The translations under genes were made by a program, and so were the position numbers. A stretch of 64,000 nucleotides of DNA, from assembly GCF_000243415.2 (NCBI RefSeq), contig NZ_KI912270.1, positions 4,917,837 through 4,981,836 on the forward strand. The letters are read 5' to 3'. Positions 1-64,000 of the stretch are shown here, in pieces (the first letter of the stretch is position 1; the number at the start of each line of letters is the position of its first letter). The notes under the pieces are model-generated. The model was not told the origin of the DNA. It was given only the letters and a program-made list of their open reading frames with translations, and made no database searches. Source of the DNA: Mycolicibacterium tusciae JS617. Its GTDB lineage: Bacteria > Actinomycetota > Actinomycetes > Mycobacteriales > Mycobacteriaceae.

Positions 1-138
1 GTGCGCAGACACCTCAGCGCAGAGGATCTGGCGACGGTCACCGAAGCTCATAGTGCGCTTGGACTGGCGCCACATTTTGTTGACCGGGTTGTCGGCGCCG
101 CGGGGCAAGAAGAGCGGAAGAAGGCGGATGACAACTGA
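1..138 (+). CDS. C-terminal end of an aspartase/fumarase-superfamily lyase (5' part outside window)
   Basis: The first 45 codons are open from base 1 to a TGA at 136-138. The end of the protein reads LGLAPHFVDRVV, which matches the end of the complete lyase at 62666-63997 (LGAAPSFVDRVV). It is therefore the tail of the equivalent gene in this copy of the module. It overlaps the next gene by 11 bases, as expected for a translationally coupled operon. Function is inferred only from the paralogue: a C-N or C-O lyase of the adenylosuccinate lyase/carboxymuconate cycloisomerase branch. Confidence 0.75.
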   Translation: MRRHLSAEDLATVTEAHSALGLAPHFVDRVVGAAGQEERKKADDN

Positions 139-1123
139 TCTGAGCACCATTACCATGCCACCGCTGGCACGAGTTAGCCTGGTGCGCGAGCCCACGCCGC
201 TGCATTCAGCGCCGCGACTGTCCGAAGAACTCTGCGTTGAGGTGTGGTTCAAACGCGACGACATGACCGGTGTTGGGCTGGGCGGCAACAAAATTCGCGG
301 CCTGGAGTATCTGCTCGCCGACGCGCTCGCCCAGGGCTGCGACTCTTTGGTAACCGGAGCCGGGCCCCAATCCAACTGGGCGATGCTCGCCGCGTTGACC
401 GCACGACAAATGGGGATCGAACCCTACCTGGTGCACTACGGCACAGCGACATCTGCCACCGGCAACCTGCTGCTCTGCGACCTGGTCGACGCCCACCGTT
501 ACTTCACAGGCTGTCCCGACCGGACTTCTGTCGATGGCGAGATCGAACGAATCTGCAGTCAACTCACCGCTGCGGGAAGACGCCCGTATGCGATTCCCCG
601 CGGCGGCGCCACTAGCCGCGGAGTGGCCGGATACGTACGCGCCGGCCTGGAGTTGGATCGACAGTGCCAGGCGGTCGGCATCGCTCCGACCCAGCTGTGG
701 CTCGCCACCGGCTCGTGCGCAACGCAGGCAGGTCTTCTGACCGCAGCGTGTTGGCTGGGGTGGACGACCCAGATCACCGGTGTCACTGTCAGCCGACCGC
801 GCAAGGAGTGCACAGCACGCATTGAGGAGATGTCCGCGGCGGCCGCCGATCTCCTACGCATCCCGGTGAACAGTGTTGCCCGAGTGTGTGTGGTGGACGG
901 CTACATCGGGCCCGGCTACGGAATCGCCTCTCCGGCTGGGCAAGCGGCCACGTCCCTAGTCGCGCGAACCGAGGGGATATTCCTGGACCCGATTTTCGGC
1001 GCCAAGGCGATGGCGGCACTGATCGACGCAGCACGTGGCGGCCGCGTCACAGGGCCGGTGATATTCCTCGTCACCGGCGGAGCGCCAACGCTATTCGCCT
1101 CGACAAAGGCGGTTACTGTATGA
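128..1123 (+). CDS. PLP-dependent enzyme, D-cysteine desulfhydrase/ACC deaminase family
   Basis: A 331-residue fold-type II PLP enzyme. Near residue 55 is the GGNKIRGLEY segment that carries the Schiff-base lysine in this family. GAGPQSNWAM stands where relatives have the SGGxxSNH-type substrate loop, TGSCATQAGL is the likely phosphate-binding loop, and TGGAPTLF is near the end. Relatives deaminate D-cysteine, 1-aminocyclopropane-1-carboxylate or similar amino acids to a keto acid and ammonia; the substrate here is not known. I chose the ATG at 128 over an earlier frame-open start because conserved sequence begins after it and an A/G-rich ribosome site (GGAAGAAGG) precedes it. The stop overlaps the next start as ATGA. 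A diverged paralogue with the same neighbours lies at 61695-62669. Confidence 0.85.
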   Translation: MTTDLSTITMPPLARVSLVREPTPLHSAPRLSEELCVEVWFKRDDMTGVGLGGNKIRGLEYLLADALAQGCDSLVTGAGPQSNWAMLAALTARQMGIEPYLVHYGTATSATGNLLLCDLVDAHRYFTGCPDRTSVDGEIERICSQLTAAGRRPYAIPRGGATSRGVAGYVRAGLELDRQCQAVGIAPTQLWLATGSCATQAGLLTAACWLGWTTQITGVTVSRPRKECTARIEEMSAAAADLLRIPVNSVARVCVVDGYIGPGYGIASPAGQAATSLVARTEGIFLDPIFGAKAMAALIDAARGGRVTGPVIFLVTGGAPTLFASTKAVTV

Positions 1124-2658
1124 CGACGCCCGCGCCAGTCGGGTACCTCGGCGCCGACGGTGCAATCAACAGTGGTCCGGCAAGCGAGCTAGTGGAGGCT
1201 GGCTATCAACTCGAAATATGCGACGCGCCGATCCTGCATCGCGGGCTCGGCCTCGCCGACCTGGCCCATCTTCTGACTCTGCACGCGCAGGGTGTGCTAC
1301 CCACCAACCATGCGGTGCCGCTCATCCGCGAAGTACTCGACGTACTGATGATGACACCCAACGATTTCCCCTACAATCCGGTGTACGGCGATGCCTACAA
1401 CAGCCGCGAACGCGAGTTCGAGCGCCGCCTGGGGCACGTCGCGGGCTGGCTTCACACCGGCAGGACCCGGCGCGAAGCCGGACGGATCGCTTTCCGTTTG
1501 GCCCTGCGAGACATGATCTTGGACCTGCAGGATGCATTGGGCCGATTCATCACAGCCGTGATCGAACAAGCCCGCCGCAACTCCGCCACGCTATGGGCGG
1601 ACAGCACATATCTACAGCCCGCGCAGCCATCAACATTCGGGCACTACCTGGCAAGCTTCGGTGAGCAGGCCGCGCGCCAACTCGACAGGCTCCAGCACGA
1701 CTTCGACTGGGCAGACCGATCCCCCGCGGGTGTGGGCGGCGTCGGAGGCGGTTGGATACCGCTGGACCGTGCGATACTCGCCGGCAGGCTCGGCTTCAGC
1801 GCGGTGGGTGCGCACACCCGCGACATCATGTGGGCCACTGACGGGCTCGCTGATGTCGCAGTGACGGCGGTTCAATGTGCCACCACCGTTGATCGGCTCG
1901 CTGAGGACTTCGAGATCTTCGCCAGCCCGAACTTCGACTACATCACGCTTCATGCTTCCCTGTGCCGCGCCTCAGTTCTGCTGCCCCAGAAGCGAAATCC
2001 ATACGCGCTTGCCGTCATTCGGGCGGGCGCCGGGACACTGATCGGACGGGCCACCGGACTCCTAATCTCACAACGCACGCCGTCGGCCCGCACGGACAAC
2101 TGGTTACATGCATACGGCGAAGTGACCTCCGCCATGGGGATGGCCACTCAGGTCGTCGCGCTCGGAGCCCAGGTGGTGGCCACCCTCGAAGTCAACGTCG
2201 AGCGACTGGCGGCCGAAGCGAACAAGAATTTCATAGGCGCAACCGATCTGGCCGAGGCACTTGTCCTCGCACACCAGGTTGACTACCGCCGGGCCTACCG
2301 CGCCGTAGGCCGCGCGATCACGGCCGCCGCCGAACGTGGCACCGGCTCGGTCAGCGTCTCTGACGTGGCAGCCGCAGCATCCGAGGTCTTCGGCTTTCCC
2401 GTGTCCCCCAGTGCCGAACTGGAGGAACTCGTGTGCGACCCCACACAGGCTGTCGCCCGCCGGGTCGTGCAGGGTGGAAGCTCACCAGCGTTGGTACTGG
2501 AGCATGTTGAAGGCTTAGAACGCCGCCTTGCCGCCGCGGCACGCTGGGGTGAAGAACAACGTCGATTGGCTCGCGACGCGGAACAACGCCTCATCGAGGA
2601 GGCCGAATCGCTCGTCTACGGACAGAAGAGCAACCTCGCCGACGACAGCGAGTATTGA
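1120..2658 (+). CDS. Argininosuccinate-lyase-like enzyme (aspartase/fumarase superfamily)
   Basis: A 512-residue protein starting at the ATG that overlaps the preceding stop. It has the superfamily signature loop near residue 285 (SVLLPQKRNPYAL, compare SSxMPxKxNP) and the upstream loop TYLQPAQPSTFGHY. In true argininosuccinate lyases the second loop reads THLQ, with a catalytic histidine; here it is tyrosine. Members of this superfamily reversibly eliminate fumarate or a related alkene from an amine or alcohol. The tyrosine change, also present in the paralogue at 60193-61698, argues against a housekeeping arginine-pathway role. Context suggests it acts with the PLP enzyme and the upstream lyase on a C-N bonded amino acid; the substrate is unknown. 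Confidence 0.8.
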   Translation: MTTPAPVGYLGADGAINSGPASELVEAGYQLEICDAPILHRGLGLADLAHLLTLHAQGVLPTNHAVPLIREVLDVLMMTPNDFPYNPVYGDAYNSREREFERRLGHVAGWLHTGRTRREAGRIAFRLALRDMILDLQDALGRFITAVIEQARRNSATLWADSTYLQPAQPSTFGHYLASFGEQAARQLDRLQHDFDWADRSPAGVGGVGGGWIPLDRAILAGRLGFSAVGAHTRDIMWATDGLADVAVTAVQCATTVDRLAEDFEIFASPNFDYITLHASLCRASVLLPQKRNPYALAVIRAGAGTLIGRATGLLISQRTPSARTDNWLHAYGEVTSAMGMATQVVALGAQVVATLEVNVERLAAEANKNFIGATDLAEALVLAHQVDYRRAYRAVGRAITAAAERGTGSVSVSDVAAAASEVFGFPVSPSAELEELVCDPTQAVARRVVQGGSSPALVLEHVEGLERRLAAAARWGEEQRRLARDAEQRLIEEAESLVYGQKSNLADDSEY

Positions 2659-3012
2659 TCTCGCGCAGGTGCGCCGGTGAACTCTTCGTAACAGAAGGCG
2701 AAAAATCGGAGCTAGGGCGATTCAGGACAAACGGATTCTCCTTCTTTGGTCCTACCGAGACAATGCCGTGCAGCGCAATGGGTTCTAGGTTGGTGGACAC
2801 CCATTGACAAAGCACAGTGATCGGATGGCAGTACCGGCGTTTCTTCTAAGCGCTTCACCGCACTGCGTTCTCGCCCTCAGGTGGAAGGTGTTGGTGTTGC
2901 AGACTTTGTCGCTGAACCTGCCTGGGGGTCCGCGCGGTGGCATCTACAACGAATAAGCCGCGGTGCCCGGGCCTGCAGCCTTTCACACGGTCATATTGAG
3001 GAGCCTGATTAT
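2659..3012 (+). other. Non-coding gap after the lyase module, with a possible -35 box
   Basis: No convincing gene is seen in these 354 bases. A TTGACA hexamer at 2804-2809 could be the -35 box of a promoter for the small genes that follow, but no clear -10 box sits at the right distance. A GAGGAG ribosome site at 2998-3003 belongs to the next gene. Confidence 0.35.
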
Positions 3013-3234
3013 ATGGACGCGAGAAATCCGAACGACGGATTTGAACCGATACGCAAACGAATTGAGGCCGCCGGGCCTCCTGTCGACGGCGGCGACACCG
3101 GAGAACATGGCCAGCTACTGACTGTGGGACAAGAGTGGGTTCTCATTGACAAAATGGCCAATGACAGCTTGAAAGTGATCCGGAATTTGGCCGCTGCCGA
3201 CCGACCCGCCACCCTCAACTACGGGCCGATCTAG
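3013..3234 (+). CDS. Small hypothetical protein (73 aa)
   Basis: I do not recognise the family. The ATG at 3013 follows GAGGAG by nine bases, a good start that fixes the reading frame; the longer open frame upstream is not coding-like. The protein is hydrophilic and without membrane segments. Its stop is followed immediately by the ATG of the next gene with no gap, so the two are probably translated together. It may be a partner of the DNA-binding-like protein that follows. Confidence 0.55.
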   Translation: MDARNPNDGFEPIRKRIEAAGPPVDGGDTGEHGQLLTVGQEWVLIDKMANDSLKVIRNLAAADRPATLNYGPI

Positions 3235-3684
3235 ATGGAGACCGGCCAGCGTGCCACCGGCGGGGCCGGCGAGGCGCCCCCGCCCGCAGGGCCCGCGGGC
3301 CGCCGCGGTGCCCCTGCAGCCAAACACACCCGGCTCACATTGCCCCAACGCAACGGGACTCCCGGACGCGCGCGACCGCTGAGCGTCAAAGGCGAAGTGG
3401 CGCTGCACACCGACCCGCCGACATCCCTGGGCCGGTACGAGTGGGCCATGGTGGAGTTCATCCGACGCTGGTACCGCTTTGGCGGCGGATCCGCCCGGGA
3501 CATCTTTGAAGAATTCGGGCTGGGCGAACACGAGTTCTTCATCAGGGTGCTCGATCTCGTTCAGGCCGTGGCATCAGCGGACGCGCCGGGTCTGCCCGCG
3601 ATGGCGCACAACGACATTCGCAAAGTCTGCCGGTGGCGCCTGCACATCCTCGCCCCGTCCACGAACTGTTCGACCGCCAGCTGA
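3235..3684 (+). CDS. DUF3263-like small protein, probable DNA-binding
   Basis: A 149-residue protein. The first 60 residues are low-complexity (Pro, Gly, Ala, Arg). Residues of roughly 65-110 contain WAMVEFIRRWYRFGGG followed by a second helix (IFEEFGLGEHEFFIRVL). This resembles the short helical DUF3263 domain of actinobacteria, which has a helix-turn-helix-like pattern (aromatic-rich first helix, then a recognition helix). It abuts the preceding stop codon. A regulatory role for the neighbouring desaturase genes is possible but not shown. Confidence 0.5.
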   Translation: METGQRATGGAGEAPPPAGPAGRRGAPAAKHTRLTLPQRNGTPGRARPLSVKGEVALHTDPPTSLGRYEWAMVEFIRRWYRFGGGSARDIFEEFGLGEHEFFIRVLDLVQAVASADAPGLPAMAHNDIRKVCRWRLHILAPSTNCSTAS

Positions 3685-3763
3685 GACCGACTGTCGACGT
3701 CCTGCAGATAGGCCGCCGACCTGCGCCGCCGCACCACTCCATCCAGTTCAGTCGTGAGGCACC

Positions 3764-4936
3764 GTGGCAATCGCACAACTACCCGAGTACGCCCACATGA
3801 GCGGCGCCGACGTCGAGGCACTCGCGGTTGAGTTGGACGCGATACGCCGTGACATCGAGGATTCACGCGGCTCACGGGACAGGACCTATATCACGCGAAC
3901 GATCGCTCTTCAGCGATGCCTCGAGGTCGCAGCACGGCTCACCATCTGCACGAGCAAGAGCAAGGCCGGATGGGCCATCGGCACTACCGCATTAGCGATG
4001 GCGAAGTGCATCGAGAACATGGAAGTCGGACACAATATTTCCCACGGTCAATGGGATTGGATGAACGACCCGGAGATCCACTCCACTACCTGGGAGTGGG
4101 ACCTGGTAGGTCTCTCGTCGCATTGGCGCTACTCCCACAATTACCGCCACCACATGTTTACCAATGTCGTTGGCATGGACGACGACCTCGGGTACGGAGT
4201 CCTGCGGGTGACCAGGGATCAACAGTGGAAGCCAATTTCGCTGCTTCAGCCGTTCGCCGCCGTGCTGCTGGCAGCCGTCTTCGAATGGGGTATCGCGCTG
4301 CACGGCCTCTACGCACAGCAGAACCGGACGGCGAGCCCCGAACAGCGATCGACTCACACCCGGGCGATGCTGCGCAAGATGGTACGCCAGACGGTGAAGG
4401 ACTATGCGCTCTTTCCGACACTCAGCCCGCGGCGACGGCGCCGCACGCTTACGGCGAACCTGGCCGCCAACGTGATACGCAATGTGTGGGCGTATGCGGT
4501 AATCGCCTGCGGGCACTTCCCGGACGGTGCGGAGAAATTCACTCCACAAGCTTTAGTGGGCGAAACCAAGCCCGAATGGTATCTGCGGCAAATGTTGGGA
4601 ACCGCAAACTTCGACGCCGGGCCAGTACTGGCGTTCATGACCGGAAACCTCTGCTACCAAATCGAACATCACCTCTATCCCGATCTGCCAAGTAATCGCT
4701 ACGCGGAGATCTCCCAACGCGTCCAAGCGCTCTGCGCAACCTATGACTTGCCCTACACCACCGGTCCGCTGTTGCGCCAGCACTTGCGCACAATGCGCAC
4801 AATCTGCAAACTGGCCCTTCCGGACCGGTTGCCCAACGCCACTTCTTCTTCGGCAGATCGAAAAGCGAGCAGACCCGGCGGTCGCCGGAGGAGGCCAGCA
4901 ATCCACGATCATGGTGACCATGCTTCCCATTCTTGA
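3764..4936 (+). CDS. Membrane fatty-acid desaturase
   Basis: A 390-residue di-iron desaturase of the membrane acyl-lipid/acyl-CoA type. All three histidine boxes are present: GHNISHG near residue 88, HNYRHH near 124 and QIEHH near 298. These bind the two iron atoms that introduce a double bond into an acyl chain at the membrane. It resembles mycobacterial DesA3-like enzymes and linoleoyl-CoA desaturase-type proteins. The start is GTG with a GTGAGG ribosome site just upstream. The C-terminal 60 residues after the third box are Arg/Ser-rich and not conserved-looking. The end overlaps the next gene by 26 bases, so the two are likely co-transcribed. Confidence 0.85.
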   Translation: MAIAQLPEYAHMSGADVEALAVELDAIRRDIEDSRGSRDRTYITRTIALQRCLEVAARLTICTSKSKAGWAIGTTALAMAKCIENMEVGHNISHGQWDWMNDPEIHSTTWEWDLVGLSSHWRYSHNYRHHMFTNVVGMDDDLGYGVLRVTRDQQWKPISLLQPFAAVLLAAVFEWGIALHGLYAQQNRTASPEQRSTHTRAMLRKMVRQTVKDYALFPTLSPRRRRRTLTANLAANVIRNVWAYAVIACGHFPDGAEKFTPQALVGETKPEWYLRQMLGTANFDAGPVLAFMTGNLCYQIEHHLYPDLPSNRYAEISQRVQALCATYDLPYTTGPLLRQHLRTMRTICKLALPDRLPNATSSSADRKASRPGGRRRRPAIHDHGDHASHS

Positions 4937-5912
4937 TCTGGGCGACGCGGACACCGATCCGGCATCGTTTAGGACAGCACTGCGCGAAGCCGCGCACCGC
5001 CACGGCTTTTTCTATCTGACCGGTCACGGTGTGCCCGAGGGCCAGGCTGTCGACGTGCTGCGACTGGCCCGGCAGTTCTTCGCGCTGCCCGCTGCGACCA
5101 AGAATGAGATCAACCAACTGAGCAGCCCGCAGTTCCGGGGCTATTCGAGGCTCGGCGGTGAGCTGACCAATGGCAAGGTCGACTGGCGCGAGCAGATCGA
5201 CATCGGACCCGAGCGCGACGTGATCGTCGGTGCACAGGGCTATTGGCGGCTGCAGGGCCCCAATCTGTGGCCGTCGGCGCTGCCAGCACTGCGGAAAGCC
5301 TTCGAGCAGTGGAGCGCCGCGCTGTTGCACGTCGGGTTGCGGCTGCTGCGTCACTGGGCGGCCTCGCTGGGCGCCGCGGAGGACACATTCAACGATGCCT
5401 TTGCCGAGTCGCCGGCTACGCTGATCAAGGTCATCCGTTACCCGGGTACCACTGACACCGCGCAAGGTGTTGGCGCGCACAAGGATTCGGGTGTGCTCAC
5501 GTTACTGCTGGCGGAACCGGGATCGGCGGGGCTGCAGGTCGAGTTATCGCCTGAGTACTGGATCGACGTGCCTCCGGTCGACGGTACGTTCATCGTCAAC
5601 ATCGGGGAGTTGCTGGAGGTCGCGACGGGCGGATACCTGCGGGCCACGCGGCATCGCGTGCTGGCGCCCCCACCTGGCGCCGACCGCCTGTCGATCCCGT
5701 TCTTCCTCAACCCCGCCCTGGATACGACGGTGCCCATCATCACGCTACCGCCGGACTTGTCGGCGCAGTCGCGCGGCGTCGAGGCCGATCCGAAGAACCC
5801 GATTTTCAACACATACGGGGAGAACGCGTGGAAGTCGCGCATCCGCGCACACCCCGACGTAGCCGAGCGGCACCACGGCATCACACCGACGGCCGCGGCG
5901 AGCCTCTACTGA
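4911..5912 (+). CDS. 2-oxoglutarate/Fe(II) oxygenase, isopenicillin N synthase-like
   Basis: A 333-residue soluble oxygenase. The iron triad is visible as HKD near residue 188 (GAHKDSG) and a distal His in TRHRV near 247, followed by the RLS motif near 258 that binds 2-oxoglutarate. The N-terminal segment (PILDLG, then HGFFYLTGHGV) is typical of the isopenicillin N synthase/non-haem dioxygenase N domain. The protein probably hydroxylates or desaturates a small molecule. The ATG at 4911 was chosen because conserved sequence begins there and GGAGGAGG lies 16 bases upstream; ATG 4920 is an alternative. It overlaps the desaturase gene, suggesting a shared pathway. Confidence 0.85.
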   Translation: MVTMLPILDLGDADTDPASFRTALREAAHRHGFFYLTGHGVPEGQAVDVLRLARQFFALPAATKNEINQLSSPQFRGYSRLGGELTNGKVDWREQIDIGPERDVIVGAQGYWRLQGPNLWPSALPALRKAFEQWSAALLHVGLRLLRHWAASLGAAEDTFNDAFAESPATLIKVIRYPGTTDTAQGVGAHKDSGVLTLLLAEPGSAGLQVELSPEYWIDVPPVDGTFIVNIGELLEVATGGYLRATRHRVLAPPPGADRLSIPFFLNPALDTTVPIITLPPDLSAQSRGVEADPKNPIFNTYGENAWKSRIRAHPDVAERHHGITPTAAASLY

Positions 5913-5916
5913 GGGG

Positions 5917-6462
5917 CTAGTGGCCCGCGTTTGAAGTAGTTTGGCGGTTGGCTTTCCTAAGGATTTCGTCGGCGGTTTTGGTCCAGACGAATGGGTGGGC
6001 ACGGTTGTTCCAGCCGTTGATGTAGGTGCGGATCGCGGTGGTGAGGTCGCGGACGTTGCCGAAGGTGCCGCGATGAATCAGTTGGCGTTTCGACGATGCC
6101 GAACCAGATCTCGACCATGTTCATCCAGGATGCCTAGGTCGGGGTGAAATGCACTCGGATACAAGGATTTTCGGTGAACCAGTCGAGGACTTCCTGCTTC
6201 TTGTGGGCGGCGTAGTTGTCCATCACCAAGGGTAGTTCCTGATCGGGATAAGCCCGGGCGACGTGCTTGAGGAAGGCCAGGAACTCCTGATGACGGTGAC
6301 GCGGTTTGCACACCCCAGTGACCTGACCGGTAGCGATGTCCAGGGCTGCGAACAACGTGGTGGTGCCGTTGCGCACGTAGTCGTGGGTCTGGCGTTCAGG
6401 CATCCCGATCTGCATCGGCAAGGTGGGCGCGGTGCGATCCAGGGTCTGGATCTGGCTCTTCG
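5917..6462 (-). pseudogene. IS630-family transposase, 3' half (interrupted and decayed)
   Basis: Read on the minus strand, the segment begins KSQIQTLDRTAPT and continues through the DDE core (MDNYAAHKK) to a tail ending KANRQTTSNAGH. It has an in-frame TAG after FTPT, where relatives read THASW, and one extra A about 50 bases later that shifts the frame. Its 5' half is at 14038-14566, on the other side of the group II intron. The two halves rejoin as VDE+KSQIQ, the usual sequence around the first catalytic Asp of this family. Confidence 0.85.
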
Positions 6463-7057
6463 TGCGCCACGAGGCGCTGCATTACTGGATGGAGGTGAGA
6501 GGACTCCGTCTCTGGTCTGTCGCAGCAGGCCAGGGAAGCTGAGGGCAGCCCGACCCGGGAGACGCCGGGGAGGGTGGGAGCAGCCCTGACAACGGCGGGG
6601 CGGGTCGGTACTGCCAGACGACCCGGGCCTGTCTAGCGAGACGGGAAGGTGTACGTGAGGAACCAGCGTGTAACGCCTCTCAAGAGATACGCCGGCTCCA
6701 ATCTGGTGGATATGGGCCGGGGTGCGATGCACGCCCGCCGACGGCGGGCGACTCCCGGGCCGGTTGAAGTGGCCGGTAGGGAGGCCACGAGGAAGGGCTG
6801 CGGCGTACTCGTGGCGAGATCGCAGGGGCAAAGTTGGGCACCGACCCCGTCGACCGGTGTGTGGTGAACGTGGGAAGCGTCCCGGGCTGGTCCCGTGGTC
6901 GGCCGTCCAGGTCGGCCACGGGTGTGGTTCGTCGTCGGCTGAGCGGGCCGGGACGTGGCGGAGCCGCCGTAGTAGTCCGAGACCGGGAAAGCCGGTCACA
7001 TGGCCAAGGGCGGCAGCGAGTTTCGCAACGAGGGATTGGAAGGGCAGGAGATCGTCG

Positions 7058-8374
7058 GTGAATACGGGCGTGCTGTGGCCGGAGCAGGAATGGGCCGAGA
7101 TGCAGGTACTGCGGATCCAAACCAAGTTGCACCAATGGGCGATCGATGATCCTGATCGCCGGTTCGATGATCTGTTCAACCTCGTGTGTGATCCTGCCGT
7201 CCTCGTGGTGGCGTGGGCGCGGGTCAGGGGTAACAGAGGTAAGCGGTCAGCCGGGGTGGACGGCATCAGACCAGAGGCGATCTTCGATGCAGCGCAGGGG
7301 TTCCTGCCGCGGCTACGAGAGGACCTCATGGCGCGACAGTTCGCTCCGGTGCCCGTGCGGGAAAGGATGATCCCCAAGCCCGGCAGCAGTAAACGCCGGA
7401 GACTGGGCATCCCCACTGCCCGGGACCGTACCGTGCAAGCGGCCCTCAAATTGGTGCTCGAGCCGATCTTCGAGGCGGATTTCCAGCCATGTTCCTATGG
7501 CTTCCGCCCGAGACGTCGAGCACAGGATGCGATCGCCGAGATTCACCAATTCGCTTCTCGCTCTTATGAGTGGGTCTTCGAAGGTGATATCGAGGCGTGC
7601 TTCGATGAGATCGACCACACGGCCCTGATGGATCGGGTGCGGCGACGTATCGGGGACAAACGCATCCTGGCGGTGGTCAAGGCGTTCCTGCATGCTGGCA
7701 TCCTCGGTGAGGACGGCCAGATGCGGACCACGACCAGCGGCACTCCCCAAGGTGGCATTCTTTCGCCGTTGCTGGCCAATATCGCCTTGTCGATCCTCGA
7801 TGAGCATTTCACCGGGGCCTGGCAGACGAACAGCGCCAGCACCTACCAACGGACCAAGCGGCGCCGACTCGGGCTCGCCAACTACCGAATCGTCCGCTAC
7901 GCAGATGATTTCGTGGTGTTGGTGGCCGGAACCCAGGCGCATACGCAGGACCTGCGGCAGGAAGTGGCCACGGTGCTCGCGCCGATGGGCTTGCGCCTCT
8001 CGGCGGCGAAAACGAAGGTGTGTCACATCGACGAGGGCTTCGATTTCCTCGGGTTCCGCATCCAGCGGAGACGAAAACGAGGCACCACCAAGCGTGTGGT
8101 CTACACCTACCCGTCGAAGAAGGCCCTCGCCTCCATCGTCGGTCGGGTCCGCGCGCTCACCGGCAGGTCATCGCATCCAACGCTGGCTGCCCTGCTGCGC
8201 CAACTCAACCCGGTGCTGCGGGGCTGGTGCACCTATTTCCGCCACGGCGTGTCAAAAGCGACCTTCGGATACCTCGACCAGTACACCTGGCATCGGGTGG
8301 TCCGATGGATCCGCAAACGACACTGTCGCCTGCCAGGAGCATGGGACCAGCGTGAGCTGATTTTGCCAGGGTGA
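7058..8374 (+). pseudogene. ltrA: Group II intron reverse transcriptase/maturase, 3' end displaced by IS21
   Basis: The GTG at 7058 follows a GGAG ribosome site. The reading frame contains the N-terminal RT segment (SAGVDGIRPE), the fingers/palm blocks and YADD at residues 281-284, then the maturase domain X (LRGWCTYFRHG). No HNH endonuclease motif is visible. The natural protein runs to residue about 422 (RWIRKRH), where IS21 enters at base 8324; the last 17 codons here are IS21 sequence. The true C-terminus is at 13751-13918. Catalytic residues are intact, but the protein lacks its normal end, so activity is doubtful. Confidence 0.85.
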
Positions 8375-8411
8375 TGGGACCACCTGGATTGCCAGTTATG
8401 GGACCACCGGC
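8324..8411 (+). repeat. IS21 left end with multiple terminal repeats
   Basis: Three copies of a TGCCAGxxxxATGGGACC-type unit occur near 8331, 8367 and 8389. Two inverted copies occur at the right end (13694-13745). Such repeated terminal units are typical binding sites for the IS21 transposase. Confidence 0.75.
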
Positions 8412-8482
8412 GCGTCGCGTCGGTGGTCCCTTCATCTGTTCGTTTGATCGCCGTGACGGTTCAAGTCACGGAGGCGGCGGGC

Positions 8483-10108
8483 ATGGCTTTTCGGGAGGTC
8501 AGTGTGAACGAGATCAGGGAAGTGCTGCGGGTGTGGCTGGGGGTCGCCGGGTTGCCGGCACCGGGTTACCGCACGATTGCCGCGCATTGCGGCGTGGACC
8601 GCAAAACGGTGCGCCGCTACGTCGAGGCCGCGCAGGCGGCTGGTTTGCGCCGTAGCGACAGCGTCGAGGCTGTCGATGACGGGTTGATCGGGGCGGTCGC
8701 CGACGCGGTGCGCCCAGTACGCCCGGATGGTCACGGCGCGGCGTGGGAACAGTTGGTGGGGTTCGAGCAGCAGATCACCGCGTGGGTAGCCGGCGACGGT
8801 GAACAACGTCCGTTGACGATCACCAAGATCCACACCCTGCTGGCTCGCCAAGGCTGCCTGGTGCCGTATCGCACGTTGAACCGATTCGCCGGTGAGCGTT
8901 GCGGTTTCGGTGCCAAGGACACCACGGTGCGGGTCACCGATGGGGATCCCGGGGTGGAATGCCAGATCGATTTCGGCTACCTGGGGATGCTCACCGATGC
9001 CGATGATGGGCGGCGCCGCAAGGTGCACGCGTTGATCTTCACCGCCGTCTACTCCCGGCACATGTTCGTGTGGCTGTCCTACTCCCAAACCCTGGCGGCG
9101 GTGATCGCCGGCTCTGAGGCGGCGTGGGATTTCTTCGGCGGCGTGTTCGCGGTGCTGATCCCGGACAACTTGAAGCCGGTGATCGCCGCTGCTGATGCGG
9201 TCAACCCGCGATTCACCCAGGGGTGGCTCGACTACGCCAGCCATGTCGGATTCCTCACCGACCCGGCCCGCGTGCGCTCTCCGAAGGACAAGCCGCGGGT
9301 GGAACGGGCGGTGCAGTACGTGCGCGGAAACTTCTGGGACGGTGAAACATTCACTAGCCTCGAGGAGGCGCAGCAGGCTGCGACGGCGTGGTGTGTGCGT
9401 ACTGCCGGCACCCGCATCCACGGCAGCACCTGTGCACGCCCGCTGGAGGTGTTCACCACCGCCGAGCAGGCCCTGCTGCTGCCGGCGCCGGGTGTCTACG
9501 ACGTGCCGGTGTTCAAAGCGGTGAAGGTGCACCGCGATTTCCACGCCGAGGCGGCCAAGGCGCTGTACTCGCTGCCCGAGCACTGGATCGGGCACACCCT
9601 CGACGTCCGTGCCGACAGTGAGCTGGTGAAGTTCTATCACCGCGGTGTGCTGGTGAAAGTCCATCCCCGCCAGCCTCCGGGTGGCCGCAGCACCGACCGC
9701 GCCGACTTACCCGAACACAAAGCCGTCTACGCGATGCGGGACCTGGCGGCGTTGATCGCTACGTGCGCCGCACACGGCCCCAACATCGGGATCTACGCCG
9801 AACGCATCCTGGATGACCCGCTGCCCTGGACCCGGATGCGCACCGTTTACCGGCTCCAAGGCCTGGTCCGCCGCTACGGCGCCGACCGCGTCGAACGGGC
9901 GTGCTCACTGTCGCTGGACCTCGATGTCGTCTCGGTCAACAAGATCGCCTCCATGCTGCAGCGCGGCACCGAGAGCACCGCCCCGCAACTGCCACGAGCA
10001 GTCGGACAGGCAACTACCCGTTTCACCCGATGCCCCTCGGAATTCAACACTCCAACAACATCATTGACCATCGTCACCGACGAAACCACACCGCAGGAGA
10101 TCCGCTGA
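8483..10108 (+). CDS. istA: IS21-family transposase IstA
   Basis: A 541-residue protein. The N-terminal helix-turn-helix (YRTIAAHCGVDRKTVRRYV) is followed by a DDE integrase core: Asp in CQIDFG, Asp in IPDNLKP and Glu in KPRVERAVQYV. The ATG at 8483 has a GGAGG site seven bases upstream, so it is preferred to the earlier GTG at 8423. istB follows one base after its stop. The protein appears full length. Confidence 0.9.
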   Translation: MAFREVSVNEIREVLRVWLGVAGLPAPGYRTIAAHCGVDRKTVRRYVEAAQAAGLRRSDSVEAVDDGLIGAVADAVRPVRPDGHGAAWEQLVGFEQQITAWVAGDGEQRPLTITKIHTLLARQGCLVPYRTLNRFAGERCGFGAKDTTVRVTDGDPGVECQIDFGYLGMLTDADDGRRRKVHALIFTAVYSRHMFVWLSYSQTLAAVIAGSEAAWDFFGGVFAVLIPDNLKPVIAAADAVNPRFTQGWLDYASHVGFLTDPARVRSPKDKPRVERAVQYVRGNFWDGETFTSLEEAQQAATAWCVRTAGTRIHGSTCARPLEVFTTAEQALLLPAPGVYDVPVFKAVKVHRDFHAEAAKALYSLPEHWIGHTLDVRADSELVKFYHRGVLVKVHPRQPPGGRSTDRADLPEHKAVYAMRDLAALIATCAAHGPNIGIYAERILDDPLPWTRMRTVYRLQGLVRRYGADRVERACSLSLDLDVVSVNKIASMLQRGTESTAPQLPRAVGQATTRFTRCPSEFNTPTTSLTIVTDETTPQEIR

Positions 10109-10109
10109 C

Positions 10110-10931
10110 ATGACGACCCACCGCGCACCCGCCGACCCAGTCGGCGCTGACCTGACCCGACTGCTCAAAGCCCTCAAACTCGGTGCTCTGGCCGACACCC
10201 TGCCCGAACGGGCCGCCCTGGCCCGCCAGCACAAACTCAGCCACATCGGATTCCTCGAAACACTTCTCGCCGACGAGGTATCCCGACGCGAATCCCGTTC
10301 AGCTGCCCTACGGGCGACCAAAGCCGGACTCGACCCGACGATGCGCTTCGACACCTGGACCGCACAAGACGACCTGCGCTACGACCGCACCCTGCTCGGC
10401 GACCTGACCTCGCTACGATTCCTCGACGCCGGACAGTCCGCGATCATCCTCGGACCCGTCGGCGTAGGCAAGACACATCTAGCAACCGCACTGGGGCACA
10501 TGGCAATTCGACGACGCTACACCGTACAGTTCGCCCGATCCGACAAACTGTTCACCCGACTGCGCGCCGCCCGCCTCGACAACACCGTCGACACCGAGAT
10601 CCGTCGACTAACCGCCATCGACGTCCTCATCATCGACGACTTCGCACTCAGGCCCCTCGGCGCCACCGAAACCAGCGACTTCTACGAAATCATCGTCGAA
10701 CGACACCGCGCCAAAACGACCATCGTGACCTCCAACCGAGAACCCGCCGAATGGCTGACCATGACCGCCGACACCCTGCTCGCACAATCAGCCATCGACA
10801 GACTCACCGCCACCGCCCACACCCTCGTCATCGAAGGACCGTCCTACCGGCAACGCACCCGACCCGGCCAGCTTGGCGTGCCCTCTGTTCTCCGGACTGC
10901 GGACCAAATAGGGTCCGACTGGAAAGGATGA
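10110..10931 (+). CDS. istB: IS21-family helper ATPase IstB, C-terminus altered by IS3
   Basis: An AAA+ ATPase that assembles with IstA and selects targets. The Walker A motif GPVGVGKTH and the Walker B-like VLIIDDFAL are present. The native frame ends GQLDPDHPDEHPQ, the last part of which is now at 13653-13680. The IS3 insertion at 10876 replaces about ten terminal residues with 18 others (VPSVLRTADQIGSDWKG). All ATPase motifs precede the insertion, so the protein may still work. Confidence 0.85.
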   Translation: MTTHRAPADPVGADLTRLLKALKLGALADTLPERAALARQHKLSHIGFLETLLADEVSRRESRSAALRATKAGLDPTMRFDTWTAQDDLRYDRTLLGDLTSLRFLDAGQSAIILGPVGVGKTHLATALGHMAIRRRYTVQFARSDKLFTRLRAARLDNTVDTEIRRLTAIDVLIIDDFALRPLGATETSDFYEIIVERHRAKTTIVTSNREPAEWLTMTADTLLAQSAIDRLTATAHTLVIEGPSYRQRTRPGQLGVPSVLRTADQIGSDWKG

Positions 10932-11054
10932 ACGGCATTGGCGAAGAAATATCAGAAGTTCTCACCGGAGTTTCGGGAGGAAACGGCCCGACTGGTGGTG
11001 GACGGGCAGAAGTCCATCGCCGAGGTCGCGCGCGAACACGGGCTCAGTGATACC

Positions 11055-12522
11055 GGCTCTTCGATTTTAATGGGGCAGTTGTGATTTCGCTCTCGTAGGG
11101 CGTGTCGCTGCATGGGGAGGCCCTTGGTCTTCCGAAGTCTGAAAGTTGCGAAGCATTCAGGCTGACGAAGGGAACCAAGGGCCGTGTCCGACGGTACGAC
11201 ATTGTTGTTTGGGCTGCCAGGAGTGCGGGTTGAGCGTGTCGAGCGCTGGGCCGACGGGACGCGAGTAGTGCACGCGGTGACCGCGAGCGAGTCCGCGGCG
11301 GCGTGCCCGTCGTGTGGGGTGTTGTCCACCTCGGTGAAGGCCCGAGTCGCCACCGCACCGAAGGATATCCCCTACGGTGAAGCACGAATCATGCTGCGGT
11401 GGCACAAGACCCGGTGGCGTTGCCGGGAGGACTACTGTGAACGCGGGTCCTTCACCGAGTCCATCGCGCAGGTGCCGGCGCGGGCCCGCACAACTCTGCG
11501 GTTGCGCACTCAGGTCGGTGCGGCGATCGGGGATGCGGCCCGTTCTGTGGCCGAGGTCGCAAACAGCCACGGCGTGTCGTGGCCGACCGCGCACCGCGCG
11601 TTCGTCGCCCACGCCGAGTCGCTGCTAGTCGAACCGCAGCCCACCGCGGTGCTGGGCATCGATGAGACCCGCCGCGGAAAGCCCAGGTGGGAACACTGCG
11701 CGGTGACGCAGGGGTGGGTGCGGGTGGACCCGTGGGACACCGGGTTCGTCGACCTGGCCGGCGATCAGGGCCTGCTGGGGGCAACGGGAAGGCCGCACCG
11801 GCGCAGCGGTCATCGACTGGCTCTCTGAGCGCACCGAAGCCTTCCGCGCGGGCGTGGCCTACGTGGCCATCGACCCGGCCGCGGTCTACGCGACAGCGAT
11901 CCGCACACCCGGCTTGTTGCCCAACGCGACGATCGTGGTCGATCACTTCCACCTGGTGAAGCTCGGCAACGACGCGGTGACCAAGGTGCGTCAACGGGTC
12001 ACCTGGGATCTACGTGAGCGTCGTGGTCGCAAGATCGACCCGGAATGGGCCAACCGGCGACGGTTGCTGCGCGCTCGGGAACGCCTGTCGGGCAAGAGTT
12101 TCGCCAAAATGTGGAACGCCCTCATCGCCGCTGACGACACCGGTCAGATCCTCTCAGCGTGGATCGCCAAGGAAGAACTGCGCACCCTGCTGTCCACCGT
12201 GCGCGTCGGCGGCGACCCGCACCTGACCCGGCACCGCCTGCACCGGTTCCTGTCCTGGTGCATCGATTCGCAGATCCCGGAGCTGCTGACCCTGGCCACC
12301 ACCGTGGACACCTGGTGGCCCGAGATCAACGCCTTCATCGCCACCGGCATCACCAACGCCGGCACCGAGGGCTACAACCGGCTCGTCAAGCAGGTCAAAC
12401 GCACAGCGTGCGGGTTCAGAAACACAGAAAACTCGGCCCGCCGGATACGCTTCCACTGCACCCGCAAACAGCGGGCCGCAACCCAGACATCATGCTGATT
12501 GCCCGCTCAAAATCGAAGAGCC
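11055..12522 (+). mobile_element. ISL3-family element inside IS3 orfA
   Basis: Inverted ends GGCTCTTCGATTTTAA (left) and GGCTCTTCGATTTTGA (right, read inward) are flanked by a perfect 8-bp duplication GTGATACC (11047-11054 and 12523-12530). Eight bases is the duplication length known for ISL3 elements. Length 1468 bp. Confidence 0.92.
11184..12498 (+). pseudogene. ISL3-family transposase, single-base frameshift
   Basis: Frame one (11184 to about 11780) has the N-terminal zinc-binding pattern (CPSCGV, then WRCREDYCERGSF) and the start of the DDE domain (LGIDETRRGKPRW). The frame breaks at a run of five Gs near 11776-11780. Removing one G continues as GQREGRTGAAVIDWL into the second frame, which holds VAIDPAAVY, DHFHLVK and the terminal NAGTEGYNRLVK block. 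It is either a true mutation or a homopolymer sequencing error; everything else is intact. Confidence 0.85.
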
Positions 12523-12700
12523 GTGATACCACTGTCGGCAACTGGGTTCGGAAGTATCGAGAAACGCATGCCACCGACGAGCCGCCGCTGGAATTATCTG
12601 AACGTGCTCGGCTGCGTGAATTGGAACGCGAGAACCGAGAAATGGCGATGGAACTCGCCTTCTTAAAAAAAGCAGCAGCGTACTTCGCGAAGGAGCCACG

Positions 12701-13606
12701 GTGAGCCAGAAATACGCGTTCATCGCCGCGGAGCACGCTGACGGTGCCACCTTTGCGGGCATGGCTCCCACGATCGTGCAGATGCTGAAATGGCTGGGGG
12801 TGTCGAAATCGGGGTTCTACGAGTGGTGGGGCCGGCCGGCGAGTGCGGCGATGTGCCGCCGCGAGGAACTCAAGCTCAAGATCGCCGCACTGTTCACGTC
12901 TTTCGGCGCCGTGTACGGGTATCGGCGCATCCACGCCGAGTTGGTCCGCGCCGGTGAACGGGTAGGCCCAGAGTTGGTGCGCACACTGATGCGCGAGTTG
13001 AATCTCGTTGCACTGCAACCGAAACCTTACAAGCGGACCACTATCGCCGGCGAGTCCGCCACCGCGGTGCCTGATCTGGTGGCCCGTGACTTCACCGCGG
13101 ATCGGCCCGGGGTGAAGCTGGTCGGTGACATCACCTATATCCGGACCTGGGCTGGGTGGCTGTATTTGGCGACCGTGATCGACTGCTTCAACAAAGAAGT
13201 GATCGGTTACGCGATGGCCGATCACATGCGTACCGAGCTGGTCACCGGCGCCCTGGAGATGGCTGCCCGCAACCACGCCCTGGAACCGGGATGCATTATG
13301 CACACCGACCGCGGGACGCAATACACCTCGACCGATTACGCCATTAAAATCGCCGACCTTGATATGAGAGCCTCGCTGGGGCGGACCGGAATATGTTGGG
13401 ATAACGCGCTCGCAGAATCATTCTTTGCAGCCCTGAAAAATGAACGTGTGCACCACATGGTGTATCCGACGCGGAAGAAAGCAAGAGCTGATATTGCCCG
13501 CTATATCGAACTGTTCTATAATCGGCGCAGACTTCACTCCGCGTTGGGCTACCGCACGCCGCATGAAGTCCGCATCGAATACATGAATTCACAGCTCGCG
13601 GCATAA
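12701..13606 (+). CDS. IS3-family transposase OrfB
   Basis: A 301-residue rve-type integrase. The DDE residues are seen in GDITYIRTW, MHTDRGTQYTS and WDNALAESFFAALKNE. The GTG start overlaps the OrfA stop. It appears complete and follows the interrupted orfA. Confidence 0.88.
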   Translation: MSQKYAFIAAEHADGATFAGMAPTIVQMLKWLGVSKSGFYEWWGRPASAAMCRREELKLKIAALFTSFGAVYGYRRIHAELVRAGERVGPELVRTLMRELNLVALQPKPYKRTTIAGESATAVPDLVARDFTADRPGVKLVGDITYIRTWAGWLYLATVIDCFNKEVIGYAMADHMRTELVTGALEMAARNHALEPGCIMHTDRGTQYTSTDYAIKIADLDMRASLGRTGICWDNALAESFFAALKNERVHHMVYPTRKKARADIARYIELFYNRRRLHSALGYRTPHEVRIEYMNSQLAA

Positions 13607-13750
13607 TTCCCGCGAAATCCGCAGTCCTAAAAGCGCGGAGCAGGCCAGCTTGACCCAGACCACCCCGACGAGCATCCTCAATAACGCGCCACGGTGGTCC
13701 CATCCCCCTGGCAATCAGGTGGTCCCATCACCCTGGCAAGCGACAGACAC

Positions 13751-13918
13751 CACAAGGCGAAATGGGCTGTCCTGCTTCGGCGCTACCTACCACAGTGGCG
13801 TCCCACCGAAGACGGGGTCGTGCTGTTCCAACCGCAGACGGTGACGGTCAGCCGTTACCGCTACCGGGCGGCCAACATCGACACACCATGGGCCAGCCGA
13901 CCAGAATCAGTCGCATAG
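13751..13918 (+). pseudogene. Displaced C-terminus of the intron reverse transcriptase
   Basis: After the IS21 element and its 5-bp duplication the RT frame resumes as HKAKWAVLLRRYLPQW and ends ...ASRPESVA. Joined to 7058-8323 it gives WIRKRH-HKAKWA with no frame change, which proves the position of the insertion. Confidence 0.85.
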
Positions 13919-13940
13919 CCCGACGGCATGAACTCGTGGA

Positions 13941-13974
13941 GAGCCGGATGCGTGGAGACACGCACGTCCGGTTC
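13941..13974 (+). ncRNA. Group II intron domain V hairpin
   Basis: The 34-base segment begins GAGCCGGATGCG and ends CGCACGTCCGGTTC, the typical domain V stem with its catalytic AGC-like base and the bulge. It lies 22 bases after the RT stop. The adjoining bases up to 14037 can form domain VI. Being distal to the IS21 insertion, it is still part of the same intron transcript if transcription passes through 5.4 kb of IS DNA. Confidence 0.85.
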
Positions 13975-14037
13975 GGAGGGCGGGCTGGGGAAACGTAACG
14001 CTTGTAAAGGCGTCAACGCGCCCCAGTCCGACCCAAC

Positions 14038-14566
14038 TCATCGACACCGAGCACGAGCGCGTTCCCGGGGGGATCCTGGTAGAGCCCGACGATGTCGGTG
14101 ACCTTGGCGACCAGTTCGGGATCGGTAGAGATTTGAACGTCTCAGCACGCCAGGGCTGGATTCCATGGTCGCGCCACACTCGGGCCACCGTGCGCTAGCC
14201 GATCCCCAGATGAGCCGCGAGCAGCCGTGAACTCCAATGCGTGACACCGTACTCCTTCGGTGGCGGCGCCACCGCGATGAGTCGTTCACGATCCAACGTG
14301 CGCGGCCGGCCGCAGCGGTCCTCGTCGAACAAACCAGCCACACCGCCCGATTCGTCGCGGGCCCGCCAGTTAATCTCCGTTTGGCGCGCGATCGAGAGCC
14401 CGCGCGCGATCTCGGCATGAGCAACACCGTCAGCCGGCAACAACACGATCCGCGCCCGCAGCACCAGACCCGCTTTCGACGACGACGACCGAACCCGTTT
14501 CTCAAGTTCGTCCCGAACACTGTCGGGCACAGTCAATGGCGCTGCTCGCAGGCTCAATTCAACCAA
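14038..14566 (-). pseudogene. IS630-family transposase, 5' half
   Basis: The minus-strand ATG at 14566 begins MVELSLRAAPLTV and runs through a helix-turn-helix (HAEIARGLSIARQTEI). After a frame change near 14190 it continues as ARVWRDHGIQPWRAETFK and stops at LVLGVDE at base 14038, where the group II intron enters. The 3' half is at 5917-6462. No clear inverted repeat or TA duplication could be identified at the outer ends. Bases 14567-14807 show no gene. Confidence 0.82.
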
Positions 14567-14807
14567 ACCACACTGCCTCGCAACCGTCTTCGCAGCACGC
14601 AGAACATCAGGACACCCCGACGTGTATTCGGGCTCGACGACACCTCGAGGCGGCTACCTGCCCCGCCCGGTGTCCGATTCCTGATGGGCCATGCCAGCCG
14701 CTGGCCGGTAGCTGTCGGCTACTCACCTCGTATGCGCTGGGTGCACTTCGTGATGACCGGCTGGTGTTTGGTTGTCTTCACCGCAATCACCGGCGCATGA
14801 TTGGTGT

Positions 14808-15125
14808 GTGGACGTCGAGGTGCGATACGTGCAGAGTTGCCCGAGCGTGACCGTCACACGGGAACGCCTGGCTCTGGCCCTCGACGCGGTCGGTCATCCC
14901 GACACAGATGTACGGCTGCGGCTGGTTCGAACTGCGGAGGAGGCTGAGGAACTCGGCTTCCTCGGATCGCCGACCGTACTGGTCGACGGTACTGATCTTC
15001 TCGCGAGGACAGACACGGCTGTTGGCTTGTCGTGTCGCCTTTACCGCGACGGCGCTGCCATGTCCGGATCGCCAAGTGTCGAGCAGTTAACGGATGCCCT
15101 AACGGCTCGGCTTCGAACTGGCTAG
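14808..15125 (+). CDS. Thioredoxin-like small protein (DF-family/mercury-resistance-like)
   Basis: About 105 residues from a GTG at 14808; an ATG at 14772 would give 117. The core VEVRYVQSCPSVTVTRERL, then ELGFLGSPTVLVDGTDLL and GLSCRLY, matches small thioredoxin-fold proteins found near alkylmercury lyase genes. Where relatives have a CPxC/CPxU redox site, this protein has CPSV, so one redox residue is missing. No mercury gene is adjacent. Function uncertain. Confidence 0.6.
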   Translation: MDVEVRYVQSCPSVTVTRERLALALDAVGHPDTDVRLRLVRTAEEAEELGFLGSPTVLVDGTDLLARTDTAVGLSCRLYRDGAAMSGSPSVEQLTDALTARLRTG

Positions 15126-15241
15126 GGACGCAGCGCGACCGCTGGCGACGACGGCGCGATCAGATCGCGCCCCAGCGAGTCCAGCTGGCCGATTCCAATT
15201 CCACCGACTGTCGCCTTCACGCAAGCCGCCACCCCAGTCAA

Positions 15242-16148
15242 CTACGCCGGCTGTGGCGCTGGGACCTCACCGCAGTTCGGCGTCGTGGGTAACCCGTTGA
15301 ATCGGTCGGCGACCCACTGCATGGAGCGTTCTCCGTCGACGAAGTACGGCAGCAGTGTGTTGATCGAGGTTTTGTTCAAGAAGGGAGGTTCCTCGTTGGT
15401 CCACAACTGCACGTCGGCACCTTTGCCGCACCAGTCGCGCGCCAGATTCTGTGACGCCTCGTAGGGGTTGAATGTGTCGTAGCGGTTCGCCGAAATATAC
15501 GCGGGTGCAACGGGCCTCAGCGTTCCTAGGTTCTGCGCGGCCAGCAGGCTCTTGACCGGGTCAGTGCCGAAGAGTGTCGCCGGGTCGACGTTGAAATACC
15601 CGGTGTTGTCGGGAAAGTAGAGATGTCGGAAGCCGAAATCCGCCACCGATTGCACCAGGCAGATGTAACTCGACCACTGCACGAAGTGCGTACCCCGAGG
15701 GGTCAGCGTGCCCAATAGCAGGTCCTGCGTTTCCGGGTAGGAGTTCACGATGCCGTTGAGGACATAGCCGAGGGCTCCGACCAGCAGGTTGCCGTCAAGG
15801 AACGGCGGCATCAAGGACAGATTAGCCATGGGTGTGTTCAAGGCAGCGCCGACGATGTTCAATTCCGGCGCATACGTCGACGCCAGCTCAAGGGCCGACC
15901 CCGCCGCCTGCCCGCCCGACAACCAGCCCCAGAACGCGACGGGGCCGCGGGGATCCAGCGATGTCCCCGGTAGCTGCATGGCAGCACGCGCGGCGTCGAG
16001 AAGCCCCGTTCCCGCGGCGATGCGGTTCATGAATTGGGGGCCGCCCGGTATGTGTGTACCCATACCGATGCCGTCGGCGACGACGATGGCGAATCCGCGG
16101 GCGACCATCGTGGCGAGGAACGTTTCTTCGTAGTTGAACGTTAGGTCG
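15242..16148 (-). pseudogene. Secreted lipase, C-terminal part (separated by IS256 insertion)
   Basis: The minus-strand sequence resumes after the IS as TFNYEETFLATMVARGFAIVVAD, then the nucleophile elbow region FWGWLSGGQAAGSA and a C-terminal catalytic region ending CGEVPAPQPA. It matches the secretory lipase (LIP) family seen in mycobacteria. The N-terminal part is at 17623-18150. Confidence 0.8.
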
Positions 16149-17622
16149 GAGGTTGTCCCGGTCTTCGTGGAATTTGAGGTGGCGGTCCCTCACCTGATGC
16201 CCGCCAGATGGTAGGTCTTCGGGTGAACGACCAAGTACACCTCGAAGAAGGAGTAAGGGACCGCCATGAAGACCGTACCTACTGTTCGCCTCGCTGACAC
16301 GACCGACGCCGCCGGGTTGCCTGAGCTGCCGGAGGAGATCCGGCTGGCGATGACCAGCATCGCCGGGGCGGCCCGGGAGGGGTTGTTGGCGATGAGCGTG
16401 GCCGCCGGGATGGCGGTGATGCAGACGATGTTTGAGGCCGAGATCGCCGCGGCGTGCGGGCCGAAGGGCAAGCACGACGCTGACCGGATTTCGGTGCGCC
16501 ACGGCAGTGGGAAGGGGTCGGTGACCCTTGGTGGTCGGCGGGTGCCGGTGGCCCGGCCGCGGGCACGCACTCTGGATGGGAGCGAGGTGGCGCTGAGCAC
16601 CTATGCGCACTTCGCCGCCGATGACCTGCTGACCCAGGTGGTGATGGAGCGGATGCTGGCCGGGGTGGCCACCCGCCGGCACGCCCGCACTGCGGAGCCG
16701 GTGGGCGCCCAGGTCGGCGAGGAGGCGAAATCGACTAGCCGCTCGGCGATTTCGCGCCGATTCGTGCGCCAGACCGAGACCGCGCTGGGCGAGCTGATGA
16801 GCCGCGACTTGAGCGAGCTGGACATCAAGGTGCTCATGTTGGATGGGGAGCACATGGCCCAGCGGTGCGTGGTGGTCGCGCTGGCGATCACCGCCGACGG
16901 AACGAAGGTCCCGGTCGGGCTGTGGGACGGCTCCACGGAGAACAAGACCGTGGTCCGCTCGCTGCTGGCCGACCTGGTCGAGCGCGGCCTGGCCATCGAC
17001 GATGGGCTGCTGGTCGTCTGCGACGGCGCCAAGGCGCTGTCCGCGGCGGTGCGTGAGGTGTTCGGCGCCAAGGCCCTCATCCAAAGATGTACCTTGCACA
17101 AGCGGAGAAATGTCGCTGATCATCTGCCCGACAAGGACAAGGCCTGGGTGGACGCCAAGTTGGTCAAGGCCTTCGCCCACCCTGACCCAGACACCGGGTT
17201 GCGCAACGCGAAAAGCCTTGCCGGGCAACTTGGTAAGAACTATCCCAGTGCGGCCGCCAGCCTGCGCGAGGGGCTGGAGGAAATGTTCACTGTCGCCCGC
17301 CTCGGCATCGACGGCCGCCTCGCCAAGACGTTGACCACGTCCAATCCGGTCGAGTCGATGATCTCCATCGCCCGGACCACCAATCGCAACGTCACCCGCT
17401 GGCGCGACGGGCAGATGGTGCTGCGCTGGACCGCGGCCGGCATGCTCAACGCCGAACGATCCTTCCGTCGCATCAAGGGCCACAAGCAGATGCCCCAGCT
17501 CGTCGACGCCCTGCGCCGACACGCTCACCCCGACACCGGCGCCGACACCAAATCTGTCGGTGCCGCCGCCTAGAGTTCATCGTGGATCGTCACCCAAATT
17601 CCACGCGACTCGGGACATGCTC
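16149..17622 (+). mobile_element. IS256-family element, copy 1, in the lipase gene
   Basis: The 1474-bp element has inverted ends (GAGGTTGTCCCGG left; GAGCATGTCCCGA right, read inward) and a perfect 8-bp duplication TTAGGTCG (16141-16148 and 17623-17630). Excision joins the lipase reading frame at GFDL-TFNY. A second copy, with the same deduced transposase, lies in opposite orientation at 35399-36872. Confidence 0.92.
16266..17573 (+). CDS. IS256-family transposase (copy 1)
   Basis: A 435-residue mutator-type transposase. Likely DDE residues are in VLMLDGEHM, VVCDGAKAL and TSNPVESMISI, with the family Cys/His segment QRCTLHKRRN between. It appears intact, with GAAGGAG before the ATG. The deduced protein is the same as that at 35448-36755. 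Confidence 0.9.
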   Translation: MKTVPTVRLADTTDAAGLPELPEEIRLAMTSIAGAAREGLLAMSVAAGMAVMQTMFEAEIAAACGPKGKHDADRISVRHGSGKGSVTLGGRRVPVARPRARTLDGSEVALSTYAHFAADDLLTQVVMERMLAGVATRRHARTAEPVGAQVGEEAKSTSRSAISRRFVRQTETALGELMSRDLSELDIKVLMLDGEHMAQRCVVVALAITADGTKVPVGLWDGSTENKTVVRSLLADLVERGLAIDDGLLVVCDGAKALSAAVREVFGAKALIQRCTLHKRRNVADHLPDKDKAWVDAKLVKAFAHPDPDTGLRNAKSLAGQLGKNYPSAAASLREGLEEMFTVARLGIDGRLAKTLTTSNPVESMISIARTTNRNVTRWRDGQMVLRWTAAGMLNAERSFRRIKGHKQMPQLVDALRRHAHPDTGADTKSVGAAA

Positions 17623-18150
17623 TTAGGTCGAAGCCTTGGGAGAAATGGATGCCCTGATCCATGAGCCGCGAAGGTGCGCACTGCTCCCCAATGCCATAGG
17701 GACCCGGCGCGTAGGCGATCAAGGGCGCGGCCCTTTGCCCGGCCAAGGTTTGTCCGGTTCGAGGTAGATGCCGGTGGCAGCCACCGGGTTTCCCTTCGCG
17801 TCGGTGCTGTGGTACATGATCCGCGTTCCCGTCGCGACCCAGCTGCCAAGCTGACCCGAGGGCTCATACACCAGCCGGGCCGGCTCGGAACGGATCAGGT
17901 CGCCAGGCTTGCCGGCGGGCATCGGATCCGGGGGTGTGTAGAACTCCAAATACTTGGTCTCGTCAGCCCGTGCAGGCGGTGACACTGCGACGGTGAGCCC
18001 AGTAGCAGCGATGGCGCATACCACCACGAGCAGTCCGGTGAATACTCTCTTGTATGCCGTTGTGCCGGTGAGCGATCGGGGCCGAGGGCGCCCGTTTGTA
18101 GATCCGAGAATCTGCATGCGACGGCGCTGAGTATGGGCACCTTTGCTCAT
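17623..18150 (-). pseudogene. Secreted lipase, N-terminal part (frameshifted, then interrupted)
   Basis: The ATG at 18150 starts MSKGAHTQ. A hydrophobic segment (VFTGLLVVVCAIAATGL) and PARADE form a signal peptide. The mature start is YLEFYTPPDPMPAGKPGD, typical of the LIP family. At GPRP near 17719 the frame ends in TGA; adding one base restores LIAYAPGPYGIGEQCAPS in the next frame. The sequence then runs to GFDL, where the IS256-type element entered. So the gene carries two independent lesions. Confidence 0.8.
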
Positions 18151-18315
18151 GAATCGTCCTTTGGCTTCGAAACGAGATTGGGGAAATCGGTTGCACTGCA
18201 AGCTGCCTCATTGCGTAGGGCTGAATAGGGCGACGCAGATTGCGCTTCGGGCAGATCAACACGAGACGTATTGGCTCCTACCGGCAGTCTCATCACGGAC
18301 CGCGATGACGTGGTG

Positions 18316-19730
18316 CTAACGGCCGTGCTTCGCCCAGAAGGAGGCGAAGAGCTCTTCTTCGGTGATCGGCGCCCGCTCAATTGGTCTGGACACCCACGTC
18401 ACGTTCACGAAGTGCCGGGCGTTGACATTCTCCGTGGTGATATTTCCTCCCCACGTCCCGCAGCTGAGGCTCAACGTGAACGGCAGTCCGTTGCGTGGGC
18501 TACCGGCGCCTTCGTTGAGATTCTGATTGACCATCACCCGTGCCGTCTTCGTCCGCATCGCGAGTTCGTTGACGTGATCTTCGTTGGCCGAATGGATACC
18601 GCAGGTGTGACCGAGGCCTTGGTACTCGGTGATCGCGTTGACCAGATCAACCGCGGATTTGATGGCGCCCTTGTATCTGTAGACCGTCAGCACTACCGAG
18701 AGCTTCTCGCCCGAAAACGGGTAGTCGGGCCCGGTTCCCGTCTCCTCAACGAGGAGAAAGTGCGGTCCGCAGGGATCGAAAATCCACTGATCTCGGCGAT
18801 ATGGGTGGCAGACTTGGCAATAACGTCAGGTGTTGGAATATGCCCACCGTCGGGCCACATCCGATGCTGCAGCGCTTTCTTCTCGTCGGCCGTGCAGACG
18901 TGGCCGCCCCTCTCGACGAGCCTGGTCATCAATGCGTCGTAGACAGATTCCTCGACGACGATGGCGTTATCGGCCAGGCAGCTGGTCGCATAATCGAATG
19001 TCTTCGCCGCGGAAATCGCCGCGGCTGCATCGTCGAGGTCGGCAGTTTCATCGACGACGTGAACCGAGTTGCCCACTCCGACCCCGTACGCCGGCGTTCC
19101 GGAACTGTACGCGGCCTTCACCATTCCGGCGCCGCCCGTCGCGACGATCAAGTCAGCCTGGCGCATCAGCTCCTGCGTCTTGGTGATCGACGGCTTGTCG
19201 AGAACCTGAATGAGGTCAGCCGGTGCGCCCACCTGTTCGCACGCTTTTCGCATCGTTTCAACAACATTGATGGTTGTGTTCACGGTGCGCGGATGCGGTG
19301 CGACGACGATGGCGTTGCGGCCCTTCAGCGCCATCAATGCCTTTAGAGGGGGCGTCGCATCCGGACCGGTGGTGGGGATCAACGCGGCGACTACGCCTAC
19401 AGGTTTGGCGATCTTGACCAGGCCTCTGTCGTGATCTTCCTCCACGATGCCCACGGTCTTAACCGTTCGCATGTCGGCGAGCACACCCAGAACTCGCTTG
19501 TTGATCTTGGTGACTTTGTCGTCGTAGTTGCCGAAGCCGCCCTCGTCGACCGCCAGTTGCGCCAATGACGTTGTCTGGGCCGGGCGGCCTACTGCCCAGG
19601 CCACTGCGGTGCACAACTCGTCCACTTGCTCCTGGGTGTAACTTTCGATCCCCCTCTGCGCGTCGCGCGCGCGGGCGACGATCGCCGAAACCTCGTCGAC
19701 GGCTGGTTTGACTGTCAGTGTGTCAGTCAT
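18316..19730 (-). pseudogene. Acylating aldehyde dehydrogenase (EutE/sulfoacetaldehyde dehydrogenase-like), frameshifted
   Basis: From ATG 19730 the frame covers the NAD-binding and catalytic regions: PVGVVAALIPTTGPDAT, the glycine-rich ATGGAGMVKAAY and the active-site cysteine in FDYATSCLADN. Near 18745 the frame breaks; adding one T continues as LLVEETGPGPDYPF in the frame of 18316-18693, which holds the C-terminus (LSCGTWGGNITTENV). Relatives convert acetaldehyde or sulfoacetaldehyde to the CoA ester. An acetyl-CoA-forming role would fit the nearby PHB genes, but the gene looks inactive unless the break is a sequencing error. Confidence 0.8.
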
Positions 19731-19844
19731 CCCGTTAACGTGTCGTATACGAAGCGTTATCGGATCGACCGGACAGGACAAACGCTCGGATCGATTTAGA
19801 CCCAAGCGGGCACCTACTGACTAAACGCGCCAGCCATACAGGGC

Positions 19845-20158
19845 CAGGAGGTACCCGCCGGAGCTGCGTGAGCGTGCGGTGCGGATGGTCGCCGAGATCG
19901 GTGATCAGCACGATTCGGAGTAGGCGGCGATCAGCGACGTGGCGCGGCTGTTGGGGGTCGGCTGCGCGGAGACGGTGAGCAAGTGGGTTTGCCAGATCCA
20001 AGTTGATGGCGGCGCGCGTCCCGGAACCACGACTGATGAGTCCGCTGAGTTGAAACGCTTGAGGCGAGAGAACGCTGAATTGCGAAGGGCTAACGATTTT
20101 GAAGACAGTGTCGGCCTTCTTCGCGGCCGAGCTCGACCGGCCACAGCACCGAATGACA
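19845..20158 (+). pseudogene. IS3-family orfA remnant
   Basis: The plus strand reads PPELRERAVRMVAEIGDQHDSE, then an in-frame TAG at 19921, then ISDVARLLGVG...ETVSKWV, ELKRLRRENAELRRAN and, after a frame change, KTVSAFFAAELDRPQHR. This is the OrfA of an IS6110-like IS3 element with a stop and a frameshift. No orfB follows. The residue lies directly upstream of the depolymerase gene and contributes a false N-terminal extension to its open frame. Confidence 0.8.
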
Positions 20159-20194
20159 CACTCGGGCAACGCCCACCAAGGAATATTGTGTGCC

Positions 20195-21409
20195 ATGATG
20201 TGCGCCATGCCAACTGAACACCCAACGCTGAGCGCTACTTTCGAAGCAAGCCTCTCACCGAACGGCATCGCCGCCACCTACACACGCGCGCCGTTCCAGG
20301 CATGGAGCGCCGCCGCTCAGGGCGTCGCTCGATTCTGGAGTTCGGCGATCGACCAGGGCGAAACCCCCCTTGATGTTGTTGATACCGCCTATCGTTGGAT
20401 GCAGTCGGCATTCGAACGTAAACCTCCAACGTGGTCGACTCCCCACCAAGTAGTCCGGGAATGGCCGATAGCGCGACTGCGTGATTTCGGCGTGAGCTCA
20501 AGGTCTGATGTCGTGCCAGTGCTGGTGTTACCACCCCAAGCTGGTCACGATTCGTGTATCGCTGATTTCGCGTCAGGTCAGAGCCAGATCGAAACCATCC
20601 GAAATGTCGGGCTGGGCAGAGTGGCATCGCTCGATTGGATCGGCGCGACTTACGACACCAAGGACACAACGGTTGAGGATTATCTCGCGGTAATTGCCGA
20701 CGCCATCCAAATGCTCGGCGGACGGGTCAACCTCGTCGGGGATTGCCAAGGCGGATGGCTCGGGACGATCTATGCAGCGCTGCACCCGGAGACGGTGCAC
20801 ACGTTGACAATCGCGGGAGCGCCAATTGACACGCGTTACGGCACACCACAACTACAAGAGTGGTTCGGGATAATCAGTCCTACCCGTAGTACAGCAGCCC
20901 ATCGGATGCTCGTTGCCATGCATGCCGGGATCTTGCCCGGCCGGTACCAACTGGCCGGGTTTAAGGCTATGGAGCCTGCGGGCGAGTTCGAGCGGTTGGC
21001 CCTGTTGCTGGGCAATGCGCAGGACAAGGACGATCTGGCCCACTACGCTAAGTTCGCCGACTGGTTCGAGCACACACAGGACATCTCCGGAGCCTTTTAC
21101 CTCTGGATCGTGGAGCACCTGTTCGCGCGCAATGAGCTTGCCGCCGGAACCCTGCGGGTGGCTGAAGGGCGGGTAGACCTCAAGCGGATCCAGTGCCCGA
21201 TCTACATGATCGCCGGCGACCGAGACCACATCACTCCGGCGGAACAGGTTTGGTCGTTGGAACGATACGTATCGACCGACCCGAAGGATATGACCCGGCG
21301 TCTCGCATCTGCCGGACATCTGGGTCTTTTCATGGGACGTCACGCGTTGCAAGACCATTGGACGCCTGCGTTGACTGACATATTGCAGCGGTCGCTGCTG
21401 CCCAATTGA
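20195..21409 (+). CDS. phaZ: Intracellular PHB depolymerase-like alpha/beta hydrolase
   Basis: About 404 residues. The nucleophile is probably the cysteine in VGDCQGGWLG, replacing the usual lipase serine, as in intracellular PHB depolymerases and PHA synthases. The acid and base are likely in AGDRDHITPAEQ and AGHLGLFMGRH. Other blocks match the depolymerase family: PVLVLPPQAGH, SLDWIGA and IAGAPIDTRYG. The role would be release of 3-hydroxybutyrate from PHB granules. Starts at ATG 20195, 20198 or 20207 are possible; AAGGA lies about 12 bases before the first. The neighbouring bdhA remnant and the PHB operon support the assignment. A PHA synthase-like activity cannot be excluded. Confidence 0.72.
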   Translation: MMCAMPTEHPTLSATFEASLSPNGIAATYTRAPFQAWSAAAQGVARFWSSAIDQGETPLDVVDTAYRWMQSAFERKPPTWSTPHQVVREWPIARLRDFGVSSRSDVVPVLVLPPQAGHDSCIADFASGQSQIETIRNVGLGRVASLDWIGATYDTKDTTVEDYLAVIADAIQMLGGRVNLVGDCQGGWLGTIYAALHPETVHTLTIAGAPIDTRYGTPQLQEWFGIISPTRSTAAHRMLVAMHAGILPGRYQLAGFKAMEPAGEFERLALLLGNAQDKDDLAHYAKFADWFEHTQDISGAFYLWIVEHLFARNELAAGTLRVAEGRVDLKRIQCPIYMIAGDRDHITPAEQVWSLERYVSTDPKDMTRRLASAGHLGLFMGRHALQDHWTPALTDILQRSLLPN

Positions 21410-21433
21410 CACCTAACCAATGTGGGAAGCGCG

Positions 21434-22216
21434 ATGACAGAATGTGGTGACACGGACGTCGTTCGGCGACCGGCCGCCGACTCCGTCGAGCTAGTCGGCT
21501 GCACCGCGGTGGTGACGGGGCGGTAGTGGTATAGGTCGTGCCTGGGCAGTGAGACCGGCGCAGCGGTCACCGTTATCGATTTGGATGGTGTCGCCGCGGC
21601 AGCAACCGCAGCGACAATCGGCGGCTTTGCGCGCGATGCCGATCTGACCGATCCTCGCACGCTCGACGAAATCGACGTGACGGGAGACATCGTCGTAAAC
21701 AATGCGGGTTTTCAGCACGTCGCACCGCTTGAGGAATTCCCGCCGGAGAAGTTCGCAGCGTTGTTGCGGTTGATGGTTGAGGCGCCGTTTCGCCTAATTC
21801 AGCGCTCACTTCCGGGCATATACGCCCCGGGTTACGGTCGCATCATTAACATTTCGTCGGCCCACGGTTTACGTGCGTCACCGTTCAACATCGAGATATG
21901 TAGCCGCCAAGCACGGGCTCGAAGGGCTGTCCAAGGTGGTCGCCCTCGAGGGCGGCCCCAAAGGCGTCACCTCCAACTGCATCAATCCGGCCTATGTGCG
22001 TGCGGCACTGGTTGAGAAGCAAATCGCCGCACACGCAAAGAGCCGAGGGATCCCGAGTCGGAGGTCATCGACACGGCGATGCCTTCTGAAAGTGCTGTGA
22101 AACGGCTCGTCGAGGCCGAGGAAGTCGCCGCGCTCGCCGTCTATCTCTGTTCCGCGGAGGCGGCCATGATCAACGGTGCGTCGTTGTGCATCGACGGCGG
22201 CTGGACAGCCCATTAA
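21434..22216 (+). pseudogene. bdhA: 3-Hydroxybutyrate dehydrogenase remnant (several frameshifts)
   Basis: Fragments of a short-chain dehydrogenase appear in successive frames: TAVVTG near 21508, VNNAGFQHVAPLEEFP, then GRIINISSAHGLRASPFN, a shift to YVAAKHGLEGLSKVVALEGGP and NCINPAYVRAALVEKQIA, another shift, and LCIDGGWTAH at the end. The block order and wording fit 3-hydroxybutyrate dehydrogenases closely. At least three frame breaks and loss of the TGxxSGIG cofactor motif show it is dead. It would have oxidised the depolymerase product to acetoacetate. Confidence 0.82.
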
Positions 22217-22295
22217 TTTCTCGGCGCGCGGCGACCAGCGCTCACACAACAGATGGAATCCCCGCCGTTTCGTAGGGGATTCCATCTGCCGCTCA

Positions 22296-22583
22296 TCACT
22301 TCAGGGCTTCGTTAGCCAACTTGAGATAGGAGCCGGTGATGTCCTGGACGAACTTCGCGTGGGTGTTCGCCAGCGCGGTCACCCAGTCGAACTGGCTGGT
22401 GCTGGCCGCAGCCTTTTCGAAGTCGACCAGGCTCTGCAAGGTCTTCTCGTAGGTATCGAGACAGACCTGGCCCTGTTGCTTGGCCAACTGGGTTAGCTTC
22501 TCGTTCAGCTCGCGGATCCGGCTAACGGTGTCGTCGAGGGTGTCGAACGCGGTGTCGGTGTCCTTGCTGTTTGATGTTGCCAT
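22296..22583 (-). CDS. phaP: Phasin-like PHA granule protein
   Basis: A 95-residue protein starting MATSNSKDTD after an AGGAG site. It is mostly amphipathic helix: a heptad-like region (DTLDDTVSRIRELNEKLTQLA) and the segment TYEKTLQSLVDFEKAAASTSQFDWV, as in actinobacterial phasins that coat PHB granules. It is the last gene of the operon, 136 bases after phaB, so it may also have its own promoter. Confidence 0.75.
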   Translation of the reverse strand: MATSNSKDTDTAFDTLDDTVSRIRELNEKLTQLAKQQGQVCLDTYEKTLQSLVDFEKAAASTSQFDWVTALANTHAKFVQDITGSYLKLANEALK

Positions 22584-22719
22584 CTCAACTCCTTGGATTA
22601 TTGTGGTGTACAACTGGCTATTAGCCGCTTATCTAGAAATCTGCTAGTTTGCGAATCGAGTGCTGGAGTCAGACGAATTGCCCAGCGGCACCGCCTTTCT
22701 GAGTTGGGCAGACGGTCGC

Positions 22720-23553
22720 TCACATATCAAGCCCGCCGTTGACTCCCCACACTTGGCCGGTGATGTATGAGGAAGCGTCGGCGGCGAGGAAGTGCACAAC
22801 TCGGCCGATTTCTTCGGGTCGTCCGAAGCGGCCGACCGGAATCTGGCTGGTGACCTTGTTAATCACCTTCTCGGGTAACTTCGCGACCATCTCTGTGGCG
22901 ATGAAGCCCGGAGTGATGGTGTTGACGGTCAGCCCGATCCCGTTCTGACTGTTTTTGCCGGCCCTGGCCAACTGAAACGCCGCCTCCTTTGCCAGGGTCT
23001 TTGTTAACCCGAAGAGCCCTGACTTCGAGGCCGAATAGTTGGCTTGGCCGATGTTGCCGGTCTCGCCGATGACGGAGGACACGTTGATGATGCGGCCGCT
23101 GCCCCGCTCGACCATGTGTGCCAGAGCCGCCTGGGCCATAAAGAATGCGCCGGAGAGATTCACCGCAATCACGGTGTACCAGTCCTCATCGGTCATGTTG
23201 GCGACGGTTCGGTCGATGGCGATGCCAGCATTGTTGACCAGGATGTCGAGCCGCCCGTGCTGGTCGATGACCTCGCGGATTGCCCGTCGGCAGTCCTCGG
23301 CGGAAGCGACATTTCCGCGGTGCAGGCTTGGCCGTACACCCAACTGTTTCTCGTAGTCGTCGGCGAATGCCTTTGCGCGTTCGCTGTTTTGACCGAAACC
23401 GGCGGCTACGGTTGCGTGTTGGTTTCCCAGGTCCCTGCAGATCGCCGCGCCGATGCCCCGGATACCCCCGGTCACGAAAGCGACTCGGCCGCGAAGGTTT
23501 TCGCCACCCGCGGGCCACGGGGCGTCCTGCTGTTTGGTGTCCAAACTGGTCAT
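22720..23553 (-). CDS. phaB: Acetoacetyl-CoA reductase
   Basis: A 277-residue short-chain dehydrogenase with the cofactor motif VTGGIRGIG, NNAG, and the catalytic Ser-Tyr-Lys in NVSSVIGETGNIGQANYSASKSG. The C-terminal VNTITPGFIATEMV and ITGQVWGVNGGLDM are characteristic of PhaB/FabG-type enzymes. In this operon it would reduce acetoacetyl-CoA with NADPH to (R)-3-hydroxybutyryl-CoA for the PHA synthase. It has a 25-residue N-terminal extension before the Rossmann fold. It lies 38 bases after the carboxylase gene. Confidence 0.85.
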   Translation of the reverse strand: MTSLDTKQQDAPWPAGGENLRGRVAFVTGGIRGIGAAICRDLGNQHATVAAGFGQNSERAKAFADDYEKQLGVRPSLHRGNVASAEDCRRAIREVIDQHGRLDILVNNAGIAIDRTVANMTDEDWYTVIAVNLSGAFFMAQAALAHMVERGSGRIINVSSVIGETGNIGQANYSASKSGLFGLTKTLAKEAAFQLARAGKNSQNGIGLTVNTITPGFIATEMVAKLPEKVINKVTSQIPVGRFGRPEEIGRVVHFLAADASSYITGQVWGVNGGLDM

Positions 23554-23591
23554 GAAACTTTACCTCTCACTGATTTGTAGACGGACGGTTG

Positions 23592-26500
23592 TCACCGGCT
23601 GGGCCACGAGGCGGCCGTGGCCTTGGCCATGCCATGCTCGACCGCGGCGATGATCGAGGGCCGCAACTGCGTGGCGGGAATGATCGTGTGTACCGAGCCG
23701 ACGTGCTGGGCGCGTTTGATGTTGTGGATCGCCTCGAACTCGGCGGCCACCTCGCCGAGCTTGTCGGAGCGCACCGCGGCGCGCAGCGCGGCGAGTTCGA
23801 TCCGCAGGTGGGCGCGCTCGGCGTCATCTACGGCCGCCGCCAGTTTCGTCTCCAGTTCACGCAGCCCCGGATCCGCGGCGGTGCGCGCGTTGACGTCGCG
23901 TGTGAATACCACGGCTGCGGCCGGGGCACCCCCGAGGACGGACGCGAAGGAACCCTCAACGGCGAGAACCTGCATGTTGTCGTTCAGCGCGCCGGAGAAG
24001 ACCACGAACGCGCCGCCGTGATATCGCGAGATCACGCAGAACACGATGGGCCCGCTGAAGTTGACGATGGCCCTGCCGATCTCGGCGCCCAGCTCGAGCT
24101 GGACCTTGCGCAGCGATTCCGGCGACCCGTCGAAGCCCGACAGGTTCGCCAACACCACGAGCGGTCGGTTGCCGCTGGCCGCGTTGATTGCCCGGGCAGT
24201 CTTCTTCGATGACTGCGGGAACAGTGTGCCCGCGGTCCACTGGTCGGGCCCGTGGGCGGGGGCCCAGCCTTTGCGCGGGACCGCGCGGGACTCGATGCCG
24301 AGCACAGTCACCGGTTGGCCGCCCAGGTGTGCGTCGTAGATCACCGAGGTTTCGGCGTCGGCCATGTCAGCCCAGCGTTCGAGGACGTCATGGTCCTGGT
24401 CGACCACGGCGCGCATGACGGTGCGAATGTCGAAGGGCTTCTTGCGTTCCGGATTCCTCTCGGCTGAGAAGATGTCGCCGACGACAACGAAGTCGCTACC
24501 GGGACACACATGGGGGTAACTGCTGACGTCGCGATCCACCGGGTCGGTAGTGCGTGCGCGTCGCGGGAAGCGTTCACCCGGCGCCACGTAGGCGTGGTCG
24601 TAGTGCGCGAACAGGATCTTGCAGGCCGCCGTCAGATCCGGCGCCCAGTACTGCGCCTGCCCGTTCGGGCCCATCACGCGGTCATAGCCGCCGATGCCGA
24701 AGTTGTCCTCGGCGGAGACGCCACCGGAATAGTCCAGTGACTGCTTGCCGGTGAGCACCATGGCACTGTCCGGTGTCATCACCAGGATGCCCTTGGTGTG
24801 CATCAGCATCGTCGCCTCGGCGTTCCAATACGGCTGTGCGCCAACGTTGATGCCCGCGACGACGACGTTGATCTCGCCACCGGCCTGGGTGAACGTGATG
24901 ATCCGGCGCAGCCCACGGGCCACCCAGTCCATGTTCTCGGTCCCCGACTCCATCGAGATCGTCGCGCCCGAGGACAGCGCGAACCACTCGACCGGCACTC
25001 GCAGCCGTTCGGCCAGGTCGATCGCCGCCACCACCCGGGAGCACTCGGCTTCGGCGACTGTGCCCAGCGCCTTGGTCGGGTCGCCGAACAGCGCGACCCG
25101 AGTCATGCCCTCCGGGTGACGCGGCGTCGGAGTGGTCACCACGCCGACGACGATGCCTGCGGTGTTTTGTCCGTATGGCCGCTCGACAGGGACCAACTCG
25201 CCGCGTTCGTCGAGATCATGCTCGACGAATGTGCCGCTCTCCCCGGTGAGCTGCGGAACCAGCTCATACGGGTACACCGTGCCACGGGCTTGGGAGCGCT
25301 GCACCGCCTGGGCGTACCCGTCGAGGGGCCGCAGCGGCTCCGTCGCGGGGTCGCTCGCCCGCACCACCACTCCCGCGCCCGGGCGGTAGCTGAAGCTCAG
25401 CGCCACTTCCCGCGGTTCGCCCCCTGGCTGCTCGCGCACCCGACCCTTCAGCGTGATGTCCTCTAGGCCTGCGCCAACTGCCAGTGGCAGCAACGACTTG
25501 GCGATGATCGCGGCCCGCTCGATAGGCACCTCGATCACCGGCCACACATTCAACAAGATCCGGTTGGCGTCCATCTTGCGCTTGCCGTCGCGGCGGGCCT
25601 GCTCGCGCCGGATGGCGTCCAGGCACTTCGTCAGCGTCCGTTCGATCATCGGCATTCCCACGACTTGGCCCGTGGCGTCATACTCGGGGGTCACGTCGCG
25701 GATCTCGGCCAGCGCCACCAGCCGCTCATCGGCGGGATTGTCCTTGGCAACGAGGTGCAGCAGAAATGTGTCGGCGGGCGAGGCCAACCGGGTGTTGTCG
25801 AAGTTACCCAGCCGCCACAGCTCCAGCCGTTGTGCCGTCATCGGGTGCATGTCGCGCAGAACCCGGTCCTCGTCCAGCCGCCCCTCACTCGGTCGGAAGG
25901 TGAACAGCCGCGGTGCGGCACCTCCGGGGGCACACACCGCGATCGTGATGCGCCGGTATGTGGCCAGCCCCGGCAATTTGGCCAGGATCCCCTGCAGCGT
26001 CTCGGAGACGGTGTCCTCGTCCGCCGGCGGTTCTGCCCATGACATGTAGAGGTCGATGACCACGTCGCCCGGGCTGGGCAGCGGCGCCGCCAGGGTCTCG
26101 ATCTCGGCGAGAACGTCCAGCAGTTCGGCGTAGTCGGCCACGGTGGAGATCAGTTGGACGCGCGAACCGTCCCCGTCGTATTCGCCAGTGATGAACTGTC
26201 GGCCGTCGCGGTCCGTCCGCTCAGCGCGGACGTGATACGCCCGGCGGGCTATCACCTCCAGCAGCGGCCCCGGCTGCTCACCGTCCCTGCTGACCCGCGC
26301 CGCCAGCAGGTCGAGCAGCGGCTCCGGCAACGCGGCCAGCGCATCGACGCGCTGCGCATGGTCGGCGGCATGCGGGTTCTCCTCCAGGTAGGCGAGGATG
26401 CCGCGGGCCTGGTCGTACACCTGCTCGGCCGCGGCACTGATGCGCGGCTCGTCGAAGTAGCGGAACCGCAGATTGCGCGCCACGTTCCCAACGGCGGGGT

Positions 26501-29117
26501 AGCGAAGCTGGGTCGCCGCGATGATCCGGTCGAGGACATCCCCGAAACCTGTTGGCAGTGCGGCCAAGTCGCGTTCGGCGTTGAGCCAGTGTTCGAGCAG
26601 CGAGGCGATCACGGGGATCTGGTCGTCGATGTGTTGCAGGGCAAGGAAGACCCGGTACACGGCTTCCTCGAGAGCGGTGCGCCGCTGTGGGTCGGTCCCA
26701 TCGGCACCACCGAGGTCAGTCTCGACGATGCCGTAATGGCGCAGGGCGTGGCCCAACCGCGCGCAGAACGAGGCCGGCAGGCCCTCGAGTTCGACGTCGA
26801 GGGAGTGCAAGTAGGTATGGAAGTGCTCACGCGGGCTGTGCACCCGCGCGTCGGTGTCGGGCTCGTCCATCGCCGGCCGGTTCCGCGAAAGCTCACACAG
26901 GTCGGCAAAGGTGATCAGCAGCGCGAGTTCGGCCTCCACCAGCGTGGGGTCATCGCCGAGCCGGGCTGACCGCCCTTGCTCGTAGGTGTCGAGTATCGCT
27001 AGGGCGCGTTGGGTGGTCACATCGAAACCGGTGATCCAGGCACCGAGCGCATCGAGTGCGGCAAGCGCCCCGGCCTGATCGTCGCCGGCGGTTGCCGTCC
27101 CGGGCAGGTCGAACTCCACCCGAGGTGTGTGCTGGGCCGCGGCCTCTTCGACGGTCTGGTCTATCCGCAGCAGCGGTGTTCCCGGGTCGACTTGAGAATT
27201 GGTCGTGACAAGGACCTCTCGGATCCGGCCGGGGTACGGGGCCCGAATTGCGGTCTCCATCTTCATGGCCTCGAGCACGACCAGCGTGGTGCCGGTGTCG
27301 ACCTCGTCGCCCGGCGCGACCGGCACTGCGACGACCACGGCAGGCGACGGCGCCCGGATCGCGCCGGCCTCGTCCTGGCTGATCTTGTGGCTGATGCCGT
27401 CGACCTCGACCTGGTAGTGGGCAGGCCCGGGCACTGACACGACGTGGCATCGGCGCTCACCGAGCACGAGTCGGCTCTCGAACTCGCCGAGCAGATCGAC
27501 ATCCACCTCGGTCACGCCGCTGTCCCCGTCGAGCCGGTAGCGGTGCGGGGCAATCTTGCTGACCACCAACCGGTAAGACTGGCCCTGATAGCCCAGTTCG
27601 ACCAGGCGTTCGACGGTGTGCTTGGCGCGGGGCCGCCCTCCGTGTGCGGCAGCGAGGAAGGCGCTGCGCTCACTTTCGGCCTCGGTGTCGTACACGGCGA
27701 TCGCGGTGGCCAGCAGCGCGATCGCTGCGGCGGGGGTGGGTCGCTGCGCCGTGCCGGCGCCGGTGCGATCGAGCCACCCGGTGTCGGCCGAGGCGGAGAT
27801 CACCTCGGGCCGCTCAAGCAGATCCAGCAGGAAGGATTTCGTGGTCGTGCCGCCGTCGAGGACGACCGTGGTCTCGCGCAACGCGGTGCGCAGCCGGGCC
27901 AACGCCTCCGACCGGTCGCGGCCCCAGCCGATGATCTTGGCGACCATCGAGTCGTACTCCGGGGGGATGACGTCGCCCTGCGCGATGCCGGTGTCGACCC
28001 GGACGCCGGAACCAAGCGGGAATTTGAGCAGTCGCACGGTGCCCGGGGCGGGCGAGAAGCCGTTGTCGGCGTCCTCGGCGTTCAGGCGCGCCTCGACGGC
28101 GTGCCCGAATTCCGGCGGGCAGTCGCCGACCAGCTGGCCGCCACCGGCGACATGGACCTGCAACTTGACGAGGTCCAGCCCGGTGGTGGCCTCGGTGATC
28201 GGGTGCTCGACCTGCAGGCGGGTATTGACCTCGAGGAAGGTGAACTGCTGTTGCGCGGGCTGGTAGAGGTATTCCACCGTGGCCGCGCCGCAGTAGTTGG
28301 CGGCACGGACCAGTTCGGCGGAGACGCTGCGCAGCTGATCGGCTTGTTCCTCGGTCAGGAGCGGGGAGGCGGATTCCTCGATCACCTTTTGGTTCTTGCG
28401 CTGGATCGAGCAGTCTCGCACGCCCGGCGCCCACACGTTGCCGTGCGCGTCGGCGATCACCTGCACCTCCACGTGGCGGGCATTGGTGACCAGTCGCTCG
28501 AGGAACACCACCGGGTCGCCGAACGATCGCTGGGCTTCCCCCTGAGTGCGCTCGAGCGCCGATTCGAGTTCGTCCTCCGAGTAGACCTTCCGAATTCCGC
28601 GACCGCCGCCGCCGCTGCGCGCCTTGATGATCAGTGGGTAGCCGATGGCCTGCGCGTGCCGGCGCGCATCCGCGAGGGTCGCGACGTGCCCCTCGGACCA
28701 TGGCGCTACCGGAACCCCGACCTTCTGGGCCAGCAGCTTGGCCTCGACCTTGTCGCCAAGCATGCGCATCGCCTCGGCGGATGGGCCGATAAAGGTGATA
28801 CCCAGCCGCGCGCATAGGTCCGCAAACGCGGGATCCTCGGCGACGAAGCCCCACCCGACCCATACTGCGTCGGCCCTCGCCTCCATCAGGGCGCGCGCTA
28901 GTTCGGCGTGGTCAAGGTACGGTGTCGTTGCGGTGGTCGACGGCCGAAGGGTCACGCCCTCGTCGGCCTGACGAACGAACATCGCCCGCTGTTCGGCCTC
29001 GGTGTGCAGCGCAATCACGGTGACGCCGTAATTGTGTTCGGCATTGAGCTCGCGCACTGCCCGGATGGCGCGCACCGCCGCCTCGCCCCGATTCACCACC
29101 GCTATCCGCTTGAACAT
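23592..29117 (-). CDS. Single-chain acyl-CoA carboxylase (biotin carboxylase + BCCP + carboxyltransferase)
   Basis: An uninterrupted 1841-residue protein with eukaryote-like ACC order. Residues of about 1-450 are the biotin carboxylase, with the ATP-grasp glycine loop SGGGGRGIRK near 169. The biotinyl domain follows, with EAMKM at 619 as the biotin lysine. A central region of roughly 600 residues comes next. From about 1300 to the end is the carboxyltransferase (GGEINVVVAGINVGAQPYWNAEA; GIGGYDRVMGPNGQ). It should carboxylate a short acyl-CoA; acetyl-CoA to malonyl-CoA is the simplest fit with the condensing enzyme upstream. Such fused proteins occur in some mycobacteria. It sits 61 bases after the KAS III-like gene. 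Confidence 0.85.
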   Translation of the reverse strand: MFKRIAVVNRGEAAVRAIRAVRELNAEHNYGVTVIALHTEAEQRAMFVRQADEGVTLRPSTTATTPYLDHAELARALMEARADAVWVGWGFVAEDPAFADLCARLGITFIGPSAEAMRMLGDKVEAKLLAQKVGVPVAPWSEGHVATLADARRHAQAIGYPLIIKARSGGGGRGIRKVYSEDELESALERTQGEAQRSFGDPVVFLERLVTNARHVEVQVIADAHGNVWAPGVRDCSIQRKNQKVIEESASPLLTEEQADQLRSVSAELVRAANYCGAATVEYLYQPAQQQFTFLEVNTRLQVEHPITEATTGLDLVKLQVHVAGGGQLVGDCPPEFGHAVEARLNAEDADNGFSPAPGTVRLLKFPLGSGVRVDTGIAQGDVIPPEYDSMVAKIIGWGRDRSEALARLRTALRETTVVLDGGTTTKSFLLDLLERPEVISASADTGWLDRTGAGTAQRPTPAAAIALLATAIAVYDTEAESERSAFLAAAHGGRPRAKHTVERLVELGYQGQSYRLVVSKIAPHRYRLDGDSGVTEVDVDLLGEFESRLVLGERRCHVVSVPGPAHYQVEVDGISHKISQDEAGAIRAPSPAVVVAVPVAPGDEVDTGTTLVVLEAMKMETAIRAPYPGRIREVLVTTNSQVDPGTPLLRIDQTVEEAAAQHTPRVEFDLPGTATAGDDQAGALAALDALGAWITGFDVTTQRALAILDTYEQGRSARLGDDPTLVEAELALLITFADLCELSRNRPAMDEPDTDARVHSPREHFHTYLHSLDVELEGLPASFCARLGHALRHYGIVETDLGGADGTDPQRRTALEEAVYRVFLALQHIDDQIPVIASLLEHWLNAERDLAALPTGFGDVLDRIIAATQLRYPAVGNVARNLRFRYFDEPRISAAAEQVYDQARGILAYLEENPHAADHAQRVDALAALPEPLLDLLAARVSRDGEQPGPLLEVIARRAYHVRAERTDRDGRQFITGEYDGDGSRVQLISTVADYAELLDVLAEIETLAAPLPSPGDVVIDLYMSWAEPPADEDTVSETLQGILAKLPGLATYRRITIAVCAPGGAAPRLFTFRPSEGRLDEDRVLRDMHPMTAQRLELWRLGNFDNTRLASPADTFLLHLVAKDNPADERLVALAEIRDVTPEYDATGQVVGMPMIERTLTKCLDAIRREQARRDGKRKMDANRILLNVWPVIEVPIERAAIIAKSLLPLAVGAGLEDITLKGRVREQPGGEPREVALSFSYRPGAGVVVRASDPATEPLRPLDGYAQAVQRSQARGTVYPYELVPQLTGESGTFVEHDLDERGELVPVERPYGQNTAGIVVGVVTTPTPRHPEGMTRVALFGDPTKALGTVAEAECSRVVAAIDLAERLRVPVEWFALSSGATISMESGTENMDWVARGLRRIITFTQAGGEINVVVAGINVGAQPYWNAEATMLMHTKGILVMTPDSAMVLTGKQSLDYSGGVSAEDNFGIGGYDRVMGPNGQAQYWAPDLTAACKILFAHYDHAYVAPGERFPRRARTTDPVDRDVSSYPHVCPGSDFVVVGDIFSAERNPERKKPFDIRTVMRAVVDQDHDVLERWADMADAETSVIYDAHLGGQPVTVLGIESRAVPRKGWAPAHGPDQWTAGTLFPQSSKKTARAINAASGNRPLVVLANLSGFDGSPESLRKVQLELGAEIGRAIVNFSGPIVFCVISRYHGGAFVVFSGALNDNMQVLAVEGSFASVLGGAPAAAVVFTRDVNARTAADPGLRELETKLAAAVDDAERAHLRIELAALRAAVRSDKLGEVAAEFEAIHNIKRAQHVGSVHTIIPATQLRPSIIAAVEHGMAKATAASWPSR

Positions 29118-29178
29118 TGACCTGGACCACCTTCGTTGGAAGGGTTACTTTGCCGCGCAGTGTTTTTGAGTGCTTCGG

Positions 29179-31131
29179 TCAGCCGAATGCCAACTCGACA
29201 TCCCGCGATGACGGCGCCGGGAACGGCACGTGGGCCGGCTCCCCGGCCAGCTCGATCGGCGGTAAGATCGCCGGATCGATCCGCAGCACGGCGTACCCGG
29301 CGACGGCGCCGGCGCCGAAGCCAGGGGCGAAGATGCGGATCGGCCGCGTGATCACCCCCTCGCGCACAGCGTCGTGGATGGCGATCGGGATGCTCGCGGA
29401 CGACGAGTTGCCGACCCTCTCGATATTGAAGTACAGGTGTTCTGCAGAGAGCCCGGCCTTTTCGGCCAGCTCGATGACCATCGTCTTGTTGGCCTGATGC
29501 GGGACGACCAGCTCGATGCTGTCGAGCAGCGAGCCGCCGGCGCCGTCTGGGTTGGGCAGCGCCGCGATCTCGCCCAGCATCTGTTCGAGGTAACGCCCGG
29601 CGAGGGCTTTGACCTCGGGCCCGTAGACAGTAATGGAGTTGTCGAAGTCCGGGTTGGGCCAGATGATCGAATTCACTTGGCTGGACGGGCCGCTCGCGTA
29701 GATCTGCAGGAACTCAATATCGGGCGGCTCCCCCGCCTCTGCCACGCCGAGCAGGACCGCGGCCGCCCCGTCGCCGAAGATCATCCGCGACGGACGCACG
29801 CTGCCGATTTTGTCGGAGAACTTCTCCACGCACACCAGCAGCACCGGGCGGCGGGTCTGTTGCAGGGTCCGGGTGGCCTCGGCGAGCCCGTACGGCAGCC
29901 CAGCGCACGCCGCGATCAGGTCGAAGGAGCCCTGAGTCTGGAAGATCCCCAGCTCGCCGGAGATCCAGCAAGCCAGCGACGGGATCAGCCGCGAACTGGT
30001 GCAGCTGCACACCAGCACCGCCCCGATCTCCTCAGGCCCGATCTGCGCGTGCAGTACCGCCGCCTTCGCGGCATGCAGCGCGAGGTCCTCGAGCGTGCCG
30101 GAGGTGTAACGGCGCTGCTCGATCCCGGTCTTGGCCTGGATGTCCGCGGCGGTCATCGGCGACCAGTTGTAGGCGGCGTTGCGGATCAGGTCCTCGTTGG
30201 TGCACACCAGATCGCCCTCGGCGACGGCGAGCGCCTTGATCTTCGGCCACACCGCGAAGTCGGCCCGCACTTCGATGGCCGAGTACGGCCGGGCCGGGGC
30301 CACCGGCGCCACAAAGTTCGGCGACAACCGCTCCGGGATCCTGGTCCCCTTGGTGACGCGGTCGATGAAGCGCTCTACCTGCCGATCGCGCGGTTCGAAG
30401 ACCACCACGTAGTCGTCGTCACGCAATTGCGCCACCTCGACCAGCTCGGCCTTTGCTCGGTCCCAGGGATACTGGTTATGCAGGACCATCACCCACCGGC
30501 GCAATGCCTCCAATTCGGCGACCTGCTCGTGGCAGTCGATGATCTCGGCGTAGCTGAAGCGGGGGAAGTCCGGGTCGTAATCCCCCAATCGCAGCGTCAG
30601 GTTACGTGGATCGGACATCAGTCGCGCCACAGTCGGGCGCACCGCCGCGGTGATGCGCGGTGGGGCGGTCGCGTGGCTGCGGCGGGTGCCGAAGATGCCG
30701 AACAGTTCCCCGAAGATGCGCTGCTCGACCGCCTCGTCCCAGCGAGCGGGCAGGGTCGGAAACACGTTGGCGACCGCAGCCACTTTGGTCTCGCCGTCGA
30801 CCCACGGGGTGAGGATCGGCACGTAAATGTCGTCGCGTCCGCGCGGAACATCGGCCCACCGGGTCGGCCGCTTGTTGAACATGGTGATCATGTAGCGGTT
30901 TACCCAGAACAGGTTCAACGCCATATCCCGCATCAGCTCGAACTTGTCGCGGTAGCCGCCTCGCTGGATGCGCGCGAGGATGTCGCTACCGGTGGGCGCC
31001 TTGGCGTCGAAGTCGCGGCGAATCACGGCCTCGAACTGCTCGATCCCCCTAAGGGTGGAGAAGTCGAGATCGGGAAAGAAGTTGCACGGGAAGACGATCC
31101 GTCCGTGGCGGTTGAGTTCGATAGGCTGCAT
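29179..31131 (-). CDS. KAS III-like condensing enzyme with long N-terminal extension
   Basis: A 650-residue protein. The C-terminal 380 residues form a FabH-like thiolase fold: catalytic Cys near 409 (LIAACAGLPYG), His near 544 (VVPHQANKTM) and Asn near 574 (IERVGNSSS). Typical FabH is only about 320 residues; the first 270 residues here are an unrecognised domain rich in Trp, Arg and aromatic residues. In this operon, between a malonyl-CoA-forming carboxylase and PhaC with PhaB beyond, the likely reaction is condensation of acetyl-CoA with malonyl-CoA to acetoacetyl-CoA, as known for NphT7-type enzymes. That is inference from context; a role in a longer acyl chain is possible. Confidence 0.8.
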   Translation of the reverse strand: MQPIELNRHGRIVFPCNFFPDLDFSTLRGIEQFEAVIRRDFDAKAPTGSDILARIQRGGYRDKFELMRDMALNLFWVNRYMITMFNKRPTRWADVPRGRDDIYVPILTPWVDGETKVAAVANVFPTLPARWDEAVEQRIFGELFGIFGTRRSHATAPPRITAAVRPTVARLMSDPRNLTLRLGDYDPDFPRFSYAEIIDCHEQVAELEALRRWVMVLHNQYPWDRAKAELVEVAQLRDDDYVVVFEPRDRQVERFIDRVTKGTRIPERLSPNFVAPVAPARPYSAIEVRADFAVWPKIKALAVAEGDLVCTNEDLIRNAAYNWSPMTAADIQAKTGIEQRRYTSGTLEDLALHAAKAAVLHAQIGPEEIGAVLVCSCTSSRLIPSLACWISGELGIFQTQGSFDLIAACAGLPYGLAEATRTLQQTRRPVLLVCVEKFSDKIGSVRPSRMIFGDGAAAVLLGVAEAGEPPDIEFLQIYASGPSSQVNSIIWPNPDFDNSITVYGPEVKALAGRYLEQMLGEIAALPNPDGAGGSLLDSIELVVPHQANKTMVIELAEKAGLSAEHLYFNIERVGNSSSASIPIAIHDAVREGVITRPIRIFAPGFGAGAVAGYAVLRIDPAILPPIELAGEPAHVPFPAPSSRDVELAFG

Positions 31132-31172
31132 GACCTGAATGCTCTCCTGGGCAGTTGGTAGTTCCGATGTCG

Positions 31173-32819
31173 CTACTTTTCGAGCACGTAGCGTCCTGGC
31201 GCTGGGTCACCGGCGGCATGGTTATGGCTGCCGAGGTTTTCGCGGGCTGGCATCTGCTCTCCAGAGCGCGCGGTAAGCCACTCGACCCAGTGCGGCCACC
31301 ATGAGCCGTCGTGCCGGTCCGCGCCGGCCAGCCACGCGTCGGCGTCGCGGCCGCCCGCGGGTCCGGCGTGATAGCCGGCGCGCGCCTTGCCGGGCGGATT
31401 AACAATGGTCTGGATGTGTCCCGTCGAGGTGACTACGACCTCGCTGCTTCCGCCGAGCAGTTGGCTGGTCAGGTAACAGGGTTTCCAGGGCGTGATGTGG
31501 TCGGTCCGGCCGGCCACGATGTAGGTGTCGCAATCCACCTTCGACAGGTCGATCGGGGTCCCCAGCACGGTCACTCCGCCGGGTGTGGCGGCGGCATTGT
31601 CGGCATACAACTCGATAAAGTCCCGATCGAGTGCGGCGGTGAGGTTCGACGAATCGGCGTTCCAGGCCAGGATGTCGAACGCTGGCGGGTTCTCGCCCAT
31701 CAGCCAGTTGTTGACCACGTAGTTGAAGATCAGGTCGTTGGGGCGCATCCACGCGAAGTTCGACGCGAGGTCCCCATTCTTATAGATGCGCTTGGCGGCC
31801 GCGTCCTTGTTCAGGGTGCGGCGCACATGTTTGGTGGCCAACACCTCGATCAGGCTGGGCTCGCTGGTGTCGATCATGGTGACGATGAAAGCGGCGGCGT
31901 GCACGCCGTTGGGGTCGGCCGCGGCAAGATGTCCCAGCATCAGCGCGGTGGTCAATCCGCCGGCGCAGGCTGCCAGTACATTCACGTCGTCCGCGTTGCT
32001 GATTTCGCGCACGATGTCGAGTGCCCGCAGTTGAGCTGCCACGTAGTCGTCCATGGCCCATCCGCCGTGCTCCGGGCCGGGGTTGCGCCAGACGATTGTG
32101 AAGAACGAGATTCCTTGCGCTACAGTGTATTCCACGAGGCTTCGGCCCGGTGCCAGGTCGAGGCAGTAGTACTTGTTCACCTCCGGCGGTATCATCAGCA
32201 ACGGTCGGGAGTAGACCGTGGGCGTCGTCGGGGCGTATTGCAGAAGTTCGAACATTTCTTCGCGGTGCACTACGGCGCCTGTGGTGGCGGCCATGTTCCC
32301 ACCGACGATGAACGGGTCAGCATCGACTTGGGTGGGCATGCCTCGGTTGAAAATCAGGTCGTTGACGAAGTTGCGGGCGCCGCGCAGCAGGCTCGCCCCG
32401 CTGGTTTCGAATGCACGCTTCAATACCGCGGGATTGCCCGGTAACAGGTTGGTCGGCGCGGTCAGCGCGGTGAGCGCACTGGTCGCGTAGCGGGCACGGA
32501 CGCGTTCACGCTCGTCCACGTCGGCGGTCTCGACAAGCCTGTCGACCGTCTCGCACCAAGCCAGGTAGGCCTGGGCCAAACGCTTGTACCACAGGTTGTC
32601 CCGCCAGGTCGGGTCGCTGAACCGAGCGTCTTTTGCCGGAAGCTGCACTTCACTGATTCCAGCCGCGATCCGCGTCCACTCCATGAAGAGTGCCGGCGCC
32701 TCCTGCGCAAGTCGCCAGGGCTTTGCTATGTCCCGCAGCGCACCGAGCAACTCGTAGGGGTCCATGCGACCCATTGCGTCGGCGCCGCCGATAGCAAGGC
32801 TCGCCAATTCGCCGTTCAC
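31173..32819 (-). CDS. phaC: Polyhydroxyalkanoate synthase
   Basis: A 548-residue alpha/beta hydrolase-fold synthase of the class I/II type. The lipase-like box is AACAGG with the catalytic Cys at 285. The acid Asp is in AGRTDHITPW and the His in STGHIQTIVNPPG. The N-terminal synthase domain includes RFSDPTWRDNLWYKRLAQAYL. It polymerises hydroxyacyl-CoA on granules. The GTG start overlaps a 44-codon open frame by four bases (GTGA). The operon continues with the condensing enzyme 41 bases downstream. The last 50 residues are ordinary for the family (WWPHWVEWL). Confidence 0.9.
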   Translation of the reverse strand: MNGELASLAIGGADAMGRMDPYELLGALRDIAKPWRLAQEAPALFMEWTRIAAGISEVQLPAKDARFSDPTWRDNLWYKRLAQAYLAWCETVDRLVETADVDERERVRARYATSALTALTAPTNLLPGNPAVLKRAFETSGASLLRGARNFVNDLIFNRGMPTQVDADPFIVGGNMAATTGAVVHREEMFELLQYAPTTPTVYSRPLLMIPPEVNKYYCLDLAPGRSLVEYTVAQGISFFTIVWRNPGPEHGGWAMDDYVAAQLRALDIVREISNADDVNVLAACAGGLTTALMLGHLAAADPNGVHAAAFIVTMIDTSEPSLIEVLATKHVRRTLNKDAAAKRIYKNGDLASNFAWMRPNDLIFNYVVNNWLMGENPPAFDILAWNADSSNLTAALDRDFIELYADNAAATPGGVTVLGTPIDLSKVDCDTYIVAGRTDHITPWKPCYLTSQLLGGSSEVVVTSTGHIQTIVNPPGKARAGYHAGPAGGRDADAWLAGADRHDGSWWPHWVEWLTARSGEQMPARENLGSHNHAAGDPAPGRYVLEK

Positions 32820-32950
32820 CGAATGTCACCGCCTGGTGGTGCCCACGTGCTGCTTACCGTAAAGGTCACTTGACCCAGTGATCGGTCGGCGGACAACGCG
32901 TCTGCGGTGCTGTGCAACTCGTCAGTGTCAATGCCGTTGAGTTTGTTCAT
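32816..32950 (-). CDS. 44-aa open frame overlapping the phaC start
   Basis: The frame from ATG 32950 reads MNKLNGIDTDELHSTADAL and ends TGA inside the phaC GTG start. The segment LHSTADALSADRSLGQVTFTV resembles the N-terminus of OsmC-like proteins, so it may be a truncated relic. Alternatively it may be a short leader that couples ribosomes to phaC. No strong ribosome site is seen. Confidence 0.4.
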   Translation of the reverse strand: MNKLNGIDTDELHSTADALSADRSLGQVTFTVSSTWAPPGGDIR

Positions 32951-33016
32951 CGTGTGATTCCTGGTTCTCAGAATGGTTACAGGTCGGCGATGCAGCGAAA
33001 CGCGTTTCACAACAGG

Positions 33017-33229
33017 TCAAATCACGCTTGTGGAGAGGACGCTATTGTGTTGCACGACAAACAACTCGCCGGACTCGGCGATGAGATCCGCGAGGTAGTA
33101 AGGCAATCCACACAGGCCGTAGGCAGCGTGGGCTCCGGCCTCCGGTACCACGATTTCGAGACGGGAGTCTATGCGGCGGGCTGCGGAGGCCGCCGGCATT
33201 CCGGCCGCTCCACCACCGACTACGTCGAG
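33017..33229 (-). pseudogene. Fragment of a FAD/NAD-disulfide oxidoreductase
   Basis: The minus strand reads VVGGGAAGMPAASAARR followed by LEIVVPEAGAHAAYGLCGLPYYL. This is the FAD-binding start of CoA-disulfide reductase/NADH oxidase-type enzymes with the redox cysteine. The match stops after about 70 residues, and no continuation is seen. Confidence 0.7.
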
Positions 33230-33317
33230 TGCGGGTGTTCACCTGATGTCCTCCTAACATCACGAACCGTAGGTGCTCATACCGCTGCGTCTCCATGACC
33301 GGATGGGGCTAACCACG

Positions 33318-34790
33318 GGAGCAATGATCAGAACCTGTGGATGACCCTCGGTGGGGCGGCATGAAAGTGGGCGCACCTTCCCGGGGATGATCTGAAGTCC
33401 AAGGTTCTCTGATCAAGACCGGCGTTGACGCGCTGGTTGGGAAGGTACGCCCATGCTCACCGTAGTTCACGACACCGATGAGGCCAACGCCAATGACGGC
33501 GGTGGTCGGTCGTTGTTGGATGAGATCGTGCGCGACGGCGCCCGGCAGATGCTGGCCGCGGCGCTGAAGGCTGAGGTGGCCGCCTACATCGATGCCCACG
33601 CCGGTGAGCTCGATGAGAGCGGTCGCCGGCTGGTGGTCCGCAACGGCTCCCACGCCGGGCGTGAGGTGTTGACCGCCGCGGGCGCGGTGGCGGTGACCGC
33701 GCCGCGGGTCAACGACAAGCGTATCGACGCCGATACCGGTGAGCGGCAGCGGTTTTCCTCGGCGATCCTGCCGGCGTGGGCGCGCAAGTCCCCGCAGATG
33801 ACTGAGGTGCTGCCGCTGCTGTACCTGCACGGCCTGTCGACCAGTGACTTCGGGCCGGCCTTGGAGCAGTTCCTCGGGTCCAGTGCCGGGCTCTCGGCGA
33901 CGACGATCACACGGCTGACCAGCCAGTGGCAGGAGGAGGCCAAGGCCTTCGGGGCCCGGGATCTGTCGGGCACTGACTTCGTCTACCTGTGGGTCGACGG
34001 CATTCACCTCAAGGTCCGCCTCGAGCAGGAGAAGCTGTGCCTGTTGGTGATGATCGGGGTCCGCTCCGATGGCCGCAAGGAACTCGTCGCCCTGGCCGAC
34101 GGGTATCGAGAATCGACCGAGTCGTGGGCCGATCTGCTGCGGTCGTGTCGCCGCCGCGGGATGATCGCCCCGGTGTTGGCCGTCGGTGACGGTGCACTGG
34201 GCTTTTGGAAGGCGATGCGCGAGGTGTTCCCGGCTACCCGCGAGCAGCGCTGCTGGTTTCACAAACAGGCCAATGTCCTTTCCTGCCTGCCCAAATCGGC
34301 GCAACCCGGTGCGGTCGCGGCGATGCGGGAGATCTACAACGCCGAGGACCTCGACCACGCGCAGGTCGCGATCAAGGCCTTCGAGATCGACTACGGCGCC
34401 AAGTACCCCAAGGCGGTCGCCAAGATCGTCGACGACGCCGACGTGCTGTTGGAGTTCTACAAATACCCAGCCGAACACTGGATCCACTTGCGCACCACGA
34501 ATCCGATCGAATCAACCTTCGCCACCGTGCGATTGCGGACGAAGGTCACCAAGGGGCCGGGATCCCGCGCGGCCGGAATTGCCATGGCCTACAAGCTTAT
34601 CGACGCCGCACAAGCCCGGTGGCGGGCAGTCAACGCACCCCACCTGGTCGCCCTCGTCCGTGCCGGCGCCGTCTTCCACAAAGGCAAGCTACTCGAACGC
34701 CCCGCCGACATCACACCGCCCGAGCCGGCCGAATCAACCGAAACGGAGGTCGCCTGAAACACCCCGATCCACAGGTATTGACAATTCCTC
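33318..34790 (+). mobile_element. IS256-family element (second type), complete
   Basis: The 1473-bp element is flanked by a perfect 8-bp duplication TAACCACG (33310-33317 and 34791-34798). The ends carry an imperfect inverted repeat with ACCTGTGGAT in common. Its transposase differs clearly from that at 16266. It is the cleanest, apparently youngest insertion in the window. Confidence 0.9.
33453..34757 (+). CDS. IS256-family transposase (second type)
   Basis: A 434-residue mutator-type transposase with putative catalytic residues in YLWVDGIHLKV, LAVGDGALGFW and TNPIESTFATV. The Cys/His motif QRCWFHKQANVL and the N-terminal helix GARQMLAAALKAEV are as in IS256 relatives. The protein appears full length. 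Confidence 0.9.
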   Translation: MLTVVHDTDEANANDGGGRSLLDEIVRDGARQMLAAALKAEVAAYIDAHAGELDESGRRLVVRNGSHAGREVLTAAGAVAVTAPRVNDKRIDADTGERQRFSSAILPAWARKSPQMTEVLPLLYLHGLSTSDFGPALEQFLGSSAGLSATTITRLTSQWQEEAKAFGARDLSGTDFVYLWVDGIHLKVRLEQEKLCLLVMIGVRSDGRKELVALADGYRESTESWADLLRSCRRRGMIAPVLAVGDGALGFWKAMREVFPATREQRCWFHKQANVLSCLPKSAQPGAVAAMREIYNAEDLDHAQVAIKAFEIDYGAKYPKAVAKIVDDADVLLEFYKYPAEHWIHLRTTNPIESTFATVRLRTKVTKGPGSRAAGIAMAYKLIDAAQARWRAVNAPHLVALVRAGAVFHKGKLLERPADITPPEPAESTETEVA

Positions 34791-34878
34791 TAACCACGGT
34801 TGATTCTTGATCTTCATGGGACAAACACACCGTGCGGCGATGAACCTAGCCTGACTAGCCAAAACTCGCCGGAGCAAG

Positions 34879-35378
34879 TCAGCTGCGTCCCTCTTCGATG
34901 TTGTCGGCCAATTCAACGATGGCATCGGTAATTTCGTCTAACCTCTTTGATGCACGGCGTGCGCGTCTGCTCGCCAACGCCGCGTCGAAATCGTTGCGAG
35001 CTGCGCGCAGATCTGCCGCCGCTGTCCGCAGCGCGACGACACGGGTGTCGTGGCCAATGTCCAGGGGTGCAACGTGAGTGTCCACGGCGCGCAGCGCAGG
35101 AAAGGTGGCCTTCGGCTGCCTGGCCCCTGGTACCACTGACATGTGCGCCCGGCGCCGGAGCTGATCCTCGAGGGCCCTAGCAGCGCGTAGATCTCGAAGG
35201 TGATCACCGCGGCGGCGCCGGTGCCGGCGTAGGTGCGAACCGATTCGGCAATCCGACAGAATTCGCTGATCGCCTCGGCCAGTAGACGCTGATCGCAGTG
35301 AAGTGGGTTGCCCTCGGCGTCACGGTACAGCGTGCGGATCGTCTCGGGTCGCCAACCCTGAAAATGTCCACCCACCAA
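34879..35378 (-). pseudogene. Unrecognised broken coding region
   Basis: Two minus-strand frames look coding and would join with one shift near 35170. The upstream part reads TIRTLYRDAEGNPLHCDQRLLAEAISEF in one stretch and ends ITFEIYALLGPS. The downstream part is RVVALRTAAADLRAARNDF ... SKRLDEITDAIVELADNIEE, a helical, charged tail. I do not recognise the family. The 5' side is cut by the IS256 copy at 35399. Confidence 0.4.
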
Positions 35379-35398
35379 AGCACTCGGTTTGACGAACT

Positions 35399-36872
35399 GA
35401 GCATGTCCCGAGTCGCGTGGAATTTGGGTGACGATCCACGATGAACTCTAGGCGGCGGCACCGACAGATTTGGTGTCGGCGCCGGTGTCGGGGTGAGCGT
35501 GTCGGCGCAGGGCGTCGACGAGCTGGGGCATCTGCTTGTGGCCCTTGATGCGACGGAAGGATCGTTCGGCGTTGAGCATGCCGGCCGCGGTCCAGCGCAG
35601 CACCATCTGCCCGTCGCGCCAGCGGGTGACGTTGCGATTGGTGGTCCGGGCGATGGAGATCATCGACTCGACCGGATTGGACGTGGTCAACGTCTTGGCG
35701 AGGCGGCCGTCGATGCCGAGGCGGGCGACAGTGAACATTTCCTCCAGCCCCTCGCGCAGGCTGGCGGCCGCACTGGGATAGTTCTTACCAAGTTGCCCGG
35801 CAAGGCTTTTCGCGTTGCGCAACCCGGTGTCTGGGTCAGGGTGGGCGAAGGCCTTGACCAACTTGGCGTCCACCCAGGCCTTGTCCTTGTCGGGCAGATG
35901 ATCAGCGACATTTCTCCGCTTGTGCAAGGTACATCTTTGGATGAGGGCCTTGGCGCCGAACACCTCACGCACCGCCGCGGACAGCGCCTTGGCGCCGTCG
36001 CAGACGACCAGCAGCCCATCGTCGATGGCCAGGCCGCGCTCGACCAGGTCGGCCAGCAGCGAGCGGACCACGGTCTTGTTCTCCGTGGAGCCGTCCCACA
36101 GCCCGACCGGGACCTTCGTTCCGTCGGCGGTGATCGCCAGCGCGACCACCACGCACCGCTGGGCCATGTGCTCCCCATCCAACATGAGCACCTTGATGTC
36201 CAGCTCGCTCAAGTCGCGGCTCATCAGCTCGCCCAGCGCGGTCTCGGTCTGGCGCACGAATCGGCGCGAAATCGCCGAGCGGCTAGTCGATTTCGCCTCC
36301 TCGCCGACCTGGGCGCCCACCGGCTCCGCAGTGCGGGCGTGCCGGCGGGTGGCCACCCCGGCCAGCATCCGCTCCATCACCACCTGGGTCAGCAGGTCAT
36401 CGGCGGCGAAGTGCGCATAGGTGCTCAGCGCCACCTCGCTCCCATCCAGAGTGCGTGCCCGCGGCCGGGCCACCGGCACCCGCCGACCACCAAGGGTCAC
36501 CGACCCCTTCCCACTGCCGTGGCGCACCGAAATCCGGTCAGCGTCGTGCTTGCCCTTCGGCCCGCACGCCGCGGCGATCTCGGCCTCAAACATCGTCTGC
36601 ATCACCGCCATCCCGGCGGCCACGCTCATCGCCAACAACCCCTCCCGGGCCGCCCCGGCGATGCTGGTCATCGCCAGCCGGATCTCCTCCGGCAGCTCAG
36701 GCAACCCGGCGGCGTCGGTCGTGTCAGCGAGGCGAACAGTAGGTACGGTCTTCATGGCGGTCCCTTACTCCTTCTTCGAGGTGTACTTGGTCGTTCACCC
36801 GAAGACCTACCATCTGGCGGGCATCAGGTGAGGGACCGCCACCTCAAATTCCACGAAGACCGGGACAACCTC
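35399..36872 (-). mobile_element. IS256-family element, copy 2 (inverted relative to copy 1)
   Basis: Boundaries were set by comparison with copy 1: shared sequence ends at GAGCATGTCCC on the left and ...GGGACAACCTC on the right. The flanking octamers differ (GACGAACT left, GGCGCCGA right), so there is no target duplication. The left neighbour is the broken frame at 34879 and the right neighbour is the start of an AAA ATPase gene. Flanking DNA has therefore been lost or rearranged. Confidence 0.88.
35448..36755 (-). CDS. IS256-family transposase (copy 2)
   Basis: A 435-residue protein with the same deduced sequence as the copy at 16266-17573, so the two copies are very recent relatives. DDE motifs and the QRCTLHKRRN segment are intact. 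It is a likely substrate for homologous recombination with copy 1. Confidence 0.9.
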   Translation of the reverse strand: MKTVPTVRLADTTDAAGLPELPEEIRLAMTSIAGAAREGLLAMSVAAGMAVMQTMFEAEIAAACGPKGKHDADRISVRHGSGKGSVTLGGRRVPVARPRARTLDGSEVALSTYAHFAADDLLTQVVMERMLAGVATRRHARTAEPVGAQVGEEAKSTSRSAISRRFVRQTETALGELMSRDLSELDIKVLMLDGEHMAQRCVVVALAITADGTKVPVGLWDGSTENKTVVRSLLADLVERGLAIDDGLLVVCDGAKALSAAVREVFGAKALIQRCTLHKRRNVADHLPDKDKAWVDAKLVKAFAHPDPDTGLRNAKSLAGQLGKNYPSAAASLREGLEEMFTVARLGIDGRLAKTLTTSNPVESMISIARTTNRNVTRWRDGQMVLRWTAAGMLNAERSFRRIKGHKQMPQLVDALRRHAHPDTGADTKSVGAAA

Positions 36873-37043
36873 GGCGCCGACTTCGCCGGTGATCACCCCG
36901 ATGGCGTGTTGATCCACGCACCAGGTGATGCGGGCGACGGCTTCGGCGTGTCCGGGGTGGCGGTGCAGCATCGCCGGGGCCAGCCCCCGCCCAAACGGCA
37001 TCCGGGTGAAACCGTAATGTGATTGCAGCCGTTGAATACTCAT
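36873..37043 (-). pseudogene. ExeA/TniB-like AAA ATPase, truncated at the Walker A motif
   Basis: From ATG 37043, overlapping the transposase stop (ATGA), the frame reads MSIQRLQSHYGFTRMPFG and AVARITWCVDQHAIGVITGEVGA. Relatives continue GKT, completing the P-loop, but IS256 copy 2 begins there. Only 57 residues remain, so the ATPase is not functional. Confidence 0.85.
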
Positions 37044-38500
37044 GCCGATGTTCCGTTCCGGTCGGTTATGTCGTCGATGTTGAGCTGGTCGGGGATCTGC
37101 GTCTGGTCGCCGTTGCCGGTGGTGTCGCCGAACAGGGCGTCGTAGCCGATTCGCCGATCGGCGCGGACCTGTTCGTGATGGGTCGCGGCGGTCAACGTCA
37201 GGTAGTCGATCCCCGTCGCGGGCGCCACCACCGGTTCGGGTGTCTCGGGTCGGGCCTTGGGATGAACGTGACGAGTGATGTGGTGCGGCAACGCCTTTCC
37301 ATAGGAGTTCTCGCGGTACCGAACCTCGACGGTTTCGAGGTCGAACGGGGAGAACACCAACTCCACCTTGCGCCCCACCAGCGCGGCGTCGACCTGGAAG
37401 GTGTTGCCGTGCAACGACACCGTCGCGGTCTTGGTCACCGTGCGGTACTCCGACCACAGGAACGCCTCGGTCAGATCCGCCGCGGTGGGCATCGCTGGGG
37501 TCCGATTACGCTGTGCCCAGCCGGCGTCCCAGCGCTCCAGTGGGGATTGGCCGGTTTCGGTGTGGGCGCGGCGGTGATATTCGGTTTCGATCCAGGCGGT
37601 CAGCAGCCGGTTGAGCTCCAGCAGCGCGCCACGGTGATCGGTGCCGGCGGCGGCCAGCTCGGCGGCGGTGGTGTCGGTGACCTCGACGAGGAACTGTTCG
37701 CGCACGGTGCGGAAGAACCGTTCGATCTTGCCGCGGCCCTGAGGCCGATGCGGGGCCGAATGCACCAACCGGATCCCCAGTTTCGCGCATGCCCGCAGCA
37801 GCCAGGCATCGGCGAACGCCGACCCGTTATCGACATACACACTGGCCGGTACTCCGCGGGCGGCCAACGCCGGTTCCAATGCCATCCCCAGCCGCACGGT
37901 GTCTTCACTGAATCCGAACCGGTAGCCGCAGACCAGCCGGGAGTGATCATCGAGGAACGCGAACAGATAGGTCTTGCGGTCGCCGATGCGCGGGCCGTGC
38001 AACGCGTCCCCGGTCCACCGGTCATTGGGGTTCTCTGCTTCGAACCGGCCGAACACCGCCGGGGTGTCCCCGGCGGCCGGGCCGATCAACTCGAGGCGGT
38101 GAAAGTGGCGCAGCAGCGTCGACTCCGAGGGTGACCACCCCGCTGCCGCCCGCAGGATGCGGGCCACCTGGGCGGCGGTGCGAGCCGGGTTCTCCCGCTT
38201 AAGTGACGCCGCCAACTCCAGCGTCGCGGCGTCGGTGCGCGGCGCTGCCGACCGCGGCGAGGGGATCAATTCGATGAATCCGCCGGCGCGGTAACGGCGG
38301 ATCCAGCGATCCAGGGTGTCGCGCGAATAGCGCACCCGGGTTCCGAACGGGTCGGTGTGCTCCTTGGCAGCGATCTCGCGGACCAGCCGGCCACGGGCCT
38401 TCGTCGAGAGCCCGGGGTCCAGTGCCGGGCAGATCAACTGGTAGCGGAATAACCCGACGGCGTGACCTCGCTCGCGGCGTTTCTCATCCTCGGTAGGCAA
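37040..38500 (-). CDS. DDE transposase of a TniA/Mu-like type
   Basis: A 486-residue protein with a helix-turn-helix N-terminal region (SRDTLDRWIRRYRAGG) and an rve core: Asp in WTGDALHGPRI, Asp in VYVDNGSAFA and Glu in GRGKIERFFRTVREQF. A Mu-type C-terminal beta-barrel follows (HGNTFQVDAALVGRKVEL). Together with the ATPase downstream and the DUF6431-like gene upstream it forms a three-gene actinobacterial transposon. The TTG start gives MPTEDEKRRERG. With the partner ATPase lost, transposition is unlikely without a helper. Confidence 0.85.
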   Translation of the reverse strand: MPTEDEKRRERGHAVGLFRYQLICPALDPGLSTKARGRLVREIAAKEHTDPFGTRVRYSRDTLDRWIRRYRAGGFIELIPSPRSAAPRTDAATLELAASLKRENPARTAAQVARILRAAAGWSPSESTLLRHFHRLELIGPAAGDTPAVFGRFEAENPNDRWTGDALHGPRIGDRKTYLFAFLDDHSRLVCGYRFGFSEDTVRLGMALEPALAARGVPASVYVDNGSAFADAWLLRACAKLGIRLVHSAPHRPQGRGKIERFFRTVREQFLVEVTDTTAAELAAAGTDHRGALLELNRLLTAWIETEYHRRAHTETGQSPLERWDAGWAQRNRTPAMPTAADLTEAFLWSEYRTVTKTATVSLHGNTFQVDAALVGRKVELVFSPFDLETVEVRYRENSYGKALPHHITRHVHPKARPETPEPVVAPATGIDYLTLTAATHHEQVRADRRIGYDALFGDTTGNGDQTQIPDQLNIDDITDRNGTSA

Positions 38501-38566
38501 AGCACTAGCTCCCTCATCTCGGCGATGCCACCCAGATCTGTTGCCGGACAGTCATCCCCGCGACCC

Positions 38567-39208
38567 TTACCGACCTCCGCCGCTAATGGCAGGGGCAGTT
38601 CGTGTTGCACCGACCGGTGCAGGCGCCGGCGGCCACTGCGGTGACAGCAGCCGACCACCGCTGCACGCCACAGCGACCCGCGCCGCCCTCACCGCGCCGA
38701 TCACCGACCTCTCGCCAAACCGCACCGCGATCGCAGACCGCGCCGCCTCGACCGCGGCCAGCACGTCCCCGCACGCCGACCCGGTCGCCCTCGGTATCGA
38801 CACGTCGACCCCCGCAGCGACCGCCACCGAGACGAACCAGTGCCGCACCACCTGCACGCGCCCGGTGATCACCCGCAGCCACCCGCGCACCGTCGATCCA
38901 GGAATCCCCAACCGCGCCCCGATCACCCGGTGCCCCTCACCGGCCGCCTTGGCCACCACCGCCGCCCAGATCAGCTCCGCGACATAAGCCCTGCGCAGCA
39001 GCAACGACACCGGCAACAACACATGGGTCACCGCGCACGTGCGGCACCGAGACCGGCGCGGCCGCACCGGCTCAGCCAAGCCCGCCACCGGTCGAGAACG
39101 GGCGAAACCCCACCGGACCAACACCCCGTCCGGGCACGACGGGCAGGACAGCTCACCGCCTGCCAGCCGGGACTCGACGCGCTCGGGATCGACCTCTACC
39201 GTGACCAT
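38567..39208 (-). CDS. DUF6431-like zinc/helix-turn-helix protein of the same transposon
   Basis: 213 residues from the ATG at 39208. It shows a zinc-ribbon pattern (LSCPSCPDG, then SRCRTCAVTHVLLP) and a helix-turn-helix (IGARLGIPGSTVRGWL). Proteins like this accompany TniA/ATPase pairs in actinobacteria. The C-terminal 40 residues are low-complexity. It lies 67 bases upstream of the transposase, in the same direction. Confidence 0.65.
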   Translation of the reverse strand: MVTVEVDPERVESRLAGGELSCPSCPDGVLVRWGFARSRPVAGLAEPVRPRRSRCRTCAVTHVLLPVSLLLRRAYVAELIWAAVVAKAAGEGHRVIGARLGIPGSTVRGWLRVITGRVQVVRHWFVSVAVAAGVDVSIPRATGSACGDVLAAVEAARSAIAVRFGERSVIGAVRAARVAVACSGGRLLSPQWPPAPAPVGATRTAPAISGGGR

Positions 39209-39385
39209 CGGTGCCTTTCGCACTACGCACGGTGCCCCCGAGATCTCTGCCAAGAAATTCAGCGGGGGCGCCGTGCACCCATCAGTTCATCGACACACTG
39301 ACGGTGCAGACCACCAAGATCAAACCCACCCTGACCCCGACCACCACCTCGGCAGGATCAACGACGGCACAACAACCCGTGGTCG

Positions 39386-40127
39386 TCATCCCCAGAGACG
39401 GTCAACAGTGGAGTCGCCGGAAGGTCCGCCAAGCCAGTACCGTTGGCCGTCACAGCCGTCCACTGCGCACGGCTCGACAGCTTGCCGGCGGCGGTCCCCG
39501 GCCACCTCGACCACCTGCCACGTCGGCTGGCACCATGGACCATCGGGCACTCGCAGTGTCGGGCGGGATTTCGCGCGGGCGGACTCGCTGCGGGACTCAC
39601 CTCGTGCCATCGCCTGCCCCGTTCTGCGGTGCCCGCCATACGAGGTGTTGGTGCGACGCAGCCGCTCGGCCAGATCATCGCTGGCGAGGTGGATATACAC
39701 GTCTGCGCTGGAGGCGTGCGAGTGGCCGAGCCGGGCGGCGATCTCCGCGGCGGTCCAGCCCGCCCGCGCCAGTGCGGTGGCGTGGGTGTGCCTCAGCGTG
39801 TGGGGGTGCAGTTCGTCAATGCCCGCGGACGTGCCGACCCGCTCCACGAGCTGGTAGGCGTTCGAATATGACAGCGGGCCGCCCACCGGAGGCCGGGACA
39901 GGTTCACGAACACGTAATCGCTGTCGACCTCGGCGATTTCACCGAGCAGGTATGTGGCATAGAGGTCGAAGAAGCGCCTGGGTGCGTCCACGGTGAACTG
40001 TGCGCGCTGTTTGGACAGCGCCCCGTTTTCGTTGTCCTCCCGGCGGCAGATCTGGACTCGTCTGCGCATCGGGTCCAGATCGCCGTGCCGCAGCCCCAGC
40101 GCCTGCCCCACCCGCAACCCTTCTCCG
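39386..40127 (-). pseudogene. Tyrosine recombinase, C-terminal fragment
   Basis: The minus-strand frame starts abruptly at NPGEGLRVGQALGLRHGDLD, including the first catalytic Arg. It continues to HTLRHTHATALARAGW and LGHSHASSADVYIHLA, the HxxR...H...Y triad. The N-terminal half is missing at about 40127, where the next recombinase unit begins. The frame continues past the family end without similarity to 39386. Confidence 0.8.
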
Positions 40128-40257
40128 GGGTTTTCAGACCTGTTGCGGGACGTTGCTCGATCTACATGATCGGGCGGGTTGCTCGGCGTTTCTCCGGGGG
40201 TGTGGTGCTCGTGGCTGGTAGTTGTTTGTGACTGTCGGCCCCCGAAAGTGAGAGACC

Positions 40258-41424
40258 ATGCGAGCATTCCCGGTGAGTTTGCCGTCCGGGCAACGGTATT
40301 GGACGGTGCTGGATGAGGACCTGCAGGTGGTTGATGTCGCCGATGCGTATCTGCGGTATCTGCGGTTCGGCCGCGACGCGGCCGAGTCCACGACAAAGGC
40401 CTATGCGCATTCGATCGTGTTGTTTTTGCGCTGGTGTGCCCGGTCGGGCCGGTCCTGGCAGTCCGGTGTGGAGCAGTTCGCGTTGTTCATGACGTGGCTG
40501 GCTCGCGCCCGGTCATCGGTCGATCACGCCGCCGGCGTGGTGGTGGCCGGACCGGGCGCTGCGGCGGTGCGGGGTGCGTCGCGGATCAACGGGGTGCTGA
40601 CCGCGGTGCGGGGCATGGTGGTGCATGCGGTGGCGACCGGTCACGGTGCGGCGGGGCTGGTGTCGATGCTCTATGAGGTGGCCGATGACCGGGACCTGCC
40701 GGCGGAGGCCCGCGGCGAGGAGGGGCGGATGGCGTGGCGGATGCGGGCCCGGCATCGGCTGCGGGAACCGGAAACGACGATCGATCGGGCCAGCGACGAG
40801 CAGATCGTTGCGCTGCTGCGGGCCTGCCGGTCGGCGCGGGACCGGTTGATCGTGTTGCTGATGGCGCGGGCCGGGTTGCGCCGCGGCGAGGTGTGCGGGC
40901 TGCGGCGCAGTGATGTGCACCTGCTGGTGGATTCGCGCCGATTGGGCTGCGAGGTGGCGCGGGCGCATCTGCATGTGGTGCGCCGCGAGGACAACCCGAA
41001 CCAGGCCTGGGCCAAGTCGCGGCGGGAGCGGGTGGTGCCGCTGGATTTCCTTGTGGTGCAAGTGTTCGACGTCTACGAGTTCGAGCGGATGCGGGTCGCT
41101 GACGCCGCCGACAGCGATTTCGTGTTCGTCAACCTGTTCCGCGGCAAGCTGGGCGCGCCGATGCGCCCGGACACCATCGGCGAGTTGCTGGCCGCGGCGT
41201 CGCGGCGGGCCGGACTCGACGTCGCGGTGCGGCCGCACCAGCTGCGACACGCCTACGGCAGCAACGTTGTTGACGCCGGGGCCGGGATCGATGTGGTCGC
41301 CGATTTGCTTGGCCACGCCGCGGTCTCTTCCTCGCAGGTTTACCTGCATCCGGACACCTCCCGGCTGCGGGCCGCCGTGGATGCGGTGCCCAGCCCCCGC
41401 GAACAGACCGAGGTGACCCGGTGA
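40258..41424 (+). CDS. Tyrosine recombinase (Tn554 TnpA-like), unit 1
   Basis: A 388-residue integrase with an N-terminal core-binding domain (AESTTKAYAHSIVLFLRWC) and catalytic Arg in ARAGLRRGEVCGL. The HQLRHAY...LLGHAAVSSSQVYLHP block holds the H-R-H-Y residues. Its stop overlaps the next ATG-equivalent start (GTGA). With the following gene it resembles the TnpA-TnpB pair of Tn554-type elements. Confidence 0.85.
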   Translation: MRAFPVSLPSGQRYWTVLDEDLQVVDVADAYLRYLRFGRDAAESTTKAYAHSIVLFLRWCARSGRSWQSGVEQFALFMTWLARARSSVDHAAGVVVAGPGAAAVRGASRINGVLTAVRGMVVHAVATGHGAAGLVSMLYEVADDRDLPAEARGEEGRMAWRMRARHRLREPETTIDRASDEQIVALLRACRSARDRLIVLLMARAGLRRGEVCGLRRSDVHLLVDSRRLGCEVARAHLHVVRREDNPNQAWAKSRRERVVPLDFLVVQVFDVYEFERMRVADAADSDFVFVNLFRGKLGAPMRPDTIGELLAAASRRAGLDVAVRPHQLRHAYGSNVVDAGAGIDVVADLLGHAAVSSSQVYLHPDTSRLRAAVDAVPSPREQTEVTR

Positions 41425-42697
41425 CCGCCGTGAGGCTGGCCGAAAGCCTTGCGGCCGAGCAGGATTGCGGCGAGTTCCGGCACGTGGTGGACGGCGTGGT
41501 GTTGATCGGCGCGGCCGCGCGGCTGGCGAGGATGCTCGACCGCGGATTCTTGGACGAGGCGGGGTGGGATCCGCGGACGCGGGTGTTGTCGCTGCCGGCG
41601 GAGCGTCGATTGTTGGGCCGGACGATGTGCCGGGTCCAGGGATGCCCAAACACCGCGCAATCCGGTCTCCCGGTGTGTCATCGGTGCTGCACACGCCTGA
41701 CCCGGTCGGGGCTGAGCCAGGCCGAGATCGCCGCTGCCGCATGCCTGCCCGCCGAGCCCGCGTCGGCGACGCGGTGCGCGGTGCCGGAGTGCCGGTGTGT
41801 GCCGACGGTGCGGCACGCGGTGTTGTGCGAGCCGCACGCCAAGAAGTTCCGGCTGCGGCGACCACCGATGTCGATGCAGCAGTTCCTGGCCGACCCGCGA
41901 GTGCGGCCGTTGCCGCCGATGCCCACCTGCGCGGTGGCGGCGTGCATTCGGCCGGCCGATGGCGCGGGCGGCTACTGCAACACCCACTACCAACGCTGGC
42001 ACACAGCGCTGGCCGCCGACTCCGAGGTGGATCCCCACCAATGGCGAGCTCGTGAATCGGGTGTGGCCGAGCCGGGGCGGGTGAACCTGTGCGCGCTGCC
42101 GGCGCTGGTGGTGGTCGAGGTGTTGTTCGGCGTTCAGCAGCGCGCCCGGGGCGGGGCGAAGATCACCGATCGGCAATTGCGGGTGCTGTGCGACGGGCTG
42201 CGCCGGCGACAGGCCGCCTCGATCACCACCGACCGGGCCGAGATCACCCGCAACAAGTCTGTGCGGTCGCTGCGGACCGCTCTGGCCCAACACGTCAGGC
42301 GGGCTCTGGCCGACCCTGACAGCGAACAGGCAAAGGACACATGGGATCTCGCCATCTTCGGCCACCGCGGGAACCTGTCGTTCACTGGGATCAGCCAGCC
42401 CTGGCTGGCCCAGTCCGTCAAACTGTGGGCAGCAGAACAACTTCCGCGCCACCGAGGCCGCGGCGCCGCAAGAGTGCGCGGCAAGATCAACGCGCTGCGG
42501 CTGCTGTCGGAGTTCCTCGGCCGCAGACCCGGTGGTGGACTCGCCGCTTCGGCGTTGGGCCGCAGCGACATCGAGGATTTCCTCAACCGACTCGCTTATC
42601 TGGAGTCGATCGGCGAGATCAGCCGATACCGCCGCAACTGCATCTGCCGCGATGTGCGCGAGGTCCTGGCCGGCATCCGCGCCCTCGGCCTGACTAG
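41421..42697 (+). pseudogene. Tn554 TnpB-like protein, truncated by IS481 (unit 1)
   Basis: About 425 residues of a larger protein. The N-terminal region carries three zinc-knuckle-like units of the form Cx4C-x10/11-CxxH/C: CRVQGC..., CAVPEC... and CAVAAC.... A helical core-binding domain follows (LLSEFLGRRPGGGL). The catalytic recombinase domain is absent because IS481 enters near 42697; the full-length relative at 49633 has 711 residues. The last 15 codons of the open frame are IS481 DNA. Confidence 0.8.
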
Positions 42698-42707
42698 GTG
42701 TACCCGG

Positions 42708-43510
42708 TCACGAGGTTGGTTGCAGTCGGCTGATGGGCGGTAGTCCGCCGAGAGCGCTGTGACGTCGTTGAGTGTTGTAGTACTCAAGCCAGGGTGCAAG
42801 GGCTGCGGCGCGTTGGTCGTTGGAAGTGAAGACGCGCTTGTAGGCCCATTCGGTCTGCAGGGTGCGGTTGAGGCGCTCCACCTTTCCGTTCTGCCAGGGG
42901 CAGTGCGGTTTGATGAAGATCTGGCTGGCGCCCAGCTCAGGGCTGACTTCGCGTAGTGAGTATCGGTAAGCCCAGGCGTTGTCGGTCATGATCACTTCGA
43001 TCGCCGGGATGCCGCGGGCGCAGAAATAGGCTGCGGCGCGGCGCAAGAAGCCAGCGCAGCTGGAGCCTTTCTCATCGGGAAGGATCTCGCTGTAGGCCAG
43101 CCGGCTGTGATCATCGACGAGTGAATGGATGTAGTCGAACCCGTTACGCCGGTTGACATCTAAGCCAGTGTTTCCGCGCCCGTGTGCGCGCCAACCGCCT
43201 CCGTCGGGTATGCGGCCCAGCTTCTTGACGTCCATATGGACGAGCTCACCGGGGCGGGCTCGTTCATAACGTACGGCGCTGGCCTTCGAGGAGCGGATCA
43301 CCTGACCGGTCATCGGGTCGCAGTCCCGCAGATAGGGCACGTCGCGTCGGCGCAGCACGCGCGACACTGTGCGGGCACACACGCCCAGCTTCGCGCTGAT
43401 CTCGTCGGGACCGCAGCGGTGGCGCCGCCGCCAGGCCACGATCTGATTTTCCAGGCCGTGGGGAACCCGAGTGGGTGTCGTGTGTGGGCGCGAGGATCGG
43501 GCGTGTCTTA
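42708..43510 (-). pseudogene. IS481-family transposase, N-terminally truncated by IS256
   Basis: Minus strand, from HARSSRPHTTPTRVPHG to SRLQPTS. The rve core is complete: Asp in VHMDVKKLGRI, Asp in VIMTDNAWAY and Glu in NGKVERLNRTLQ. The N-terminal helix-turn-helix of about 60 residues is missing because the IS256 element starts at 43511. The far end of the IS is near 42698, inside the unit 1 TnpB gene. Confidence 0.85.
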
Positions 43511-43574
43511 TTGACTGTGTAAGGAGGTCGGCCTGGAGGGTGGTGATTGACCACCGGACAGGAGACATTGCAAA

Positions 43575-44405
43575 TTGTCACAATCTGATTGGCCCCGAGA
43601 TGATGCAGCGGCCAAGTTGGGCGAGCTGTTGCCGCCGGCAGCGGTTGATGCCTTGTTGGCCGATGCCGAGGCCTCAGGCACTCCGATCGACGGCCCTGAC
43701 GGACTATTGGCTCAGATGACCAAGGCGGTGCTCGAGCGGGCTTTAGACGTCGAGATCGCCGATCACCTCGGTTACGAGCATGGTGATCCGGCCGGGTATG
43801 GCTCGGGCAACTCCCGCAACGGCCATGGCGGCAAGACCGTGCTGACCACGGCGGGGCCGGTCGATTTGGAAGTGCCTCGTGACCGCAATGGCACGTTTGC
43901 CCCCGCGATCGTGCCCAAGCGCAAACGCCGATTGGGCCAGGTCGAAGACATGATCTTGTCGCTGTATGCGCGCGGCATGTCTACCCGCGATATCACCGAG
44001 CATCTGGGCGAGGTTTATGGCGCCAGCGTTTCGGCAGCCACGATTTCGCGGGTCACCGACGTCGTGGTCGACGAGATCGCGGCCTGGCAATCACGCCCGG
44101 TCGACCCGGTGTATCCGATCCTGTATATCGACGCCATCCGCATCAAAATCCGCGACGGCGGGGTGGTGGCCAACAAGGCCGCCCACGTGGTGATCGGCGT
44201 CGATATCGACGGCATCAAGCAGGTCCTGGGTATCTGGATCCAGCAGAGCGAGGGCGCCAAATTCTGGCACGGAGTACTTACCGAACTGCGTAATCGCGGG
44301 TGCCGCGACGCGCTGTTCGTCTGTTGCGACGGTTTGGCCGGGCTGCCCGAATCGATCGCCGCGATCTGGCCGCAGGCCATCGTTCAAACCTGCGTGGTGC
44401 ACCTG
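43575..44405 (+). pseudogene. IS256 transposase (third type), first fragment
   Basis: A TTG start gives MSQSDWPRDDAAAKLGEL. The segment includes the dimer helix LERALDVEIADHLGYE and Asp in LYIDAIRIKIRDGG and VCCDGLAGLPE, the first two catalytic positions. It is interrupted right after TCVVHL. The open frame continues to 44744 but that part belongs to the inserted unit. Confidence 0.85.
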
Positions 44406-44466
44406 TTGACTGAACTAACTCCGGAGTTGTTGCAGCTCAGAGCGGGTGTGGTTATGGTTCCTCGCC

Positions 44467-45717
44467 ATGGTCGTGCCGGAGGAGGCCCCACGGGATCTGG
44501 TGGGTCTGGTGGTCGTTCGCGCCGGTTTGTTGGTGGGCACCGGCGACGTGTGGCAGCCGTGGCGGCTGCTGGATCCGTCCGGCGTGCCGGTTGCGGCGGT
44601 GGATGCGTTCTTGCGGGATCTCAGCGCGGCTGGCCGGTCCTCGGCGACGCAACGGTCGTATGGGCTGGCGTTGTTGCGGTGGTTCCGGTTCTTGTGGTCG
44701 GTCCAGGTGCCGTGGAATCAGGCGACCCAGGCGGAAGCTCGTGACTTCAGCGTCTGGATCCGGTTGGCGGACAAGCCGAACCGCCGTTCGGGCAGGGGGC
44801 TGCCGGAGCCGCGGCCGAATCTAGTGACCGGGAAGGTGGGGCCTGGACGCAAGTATGCGGCGACGACGCGGGCGCATTCGGAGACGGTGCTTCGCAGCTT
44901 CTACGAGTTCCATCGCGAGGCTGGGACCGGCCCGCTGGTGAATCCGTTTCCGTCGTCCCGCAATCGTAGTCGCGCGGGTCGGCCGCATGCGCATCACAAT
45001 CCGATGGAGCCGTATCGACGGGAGCGGTCGGGGCAGTATCGGCCGCGGCTGGTGCCGCGGGCGCCGCGCAGTATTCCGGATGCCCGGTTCGATGAGTTGT
45101 TCGCCCGGCTGGGGTCGCATCGGGACCGGGCACTGGTGGCGTTGTGGGTGTCGACCGGTGCTCGGGCCTCAGAACTGCTCGGTGCCTGTCAGGGCGATGC
45201 GAATCCGGGTAGGCAGCTGATCGCGGTGGTGCGCAAGGGCTCTCAGGTGTCGCAGCAGGTTCCGGCGTCACCGGATGCGTTCGTGTGGTTGCGGCTTTAC
45301 CAGCATCAGATGCGTGGTCTGGTGTCCGAGGGTCCGAATCAGCCGTTGTGGTGGACGCTGCGGCGCCCGTTCCGGCGGTTGACCTATCACGCTGCGCATC
45401 GGATGTTCACTCGTGTCAATGCGATCCTGGGGGCGAACTGGACGTTGCACGACCTGCGGCACACGGCTGCCTACCGGATGGCCCGGGATCCGGGGATGCC
45501 GATCACCGACGTCCAATGGGTACTCGGGCATGCCTCGCTGACCACGACCCAGATCTATACGAACCCGGTCCCCGAGGACGTGATCGCCTCGGTGCTGGCG
45601 CATCACTCCCGCCGGGCCGGCAAGCAGAACCCAGGTCCGACCCTCGGTGCAGAATCCGCACCACAGCGGTATCGCCAGGACTCACTGGATGTGTTGTTCG
45701 GCCGGAGCGCACGGTGA
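44467..45717 (+). CDS. Tyrosine recombinase A of unit 2
   Basis: 416 residues from ATG 44467. The core-binding domain (RSSATQRSYGLALLRWF) is followed by catalytic Arg in STGARASELLGA and HDLRHTAAYRMA...VLGHASLTTTQIYTNP. The stop overlaps the next gene (GTGA). It appears intact. It would cut and rejoin DNA for integration or excision of the unit, probably with the second protein. Confidence 0.85.
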   Translation: MVVPEEAPRDLVGLVVVRAGLLVGTGDVWQPWRLLDPSGVPVAAVDAFLRDLSAAGRSSATQRSYGLALLRWFRFLWSVQVPWNQATQAEARDFSVWIRLADKPNRRSGRGLPEPRPNLVTGKVGPGRKYAATTRAHSETVLRSFYEFHREAGTGPLVNPFPSSRNRSRAGRPHAHHNPMEPYRRERSGQYRPRLVPRAPRSIPDARFDELFARLGSHRDRALVALWVSTGARASELLGACQGDANPGRQLIAVVRKGSQVSQQVPASPDAFVWLRLYQHQMRGLVSEGPNQPLWWTLRRPFRRLTYHAAHRMFTRVNAILGANWTLHDLRHTAAYRMARDPGMPITDVQWVLGHASLTTTQIYTNPVPEDVIASVLAHHSRRAGKQNPGPTLGAESAPQRYRQDSLDVLFGRSAR

Positions 45718-48124
45718 CCGAATCGCTGGCCGCAGTAGCCGATCCTCGTTACAAACCGTCGAGCTTGCACGCGGTACCGGAGCTGCTGGACCGGTTTCCG
45801 CCGCGGCGGTTGCCGACGAGGTGGGAGATCACGCGGGCGTCCCGGGGCGCGGTGCTGGCGCGGGCATTGGCCCAGCCGCTGCTCGGCACCACCGAACGTG
45901 CCCAGTCGCGGCATCATCGCGGAGTCAAGGCCGTCGTGGACTGGCTGGCCGAGTTCCCGGGCAGCACTTGGCAGGACCGATTCCTGGCCAGCACGAGCGA
46001 GTTCACCGACAATATCGGCTGGAAGCATGCTGCCGCTGGCTGGTGGTCGGCCACTCGCCCGGAACCGACAACCCTCAAGAGCGGCCTCAACATGGCTGCT
46101 ATCGGGGTGACGTCATTGATCTGCGCCGACGTGCTGCGCCCACCGGAGCGCTGGTTGATGACACCGCGAACACCGAAGAATCTGGCTGCCCGTCTGGAAC
46201 GGCTGCGCGACCCGCGCGGCTGGGCGGCGCTGCGAGCGGTCTGCGATGCCGATCCGGCCAGCCACGCCACGAAAACAACTGCAATGTGCCGGATCGCGGT
46301 CATCCAAGCCGCCAAGGGCGGCCTGATCGCCGACATCACCGTCGGTGACTGCCTGCAACTGCTGCAGACCATTGCCGATATCGGCGGCGGCAAGACCACC
46401 AGCGGCTACTTTTACCACCTGCTACATGCGATCGGTACCTTTCCGGCAGCCGCCCCGTCGACGGTTCGGGTGTTCGGCACCAGCGGGGCAAAGTAGCGTC
46501 GAGCAGCTGATCGACCGCTATGGCATCGCCTGCCAGCCGATTCGCGACCTGCTCGTCGACTATCTGCGCGAACGCGAATCCACTGTTGACTACGTGACTT
46601 TGCAGCGACTCGCGACCACGCTCGGCAAACTGTTCTGGGCCGATCTCGAGCACCACCACCCGGGCATCGACTCACTCCGGCTGGCACCAGAGATCTCCAC
46701 GGCATGGAAACAACGCATCCTTGCCCGCGAATCGGGCCTGTCTACCCTGGCGACGGTTCGCGCGTTCTACCTCGACATCGCCCAATGGGCGATGGAAGAA
46801 CCCACCCGCTGGGGCCCGTGGGCAGCACCGAGTCCGATCCGCGCCGACGAGATGAGACGAACGAAATCCCTGCAGCGTCGCAAGTCCCGCATGGATCAGC
46901 GCACACGCGAACGCCTTCCGGTGCTGCCCACGCTGGTCGCATCAGTCAACACCGAACGACGAGCCGCCGCCGAGCTGCTGGCCGCTGCCCGGGCCACCAC
47001 GCCCGGTCACACGTTCACCGGCGCCGGACAGACCCTGCGCCGCAGCACCCTAGCCAGCGGAAACGCCAGCGCAAAGATCTGGGCCGAGCACCCCGACACC
47101 GGCGTCCGCCGCGACCTTACCTTCGGAGAACACCAGTCCTTCTGGGCCTGGGCCATCGTCGAAGTGCTGCGCCACACCGGATTACGCATCGAGGAACTCT
47201 GCGAACTCAACCATCACAGCTTCGTCCAATACACCCTGCCCAGCACCGGCGAACTCATCCCGCTGCTGCACATCGCACCGTCAAAGACCGACAGCGAACG
47301 ACTGCTCGTGATCAGTCCCGAACTCGCCGACGTCCTGTCAGCGATCGTCTGCCGAATCCGCGGCACCGACGGTGCCGTCCCACTAGTCGCCGCCTACGAC
47401 TACCACGAAAGAGTCTGGAACCCATTGATGCCGTTACTATTCCAACGGCACTACGGCGGCGAACGACGGCCGATCATCCCGGCCGCGGTCCGGCGGCTGC
47501 TCAACGCAGCACTGGCCAGTACCGGCCTCACCGACACCACCGGGCAGCCATTGCGATTCCTGCCACACGACTTCCGTCGTATCTTTATCACCGATGCTGT
47601 GCTCAACGGGATGCCACCGCACATCGCCCAGCTCGTCGTCGGCCACCGCGACATCAACACCACCATGGGCTACAAGGCCGTCTACCCCGAAGAAGTCATC
47701 ACCGGCCACCGCGCCTTCCTCGCCCGCCGCCGCGCCCCTGCGGCCCAGCGAGGAATACCGCACACCCACCGACACCGAATGGGACGAATTCCTTGGCCAC
47801 TTCGAACACCGAAAACTCTCGCTCGGCACCTGCGGACGTGCCTACTCCACCCCCTGCATCCACGAGCACTCCTGCTTGCGATGCCCGCTCCTACGCCCGG
47901 ACCCCCACCAGCGAGCCCGCCTGATCGAGATCCGCGACAACCTCCGCGCCCGCATCGATGAAGCCCGCCGCGAAGGCTGGCTCGGCGAGGTCGAAGGACT
48001 GCAGATCAGCCTCGCCGGCACCGACCAGAAACTGGCCCAACTCGATGAACTCACCACCCGAGCAGCCACCACCCACCTCGGCATCCCACACTTCACCCAC
48101 CTCGTCGGACGCACCCTCACCTGA
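45714..48124 (+). pseudogene. Tyrosine recombinase B of unit 2 (two frameshifts)
   Basis: The GTG at 45714 begins VTESLAAVADPRYKPSSL. The frame breaks at a GGGG run near 46488-46492 (one G too many) and continues as GQSSVEQLIDRYGI. It breaks again at CCCC near 47736 and continues as LRPSEEYRTPTDTEWDEF. Combined, about 803 residues. The catalytic part holds RHTGLRIEELCEL and HDFRRIF...VVGHRDINTTMGYKA. The C-terminus has a cysteine cluster (CGRAYSTPCIHEHSCLRCP). Both breaks are in homopolymers and could be reading errors. Confidence 0.8.
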
Positions 48125-48160
48125 CGAACACCCCTCCGCACCAATAAGTTCAGAGAACAT

Positions 48161-48406
48161 CTGCTGCGGGCCTCGATGCGCTATGCCTCCTACACCGACC
48201 GCCGCAAGATGGCCCAGGCGCTGCGCCCGATCTACACCGCGGCCACTGAAGAGGCCGCCAAGCTGGCGCTCGAGGAGTTCCGCGCCCAGTGGAAAAACAA
48301 GTCGCCCGGAGCGGTCGCAGTCTGGGACCGGGCCTGGGCCGAGTTCGTGCCATTTCTGGCATTCCCGGTCGAGATCCGCAAAATCATCTACACCACCAAC
48401 GCGATC
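48161..48406 (+). pseudogene. IS256 transposase (third type), middle fragment
   Basis: The frame reads LRASMRYASYTDRRKMAQAL ... AWAEFVPFLAFPVEIRK and ends IIYTTNAI at 48406. In the intact protein the next residues are ES, with the catalytic Glu; they lie at 52378. Confidence 0.85.
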
Positions 48407-48527
48407 GTTATCTGTAGTGCTGCGGTGAGCGTCTTTCATGTGGACCACGAAGTCTCGAAGTGGTCGGTTCTGCGTTCTGGATGTGGTTATCTCCAGCCGT
48501 CCATGAAGCAGAGCCTGGAGGATCGAT

Positions 48528-49636
48528 GTGCTTGTTGTGAAGGTGGTTTCACCGCTCTCGTCGCGTGAATCGTTCACCGTCCTCGGCGAGGACGGTGTGC
48601 CGGTGGCACCGGTGGAGCGGTATCTGAAGTATTTGACCGACATAGAGCGGTCGCCGAACACGATCAAGGCCTATGCCCATGATCTGAAGGACTGGTTCAC
48701 GTTCCTGGGCGGGTGCGGCCTGGACTGGCGGTCGGTGAGTCTGGAGGATATCGGCGCGTTCGTCGCCTGGCTGCGGCTGCCCACGGCGCTGCGGCAGGGC
48801 GCGATCGCCGTGCTGCCCTCGGTGGAGCATCACTGCGGCGAGTCAACGGTGAACCGGAAGCTGTCGGCGTTGGCGGCGTTCTATCTGCACGCCGTTCGCG
48901 ACGGGATCGAGGTCGGCGAGCTGCTGACGACCTGGCAGATCGGAGGGTCGAGAGGCGGTTGGAAGCCGTTTCTGCACCACATCAGCAAGCACATGCCGCT
49001 ACCCCGGCGAACAGTGTCGTTGAAGGCGCCGAAGAAGCTGCCGCGAGTGCTGATCCCCGGCGAGATCCAAACACTGCTGGACGCGTGTGACCGGTTGCGG
49101 GATCGGTTCCTGTTGGCGCTGCTCTATGACACCGGGATGCGCATCGGTGAGGCGCTGGGGCTGCGTCACAGCGACATCGCCGCCGCTGATCGGCAGATCA
49201 CAGTTTGTCGGCGTGACAACGACAACCGAGCCCGCGCCAAATCGTTGACGGTCCGGACCGTTCCGGTGAGCGCGGAACTGATTCGGTTGTATGCCGATTA
49301 CCTTCACGCTGAATACGGCGACCTCGACAGCGACTACGTTTTCGTCAACCTCTGGGGCGGCCACACGGCCATCCGTTGACCTATAGCGCGGTCTACGACC
49401 TGGTCCGCCGTTTGCGCCGGCGCACGGACATCGACTTCGACCCGCATTGGCTGCGCCACACCGCAGCGACCAGGATGCTGCGCGACGGGATCGGATTGGA
49501 GGTCGTGGCCAAGCTGCTCGGCCACGCCAATGTCACCGTCACCGCCGCGACATACGGGCATCTGAACGTGGAGGACGCCCGCAAGGCGATGGAGCACGCG
49601 GGCTGGTTCATCGGAAAGGCCCAGGTGAACCTATGA
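48528..49636 (+). pseudogene. TnpA-like tyrosine recombinase of unit 3 (one frameshift)
   Basis: GTG 48528 follows GGAGGATC. The core-binding domain (RSPNTIKAYAHDLKDWF) and DTGMRIGEALGLRH are in the first frame. Near 49362 the frame breaks in a GGCC tract; one extra C gives WGGPHGHPLTYSAVYDL and then HWLRHTAATRM...LLGHANVTVTAATYGHL in the second frame. The stop overlaps tnpB (ATGA). Probably inactive, unless the break is a sequencing error. Confidence 0.85.
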
Positions 49637-51768
49637 CCGCCCTGGAGCCCAACTCAACGCCGGGCCTGCTGGGCCTGCTCATAGCCGGTGTTCGCGCCGA
49701 ATTCCGCAGCGACGCATTGGAGTTCGCCTCGGACGACGCCGTATTCGGTGGAGGGTCCTGCCGCGTCACCGACTGCGGACGCAGCGCCCGTGGCCATGGC
49801 CTCTGTCAAGGTCACCACCAGCGATGGGCCAACGCGGGCCGCCCCGACCTCGAAGAGTTCACTGCCTCGACCGACCCGCGTTGGCGCAAACATCGCCCCA
49901 ACCAGGCATGTCGGGTCGACGGCTGCGGTTACGGGTCGGCTCGCCGCGGATTGTGTCAGCTGCACGCGCAACGGTGGGAACGCGCCGGGCGGCCGCCCCT
50001 GACCTCGTGGTTACGTGATCCGCTGCCGGTGAAACAGCCCCGGCCCGGCGCGACCTGCCAGATCGGGCACTGCTCGTTATGGCCGCAGGCCAAGTCGCCG
50101 CTATGCCATTCCCACACCAACACTTGGAAAGCGAACGACCGCAACGATATCGACGAGTTCGTCGCAAGATTCGAATCCAACGACACACCGGCAAACGAGA
50201 CGATTCAGCTCGGGATGCTCACGCCGCAGCTCAAACTGGAGATGCAGTACGTACTGCAGCAACGCCACGACGACCGACGCGGCAAGCTGACGCCGGCCGT
50301 TGTCGCCAGGGTGGTCCGACTACTGATAGACACCGCCACCACCTCGCTGCTCGACTTCGACGCCGACCAATGGCGGCAACGCTCAGCCGTGCTACTCAAC
50401 GACACGAGATCTCGCGGCTTGCTGCTCTATGCCCACCTCACCATGCTGGACTTGGCCGAGGCCGGAGGTTGGGAAGCCGAATACCCACGCGACGTCTGGC
50501 GGATGCACCGGCTCGGCTACGAAGGCCACTACACACTGCGGTTCGACCGCATCCCGCAACCCTGGCTCAGAGAGCCGGCCAAACGATGGATCCGGCTGCG
50601 CCTCTCACGCGGACTCAACCTCGAAGCAGGCGGTGGACGCCCGCTGCTGGCCATCGCCCGATTCGGACGATTTCTCGCTGACGTCGACATCGACGACATC
50701 AGCCGGATCGACCGGGAACTGCTCGAACGCTACCTCGCGCACCTGAACCAGGAATACAGCCCACAGCGCCGAGGCGCCCACATCGGCCTGCTCAATGGAT
50801 TCTTTGCCGCGATCCGCCAACATTGCTGGGCCACAGGACTTCCCGACACTGCGATGTTCTTCGCCGAGGACCACCCCAAGCGCGGCGAACACCTGCCCAG
50901 AGCGTTGGCCGAACACGTCATGACCCAGCTCGAACACCACGACAACCTCGACCAGTTCAACAACCCTGCCTATCGACTGATCACCGTCATCCTGATGCGT
51001 TGCGGGCTCCGGATCACCGACGCCCTGCGATTGCGCGGCGACTGCGTCACCACAGACGCCGACGGGGCACCCTATCTGCGCTACTTCAACCACAAGATGA
51101 AGCGGGACGCCCTTGTTCCGATCGCCCCAGACCTCGTCGACATGATCGGCCACCAACGCCGACTCGTCTCCGAACGCTGGCCCGGCGGCACTGGACTGCT
51201 GTTCCCGCGCCCCACCAAGAACATCGACGGCCAAGTCCCCCTGGGGATCCCGACCTACCGCGAGGCGATGCACCGATGGCTCGCAGCCTGCGACATCCGC
51301 GACGAGCACAACCGGCGGGTGCATTTGACGCCGCACCAGTGGCGCCACACGCTCGGCACCCGCCTGATCAACCGCGACGTTCCGCAAGAGGTCGTGCGCC
51401 ACATCCTCGACCACGACTCGCCGCAGATGACCGCCCACTACGCTCGCCTGCACGACACCACCGTCCGCCGAGCCTGGGAAGCCGCCCGCAAAGTCGACAG
51501 CCACGGGCGTGAGGTCAACCTCGACCCAGACGGACCGATGGCCGACGCCGCTTGGGCCAAACAACGCCTCGGTCGCGCCACCCAAGCCCTACCCAACGGC
51601 TACTGCGGTCTGCCCGTCCAACAGAGCTGCCCACACGCCAACGCCTGCCTGACTTGCCCCATGTTCCTCACCACCCAGGAATTCCTGCCGCAACATCGGA
51701 CCCAACGCAAGCAGACACTGCAACTGATCACAGCAGCAGAAGCTCGCGGACACAAACGGCTGGCCTAG
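49633..51768 (+). CDS. TnpB-like tyrosine recombinase with triple zinc-knuckle N-terminus (unit 3)
   Basis: An intact 711-residue protein. The N-terminal region holds three Cx4C-x9/10-CxxH units (CRVTDC..., CRVDGC..., CQIGHC...). The middle is a helical core-binding region. The recombinase domain has Arg in RCGLRITDALRL and HQWRHTLGTRL...DHDSPQMTAHYARL. Near the end is a cysteine cluster, SCPHANACLTCPMF. Lengths and order match Tn554 TnpB (about 630 residues), with the zinc region extra or enlarged. Confidence 0.85.
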   Translation: MTALEPNSTPGLLGLLIAGVRAEFRSDALEFASDDAVFGGGSCRVTDCGRSARGHGLCQGHHQRWANAGRPDLEEFTASTDPRWRKHRPNQACRVDGCGYGSARRGLCQLHAQRWERAGRPPLTSWLRDPLPVKQPRPGATCQIGHCSLWPQAKSPLCHSHTNTWKANDRNDIDEFVARFESNDTPANETIQLGMLTPQLKLEMQYVLQQRHDDRRGKLTPAVVARVVRLLIDTATTSLLDFDADQWRQRSAVLLNDTRSRGLLLYAHLTMLDLAEAGGWEAEYPRDVWRMHRLGYEGHYTLRFDRIPQPWLREPAKRWIRLRLSRGLNLEAGGGRPLLAIARFGRFLADVDIDDISRIDRELLERYLAHLNQEYSPQRRGAHIGLLNGFFAAIRQHCWATGLPDTAMFFAEDHPKRGEHLPRALAEHVMTQLEHHDNLDQFNNPAYRLITVILMRCGLRITDALRLRGDCVTTDADGAPYLRYFNHKMKRDALVPIAPDLVDMIGHQRRLVSERWPGGTGLLFPRPTKNIDGQVPLGIPTYREAMHRWLAACDIRDEHNRRVHLTPHQWRHTLGTRLINRDVPQEVVRHILDHDSPQMTAHYARLHDTTVRRAWEAARKVDSHGREVNLDPDGPMADAAWAKQRLGRATQALPNGYCGLPVQQSCPHANACLTCPMFLTTQEFLPQHRTQRKQTLQLITAAEARGHKRLA

Positions 51769-51858
51769 ATGAACCGCCAGGTTTTGGGCAACCTCGACGC
51801 CATCATCACCTCGCTCGACACTCCCACCGATCCGACGGCAGCCGAACATGCGAGCTGA
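51769..51858 (+). CDS. 29-aa micro-ORF between tnpB and tnpC
   Basis: It begins with ATG immediately after the tnpB TAG and overlaps the tnpC start by 11 bases. The product reads MNRQVLGNLDAIITSLDTP and ends EHAS. It may only be a coupling device for tnpC. No family is recognised. Confidence 0.35.
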   Translation: MNRQVLGNLDAIITSLDTPTDPTAAEHAS

Positions 51859-52276
51859 CAACAGCATTCACATCGTCACCGCAGCCAAGCAGCGTCACGA
51901 GCTCACCCGCGCAAAAGCTATCGCCGCCTTGCACGAACTCGACCGCGCCGGAACCAAGATCAGCTTCGAAGCCGTCGCCGAACACGCCGGTGTCTCCCGG
52001 TCCTGGCTCTACACCCAGCCCGACCTCAAAGACGAGATCAACCGCATCCGTGCGCTACGCCGCCCGCAACACGACCAGGCTCCGCCAGCCCGGCAACGCG
52101 CCAGGGAAGACTCCCTGCGCCAGCGCCTCGACGTCGCACTTCGCCGCAACCGTGAACTCGCCGAACAGAATCAGCGACTGCGCCACCAACTCGCCCATGC
52201 TCTCGGACAAGCCCGCGACGACACCCACAAGCGACCCGCCCGAGATCGCGATTCGATAACAATCGACCCCTGCTGA
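51848..52276 (+). CDS. TnpC-like accessory protein (DUF6262 type)
   Basis: A 142-residue protein with a helix-turn-helix-like segment (ISFEAVAEHAGVSRSWLYTQPDL) followed by a coiled coil (LRQRLDVALRRNRELAEQNQRLRHQLAHAL). This matches the small third protein of Tn554-type elements, which helps TnpA/TnpB recombine and sets insertion orientation. It lies just before the right end of the unit. Confidence 0.8.
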   Translation: MRADNSIHIVTAAKQRHELTRAKAIAALHELDRAGTKISFEAVAEHAGVSRSWLYTQPDLKDEINRIRALRRPQHDQAPPARQRAREDSLRQRLDVALRRNRELAEQNQRLRHQLAHALGQARDDTHKRPARDRDSITIDPC

Positions 52277-52377
52277 CTGGGCGACAACCGAGCGCCAAGA
52301 GCACGTCGCGGACACCGTCCACACCGCAAACCAGCAGGTCACAACCCTGCCCGACCGCCGGACTACAGATAACCCAG

Positions 52378-52511
52378 GAGTCGATCAATTTCCAGCTGCG
52401 CAAGATCACCAAGAACCGCGGCCATTTCCCCGACAAGGACGCCGCGATGAAGTTGCTGTATCTGGCCATCCGCAACATCAACCAGAAACGAGGAAACCAA
52501 GGACAAGGAAC
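52378..52511 (+). pseudogene. IS256 transposase (third type), last visible fragment
   Basis: It resumes ESINFQLRKITKNRGHFPD and reads to NQKRGNQGQGT, where the IS3 element starts at 52512. The remaining C-terminal residues and the right terminal repeat are not found after the IS3 at 57274, so the end was lost. Confidence 0.85.
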
Positions 52512-52558
52512 TGAAGTACCCCAGGTTTTGTTCCGATCCCTATAGGAGGATTGGAAGT

Positions 52559-52876
52559 ATGCCCCGTCAGTATTCGCCGGAGTTTCGGCAGCGTGCGTTG
52601 CGGTTGTTGGAGACCACGATGGAGGCCTCAGATATCTCGGAGTTTGAGGCGATTAAGTCTGTGGCGAGCAAACTTGGTATCTCGGAGGAATCGATGCGCC
52701 GGTGGCGGCGTAAGGCGCAGGTCGACGCCGGTGAGCGTCCCGGGACGACGAGCCAAGAGCATGCCGAGATCCGTCGGCTTAAGCGTGAGCTTGCCGAAAC
52801 GCGCAGAGCCAATGAGGTTCTTAAAGCTGCATCAGCGTTTTTTGCAGCGGAGCTCGACCGCCCCGCAACGAAATGA
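52559..52876 (+). CDS. IS3-family OrfA
   Basis: A 105-residue protein with the helix-turn-helix ASKLGISEESMRRWRRKAQ and the leucine zipper EIRRLKRELAETRRANEVL. It ends FAAELDRPATK. GGAGG lies upstream of the ATG. Its stop overlaps the orfB start (ATGA), as in IS6110-type elements. Confidence 0.9.
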   Translation: MPRQYSPEFRQRALRLLETTMEASDISEFEAIKSVASKLGISEESMRRWRRKAQVDAGERPGTTSQEHAEIRRLKRELAETRRANEVLKAASAFFAAELDRPATK

Positions 52877-53472
52877 TCGCCTTTATCGACACCCACCGCG
52901 ATCAGTTCGGAGTCGAGCTCATCTGCCGTGTTCTGCGGGCAGCAATCACCGGTTTCCTCACTTCCCGAGGCTATAGGGCCGCCAAGACCCGCCCGGCTTG
53001 CGACCGCGAGATCCGCGACGAGCAGCTGATCGCCGACCTGCGCACGGTGCACGAGAAGAACTTCTCGTGCTACGGGGTCAAGAAGATGCACGCAGCCATG
53101 AAACGGCAAGGCTGGAACCTGGGCCGCGAGCAGACCCGCCGGCTGATGCGCAAGGCTGGACTGCGCGGGGTGCAGCGCGGCAAGCCAGTGTTCACTACGG
53201 TCAGCGATCCAACCGAGCAACGGCCAGCAGACCTGGTCAATCGGCAATTCAAGGCCGCCACTCCCAACCGGTTGTGGGTCGCCGACATCACCTTTGTGCG
53301 GACCTGGCAGGGATTCTGCTACACCGCGTTCGTCACCGATGCCTGCAGCAGAAAGATTGTCGGCTGGGCAGTCGCGGCCAATATGCGCACCGAGGACCTG
53401 CCTCTGCAGGCATTTAATCATGCTGTGTGGCAATCGAACTCAGATCTTTCTGAGTTGGTTCATCATTCCGAT
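52873..53472 (+). pseudogene. IS3-family OrfB, first part
   Basis: From ATG 52873 to SELVHHSD at 53472. It contains the first catalytic Asp (VADITFVRTWQG), and the last residue, in HHSD, is the second. The rest of the gene is at 56925-57251; the RIT element lies between. The frame carried on into RIT DNA ends at 53553. Confidence 0.88.
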
Positions 53473-53560
53473 TATGCCGAGGTTCTCGTTAAGCCGAGGA
53501 TCTGCGGAGATGTCCTGCGCTCGTGGGAGTTGCTGGCGGATTTCTCGGCTTGACGTTTCG
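53465..53560 (+). repeat. RIT left inverted repeat
   Basis: It starts ATTCCGATTATGCCGAGG, partly shared with the target gene, and ends CTCGGCTTGACGTTTCG. The repeat at 56803-56898 is its reverse complement with scattered mismatches. It probably contains recombinase binding sites. Confidence 0.85.
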
Positions 53561-53610
53561 GATGGTGGTTAGCGTCCGTCGTATCTCTACGTCTGTGGAA
53601 GGAGACGGTG

Positions 53611-54810
53611 ATGGATACGACGGTCAGTGGGATCGGCGCGGTAGTGGTTTCGGAGTTGCGCACGGCCGGTTACATGGAATCGACGGTTGGTCAGTACGCG
53701 AAGACGATCAAGGCGCTCACTGAGTTCGCTTCGGGGCGTGAGTATTCCACTGGTTTGGGTGCGGAGTTCGCCTCGATGACGACCAGTGCGCGGACGGGTC
53801 GGTTCAGCCCGGCGCGCCGGTTCGATTACCGGCGTCTGGTCGCAGTGTTCGACTCGTATGTGCAGACCGGCCGGGTGGACCTGTCGGTTCGTGGCCGCGG
53901 CGGCGGAGGTCCTCGGCCCGAGGGCAGCGACTTCGTTGAGCTGGATGCGGCCTGGGAGGCCGAGATGGGCCGCCGCGGTCTGGCACCGGCGACCCGCGAG
54001 GCCTATGGAAGGGTCGCGCGCAGCTACCTGGTGTTCCTGGAAGGACGCGGGATCGCAGCGCTTGACCGGGCCGATAGCGGCAGTGTCCTGGCGTTCTTGG
54101 AATCCCTGCTGGATCGGTGGGCCAAATCGTCGCTGTTTTGGGTGGCGTCGAACTTTCGCCCGTTCCTGAAGTTCACCGGCCGCACCGATCTGGTCAACGC
54201 ACTGAATCTGGCTGGCATCAAACGCTTTCACGCGATAGCCCCCGTCCTCGGCGATGGCGACGAGCAACGGGTTGTTCGCGCTTGTGCGTCGGGGGTCGTC
54301 AGCGCGCGCGACGCCGCGATCACCTTGCTCGCACTATCGACGGGATTGAGGGCCTGTGACATCGTCGCTTTGCGGGTCGGTGATGTCGACTGGCGCGGGC
54401 ACACGATCGGCCTCGTGCAGCAGAAGACGGGCAACCCACTGACGCTGCCGCTGCCGGCGCTGCTGCTGAGCAAGCTGGCCGCCTATGTGCTCGGCGAGCG
54501 ACCCGCCTCCGGCGATGATCACCTATTCCTGCGTTCGGTAGCCCCACACACCCGGCTGGGCGATCACGCGACGGTGCACCGGGTGACCGTTGAGACATTC
54601 CGGAAAGCCGGAGTGACCGACGTGAAGGCGGGGACCCGCTTGCTGCGCCACAACTGCCGCATCGCGGCTGCTGGCCGCAGCGGTCCCGCTGCCGACGATC
54701 GCGGCAGTGCTCGGCCACGCCAGCGAAGAATCGACGAACCTCTACATGAGCGTCGACCGGCTACGTCTGCTCGGCTGCGTCCTGCCGGTCCCCGAAAGCG
54801 TGCAGTCATG
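53611..54810 (+). pseudogene. ritA: RIT recombinase A (frameshifted)
   Basis: ATG 53611 follows GGAAGGAG. The product has a core-binding domain (LAPATREAYGRVARSYLVFL), Arg in STGLRACDIVAL, then RLLRHN near 54655. There one extra base shifts the frame; removing it gives AASRLLAAAVPLPTIAAVLGHA and TNLYMSVD, then a stop that overlaps ritB (ATGA). As read, the shift removes the stop and fuses the frame to ritB. Confidence 0.82.
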
Positions 54811-55758
54811 AGCGGCCACGGCTTCACCAGCGCGTTCGTTGCCGAGCTGGACGCCTATCTGGGGTTCAAGGCGAACATGGGATTCACTGGCGCCTCCCGC
54901 ATCTGGTACCTGAAACAGTTCGACGCCTACTGCGCCGAGCACGGCCGCACGGTGTTCGACAAGGACACCGTCGAAGGCTGGGTCGGTGTTCAGCTGCAAC
55001 GTTCGGGCCGCCATCGGTCCTGGATGTCCTATATCCGTGACGTCGGCCGCTGGATGACGATGAACGGGATCCCCGACGCCTATGTGCTCTCTGATCGGTG
55101 GAAAGCCCCAATCGTTGCCGCGCATCCCTATCTGTTGTCCCGGCGTGAGATCGAGTTGTTCTTCGCTGCCGCCGCACAAATTCAGACGCCATGCCCGTGG
55201 CGATGGCAGGCAGTCGCGTTCTTCACCCTGATGCACTCGTGCGGACTGCGGACCGGCGAAACACGTGCCCTGCAGACCGGCCAGGTCGACCTCGATGCCG
55301 GGCACATCGACATCATCTGGTCCAAAGGCCATCACAGCCGCAGGCTGCCGCTGACCGATCAGGTCATCGAGATCCTCGACACGTGCGACAGGACCTCGCG
55401 AGCGCATTTCGCCTCGCGCCGCACGTTTTTCGTCTCCGCTACCGGCAACCAGGTCAGCAGAGCGACAGTCGGGAGGATGTTCGGCCGTATCTGGGACCAG
55501 GCCGGGCTGCCTCGGCCGGTCGCCGGTCAACAGCCACGGCCCTACGATTTCCGGCATCACTTCGCCTACGCCAACATCGAACGATGGATGACCGCCGGCG
55601 ACGACGTTGCCGCGATGCTGCCCTATCTGTCTCGCTACATGGGCCACGCGACCTTTGAGAGCACGTACTACTACGTGCACACCTCGCCCGATTTCATGGC
55701 CACTTATGCCGACATCACCCGGGGACGCCAGTCCCTACTACCGCAGGTGGGATTCTGA
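54808..55758 (+). CDS. ritB: RIT recombinase B
   Basis: 316 residues from ATG 54808 (MSGHGFTSAFVAELDAYL). Catalytic Arg is in SCGLRTGETRAL, and YDFRHHFAYAN...YMGHATFESTYYYVHT holds the H-R-H-Y residues. It overlaps ritC by one base (TGATG). It appears intact. Confidence 0.85.
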   Translation: MSGHGFTSAFVAELDAYLGFKANMGFTGASRIWYLKQFDAYCAEHGRTVFDKDTVEGWVGVQLQRSGRHRSWMSYIRDVGRWMTMNGIPDAYVLSDRWKAPIVAAHPYLLSRREIELFFAAAAQIQTPCPWRWQAVAFFTLMHSCGLRTGETRALQTGQVDLDAGHIDIIWSKGHHSRRLPLTDQVIEILDTCDRTSRAHFASRRTFFVSATGNQVSRATVGRMFGRIWDQAGLPRPVAGQQPRPYDFRHHFAYANIERWMTAGDDVAAMLPYLSRYMGHATFESTYYYVHTSPDFMATYADITRGRQSLLPQVGF

Positions 55759-56799
55759 TGAGACGCGACCCGCATACCGGCGCACCGGACTTCTTCGGGT
55801 TCGCCCGTGATTTTCTGCACGCCTACATGCCCAAGACCAGAGGGCTATCGCCGAAAACGATTGAGGCCTACCGGATCAGCCTGGAGTGCTTCCTGGACTA
55901 CCTCGCCGAGGCCGAACACATCGGACGTGAGCACGTCAGCTTCGATCACTTCGAACGTCAGCACCTCAAAGGATGGCTGACCTGGATGACCGATCAGCGG
56001 CACTACACGCCCAAGACGGTCACGTTGCGGCTCAGCGCCGTCAAAGCGTTCCTGACCTATGCGGCCTACGAAGACCTCACGCTCGTCGCGCTCAGCCCAA
56101 TCAGCCAAAGCACTCAAAGCGCCGACCGGCCCCCGCAGGCCCATCGACTACCTCACCGAGGCTCAAACGCGTGCGATCCTTGCCGCGTTCACCGGGCAGA
56201 CAGCGAAATCGCGCAGGAACCGGATGCTGCTGATCCTGCTCTACGACACCGCCGCCCGCGTGGGTGAGATCACCAGCCTGACCCTGCAGGATCTTCACCT
56301 GACCGAGCCCGGGCACATTCTGCTTACCGGCAAGGGCAACAAGACCCGCGTCGTGCCGCTCACCGAGAAGACCGTCGAGCACCTGCGCGTCTACCTCGAC
56401 GAGTTCCACCCGAACATCACCAAACTCCCTGCGACCAGCCCGTTGTTTTACAGTCTGCACCGTGGGCGACCTGCCGAACTGTCCGCTGACACGGTCGCCG
56501 CCGTGCTCAAGCAAGCCGCCGAATCCGCACGTGCTCAATGCCCTTCGATCCCACCGAACATCCACTGCCACCTGCTGCGCAAGACCAAAGCGATGGACCT
56601 CTACCAGCAGGGGATTCCGCTACCGATCATCATGCGTCTCCTCGGCCACGAAAACGCTTCCACCACAGCAGCATTCTATGCCTTTGCAACTCTGGATATG
56701 ATGCGGCAAGCGATCAACGCTGCCACCCCCGCGATCGACGCCCCGGCCGTCGAGCCGCTCACCGAAGGCCAACTCCAAACGCTCTACAGTCTGCGATAG
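55758..56799 (+). pseudogene. ritC: RIT recombinase C (one frameshift)
   Basis: It begins MRRDPHTGAPDFFGFARDF and has the core-binding domain GLSPKTIEAYRISLECFL. Near 56095 the frame shifts by one base; the next frame continues [20 protein letters not shown]. Catalytic parts are [12 protein letters not shown] and [12 protein letters not shown]...[16 protein letters not shown]. Its stop is four bases before the right inverted repeat. Confidence 0.82.
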
Positions 56800-56802
56800 C
56801 CG

Positions 56803-56898
56803 CGAAACGTTAAGCCGAGAAATCCACCAGGACCGCCGACGAGCGCAGGCCATCCCCGCAGATCCTCGGCTTAACGCAGACCTCGGCATAATCGGAAT
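56803..56898 (+). repeat. RIT right inverted repeat
   Basis: It begins CGAAACGTTAAGCCGAG and ends CCTCGGCATAATCGGAAT. It is the inverted partner of 53465-53560. A further AAGCCGGATTCGGCTTAA palindrome lies between it and the end of the element at 56924. Confidence 0.85.
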
Positions 56899-56924
56899 TA
56901 AGCCGGATTCGGCTTAACTCGGAC

Positions 56925-57251
56925 CGCGGATCGCAATACCTATCGCTGGTATACACCGAGCGCCTTACCGAGCTCGCGATAGCCCCCTCGGTGGGATCGC
57001 GCGGCGATAGTTATGACAACGCCCTCGCCGAGGCGGTCAACGCCGCCTACAAGACCGAGCTGATCAACCGTGGCAAACCGTGGCGCAGCGTCGACGATGT
57101 CGAGCTAGCCACCGCCCAGTGGGTGTTCTGGTACAACGAGGAACGCCTGCACGAAGCCCTTGGCTACGTTCCACCAGCCGAGTACGAGGCCGCCCTCACC
57201 GGCACCTCACACCCCGCGAGCCAGCCAACCCCGGCCCTCGCAACCAACTAG
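56925..57251 (+). pseudogene. IS3-family OrfB, last part
   Basis: It resumes RGSQYLSLVYTERLTELA and includes the catalytic Glu in GDSYDNALAEAVNAAYKTELI and the terminal YNEERLHEALGYVPPAEYE. It ends 22 bases before the IS3 right end. Confidence 0.88.
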
Positions 57252-57273
57252 GAACAAAACCCGGGGTACTTCA

Positions 57274-57884
57274 GACCGTTCCGATCAACCACATCACAAC
57301 GTCACGCGTGCTCATCGCACGACTGTAACCCCCTGCCACAGCCAATGAAAAACCTAGATAGCACAGCCGAATATCCGACCAATCCCGAAGCGTTCCATCG
57401 CGCAGTGTGCAGTTTCCTCAATCTTGCGTAGACGTCCGGCGCCGCGCCGAGCCCCACTACGACGCGAATCTGAGTCATCGACCTCGTCACCTTCAGCCCA
57501 TGCATGCGTGCCCTCCACATCGGCGACACTGTTACAGATATGTCAGCGCCTACCTGTAGATAACCCTTCCGCGACAGCGTCAGAAACCACAACGGCCGCC
57601 CCGTCGTGGACATCAAACACGCGCTGCAACTACCTGTAGATATCGATCGAGGCGCGCTACGGCCGCCGAAGGTACGCACTATGACAAGCGCCGAACTGGC
57701 CTCGATGTGCTGCGGCCATCGGCTAGCCCGTCGGGGTGAGAGCCGGGTGGCGGTTCACCCTGCTGGGACATGTCGGCTTCGACCGCCTTTTCCGCATGCT
57801 TGCTTGCGGTACTTACGACGCCCCTGCTCGCGCGGCACCGTTCCGTGCGGGTCTGGCCGGGCGACCACGAGGAGGAAGACACCG
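57274..57884 (+). other. Non-coding gap with a 13-bp direct repeat
   Basis: No gene is supported. CTACCTGTAGATA occurs at 57550-57562 and 57630-57642, 80 bases apart. The region between the IS3 end and the LLM cluster looks like a worn junction; GC content rises towards its right side. Confidence 0.4.
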
Positions 57885-58046
57885 ATGGACCTGCGTAACA
57901 CCGTGTTGAGCATGGACGAGTGGACCGAGCTGATACACCGGGCGGAGACCGGGGAGATTTCCGAGCCGCTGGAGAACGTCGACCACGACAACACCTCGCC
58001 CTACGACGTGAAAACGTCGGCGGACGAAGGCATGGAGGTGGATTGA
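57885..58046 (+). CDS. Small acidic protein or gene tail (53 aa)
   Basis: It starts MDLRNTVLSMDEWTELIHRAETG and ends ADEGMEVD. It is very acidic, with no cysteine and no membrane segment. GAGGAAG is placed about 10 bases before the ATG. It ends two bases before the LLM gene and probably shares its transcript. I do not recognise it; it may be the remaining end of a longer gene. Confidence 0.5.
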   Translation: MDLRNTVLSMDEWTELIHRAETGEISEPLENVDHDNTSPYDVKTSADEGMEVD

Positions 58047-58048
58047 GC

Positions 58049-58984
58049 ATGCGTATCGCCATGGGCATCGGCGGCGACGTCATCGGAACCCCGATGTCAC
58101 CACAGAGCATCGTCGATCAGGCTCGGCTAGCGGAAGCAGAAGGCTTTCCCTCGGCCTGGTCGGTGCACTTCACCCGGGGTGTGGACGCACTGAACGTGCT
58201 TGCAGTGGCGGGCACGCAGACCAGCCGGATCGAGCTCGGGGTGGGGATCGTGCCCACCTATCCGCGCCATCCGCTCGCCCTGGCCCAGCAGGCGGCCACC
58301 ACTCAGGCCCTCTGCGGGGGGCGGCTGACCCTCGGAGTCGGCGTCTCCCATAGGCCGGTGATCGAAGGCATGCACGGGATCCCCTATGCCAGCCCAGCGG
58401 CCCACATGCGAGACTACCTGTCGGTGCTGACACCGCTCCTGCGTGAGGGCAGTGTCAGCCACCACGGTGAGTTCTACCAGGTCGAAGGCAGCTTCACGGT
58501 GCCGGGGACGCGTCCGGTCTCGGTCGTGGTCGGTGCTCTGTCCCCGAAGATGGTGCGGGTCGCGGGGGAGCTCGCCGATGGTGTCGTGACCTGGTTGGCC
58601 GGCCTGCGCACCCTCGACGGCCACATCGTGCCGGAGCTGGCCAAGGCAGCGGCTGCGGCCGGCCGGCCGCAGCCCCGGGTCGTCGCGGCCGTTCAGGTTG
58701 CCGTCTGCGACGACGCCGATGCGGGCCGTGCCACGGCGGAGGACGTCTTCGCCCGTTACGGCGGTCTGGAGAACTATCAGCGGCTCCTCGCGCGCGAAGG
58801 CGTGGCGTCGCCCGGGGCGCTCGCCGTGGTGGGAACCGAGTCCGAGGTGGAGAAGCAACTGCGGCGCTATGCCGATGTCGGTGCCACCGAGCTGTGGCCG
58901 ACGGTGTTTGCCGTAGGGGGCGACGCTGACGCGAGCGTTCGCCGAACCAGGGCCCTGCTCGCCGAGCTGGCTCCGGAGCTCTGA
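58049..58984 (+). CDS. LLM-class, probably F420-dependent, oxidoreductase
   Basis: A 311-residue luciferase-like monooxygenase-fold protein beginning MRIAMGIGGDVIGTPMSP. Characteristic segments are RLAEAEGFPSAWSVH, RIELGVGIVPTYPRHPLALAQQA, GRLTLGVGVSHRPVIEGMHG and the substrate-side YLSVLTPLLREG. It is of the family that uses F420 or FMN, and is common in mycobacteria. Its substrate is unknown. It appears intact. The P450 remnant next to it suggests a former oxidation cluster. Confidence 0.85.
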   Translation: MRIAMGIGGDVIGTPMSPQSIVDQARLAEAEGFPSAWSVHFTRGVDALNVLAVAGTQTSRIELGVGIVPTYPRHPLALAQQAATTQALCGGRLTLGVGVSHRPVIEGMHGIPYASPAAHMRDYLSVLTPLLREGSVSHHGEFYQVEGSFTVPGTRPVSVVVGALSPKMVRVAGELADGVVTWLAGLRTLDGHIVPELAKAAAAAGRPQPRVVAAVQVAVCDDADAGRATAEDVFARYGGLENYQRLLAREGVASPGALAVVGTESEVEKQLRRYADVGATELWPTVFAVGGDADASVRRTRALLAELAPEL

Positions 58985-59059
58985 ACACGCACGGGATGAC
59001 GGCTGACCGCTGTGACCACTCGATGGCCGAGGAGGTCGTACGGAGGGGAGTTTGCTGTG

Positions 59060-59700
59060 GGCATCGCGTACGCCCCCGAGACCCTGCTCGGTGTCGACGA
59101 GATCAACTTGGCCGAACTCGACCTGGTAGGCGTGCCCCCGAGGAACCACGTGTACATCCGCACGCTGACGAACCGGAGCCTCGGGGAGTACGACCCGGAG
59201 GCCGGCGAAACCCCGGGGCAGGGATCGGCTGCCGCGCGGGAATTCAAGGACTACGGGCGCGAGCTCGCGGGGTCAGGCACCGCAAGCCGCAGGACGATCT
59301 CGTCAGTCTGCTCGTCGACATCGAACTCGACGGCCACCGCCTGAGCCAGGAGGAATCGGCGGTTTCTTCTCCTTGCTGTTGGCAACGGGCACGGAGACAA
59401 CTGCCAGCGTGATCAGTCATCGCCTGCTCGCGGTCTCGCGGTTCCCGGATCAGAAGCGACTCTTCCTCGAGGATCGCCCTGGTCGGTCATCGCTGGGACG
59501 TTCTCCGGTGGGCGAGTCCACTTCTGCACATGCGCCGAACCGTGGCCCGGGACGTGGACTTCAGCGGCGTGCGGATGCGGGAGGGCGACAAGGTCGCTCT
59601 GTGGTATCCCCGCCAACCGTGACGAGTCGGCCTTCTCCCACCCACGCGGAGTCGGGGAAGCCATGCAGGCAGAGTGCCCGCGGGCGGGAGCCACGCGTGA
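59060..59700 (+). pseudogene. Cytochrome P450 remnant
   Basis: Pieces in several frames match P450 order: LTNRSLGEYDPEAGETP and AAAREFKDYGRELA, then KPQDDLVSLLVDIELDGH, then the I-helix LLLATGTETTASVISH, SRFPDQ, and later RRTVARDVDFSGVRMREGDKVALWY. At least four frame changes occur, and the haem-binding cysteine loop is not found. It cannot make an enzyme. Confidence 0.78.
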
Positions 59701-60192
59701 GGTAGGCGAAGTCGACGCCGTGGGCTGTCACTCGCCGCTGCTCGAGTTGCCTTCCGGCTCCTTCCTGCCCTATGCGGTGATCGACGCGGCATCCACGCCG
59801 CGGAGTGGCTCACCGACCATGCCGGCGCCCAGGGCGGCACCGTCCGCCTCGTCGACGACGAGGAAGGACCCGGTGCTGCGGTGGTGGACGTAGTGGTCGA
59901 CCGGCAGCGGTTCCGAGCCTTGGCCTCGTGCGCCCGGTAGTCATGCCCTTGTCCACCGCATGGGTGAGCCCAGGCGCCCGCCGCTTCTGGTCACGCTCGG
60001 GCTCGAGGAAGTCCGGACAATCCCACACGGCCGCGCCTCTAATCATCGGGCCTGGTCGAACACACGGCGCCGGCGCCACCCCGCCGGTACGTACATCGCC
60101 CGGTTCTTGATCCCGCCGGGCCTATGGAGCGCCGCCCCGCGGATTCGTATTGGACGTTCAATGTCCCCAATACCCACATGGAGACATGCGCC
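59701..60192 (+). other. Non-coding or unrecognised GC-rich stretch
   Basis: Open frames exist on both strands because of the high GC, but none shows a recognisable family or a convincing start. It may contain eroded gene pieces. It separates the P450 remnant from the minus-strand lyase module. Confidence 0.35.
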
Positions 60193-61698
60193 TCAGGGTC
60201 GCGCGAGCCGTCGCGCGGTGGCCACCAAAGCCGCCTCGGCCGCGTCCGCCGCCGCCTGTCGCTCCCGCCGCCAGTTCTCGGCCACGCCCACCCGTTCCGC
60301 CAGCGCGCGACAGTGCTCGCGGACCCGGTCCGGGGCGCTGCCGCCGAGCGCGCTCCGGTGCAGTGCACAGCGGACCGGATCCTGCGCGTCGGCGACCAGC
60401 CCAGGGTCGAAGGTGAGGTCGCGGTCGAGCACCTGCGCGGCGGCGCACGCCAGGTCCGCGGCATCAAGGGTGGACTGCCCGGCCTCGGTCGCGGTGGCCA
60501 CGGCGCGCCCCACCACCCGGTAGGCCGAGCGGTAGTCCAGGCCGTGTCGCAACACCAGCTCCTCGGCGAGGTCGGTCGCTCCGGTGAAATGCGCCCCCGC
60601 CGCGGTGGCCAGCGCCGTGCGGTCGACCCGCACGGTGGCCACCACCTCGGCACCCAGCGACACCACCCGCCGGGCCAGCTCCAGCGCGCCTGCCACCTCG
60701 CCGTAGGCGTGCAGCCAATTGTCCGTGCGTGCCGACGGGCTGCGCTGGGTCACCAGCAGTCCCGTGGTCCGGCCAATCAGCGTGCCCGCGCCCGAGCGGA
60801 TCACCGCGAGCGCATACGGGTTGCGTTTCTGGGGCAGCAGCACCGATGCCCGGCACAGTGACGCATCGAGCGCGACGTAACCGAACCCGGGGCTGGCGAA
60901 GATCTCCAGGTCCTCGGCCAGCCGGTCGACGGTGATAGCGGCCTGGGTCGCGGCCATCGCGGCATCCGCGAGCCCGTCCACCGACCACATGACGTCGCGG
61001 GTATGCGCGCCGGGAGCGGCGAAGCCGAGCAGGGCGGCAAGCCGGTGGCGGTCGACCGGTACCCGGGTGCCCGCCACACCGCCGACACCGGCGGGGCTGC
61101 GGTCGGCCCACCGGTGCACCGCCTCGAGCCGGTCAAGGTGCCGCGCGGCTTCCTCGCCGAACCCACCGAGGTAGTGGCCGAAGGTCGACGGCTGGGCGGG
61201 CTGCAGGTAGGTGGTGTCCGCCCACACCGTGGCGGATTGCGCGGCGGCCTGCTCGGCGAGCGCGGAGACGAACCGGCCGGTCGTTTCATGCAGGGCGAGC
61301 ACGCGTTCGCGCATCGCAACCCGGAAGGCTATCCGTCCGGCCTCTCGGCGTGTCCTGCCCGTGTGCAGCCAGCCCGCGACGCGGCCCAGGCGCCGCTCCA
61401 GCTCACGTTCTCGGCTGTTGTAGGCATCGCCGTAGACCGCGTCATAGGGAAATGCCTCGGCCGGGGTGGCGAGGGTGTCGAGCAGCACGGTCAGCAGACT
61501 CGCGCCCTCGGCTTCGGGAATGACCCCTGCTTCGCGCAGCGCGATCACGTGGGCGAGATCGGCAAGCCCCAGTCCGTGGTGCAGCAGCGGCGCGTCGGCG
61601 AGCTCCAGCGCGTAGCCCGCCTCGACCAGTTCGGCCGCCGGCCCGCTGGTGATCCGTGCCTGAGCGCCGAGGTAACCCTCGGGAACGACGGGCGTCAC
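60193..61698 (-). CDS. Argininosuccinate-lyase-like enzyme, second copy
   Basis: 501 residues from the GTG at 61698, which overlaps the preceding stop (GTGA). It aligns along its length with 1120-2658: GYLGAQARITSGPAAELVEAG at the start, AYNSRERELERRLGRVAGWL, TYLQPAQPSTFGHYL and SVLLPQKRNPYALAVIR. The loop again has Tyr where argininosuccinate lyase has His. It ends the three-gene module. Higher GC than the first copy indicates a different recent history. Substrate unknown; the reaction is probably elimination or addition at a fumarate-like unit. Confidence 0.82.
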   Translation of the reverse strand: MTPVVPEGYLGAQARITSGPAAELVEAGYALELADAPLLHHGLGLADLAHVIALREAGVIPEAEGASLLTVLLDTLATPAEAFPYDAVYGDAYNSRERELERRLGRVAGWLHTGRTRREAGRIAFRVAMRERVLALHETTGRFVSALAEQAAAQSATVWADTTYLQPAQPSTFGHYLGGFGEEAARHLDRLEAVHRWADRSPAGVGGVAGTRVPVDRHRLAALLGFAAPGAHTRDVMWSVDGLADAAMAATQAAITVDRLAEDLEIFASPGFGYVALDASLCRASVLLPQKRNPYALAVIRSGAGTLIGRTTGLLVTQRSPSARTDNWLHAYGEVAGALELARRVVSLGAEVVATVRVDRTALATAAGAHFTGATDLAEELVLRHGLDYRSAYRVVGRAVATATEAGQSTLDAADLACAAAQVLDRDLTFDPGLVADAQDPVRCALHRSALGGSAPDRVREHCRALAERVGVAENWRRERQAAADAAEAALVATARRLARP

Positions 61699-62669
61699 AT
61701 CGACTCCTTCCGGGCCGCGAACAGCGTGGGTGTGCCACCGCTGACCAGGAATACCACCGGGCCGGCGGGCGCACTCCGCAGCAGCGCGCCCATCGCCTTG
61801 GCGGCAAACACCGGATCCAGGAACACGCCCTCGGTGCGCGCAACCAGTTCGGCCGCGGCAGCACCTTCTTCCGACGGCTTCCCGTAGCCCGGACCGATGT
61901 GGCCGCCAAGCACGGTCACGTCCTCCGCCGTGCCGGTCGGGTCGTTGCCGGGGAGCCCGAGCAGCTCGGCAGCATCCTCGGCGAGGGCCCTGACCCGGTG
62001 GGTGCATTCCTCCTCCGGACGGCTCACGCTAACCCCGATAACCTCATACGGCGTCCGCAGCCAGCGGGCTCCCGCGACCAGGCCAGCCTGCGTGCCGCAG
62101 GAGCCGGAGGCCAGCCACAGCTGGGCGGGAGCGAGGCAGGAGTCTACCAGTTGCCCGGCCAGTTCCAGGCTCGCCCGTAGGTAACCGGCCGAGCCCAGGG
62201 CGGTCGCGCCCCCGCGGGGCAGGATGTACGGGCGGCGACCGGCCGCGCGCAGCTTCTCGGCGAGGGCCTCGATCCCGGCGTCAACCGAGGTGCGGTCGGG
62301 TTCGCCGGTGTAGTGCACCTCGGCGCCGATCAGCTCGTCGAGCAGCAGGTTGCCGGTGGGCGACACGGGCGAGCCGTAGAACACCAGGTGCGGATCGAGC
62401 CCGCAACGACGCGCGGCGAGCGCAGACAGCATCGCCCAGTTCGACTGCGGGCCCGCCCCGGTAACCAGGCAATCGCAGCCCTGGGCGAGAGCGTCGCCGA
62501 TCAGGTATTCCAGGCCACGCACCTTGTTGCCGCCCAAGCCAAGCCCGGTGAGGTCGTCGCGCTTGAGCCACACCTCGACCCCGATGGCCTCGGACAACCG
62601 GGGAGCGGGGTGCAATGGGGTGGGCAGGGTGGCCAGCGGGACGCGGGGCAGCCCCAACAGCCGGTTCAT
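61695..62669 (-). CDS. PLP-dependent enzyme, D-cysteine desulfhydrase/ACC deaminase family, second copy
   Basis: A 324-residue protein. GGNKVRGLEYL carries the PLP lysine; GAGPQSNWAML, SGSCGTQAGL and SGGTPTLF are the other cofactor or substrate loops. It is clearly paralogous to the protein at 128-1123, with shared wording such as GEPDRTSVDAGIE versus GCPDRTSVDGEIE and RPEEECTHRV versus RPRKECTARI. Both joints are four-base overlaps (ATGA upstream, GTGA downstream). Confidence 0.87.
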   Translation of the reverse strand: MNRLLGLPRVPLATLPTPLHPAPRLSEAIGVEVWLKRDDLTGLGLGGNKVRGLEYLIGDALAQGCDCLVTGAGPQSNWAMLSALAARRCGLDPHLVFYGSPVSPTGNLLLDELIGAEVHYTGEPDRTSVDAGIEALAEKLRAAGRRPYILPRGGATALGSAGYLRASLELAGQLVDSCLAPAQLWLASGSCGTQAGLVAGARWLRTPYEVIGVSVSRPEEECTHRVRALAEDAAELLGLPGNDPTGTAEDVTVLGGHIGPGYGKPSEEGAAAAELVARTEGVFLDPVFAAKAMGALLRSAPAGPVVFLVSGGTPTLFAARKESM

Positions 62670-63997
62670 GGCTCATTCACCACGCGGTCCACAAAGGACG
62701 GCGCTGCGCCCAGCGCCGCACGCGGGTCGAGACAGCGGTCGATGTCTTCGGTGGTGAGCTGGGCGGTGATCCGGTGATCGGCGAGCAACGCTGCGCGCAG
62801 GTCGACGCCTCGCTGCCGTCCGGCGAGCGTGGCTTCGTATATCAGCTCGTGCGCGGTGTGCTTGCCGACCCGCTCGGCCAACGCGCGCATCAACGGTTCG
62901 GACATCACGTAGCTGCCTCCTGCCTCGAGGTTCTGCCGCATCCGCTCGGGATCTGCCTCCAGGCCCTCCAGCAGGCGGCAGCCCATGGCCAGCGAGACAC
63001 CGCTGTACAGGCACGCCTCCGGCAGCACAATCCATTCAGTTTTCCAGGCCCGCCCGTCGCGTTCATGCTCGGCGACCATCCCCTCGACGGCCACCGTCGC
63101 GTTCGCCCGGACCAGGCGGGCCAGCGTGACCAGATGTTCGGATAGCTCCGGATTTCGTTTGTGCGGCATGGTGATGCTGCCGACCTGTCCCGGCATGAAC
63201 GCTTCGGACAACTCGCCGATCTCGGGGCGCTGCAGCTCGTAGACCTCCTGCCCGATCTTGGCCAGCGTCGCGGTGACCAGCGCGAGCAGGTTCACGAACT
63301 CGGCGATGCCGTCCCGCGCGGTGATCCAGGGCAGCTCGGGCTCGGCCAGGCCGACGTGCCGGGCGAAGGCCGCCAGCAGCGGCAGCGCGGCGTCGCCCCA
63401 GAACTCCATGGTGCCCAGTGCCCCGCCGAGCTGAACGATCTCCCAGCGGGGGCGGCCTTCGGCCAGCCGGGTGCGGTGGCGGCGCAGTTCCGCCGCCCAC
63501 ACCGCCGCCTTGAACCCGAGGGTGATCGGCAGGCCAGGCTGGCCGTGCGTGCGGCCGGGCATGAGCGTGTCGCGATGCCGCCGGGCGAGGTCGGTGGCGG
63601 CGGCCTCGGCGCGGGTCAGGTCTCGGTCCACAATGGACGCGACGTCGCGGATCACCAGTGCGGTCCAGGTGTCGGTGATGTCCTGCACCGTGGCGCCGTA
63701 GTACACCCACTCCCCCACGGAGTCCGGCAGCGCCCTGCGCAGGCGGCGGATCAGACCCAGGGTGGAGTGCCCGCACGCGCGCGTTTCGGCCCCGATTTCC
63801 GCCAGATCCAGCAAGTTCACGTCGGCGTGCTCGGCGATGACCTTGGCCGCATCGGCGGGCACCAGCCCGACTTCGGCCTGGGCGGCCGCCAGCGCGGCCA
63901 GAATGTCGAGCCAACGTTGCACGCGTGCTTCGTCGTCGAGCAGGGCGTGCAGTTCCGGCGTTCCCCACAGGTGGCCGTAGATGACAGAGTCGGCCAA
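62666..63997 (-). CDS. Adenylosuccinate lyase/carboxymuconate cycloisomerase-like lyase
   Basis: At least 443 residues. The TTG at 63997 is the first possible start, but the frame is open to the window edge, so the true start may be outside. It holds the HGQ loop near residue 150 (MPGRTHGQPGLPITLG) and the signature GSITMPHKRNPELSE near 277. The C-terminal part (LEAGGSYVMSEPLMRALAER) is as in adenylosuccinate lyases. Relatives release fumarate from succinyl-amines. The catalytic His is kept, unlike in the third gene. Its tail is matched by the partial gene at 1-138. Confidence 0.82.
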   Translation of the reverse strand: MADSVIYGHLWGTPELHALLDDEARVQRWLDILAALAAAQAEVGLVPADAAKVIAEHADVNLLDLAEIGAETRACGHSTLGLIRRLRRALPDSVGEWVYYGATVQDITDTWTALVIRDVASIVDRDLTRAEAAATDLARRHRDTLMPGRTHGQPGLPITLGFKAAVWAAELRRHRTRLAEGRPRWEIVQLGGALGTMEFWGDAALPLLAAFARHVGLAEPELPWITARDGIAEFVNLLALVTATLAKIGQEVYELQRPEIGELSEAFMPGQVGSITMPHKRNPELSEHLVTLARLVRANATVAVEGMVAEHERDGRAWKTEWIVLPEACLYSGVSLAMGCRLLEGLEADPERMRQNLEAGGSYVMSEPLMRALAERVGKHTAHELIYEATLAGRQRGVDLRAALLADHRITAQLTTEDIDRCLDPRAALGAAPSFVDRVVNEP

Positions 63998-64000
63998 GTG

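Follow-up and report, generated by a model that had tools for sequence, protein, structure and literature searches.

In Mycolicibacterium tusciae JS617 five adjacent genes on the minus strand (positions 22296-32819) probably form a dedicated, ATP-driven feed for PHA, built from a carboxylase, a condensing enzyme of a fused KAS III type, a PhaB-like reductase and PhaC. The cluster very probably makes PHB or a close copolymer by way of malonyl-CoA, instead of through the reversible thiolase step from which PHA synthesis is usually drawn. All coordinates are positions in the window, the whole stretch of 64,000 nt that was analysed (GCF_000243415.2, contig NZ_KI912270.1). The genes are ordered PhaC, KAS III fusion (KSx), carboxylase, PhaB-like SDR and small protein. 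As stated in the preliminary description, all five reading frames are open on one strand and separated by gaps of 41, 61, 38 and 136 bases, the last counted up to the ATG of the small gene. AGGAG or AAGGAG stretches are located upstream of the KSx gene and the small gene. The assignment of a PhaC, a KAS III-like enzyme and a complete single-chain carboxylase was likewise confirmed by Pfam domains and by the presence of the expected catalytic residues.

PhaC (31173-32819, minus strand, 548 aa, GTG start) exhibits a PhaC_N match of 184 bits, the only one in the genome, together with the Cys-containing lipase-type box AACAGG. The Cys of this box, Asp440 and His468, which we take to be the catalytic residues, are present. 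For the reductase (22720-23553, minus strand, 277 aa, Pfam adh_short) the best NCBIfam model is the acetoacetyl-CoA reductase TIGR01829 with 269.7 bits, below its cut-off of 302.1, followed by FabG (TIGR01830) with 263.9 bits; Tyr173 and Lys177, presumably of the active site, were found. The small protein (22296-22583, minus strand, 95 aa from ATG; alternatively 22296-22613, 105 aa from TTG) had been named a phasin. It matches no phasin or other family in Pfam and NCBIfam, and those of its 81 relatives that carry a name in the source are hypothetical proteins, so that it can be called phasin-like by position only. Relatives occur at two KSx loci, L007 and L021, among the best 80 of at least 265. 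In L007 the cluster is also adjoined by a relative of the alpha/beta hydrolase that converges on the operon (20099-21409, plus strand, 436 aa). This hydrolase, with a Cys elbow GDCQGG, is PHB-depolymerase- or PhaC-like: DUF3141 scored 65.2 bits, PHB_depo_C 48.4 bits and TIGR01836 (PhaC class III) 111.7 bits, the latter below the cut-off of 365.3. It is a possible partner for PHA mobilisation.

Identical 1474-bp copies of an element assigned as Mutator-type by Pfam, which we assume to be kin of IS256, are located on both sides of the region, inverted relative to each other (16149-17622 and 35399-36872). The left copy is bordered on both sides by its own 8-bp duplication, TTAGGTCG, and no flanking duplication was found at the right copy. 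Since the genome contains 11 near-identical full-length copies, it is not necessary to assume that the flanking pair mobilised the operon jointly. A composite transposon carrying the operon is possible, but on these grounds it was not adopted.

KSx (29179-31131, minus strand, 650 aa) is the proposed acyl-CoA:malonyl-CoA condensing enzyme. Its KAS III domain (residues 296-618, 29278-30246, minus strand) matches KAS III chains of the PDB (phmmer, best 2.8e-36) and exceeds the cut-offs of both PF08545 (ACP_syn_III, 42.6 bits) and PF08541 (ACP_syn_III_C, 73.2 bits). The AlphaFold model (pLDDT 82.5) led to the KAS III fold in Foldseek. Cys409, His545 and Asn575, presumably the catalytic triad, are present and kept in 81 of 81 sequences. 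Alignment A2 comprised 44 rows, L083 (in-frame stop) and L054 being left out. Ahead of the KAS III part lies an extra N-terminal domain of about 285 residues (residues 1-285, 30277-31131, minus strand), to which the preliminary description does not refer. It matched nothing in Pfam, PDB sequences or PDB folds, and a search for shorter relatives gave no clue to function. Among the best 120 listed of 757 relatives, those that carry a name are annotated as KAS III, partial or hypothetical proteins. A KAS Pfam domain is lacking in some relatives encoded on long contigs, and a true stand-alone form of the domain is therefore possible.

The carboxylase (23592-29117, minus strand, 1841 aa) shows the layout of eukaryote-type enzymes. 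It comprises biotin carboxylase domains (Biotin_carb_N, CPSase_L_D2, Biotin_carb_C; residues 1-450, 27768-29117), a biotin carboxyl carrier domain (Biotin_lipoyl, 55.2 bits; residues 587-652, 27162-27359), an ACC_central stretch (PF08326, 56 bits, cut-off 23.2; residues 1052-1201, 25515-25964) and a carboxyltransferase domain (Carboxyl_trans, 117.9 bits; residues 1337-1838, 23604-25109), all on the minus strand. Lys619 within AMKM (617-620) is present and presumably serves for biotin attachment. The order BC-BCCP-ACC_central-CT in one chain of about 1850 aa places the protein among bacterial single-chain multidomain ACCs, and it is related end to end to other bacterial multidomain carboxylases in BLAST. 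Carboxyltransferase matches number nine in the genome, this protein included. A characterised enzyme of the kind, SACE_4237 of Saccharopolyspora erythraea, likewise combines BC, BCCP, central and CT parts in a single chain (about 200 kDa) and carboxylates acetyl- and propionyl-CoA, not palmitoyl-CoA (PMC6491548). There the type serves fatty-acid synthesis, for which SACE_4237 is essential, whereas the carboxylase investigated here is part of a PHA operon; the main text of that paper does not contain 'polyhydroxy', 'phaC', 'ketoacyl' or 'operon' (PMC6491548). Carboxylation of acetyl-CoA, shown for SACE_4237 only, is proposed for the operon enzyme by analogy. It counts against the dedicated feed that the carboxylase often occurs apart from KSx: 18 of the 20 genomes of the phylum with ACC_central have no KSx match; a 69% identical enzyme occurs in one genome without a KSx match (L150). 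In a carboxylase tree, for which the KSx-linked rows were a chosen subset and three of the 18 KSx-free genomes (G100, G151, G181) were left out, KSx-linked enzymes are found in several clades among unlinked ones, forcing at least four label changes, and this counts in its favour.

In the proposed pathway, acetyl-CoA would first be converted into malonyl-CoA by the single-chain carboxylase under consumption of ATP. An acyl group, acetyl or perhaps propionyl, would then move from CoA onto Cys409 of KSx and be condensed with malonyl-CoA under release of CO2, giving acetoacetyl-CoA (or 3-ketovaleryl-CoA). Due to the loss of CO2 and the prior use of ATP this step would be practically one-way. PhaB would reduce the product to the (R)-3-hydroxyacyl-CoA, which PhaC would polymerise. 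Coating of the granule by the small protein and mobilisation of the polymer by the convergent hydrolase are both possible. We infer each of these reactions, the preference for malonyl-CoA over malonyl-ACP and the starter unit from the genes and their company.

This company is conserved. Within the best 80 of at least 265 confirmed KSx relatives, a carboxylase of the same type was found nearby in 55 loci, PhaB in 49, PhaC in 29 and any of the three in 63. Where the contig extends for 8 kb or more to either side (51 of these loci), the first three numbers were 38, 34 and 19, respectively. Roughly estimated for 5 Mb, a given gene would lie within 20 kb by chance in 0.4% of loci. At 17 of the 80 loci, among them 11 of those 51, none of the three was nearby. 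The preliminary description had proposed a search for the five-gene order elsewhere: the company is kept across several families, but the order varies, with 20 order-and-strand strings among these best 80 of at least 265 loci, some differing only through contig ends. Beyond the immediate neighbourhood, a strong PhaC match was found in 39 of the 46 genomes covered, those of 46 loci among the 80. The other seven are four Rokubacteria, one Deltaproteobacterium MAG, Micrococcus Bu38 and Citricoccus. In the latter two, both Micrococcaceae, KSx and carboxylase are still neighbours, and seven neighbours of this pair scanned in one locus (L022) did not point to a different product. In a sample of 401 members of the family, PhaC occurred in 16 of 16 genomes with KSx, compared to 97 of 401 overall (hypergeometric 5e-11, with kinship ignored and 14 of the 16 from one genus). 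In a distant member of the phylum (G292), a stretch of 12 kb encompasses the genes for PhaC, KSx and carboxylase. Protein distances are correlated (KSx-ACC 0.90, KSx-PhaB 0.88, ACC-PhaB 0.95), in part through shared ancestry. With these counts and the many rearrangements, the earlier proposal that carboxylase, KAS III enzyme, PhaB and PhaC form an ATP-driven entry to PHA gains strong comparative support; its restriction to PHB as the sole product does not.

Acetoacetyl-CoA could, however, be made by thiolases elsewhere in the genome, with KSx and carboxylase mainly adding odd-chain or other 3-ketoacyl-CoAs, for example 3-ketovaleryl-CoA from propionyl-CoA and malonyl-CoA, and thereby setting the copolymer composition. 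This reading, which overlaps with the dedicated feed and does not exclude it, appears rather unlikely as the main function, although several observations fit. The genome gave 31 thiolase-family matches, none of them in the window; the cluster is thus without phaA, as initially described, and does not belong to the classical phaCAB type. Twelve of the matches cover PF00108 nearly in full, and one thiolase (L085) scores 454 bits as acetyl-CoA C-acyltransferase (cut-off 240.55), so that the term thiolase-free applies to the cluster only and not to the organism. Thiolases are also present in 14 of 14 KSx genomes examined, and acetoacetyl-CoA can therefore arise without KSx in all of these. Of the 14 rows in the thiolase query set, L088 and L089 were in a wrong frame and L097 was partial. 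The genomes of Rhodococcus aetherivorans and R. ruber contain ACC-PhaB-KSx (L005, L006). In an excerpt of PMC7502451, other strains of these species are described as producers of copolymers, R. ruber NCIMB 40126 reaching 60-91% 3-hydroxyvalerate on several substrates and R. aetherivorans IAR using toluene. The acceptance of propionyl-CoA by this kind of carboxylase points in the same direction (PMC6491548). With propionyl-CoA possible as a starter, 3-hydroxyvalerate is possible as well, and PHB is perhaps not the only product. On the other hand, propionyl-CoA supply is the classical account of high valerate contents.

Alternatively, KSx might use malonyl-ACP for fatty-acid or polyketide initiation, the adjacent PHA genes merely sharing precursors. 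The closest solved structures are FabH enzymes (phmmer to PDB, Foldseek), fatty-acid synthesis of S. erythraea is fed by the same carboxylase type (PMC6491548), and KSx is separated from PHA genes in the loci of Rokubacteria, Actinomycetospora and Millisia (among the best 80 of at least 265 loci). A two-subunit carboxylase had been expected beside the Rokubacteria KSx, but in the one such locus scanned (L065) the five neighbours covered were a two-component pair, an amidase, an amidohydrolase and a methyltransferase. KSx itself scores below the FabH cut-off (TIGR00747, 143.9 against 292.1 bits), and Thr550 replaces the Arg that follows HQANx in four distinct aligned KAS III structures (2ebd, 4wzu, 4ylt, 4nhd). 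Thr occupies this position in 119 of 120 KSx proteins, that of the window included (best 120 of 3990 phmmer hits), and of 17 loci found by profile, 16 show HQANKTM and one HQANRTM. These two counts are less biased than any from the 80-locus set, which was retrieved with peptide patterns including HQANKTM. As we take the Arg of FabH to mediate ACP docking, the exchange fits a loss of this function. Further, the widest recurring neighbour clusters (those in more than nine loci were annotated) are carboxylase, PhaB, PhaC and alpha/beta hydrolase, fatty-acid genes being possible in clusters of nine or fewer loci, and the presence of PhaC tracks KSx. Initiation from malonyl-ACP is thus improbable.

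Medium-chain or mixed PHA, with longer acyl-CoAs extended by two carbons, seems more improbable still. The PhaC of the window scores higher on the class II (553.6 bits, cut-off 855.4) than on the class I model (464.3 bits, cut-off 622.65), both below cut-off, and three of five other cluster PhaCs also favour class II. The remaining two favour class I, the class models may fail to separate actinobacterial synthases, and the best reductase model is that for acetoacetyl-CoA. A role in breakdown or redox balance, with KSx as thioesterase or decarboxylase and an anaplerotic carboxylase, would suit the adjoining hydrolase but is highly improbable in view of the complete condensing triad and of the synthase and reductase in the operon.

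The classical phaCAB operon of Cupriavidus encodes PhaC, the thiolase PhaA and PhaB. PhaC and PhaB, the latter here PhaB-like, are common to both systems, and the dedicated feed proposed here has carboxylase and KAS III enzyme in place of PhaA. NphT7 of Streptomyces sp. CL190, encoded in a mevalonate cluster, consists of a single domain with a Cys-His-Asn triad. Likened by description rather than by sequence, NphT7 and KSx would share the KAS III-type decarboxylative condensation of acetyl-CoA with malonyl-CoA; unlike NphT7, KSx has 650 aa, an extra N-terminal domain and a place beside PhaC, PhaB and carboxylase. A phaC-nphT7-phaB pathway of the same logic, in which malonyl-CoA and acetyl-CoA give acetoacetyl-CoA for PhaB and PhaC, was engineered in Synechocystis according to the excerpt of PMC3899235, and in sugarcane as cited in an excerpt of PMC10530661. 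The Synechocystis construct was built by hand and no carboxylase gene is named in that excerpt (PMC3899235), while the present operon is natural and includes one. At the PHA loci of R. jostii RHA1 and R. ruber, PhaC is found with a depolymerase nearby and apart from ketothiolase, similar to the arrangement here. The reductase is also missing there, and the separate ACC-PhaB-KSx cluster of R. ruber is not named in the excerpt concerned (PMC2667194).

The operon thus seems to represent, in natural form and in many actinobacteria, a route that had been known from engineered organisms. Whether actinobacteria have evolved and spread a malonyl-CoA-driven PHA pathway, with a new kind of KAS III, a fused domain without PDB fold match and a eukaryote-type carboxylase perhaps physically coupled through that domain, is a broader claim on which we are evenly divided. 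If true, actinobacteria would have a natural equivalent of the NphT7 approach, which might also account for the valerate-rich copolymers made by Rhodococcus. An operon of the proposed kind would in itself supply bioplastic engineering with a carboxylase and a condensing enzyme that co-occur naturally, and give the unexplained N-terminal domain of KSx a role open to testing. A practically irreversible, ATP-paid entry could explain carbon storage at low acetyl-CoA in some actinobacteria.

ORF positions confirmed five genes on the minus strand at 22296–32819, in the order PhaC (31173–32819), KSx (a KAS III fusion of 650 aa with an N-terminal domain of about 285 residues, 29179–31131), a single-chain acyl-CoA carboxylase (23592–29117), PhaB (22720–23553) and a small protein (22296–22583). 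The intergenic gaps of 41, 61, 38 and 136 bases agree with the preliminary description, the last being measured to the ATG at 22583. The kinds of the first four genes are backed by Pfam and NCBIfam, with PhaC and PhaB below the narrower NCBIfam cut-offs; the name phasin given to the last gene finds no support in either database. Pfam resolves the 1841 aa carboxylase chain into biotin carboxylase, biotin carrier and carboxyltransferase regions together with ACC_central. The host genome comprises 7.3 Mb in 4 contigs (window at C4:4917837–4981836).

Convergent with the operon, a PHB-depolymerase-like hydrolase is encoded at 20099–21409 on the plus strand (PHB_depo_C 48.4 bits, DUF3141 65.2 bits). 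It reaches 111.7 bits with the class III PhaC model, below the cut-off of 365.3, and carries a Cys elbow (GDCQGG). Two identical, inverted Mutator-type insertion sequences of 1474 bp flank the operon (16149–17622, plus; 35399–36872, minus), of which the left is accompanied by an 8-bp duplication, TTAGGTCG, and the right by none; 11 full-length copies occur across the host genome. A 64-codon ORF (32816–33010, minus) overlaps the PhaC start by four bases, possibly as what is left of a gene or as a small gene coupled to it.

The closest named KAS III relatives of KSx are found in Rhodococcus (71% identity), and metagenome relatives reach 91%. Relatives of the N-terminal domain with 405–466 aa and no KAS Pfam domain (e.g. 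P0185, P0227) were observed on contigs longer than 1 Mb and may be split genes or stand-alone forms. The host's best KAS III C-terminal match (L001, G000:C4:2888517–2888789) belongs to a 340-aa protein with NQPN versus HQAN in KSx; no other host protein with a FabH-like motif was seen among four PF08541 matches, a first look that may miss some.

A pattern scan gave at least 592 matches; at least 265 were confirmed as relatives, and the best 80 loci of these 265 were used, with neighbours called by tblastn at fixed cut-offs. A carboxylase of the same type lies near KSx in 55 of these 80 loci, PhaB in 49 and PhaC in 29; in 41 the carboxylase is on the same strand within 200 bases. The 51 loci with at least 8 kb on both flanks gave 38, 34 and 19, respectively, and none of the three in 11. 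At least one of the three partners is present in 63 of the 80 loci, and a relative of the small protein in 2. The loci show 20 order-and-strand strings, some distinct solely through contig ends. Examples are PhaB-ACC-KSx with PhaC on the opposed strand (Geodermatophilaceae), ACC-PhaB-KSx (Rhodococcus), KSx-ACC-PhaB (Pseudonocardia) and, in Mycolicibacterium hodleri, PhaB-KSx-PhaC-hydrolase-ACC-small protein, the end of this cluster holding a relative of the hydrolase described here. That the genes stay together while their order changes lends good support to a common function. In two Rhodococcus clusters a protein of 155–160 aa is encoded immediately upstream of the carboxylase (L005, R. aetherivorans, 298–765; L006, R. 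ruber, 2183–2665); the L005 copy matched no Pfam family.

Within the host family KSx occurs in 16 of 401 genomes, all 16 with PhaC_N, compared to 97 of 401 overall; the associated value of 5e-11 overstates independence because 14 of the 16 belong to one genus. The only PhaC_N match of the host genome is the operon PhaC, so that its single PhaC adjoins KSx and carboxylase. Among 46 KSx genomes from named loci, PhaC_N was found in 42 at E 0.001, above cut-off in 40 and strongly (E <1e-29) in 39. The other seven are four Rokubacteria, a Deltaproteobacterium MAG, Micrococcus Bu38 and Citricoccus. KSx and carboxylase are adjacent in the latter two (L022, L036), a hint that the two together can have a use outside PHA. 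At the Rokubacteria loci L064, L065, L071 and L083 neither PHA genes nor a multidomain carboxylase lie near KSx; in L065 its neighbours include an amidase and an amidohydrolase.

Across clusters, PhaC varies more than KSx, carboxylase and PhaB do. Protein distances correlate at 0.88–0.95 among these three and at 0.79 between KSx and PhaC; the PhaCs of other clusters share 39–50% identity with that of the window and divide between class I and class II models. The core of the module seems to be KSx-carboxylase-PhaB, coupled to differing PhaCs.

The carboxylase is not tied to a PHA-linked use: a phylum sample of 296 genomes includes 20 with ACC_central and 2 with KSx, both of the latter with the carboxylase (in the second, G292, PhaC, KSx and carboxylase lie inside 12 kb), leaving 18 with carboxylase and without a KSx match. 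A tree of 44 carboxylases, 29 from a chosen KSx-linked subset and 15 from 15 of these 18 genomes, places the linked rows in several clades and needs 5 label changes, at least 4 forced by well-supported branches; the linkage was thus gained or lost several times. Nine carboxyltransferase matches, including the operon carboxylase, occur in the host genome. For a carboxylase of the same kind, SACE_4237 of Saccharopolyspora erythraea, Livieri et al. (PMC6491548) demonstrated a need in fatty acid formation and carboxylation of acetyl-CoA and propionyl-CoA, but not palmitoyl-CoA. The starter unit for KSx would be acetyl-CoA or propionyl-CoA. Copolymers are described in PMC7502451 for R. aetherivorans and, valerate-rich, for R. 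ruber.

The thiolase-free reading holds for the cluster and fails for the organism: as claimed, phaA is absent, none of the 31 thiolase-family (PF00108) matches of the host falling in the window, yet 12 of the 31 have near-full coverage. The thiolase L085 scores 454 bits as acetyl-CoA C-acyltransferase (cut-off 240.55); its best model is acetyl-CoA C-acetyltransferase (463.7 bits, cut-off 526). Searching the KSx flanks with 12 valid queries, one partial, and ORFs from our own caller placed relatives of host thiolases in 2 of 81 neighbourhoods (L063, 8.5 kb from KSx; L071, distant, 31%).

A natural PHA operon of the KSx type, considered not well described in the preliminary description, appears in none of the titles and abstract openings searched in the open-licence PMC literature, and a term search of PMC8146576 gave no matches. 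According to the respective papers, the RHA1 PHA loci do not cluster with ketothiolase or reductase (PMC2667194), NphT7 in plants is pathway II (PMC10530661) and the phaC-nphT7-phaB pathway is engineered (PMC3899235). The reaction and, in engineered form, the pathway are already known; within the literature searched, the natural operon, the range of organisms that carry it and the KSx N-terminal domain appear new.

Taken together, the genes form a conserved module whose task is most likely PHA supply. Its chemistry is most likely the route proposed initially, acetyl-CoA carboxylation followed by KAS III condensation, in which we infer every reaction step. Because thiolases are present in the host and in 14 of 14 KSx genomes examined, this route would be an added one-way entry and not a stand-in for a missing enzyme.
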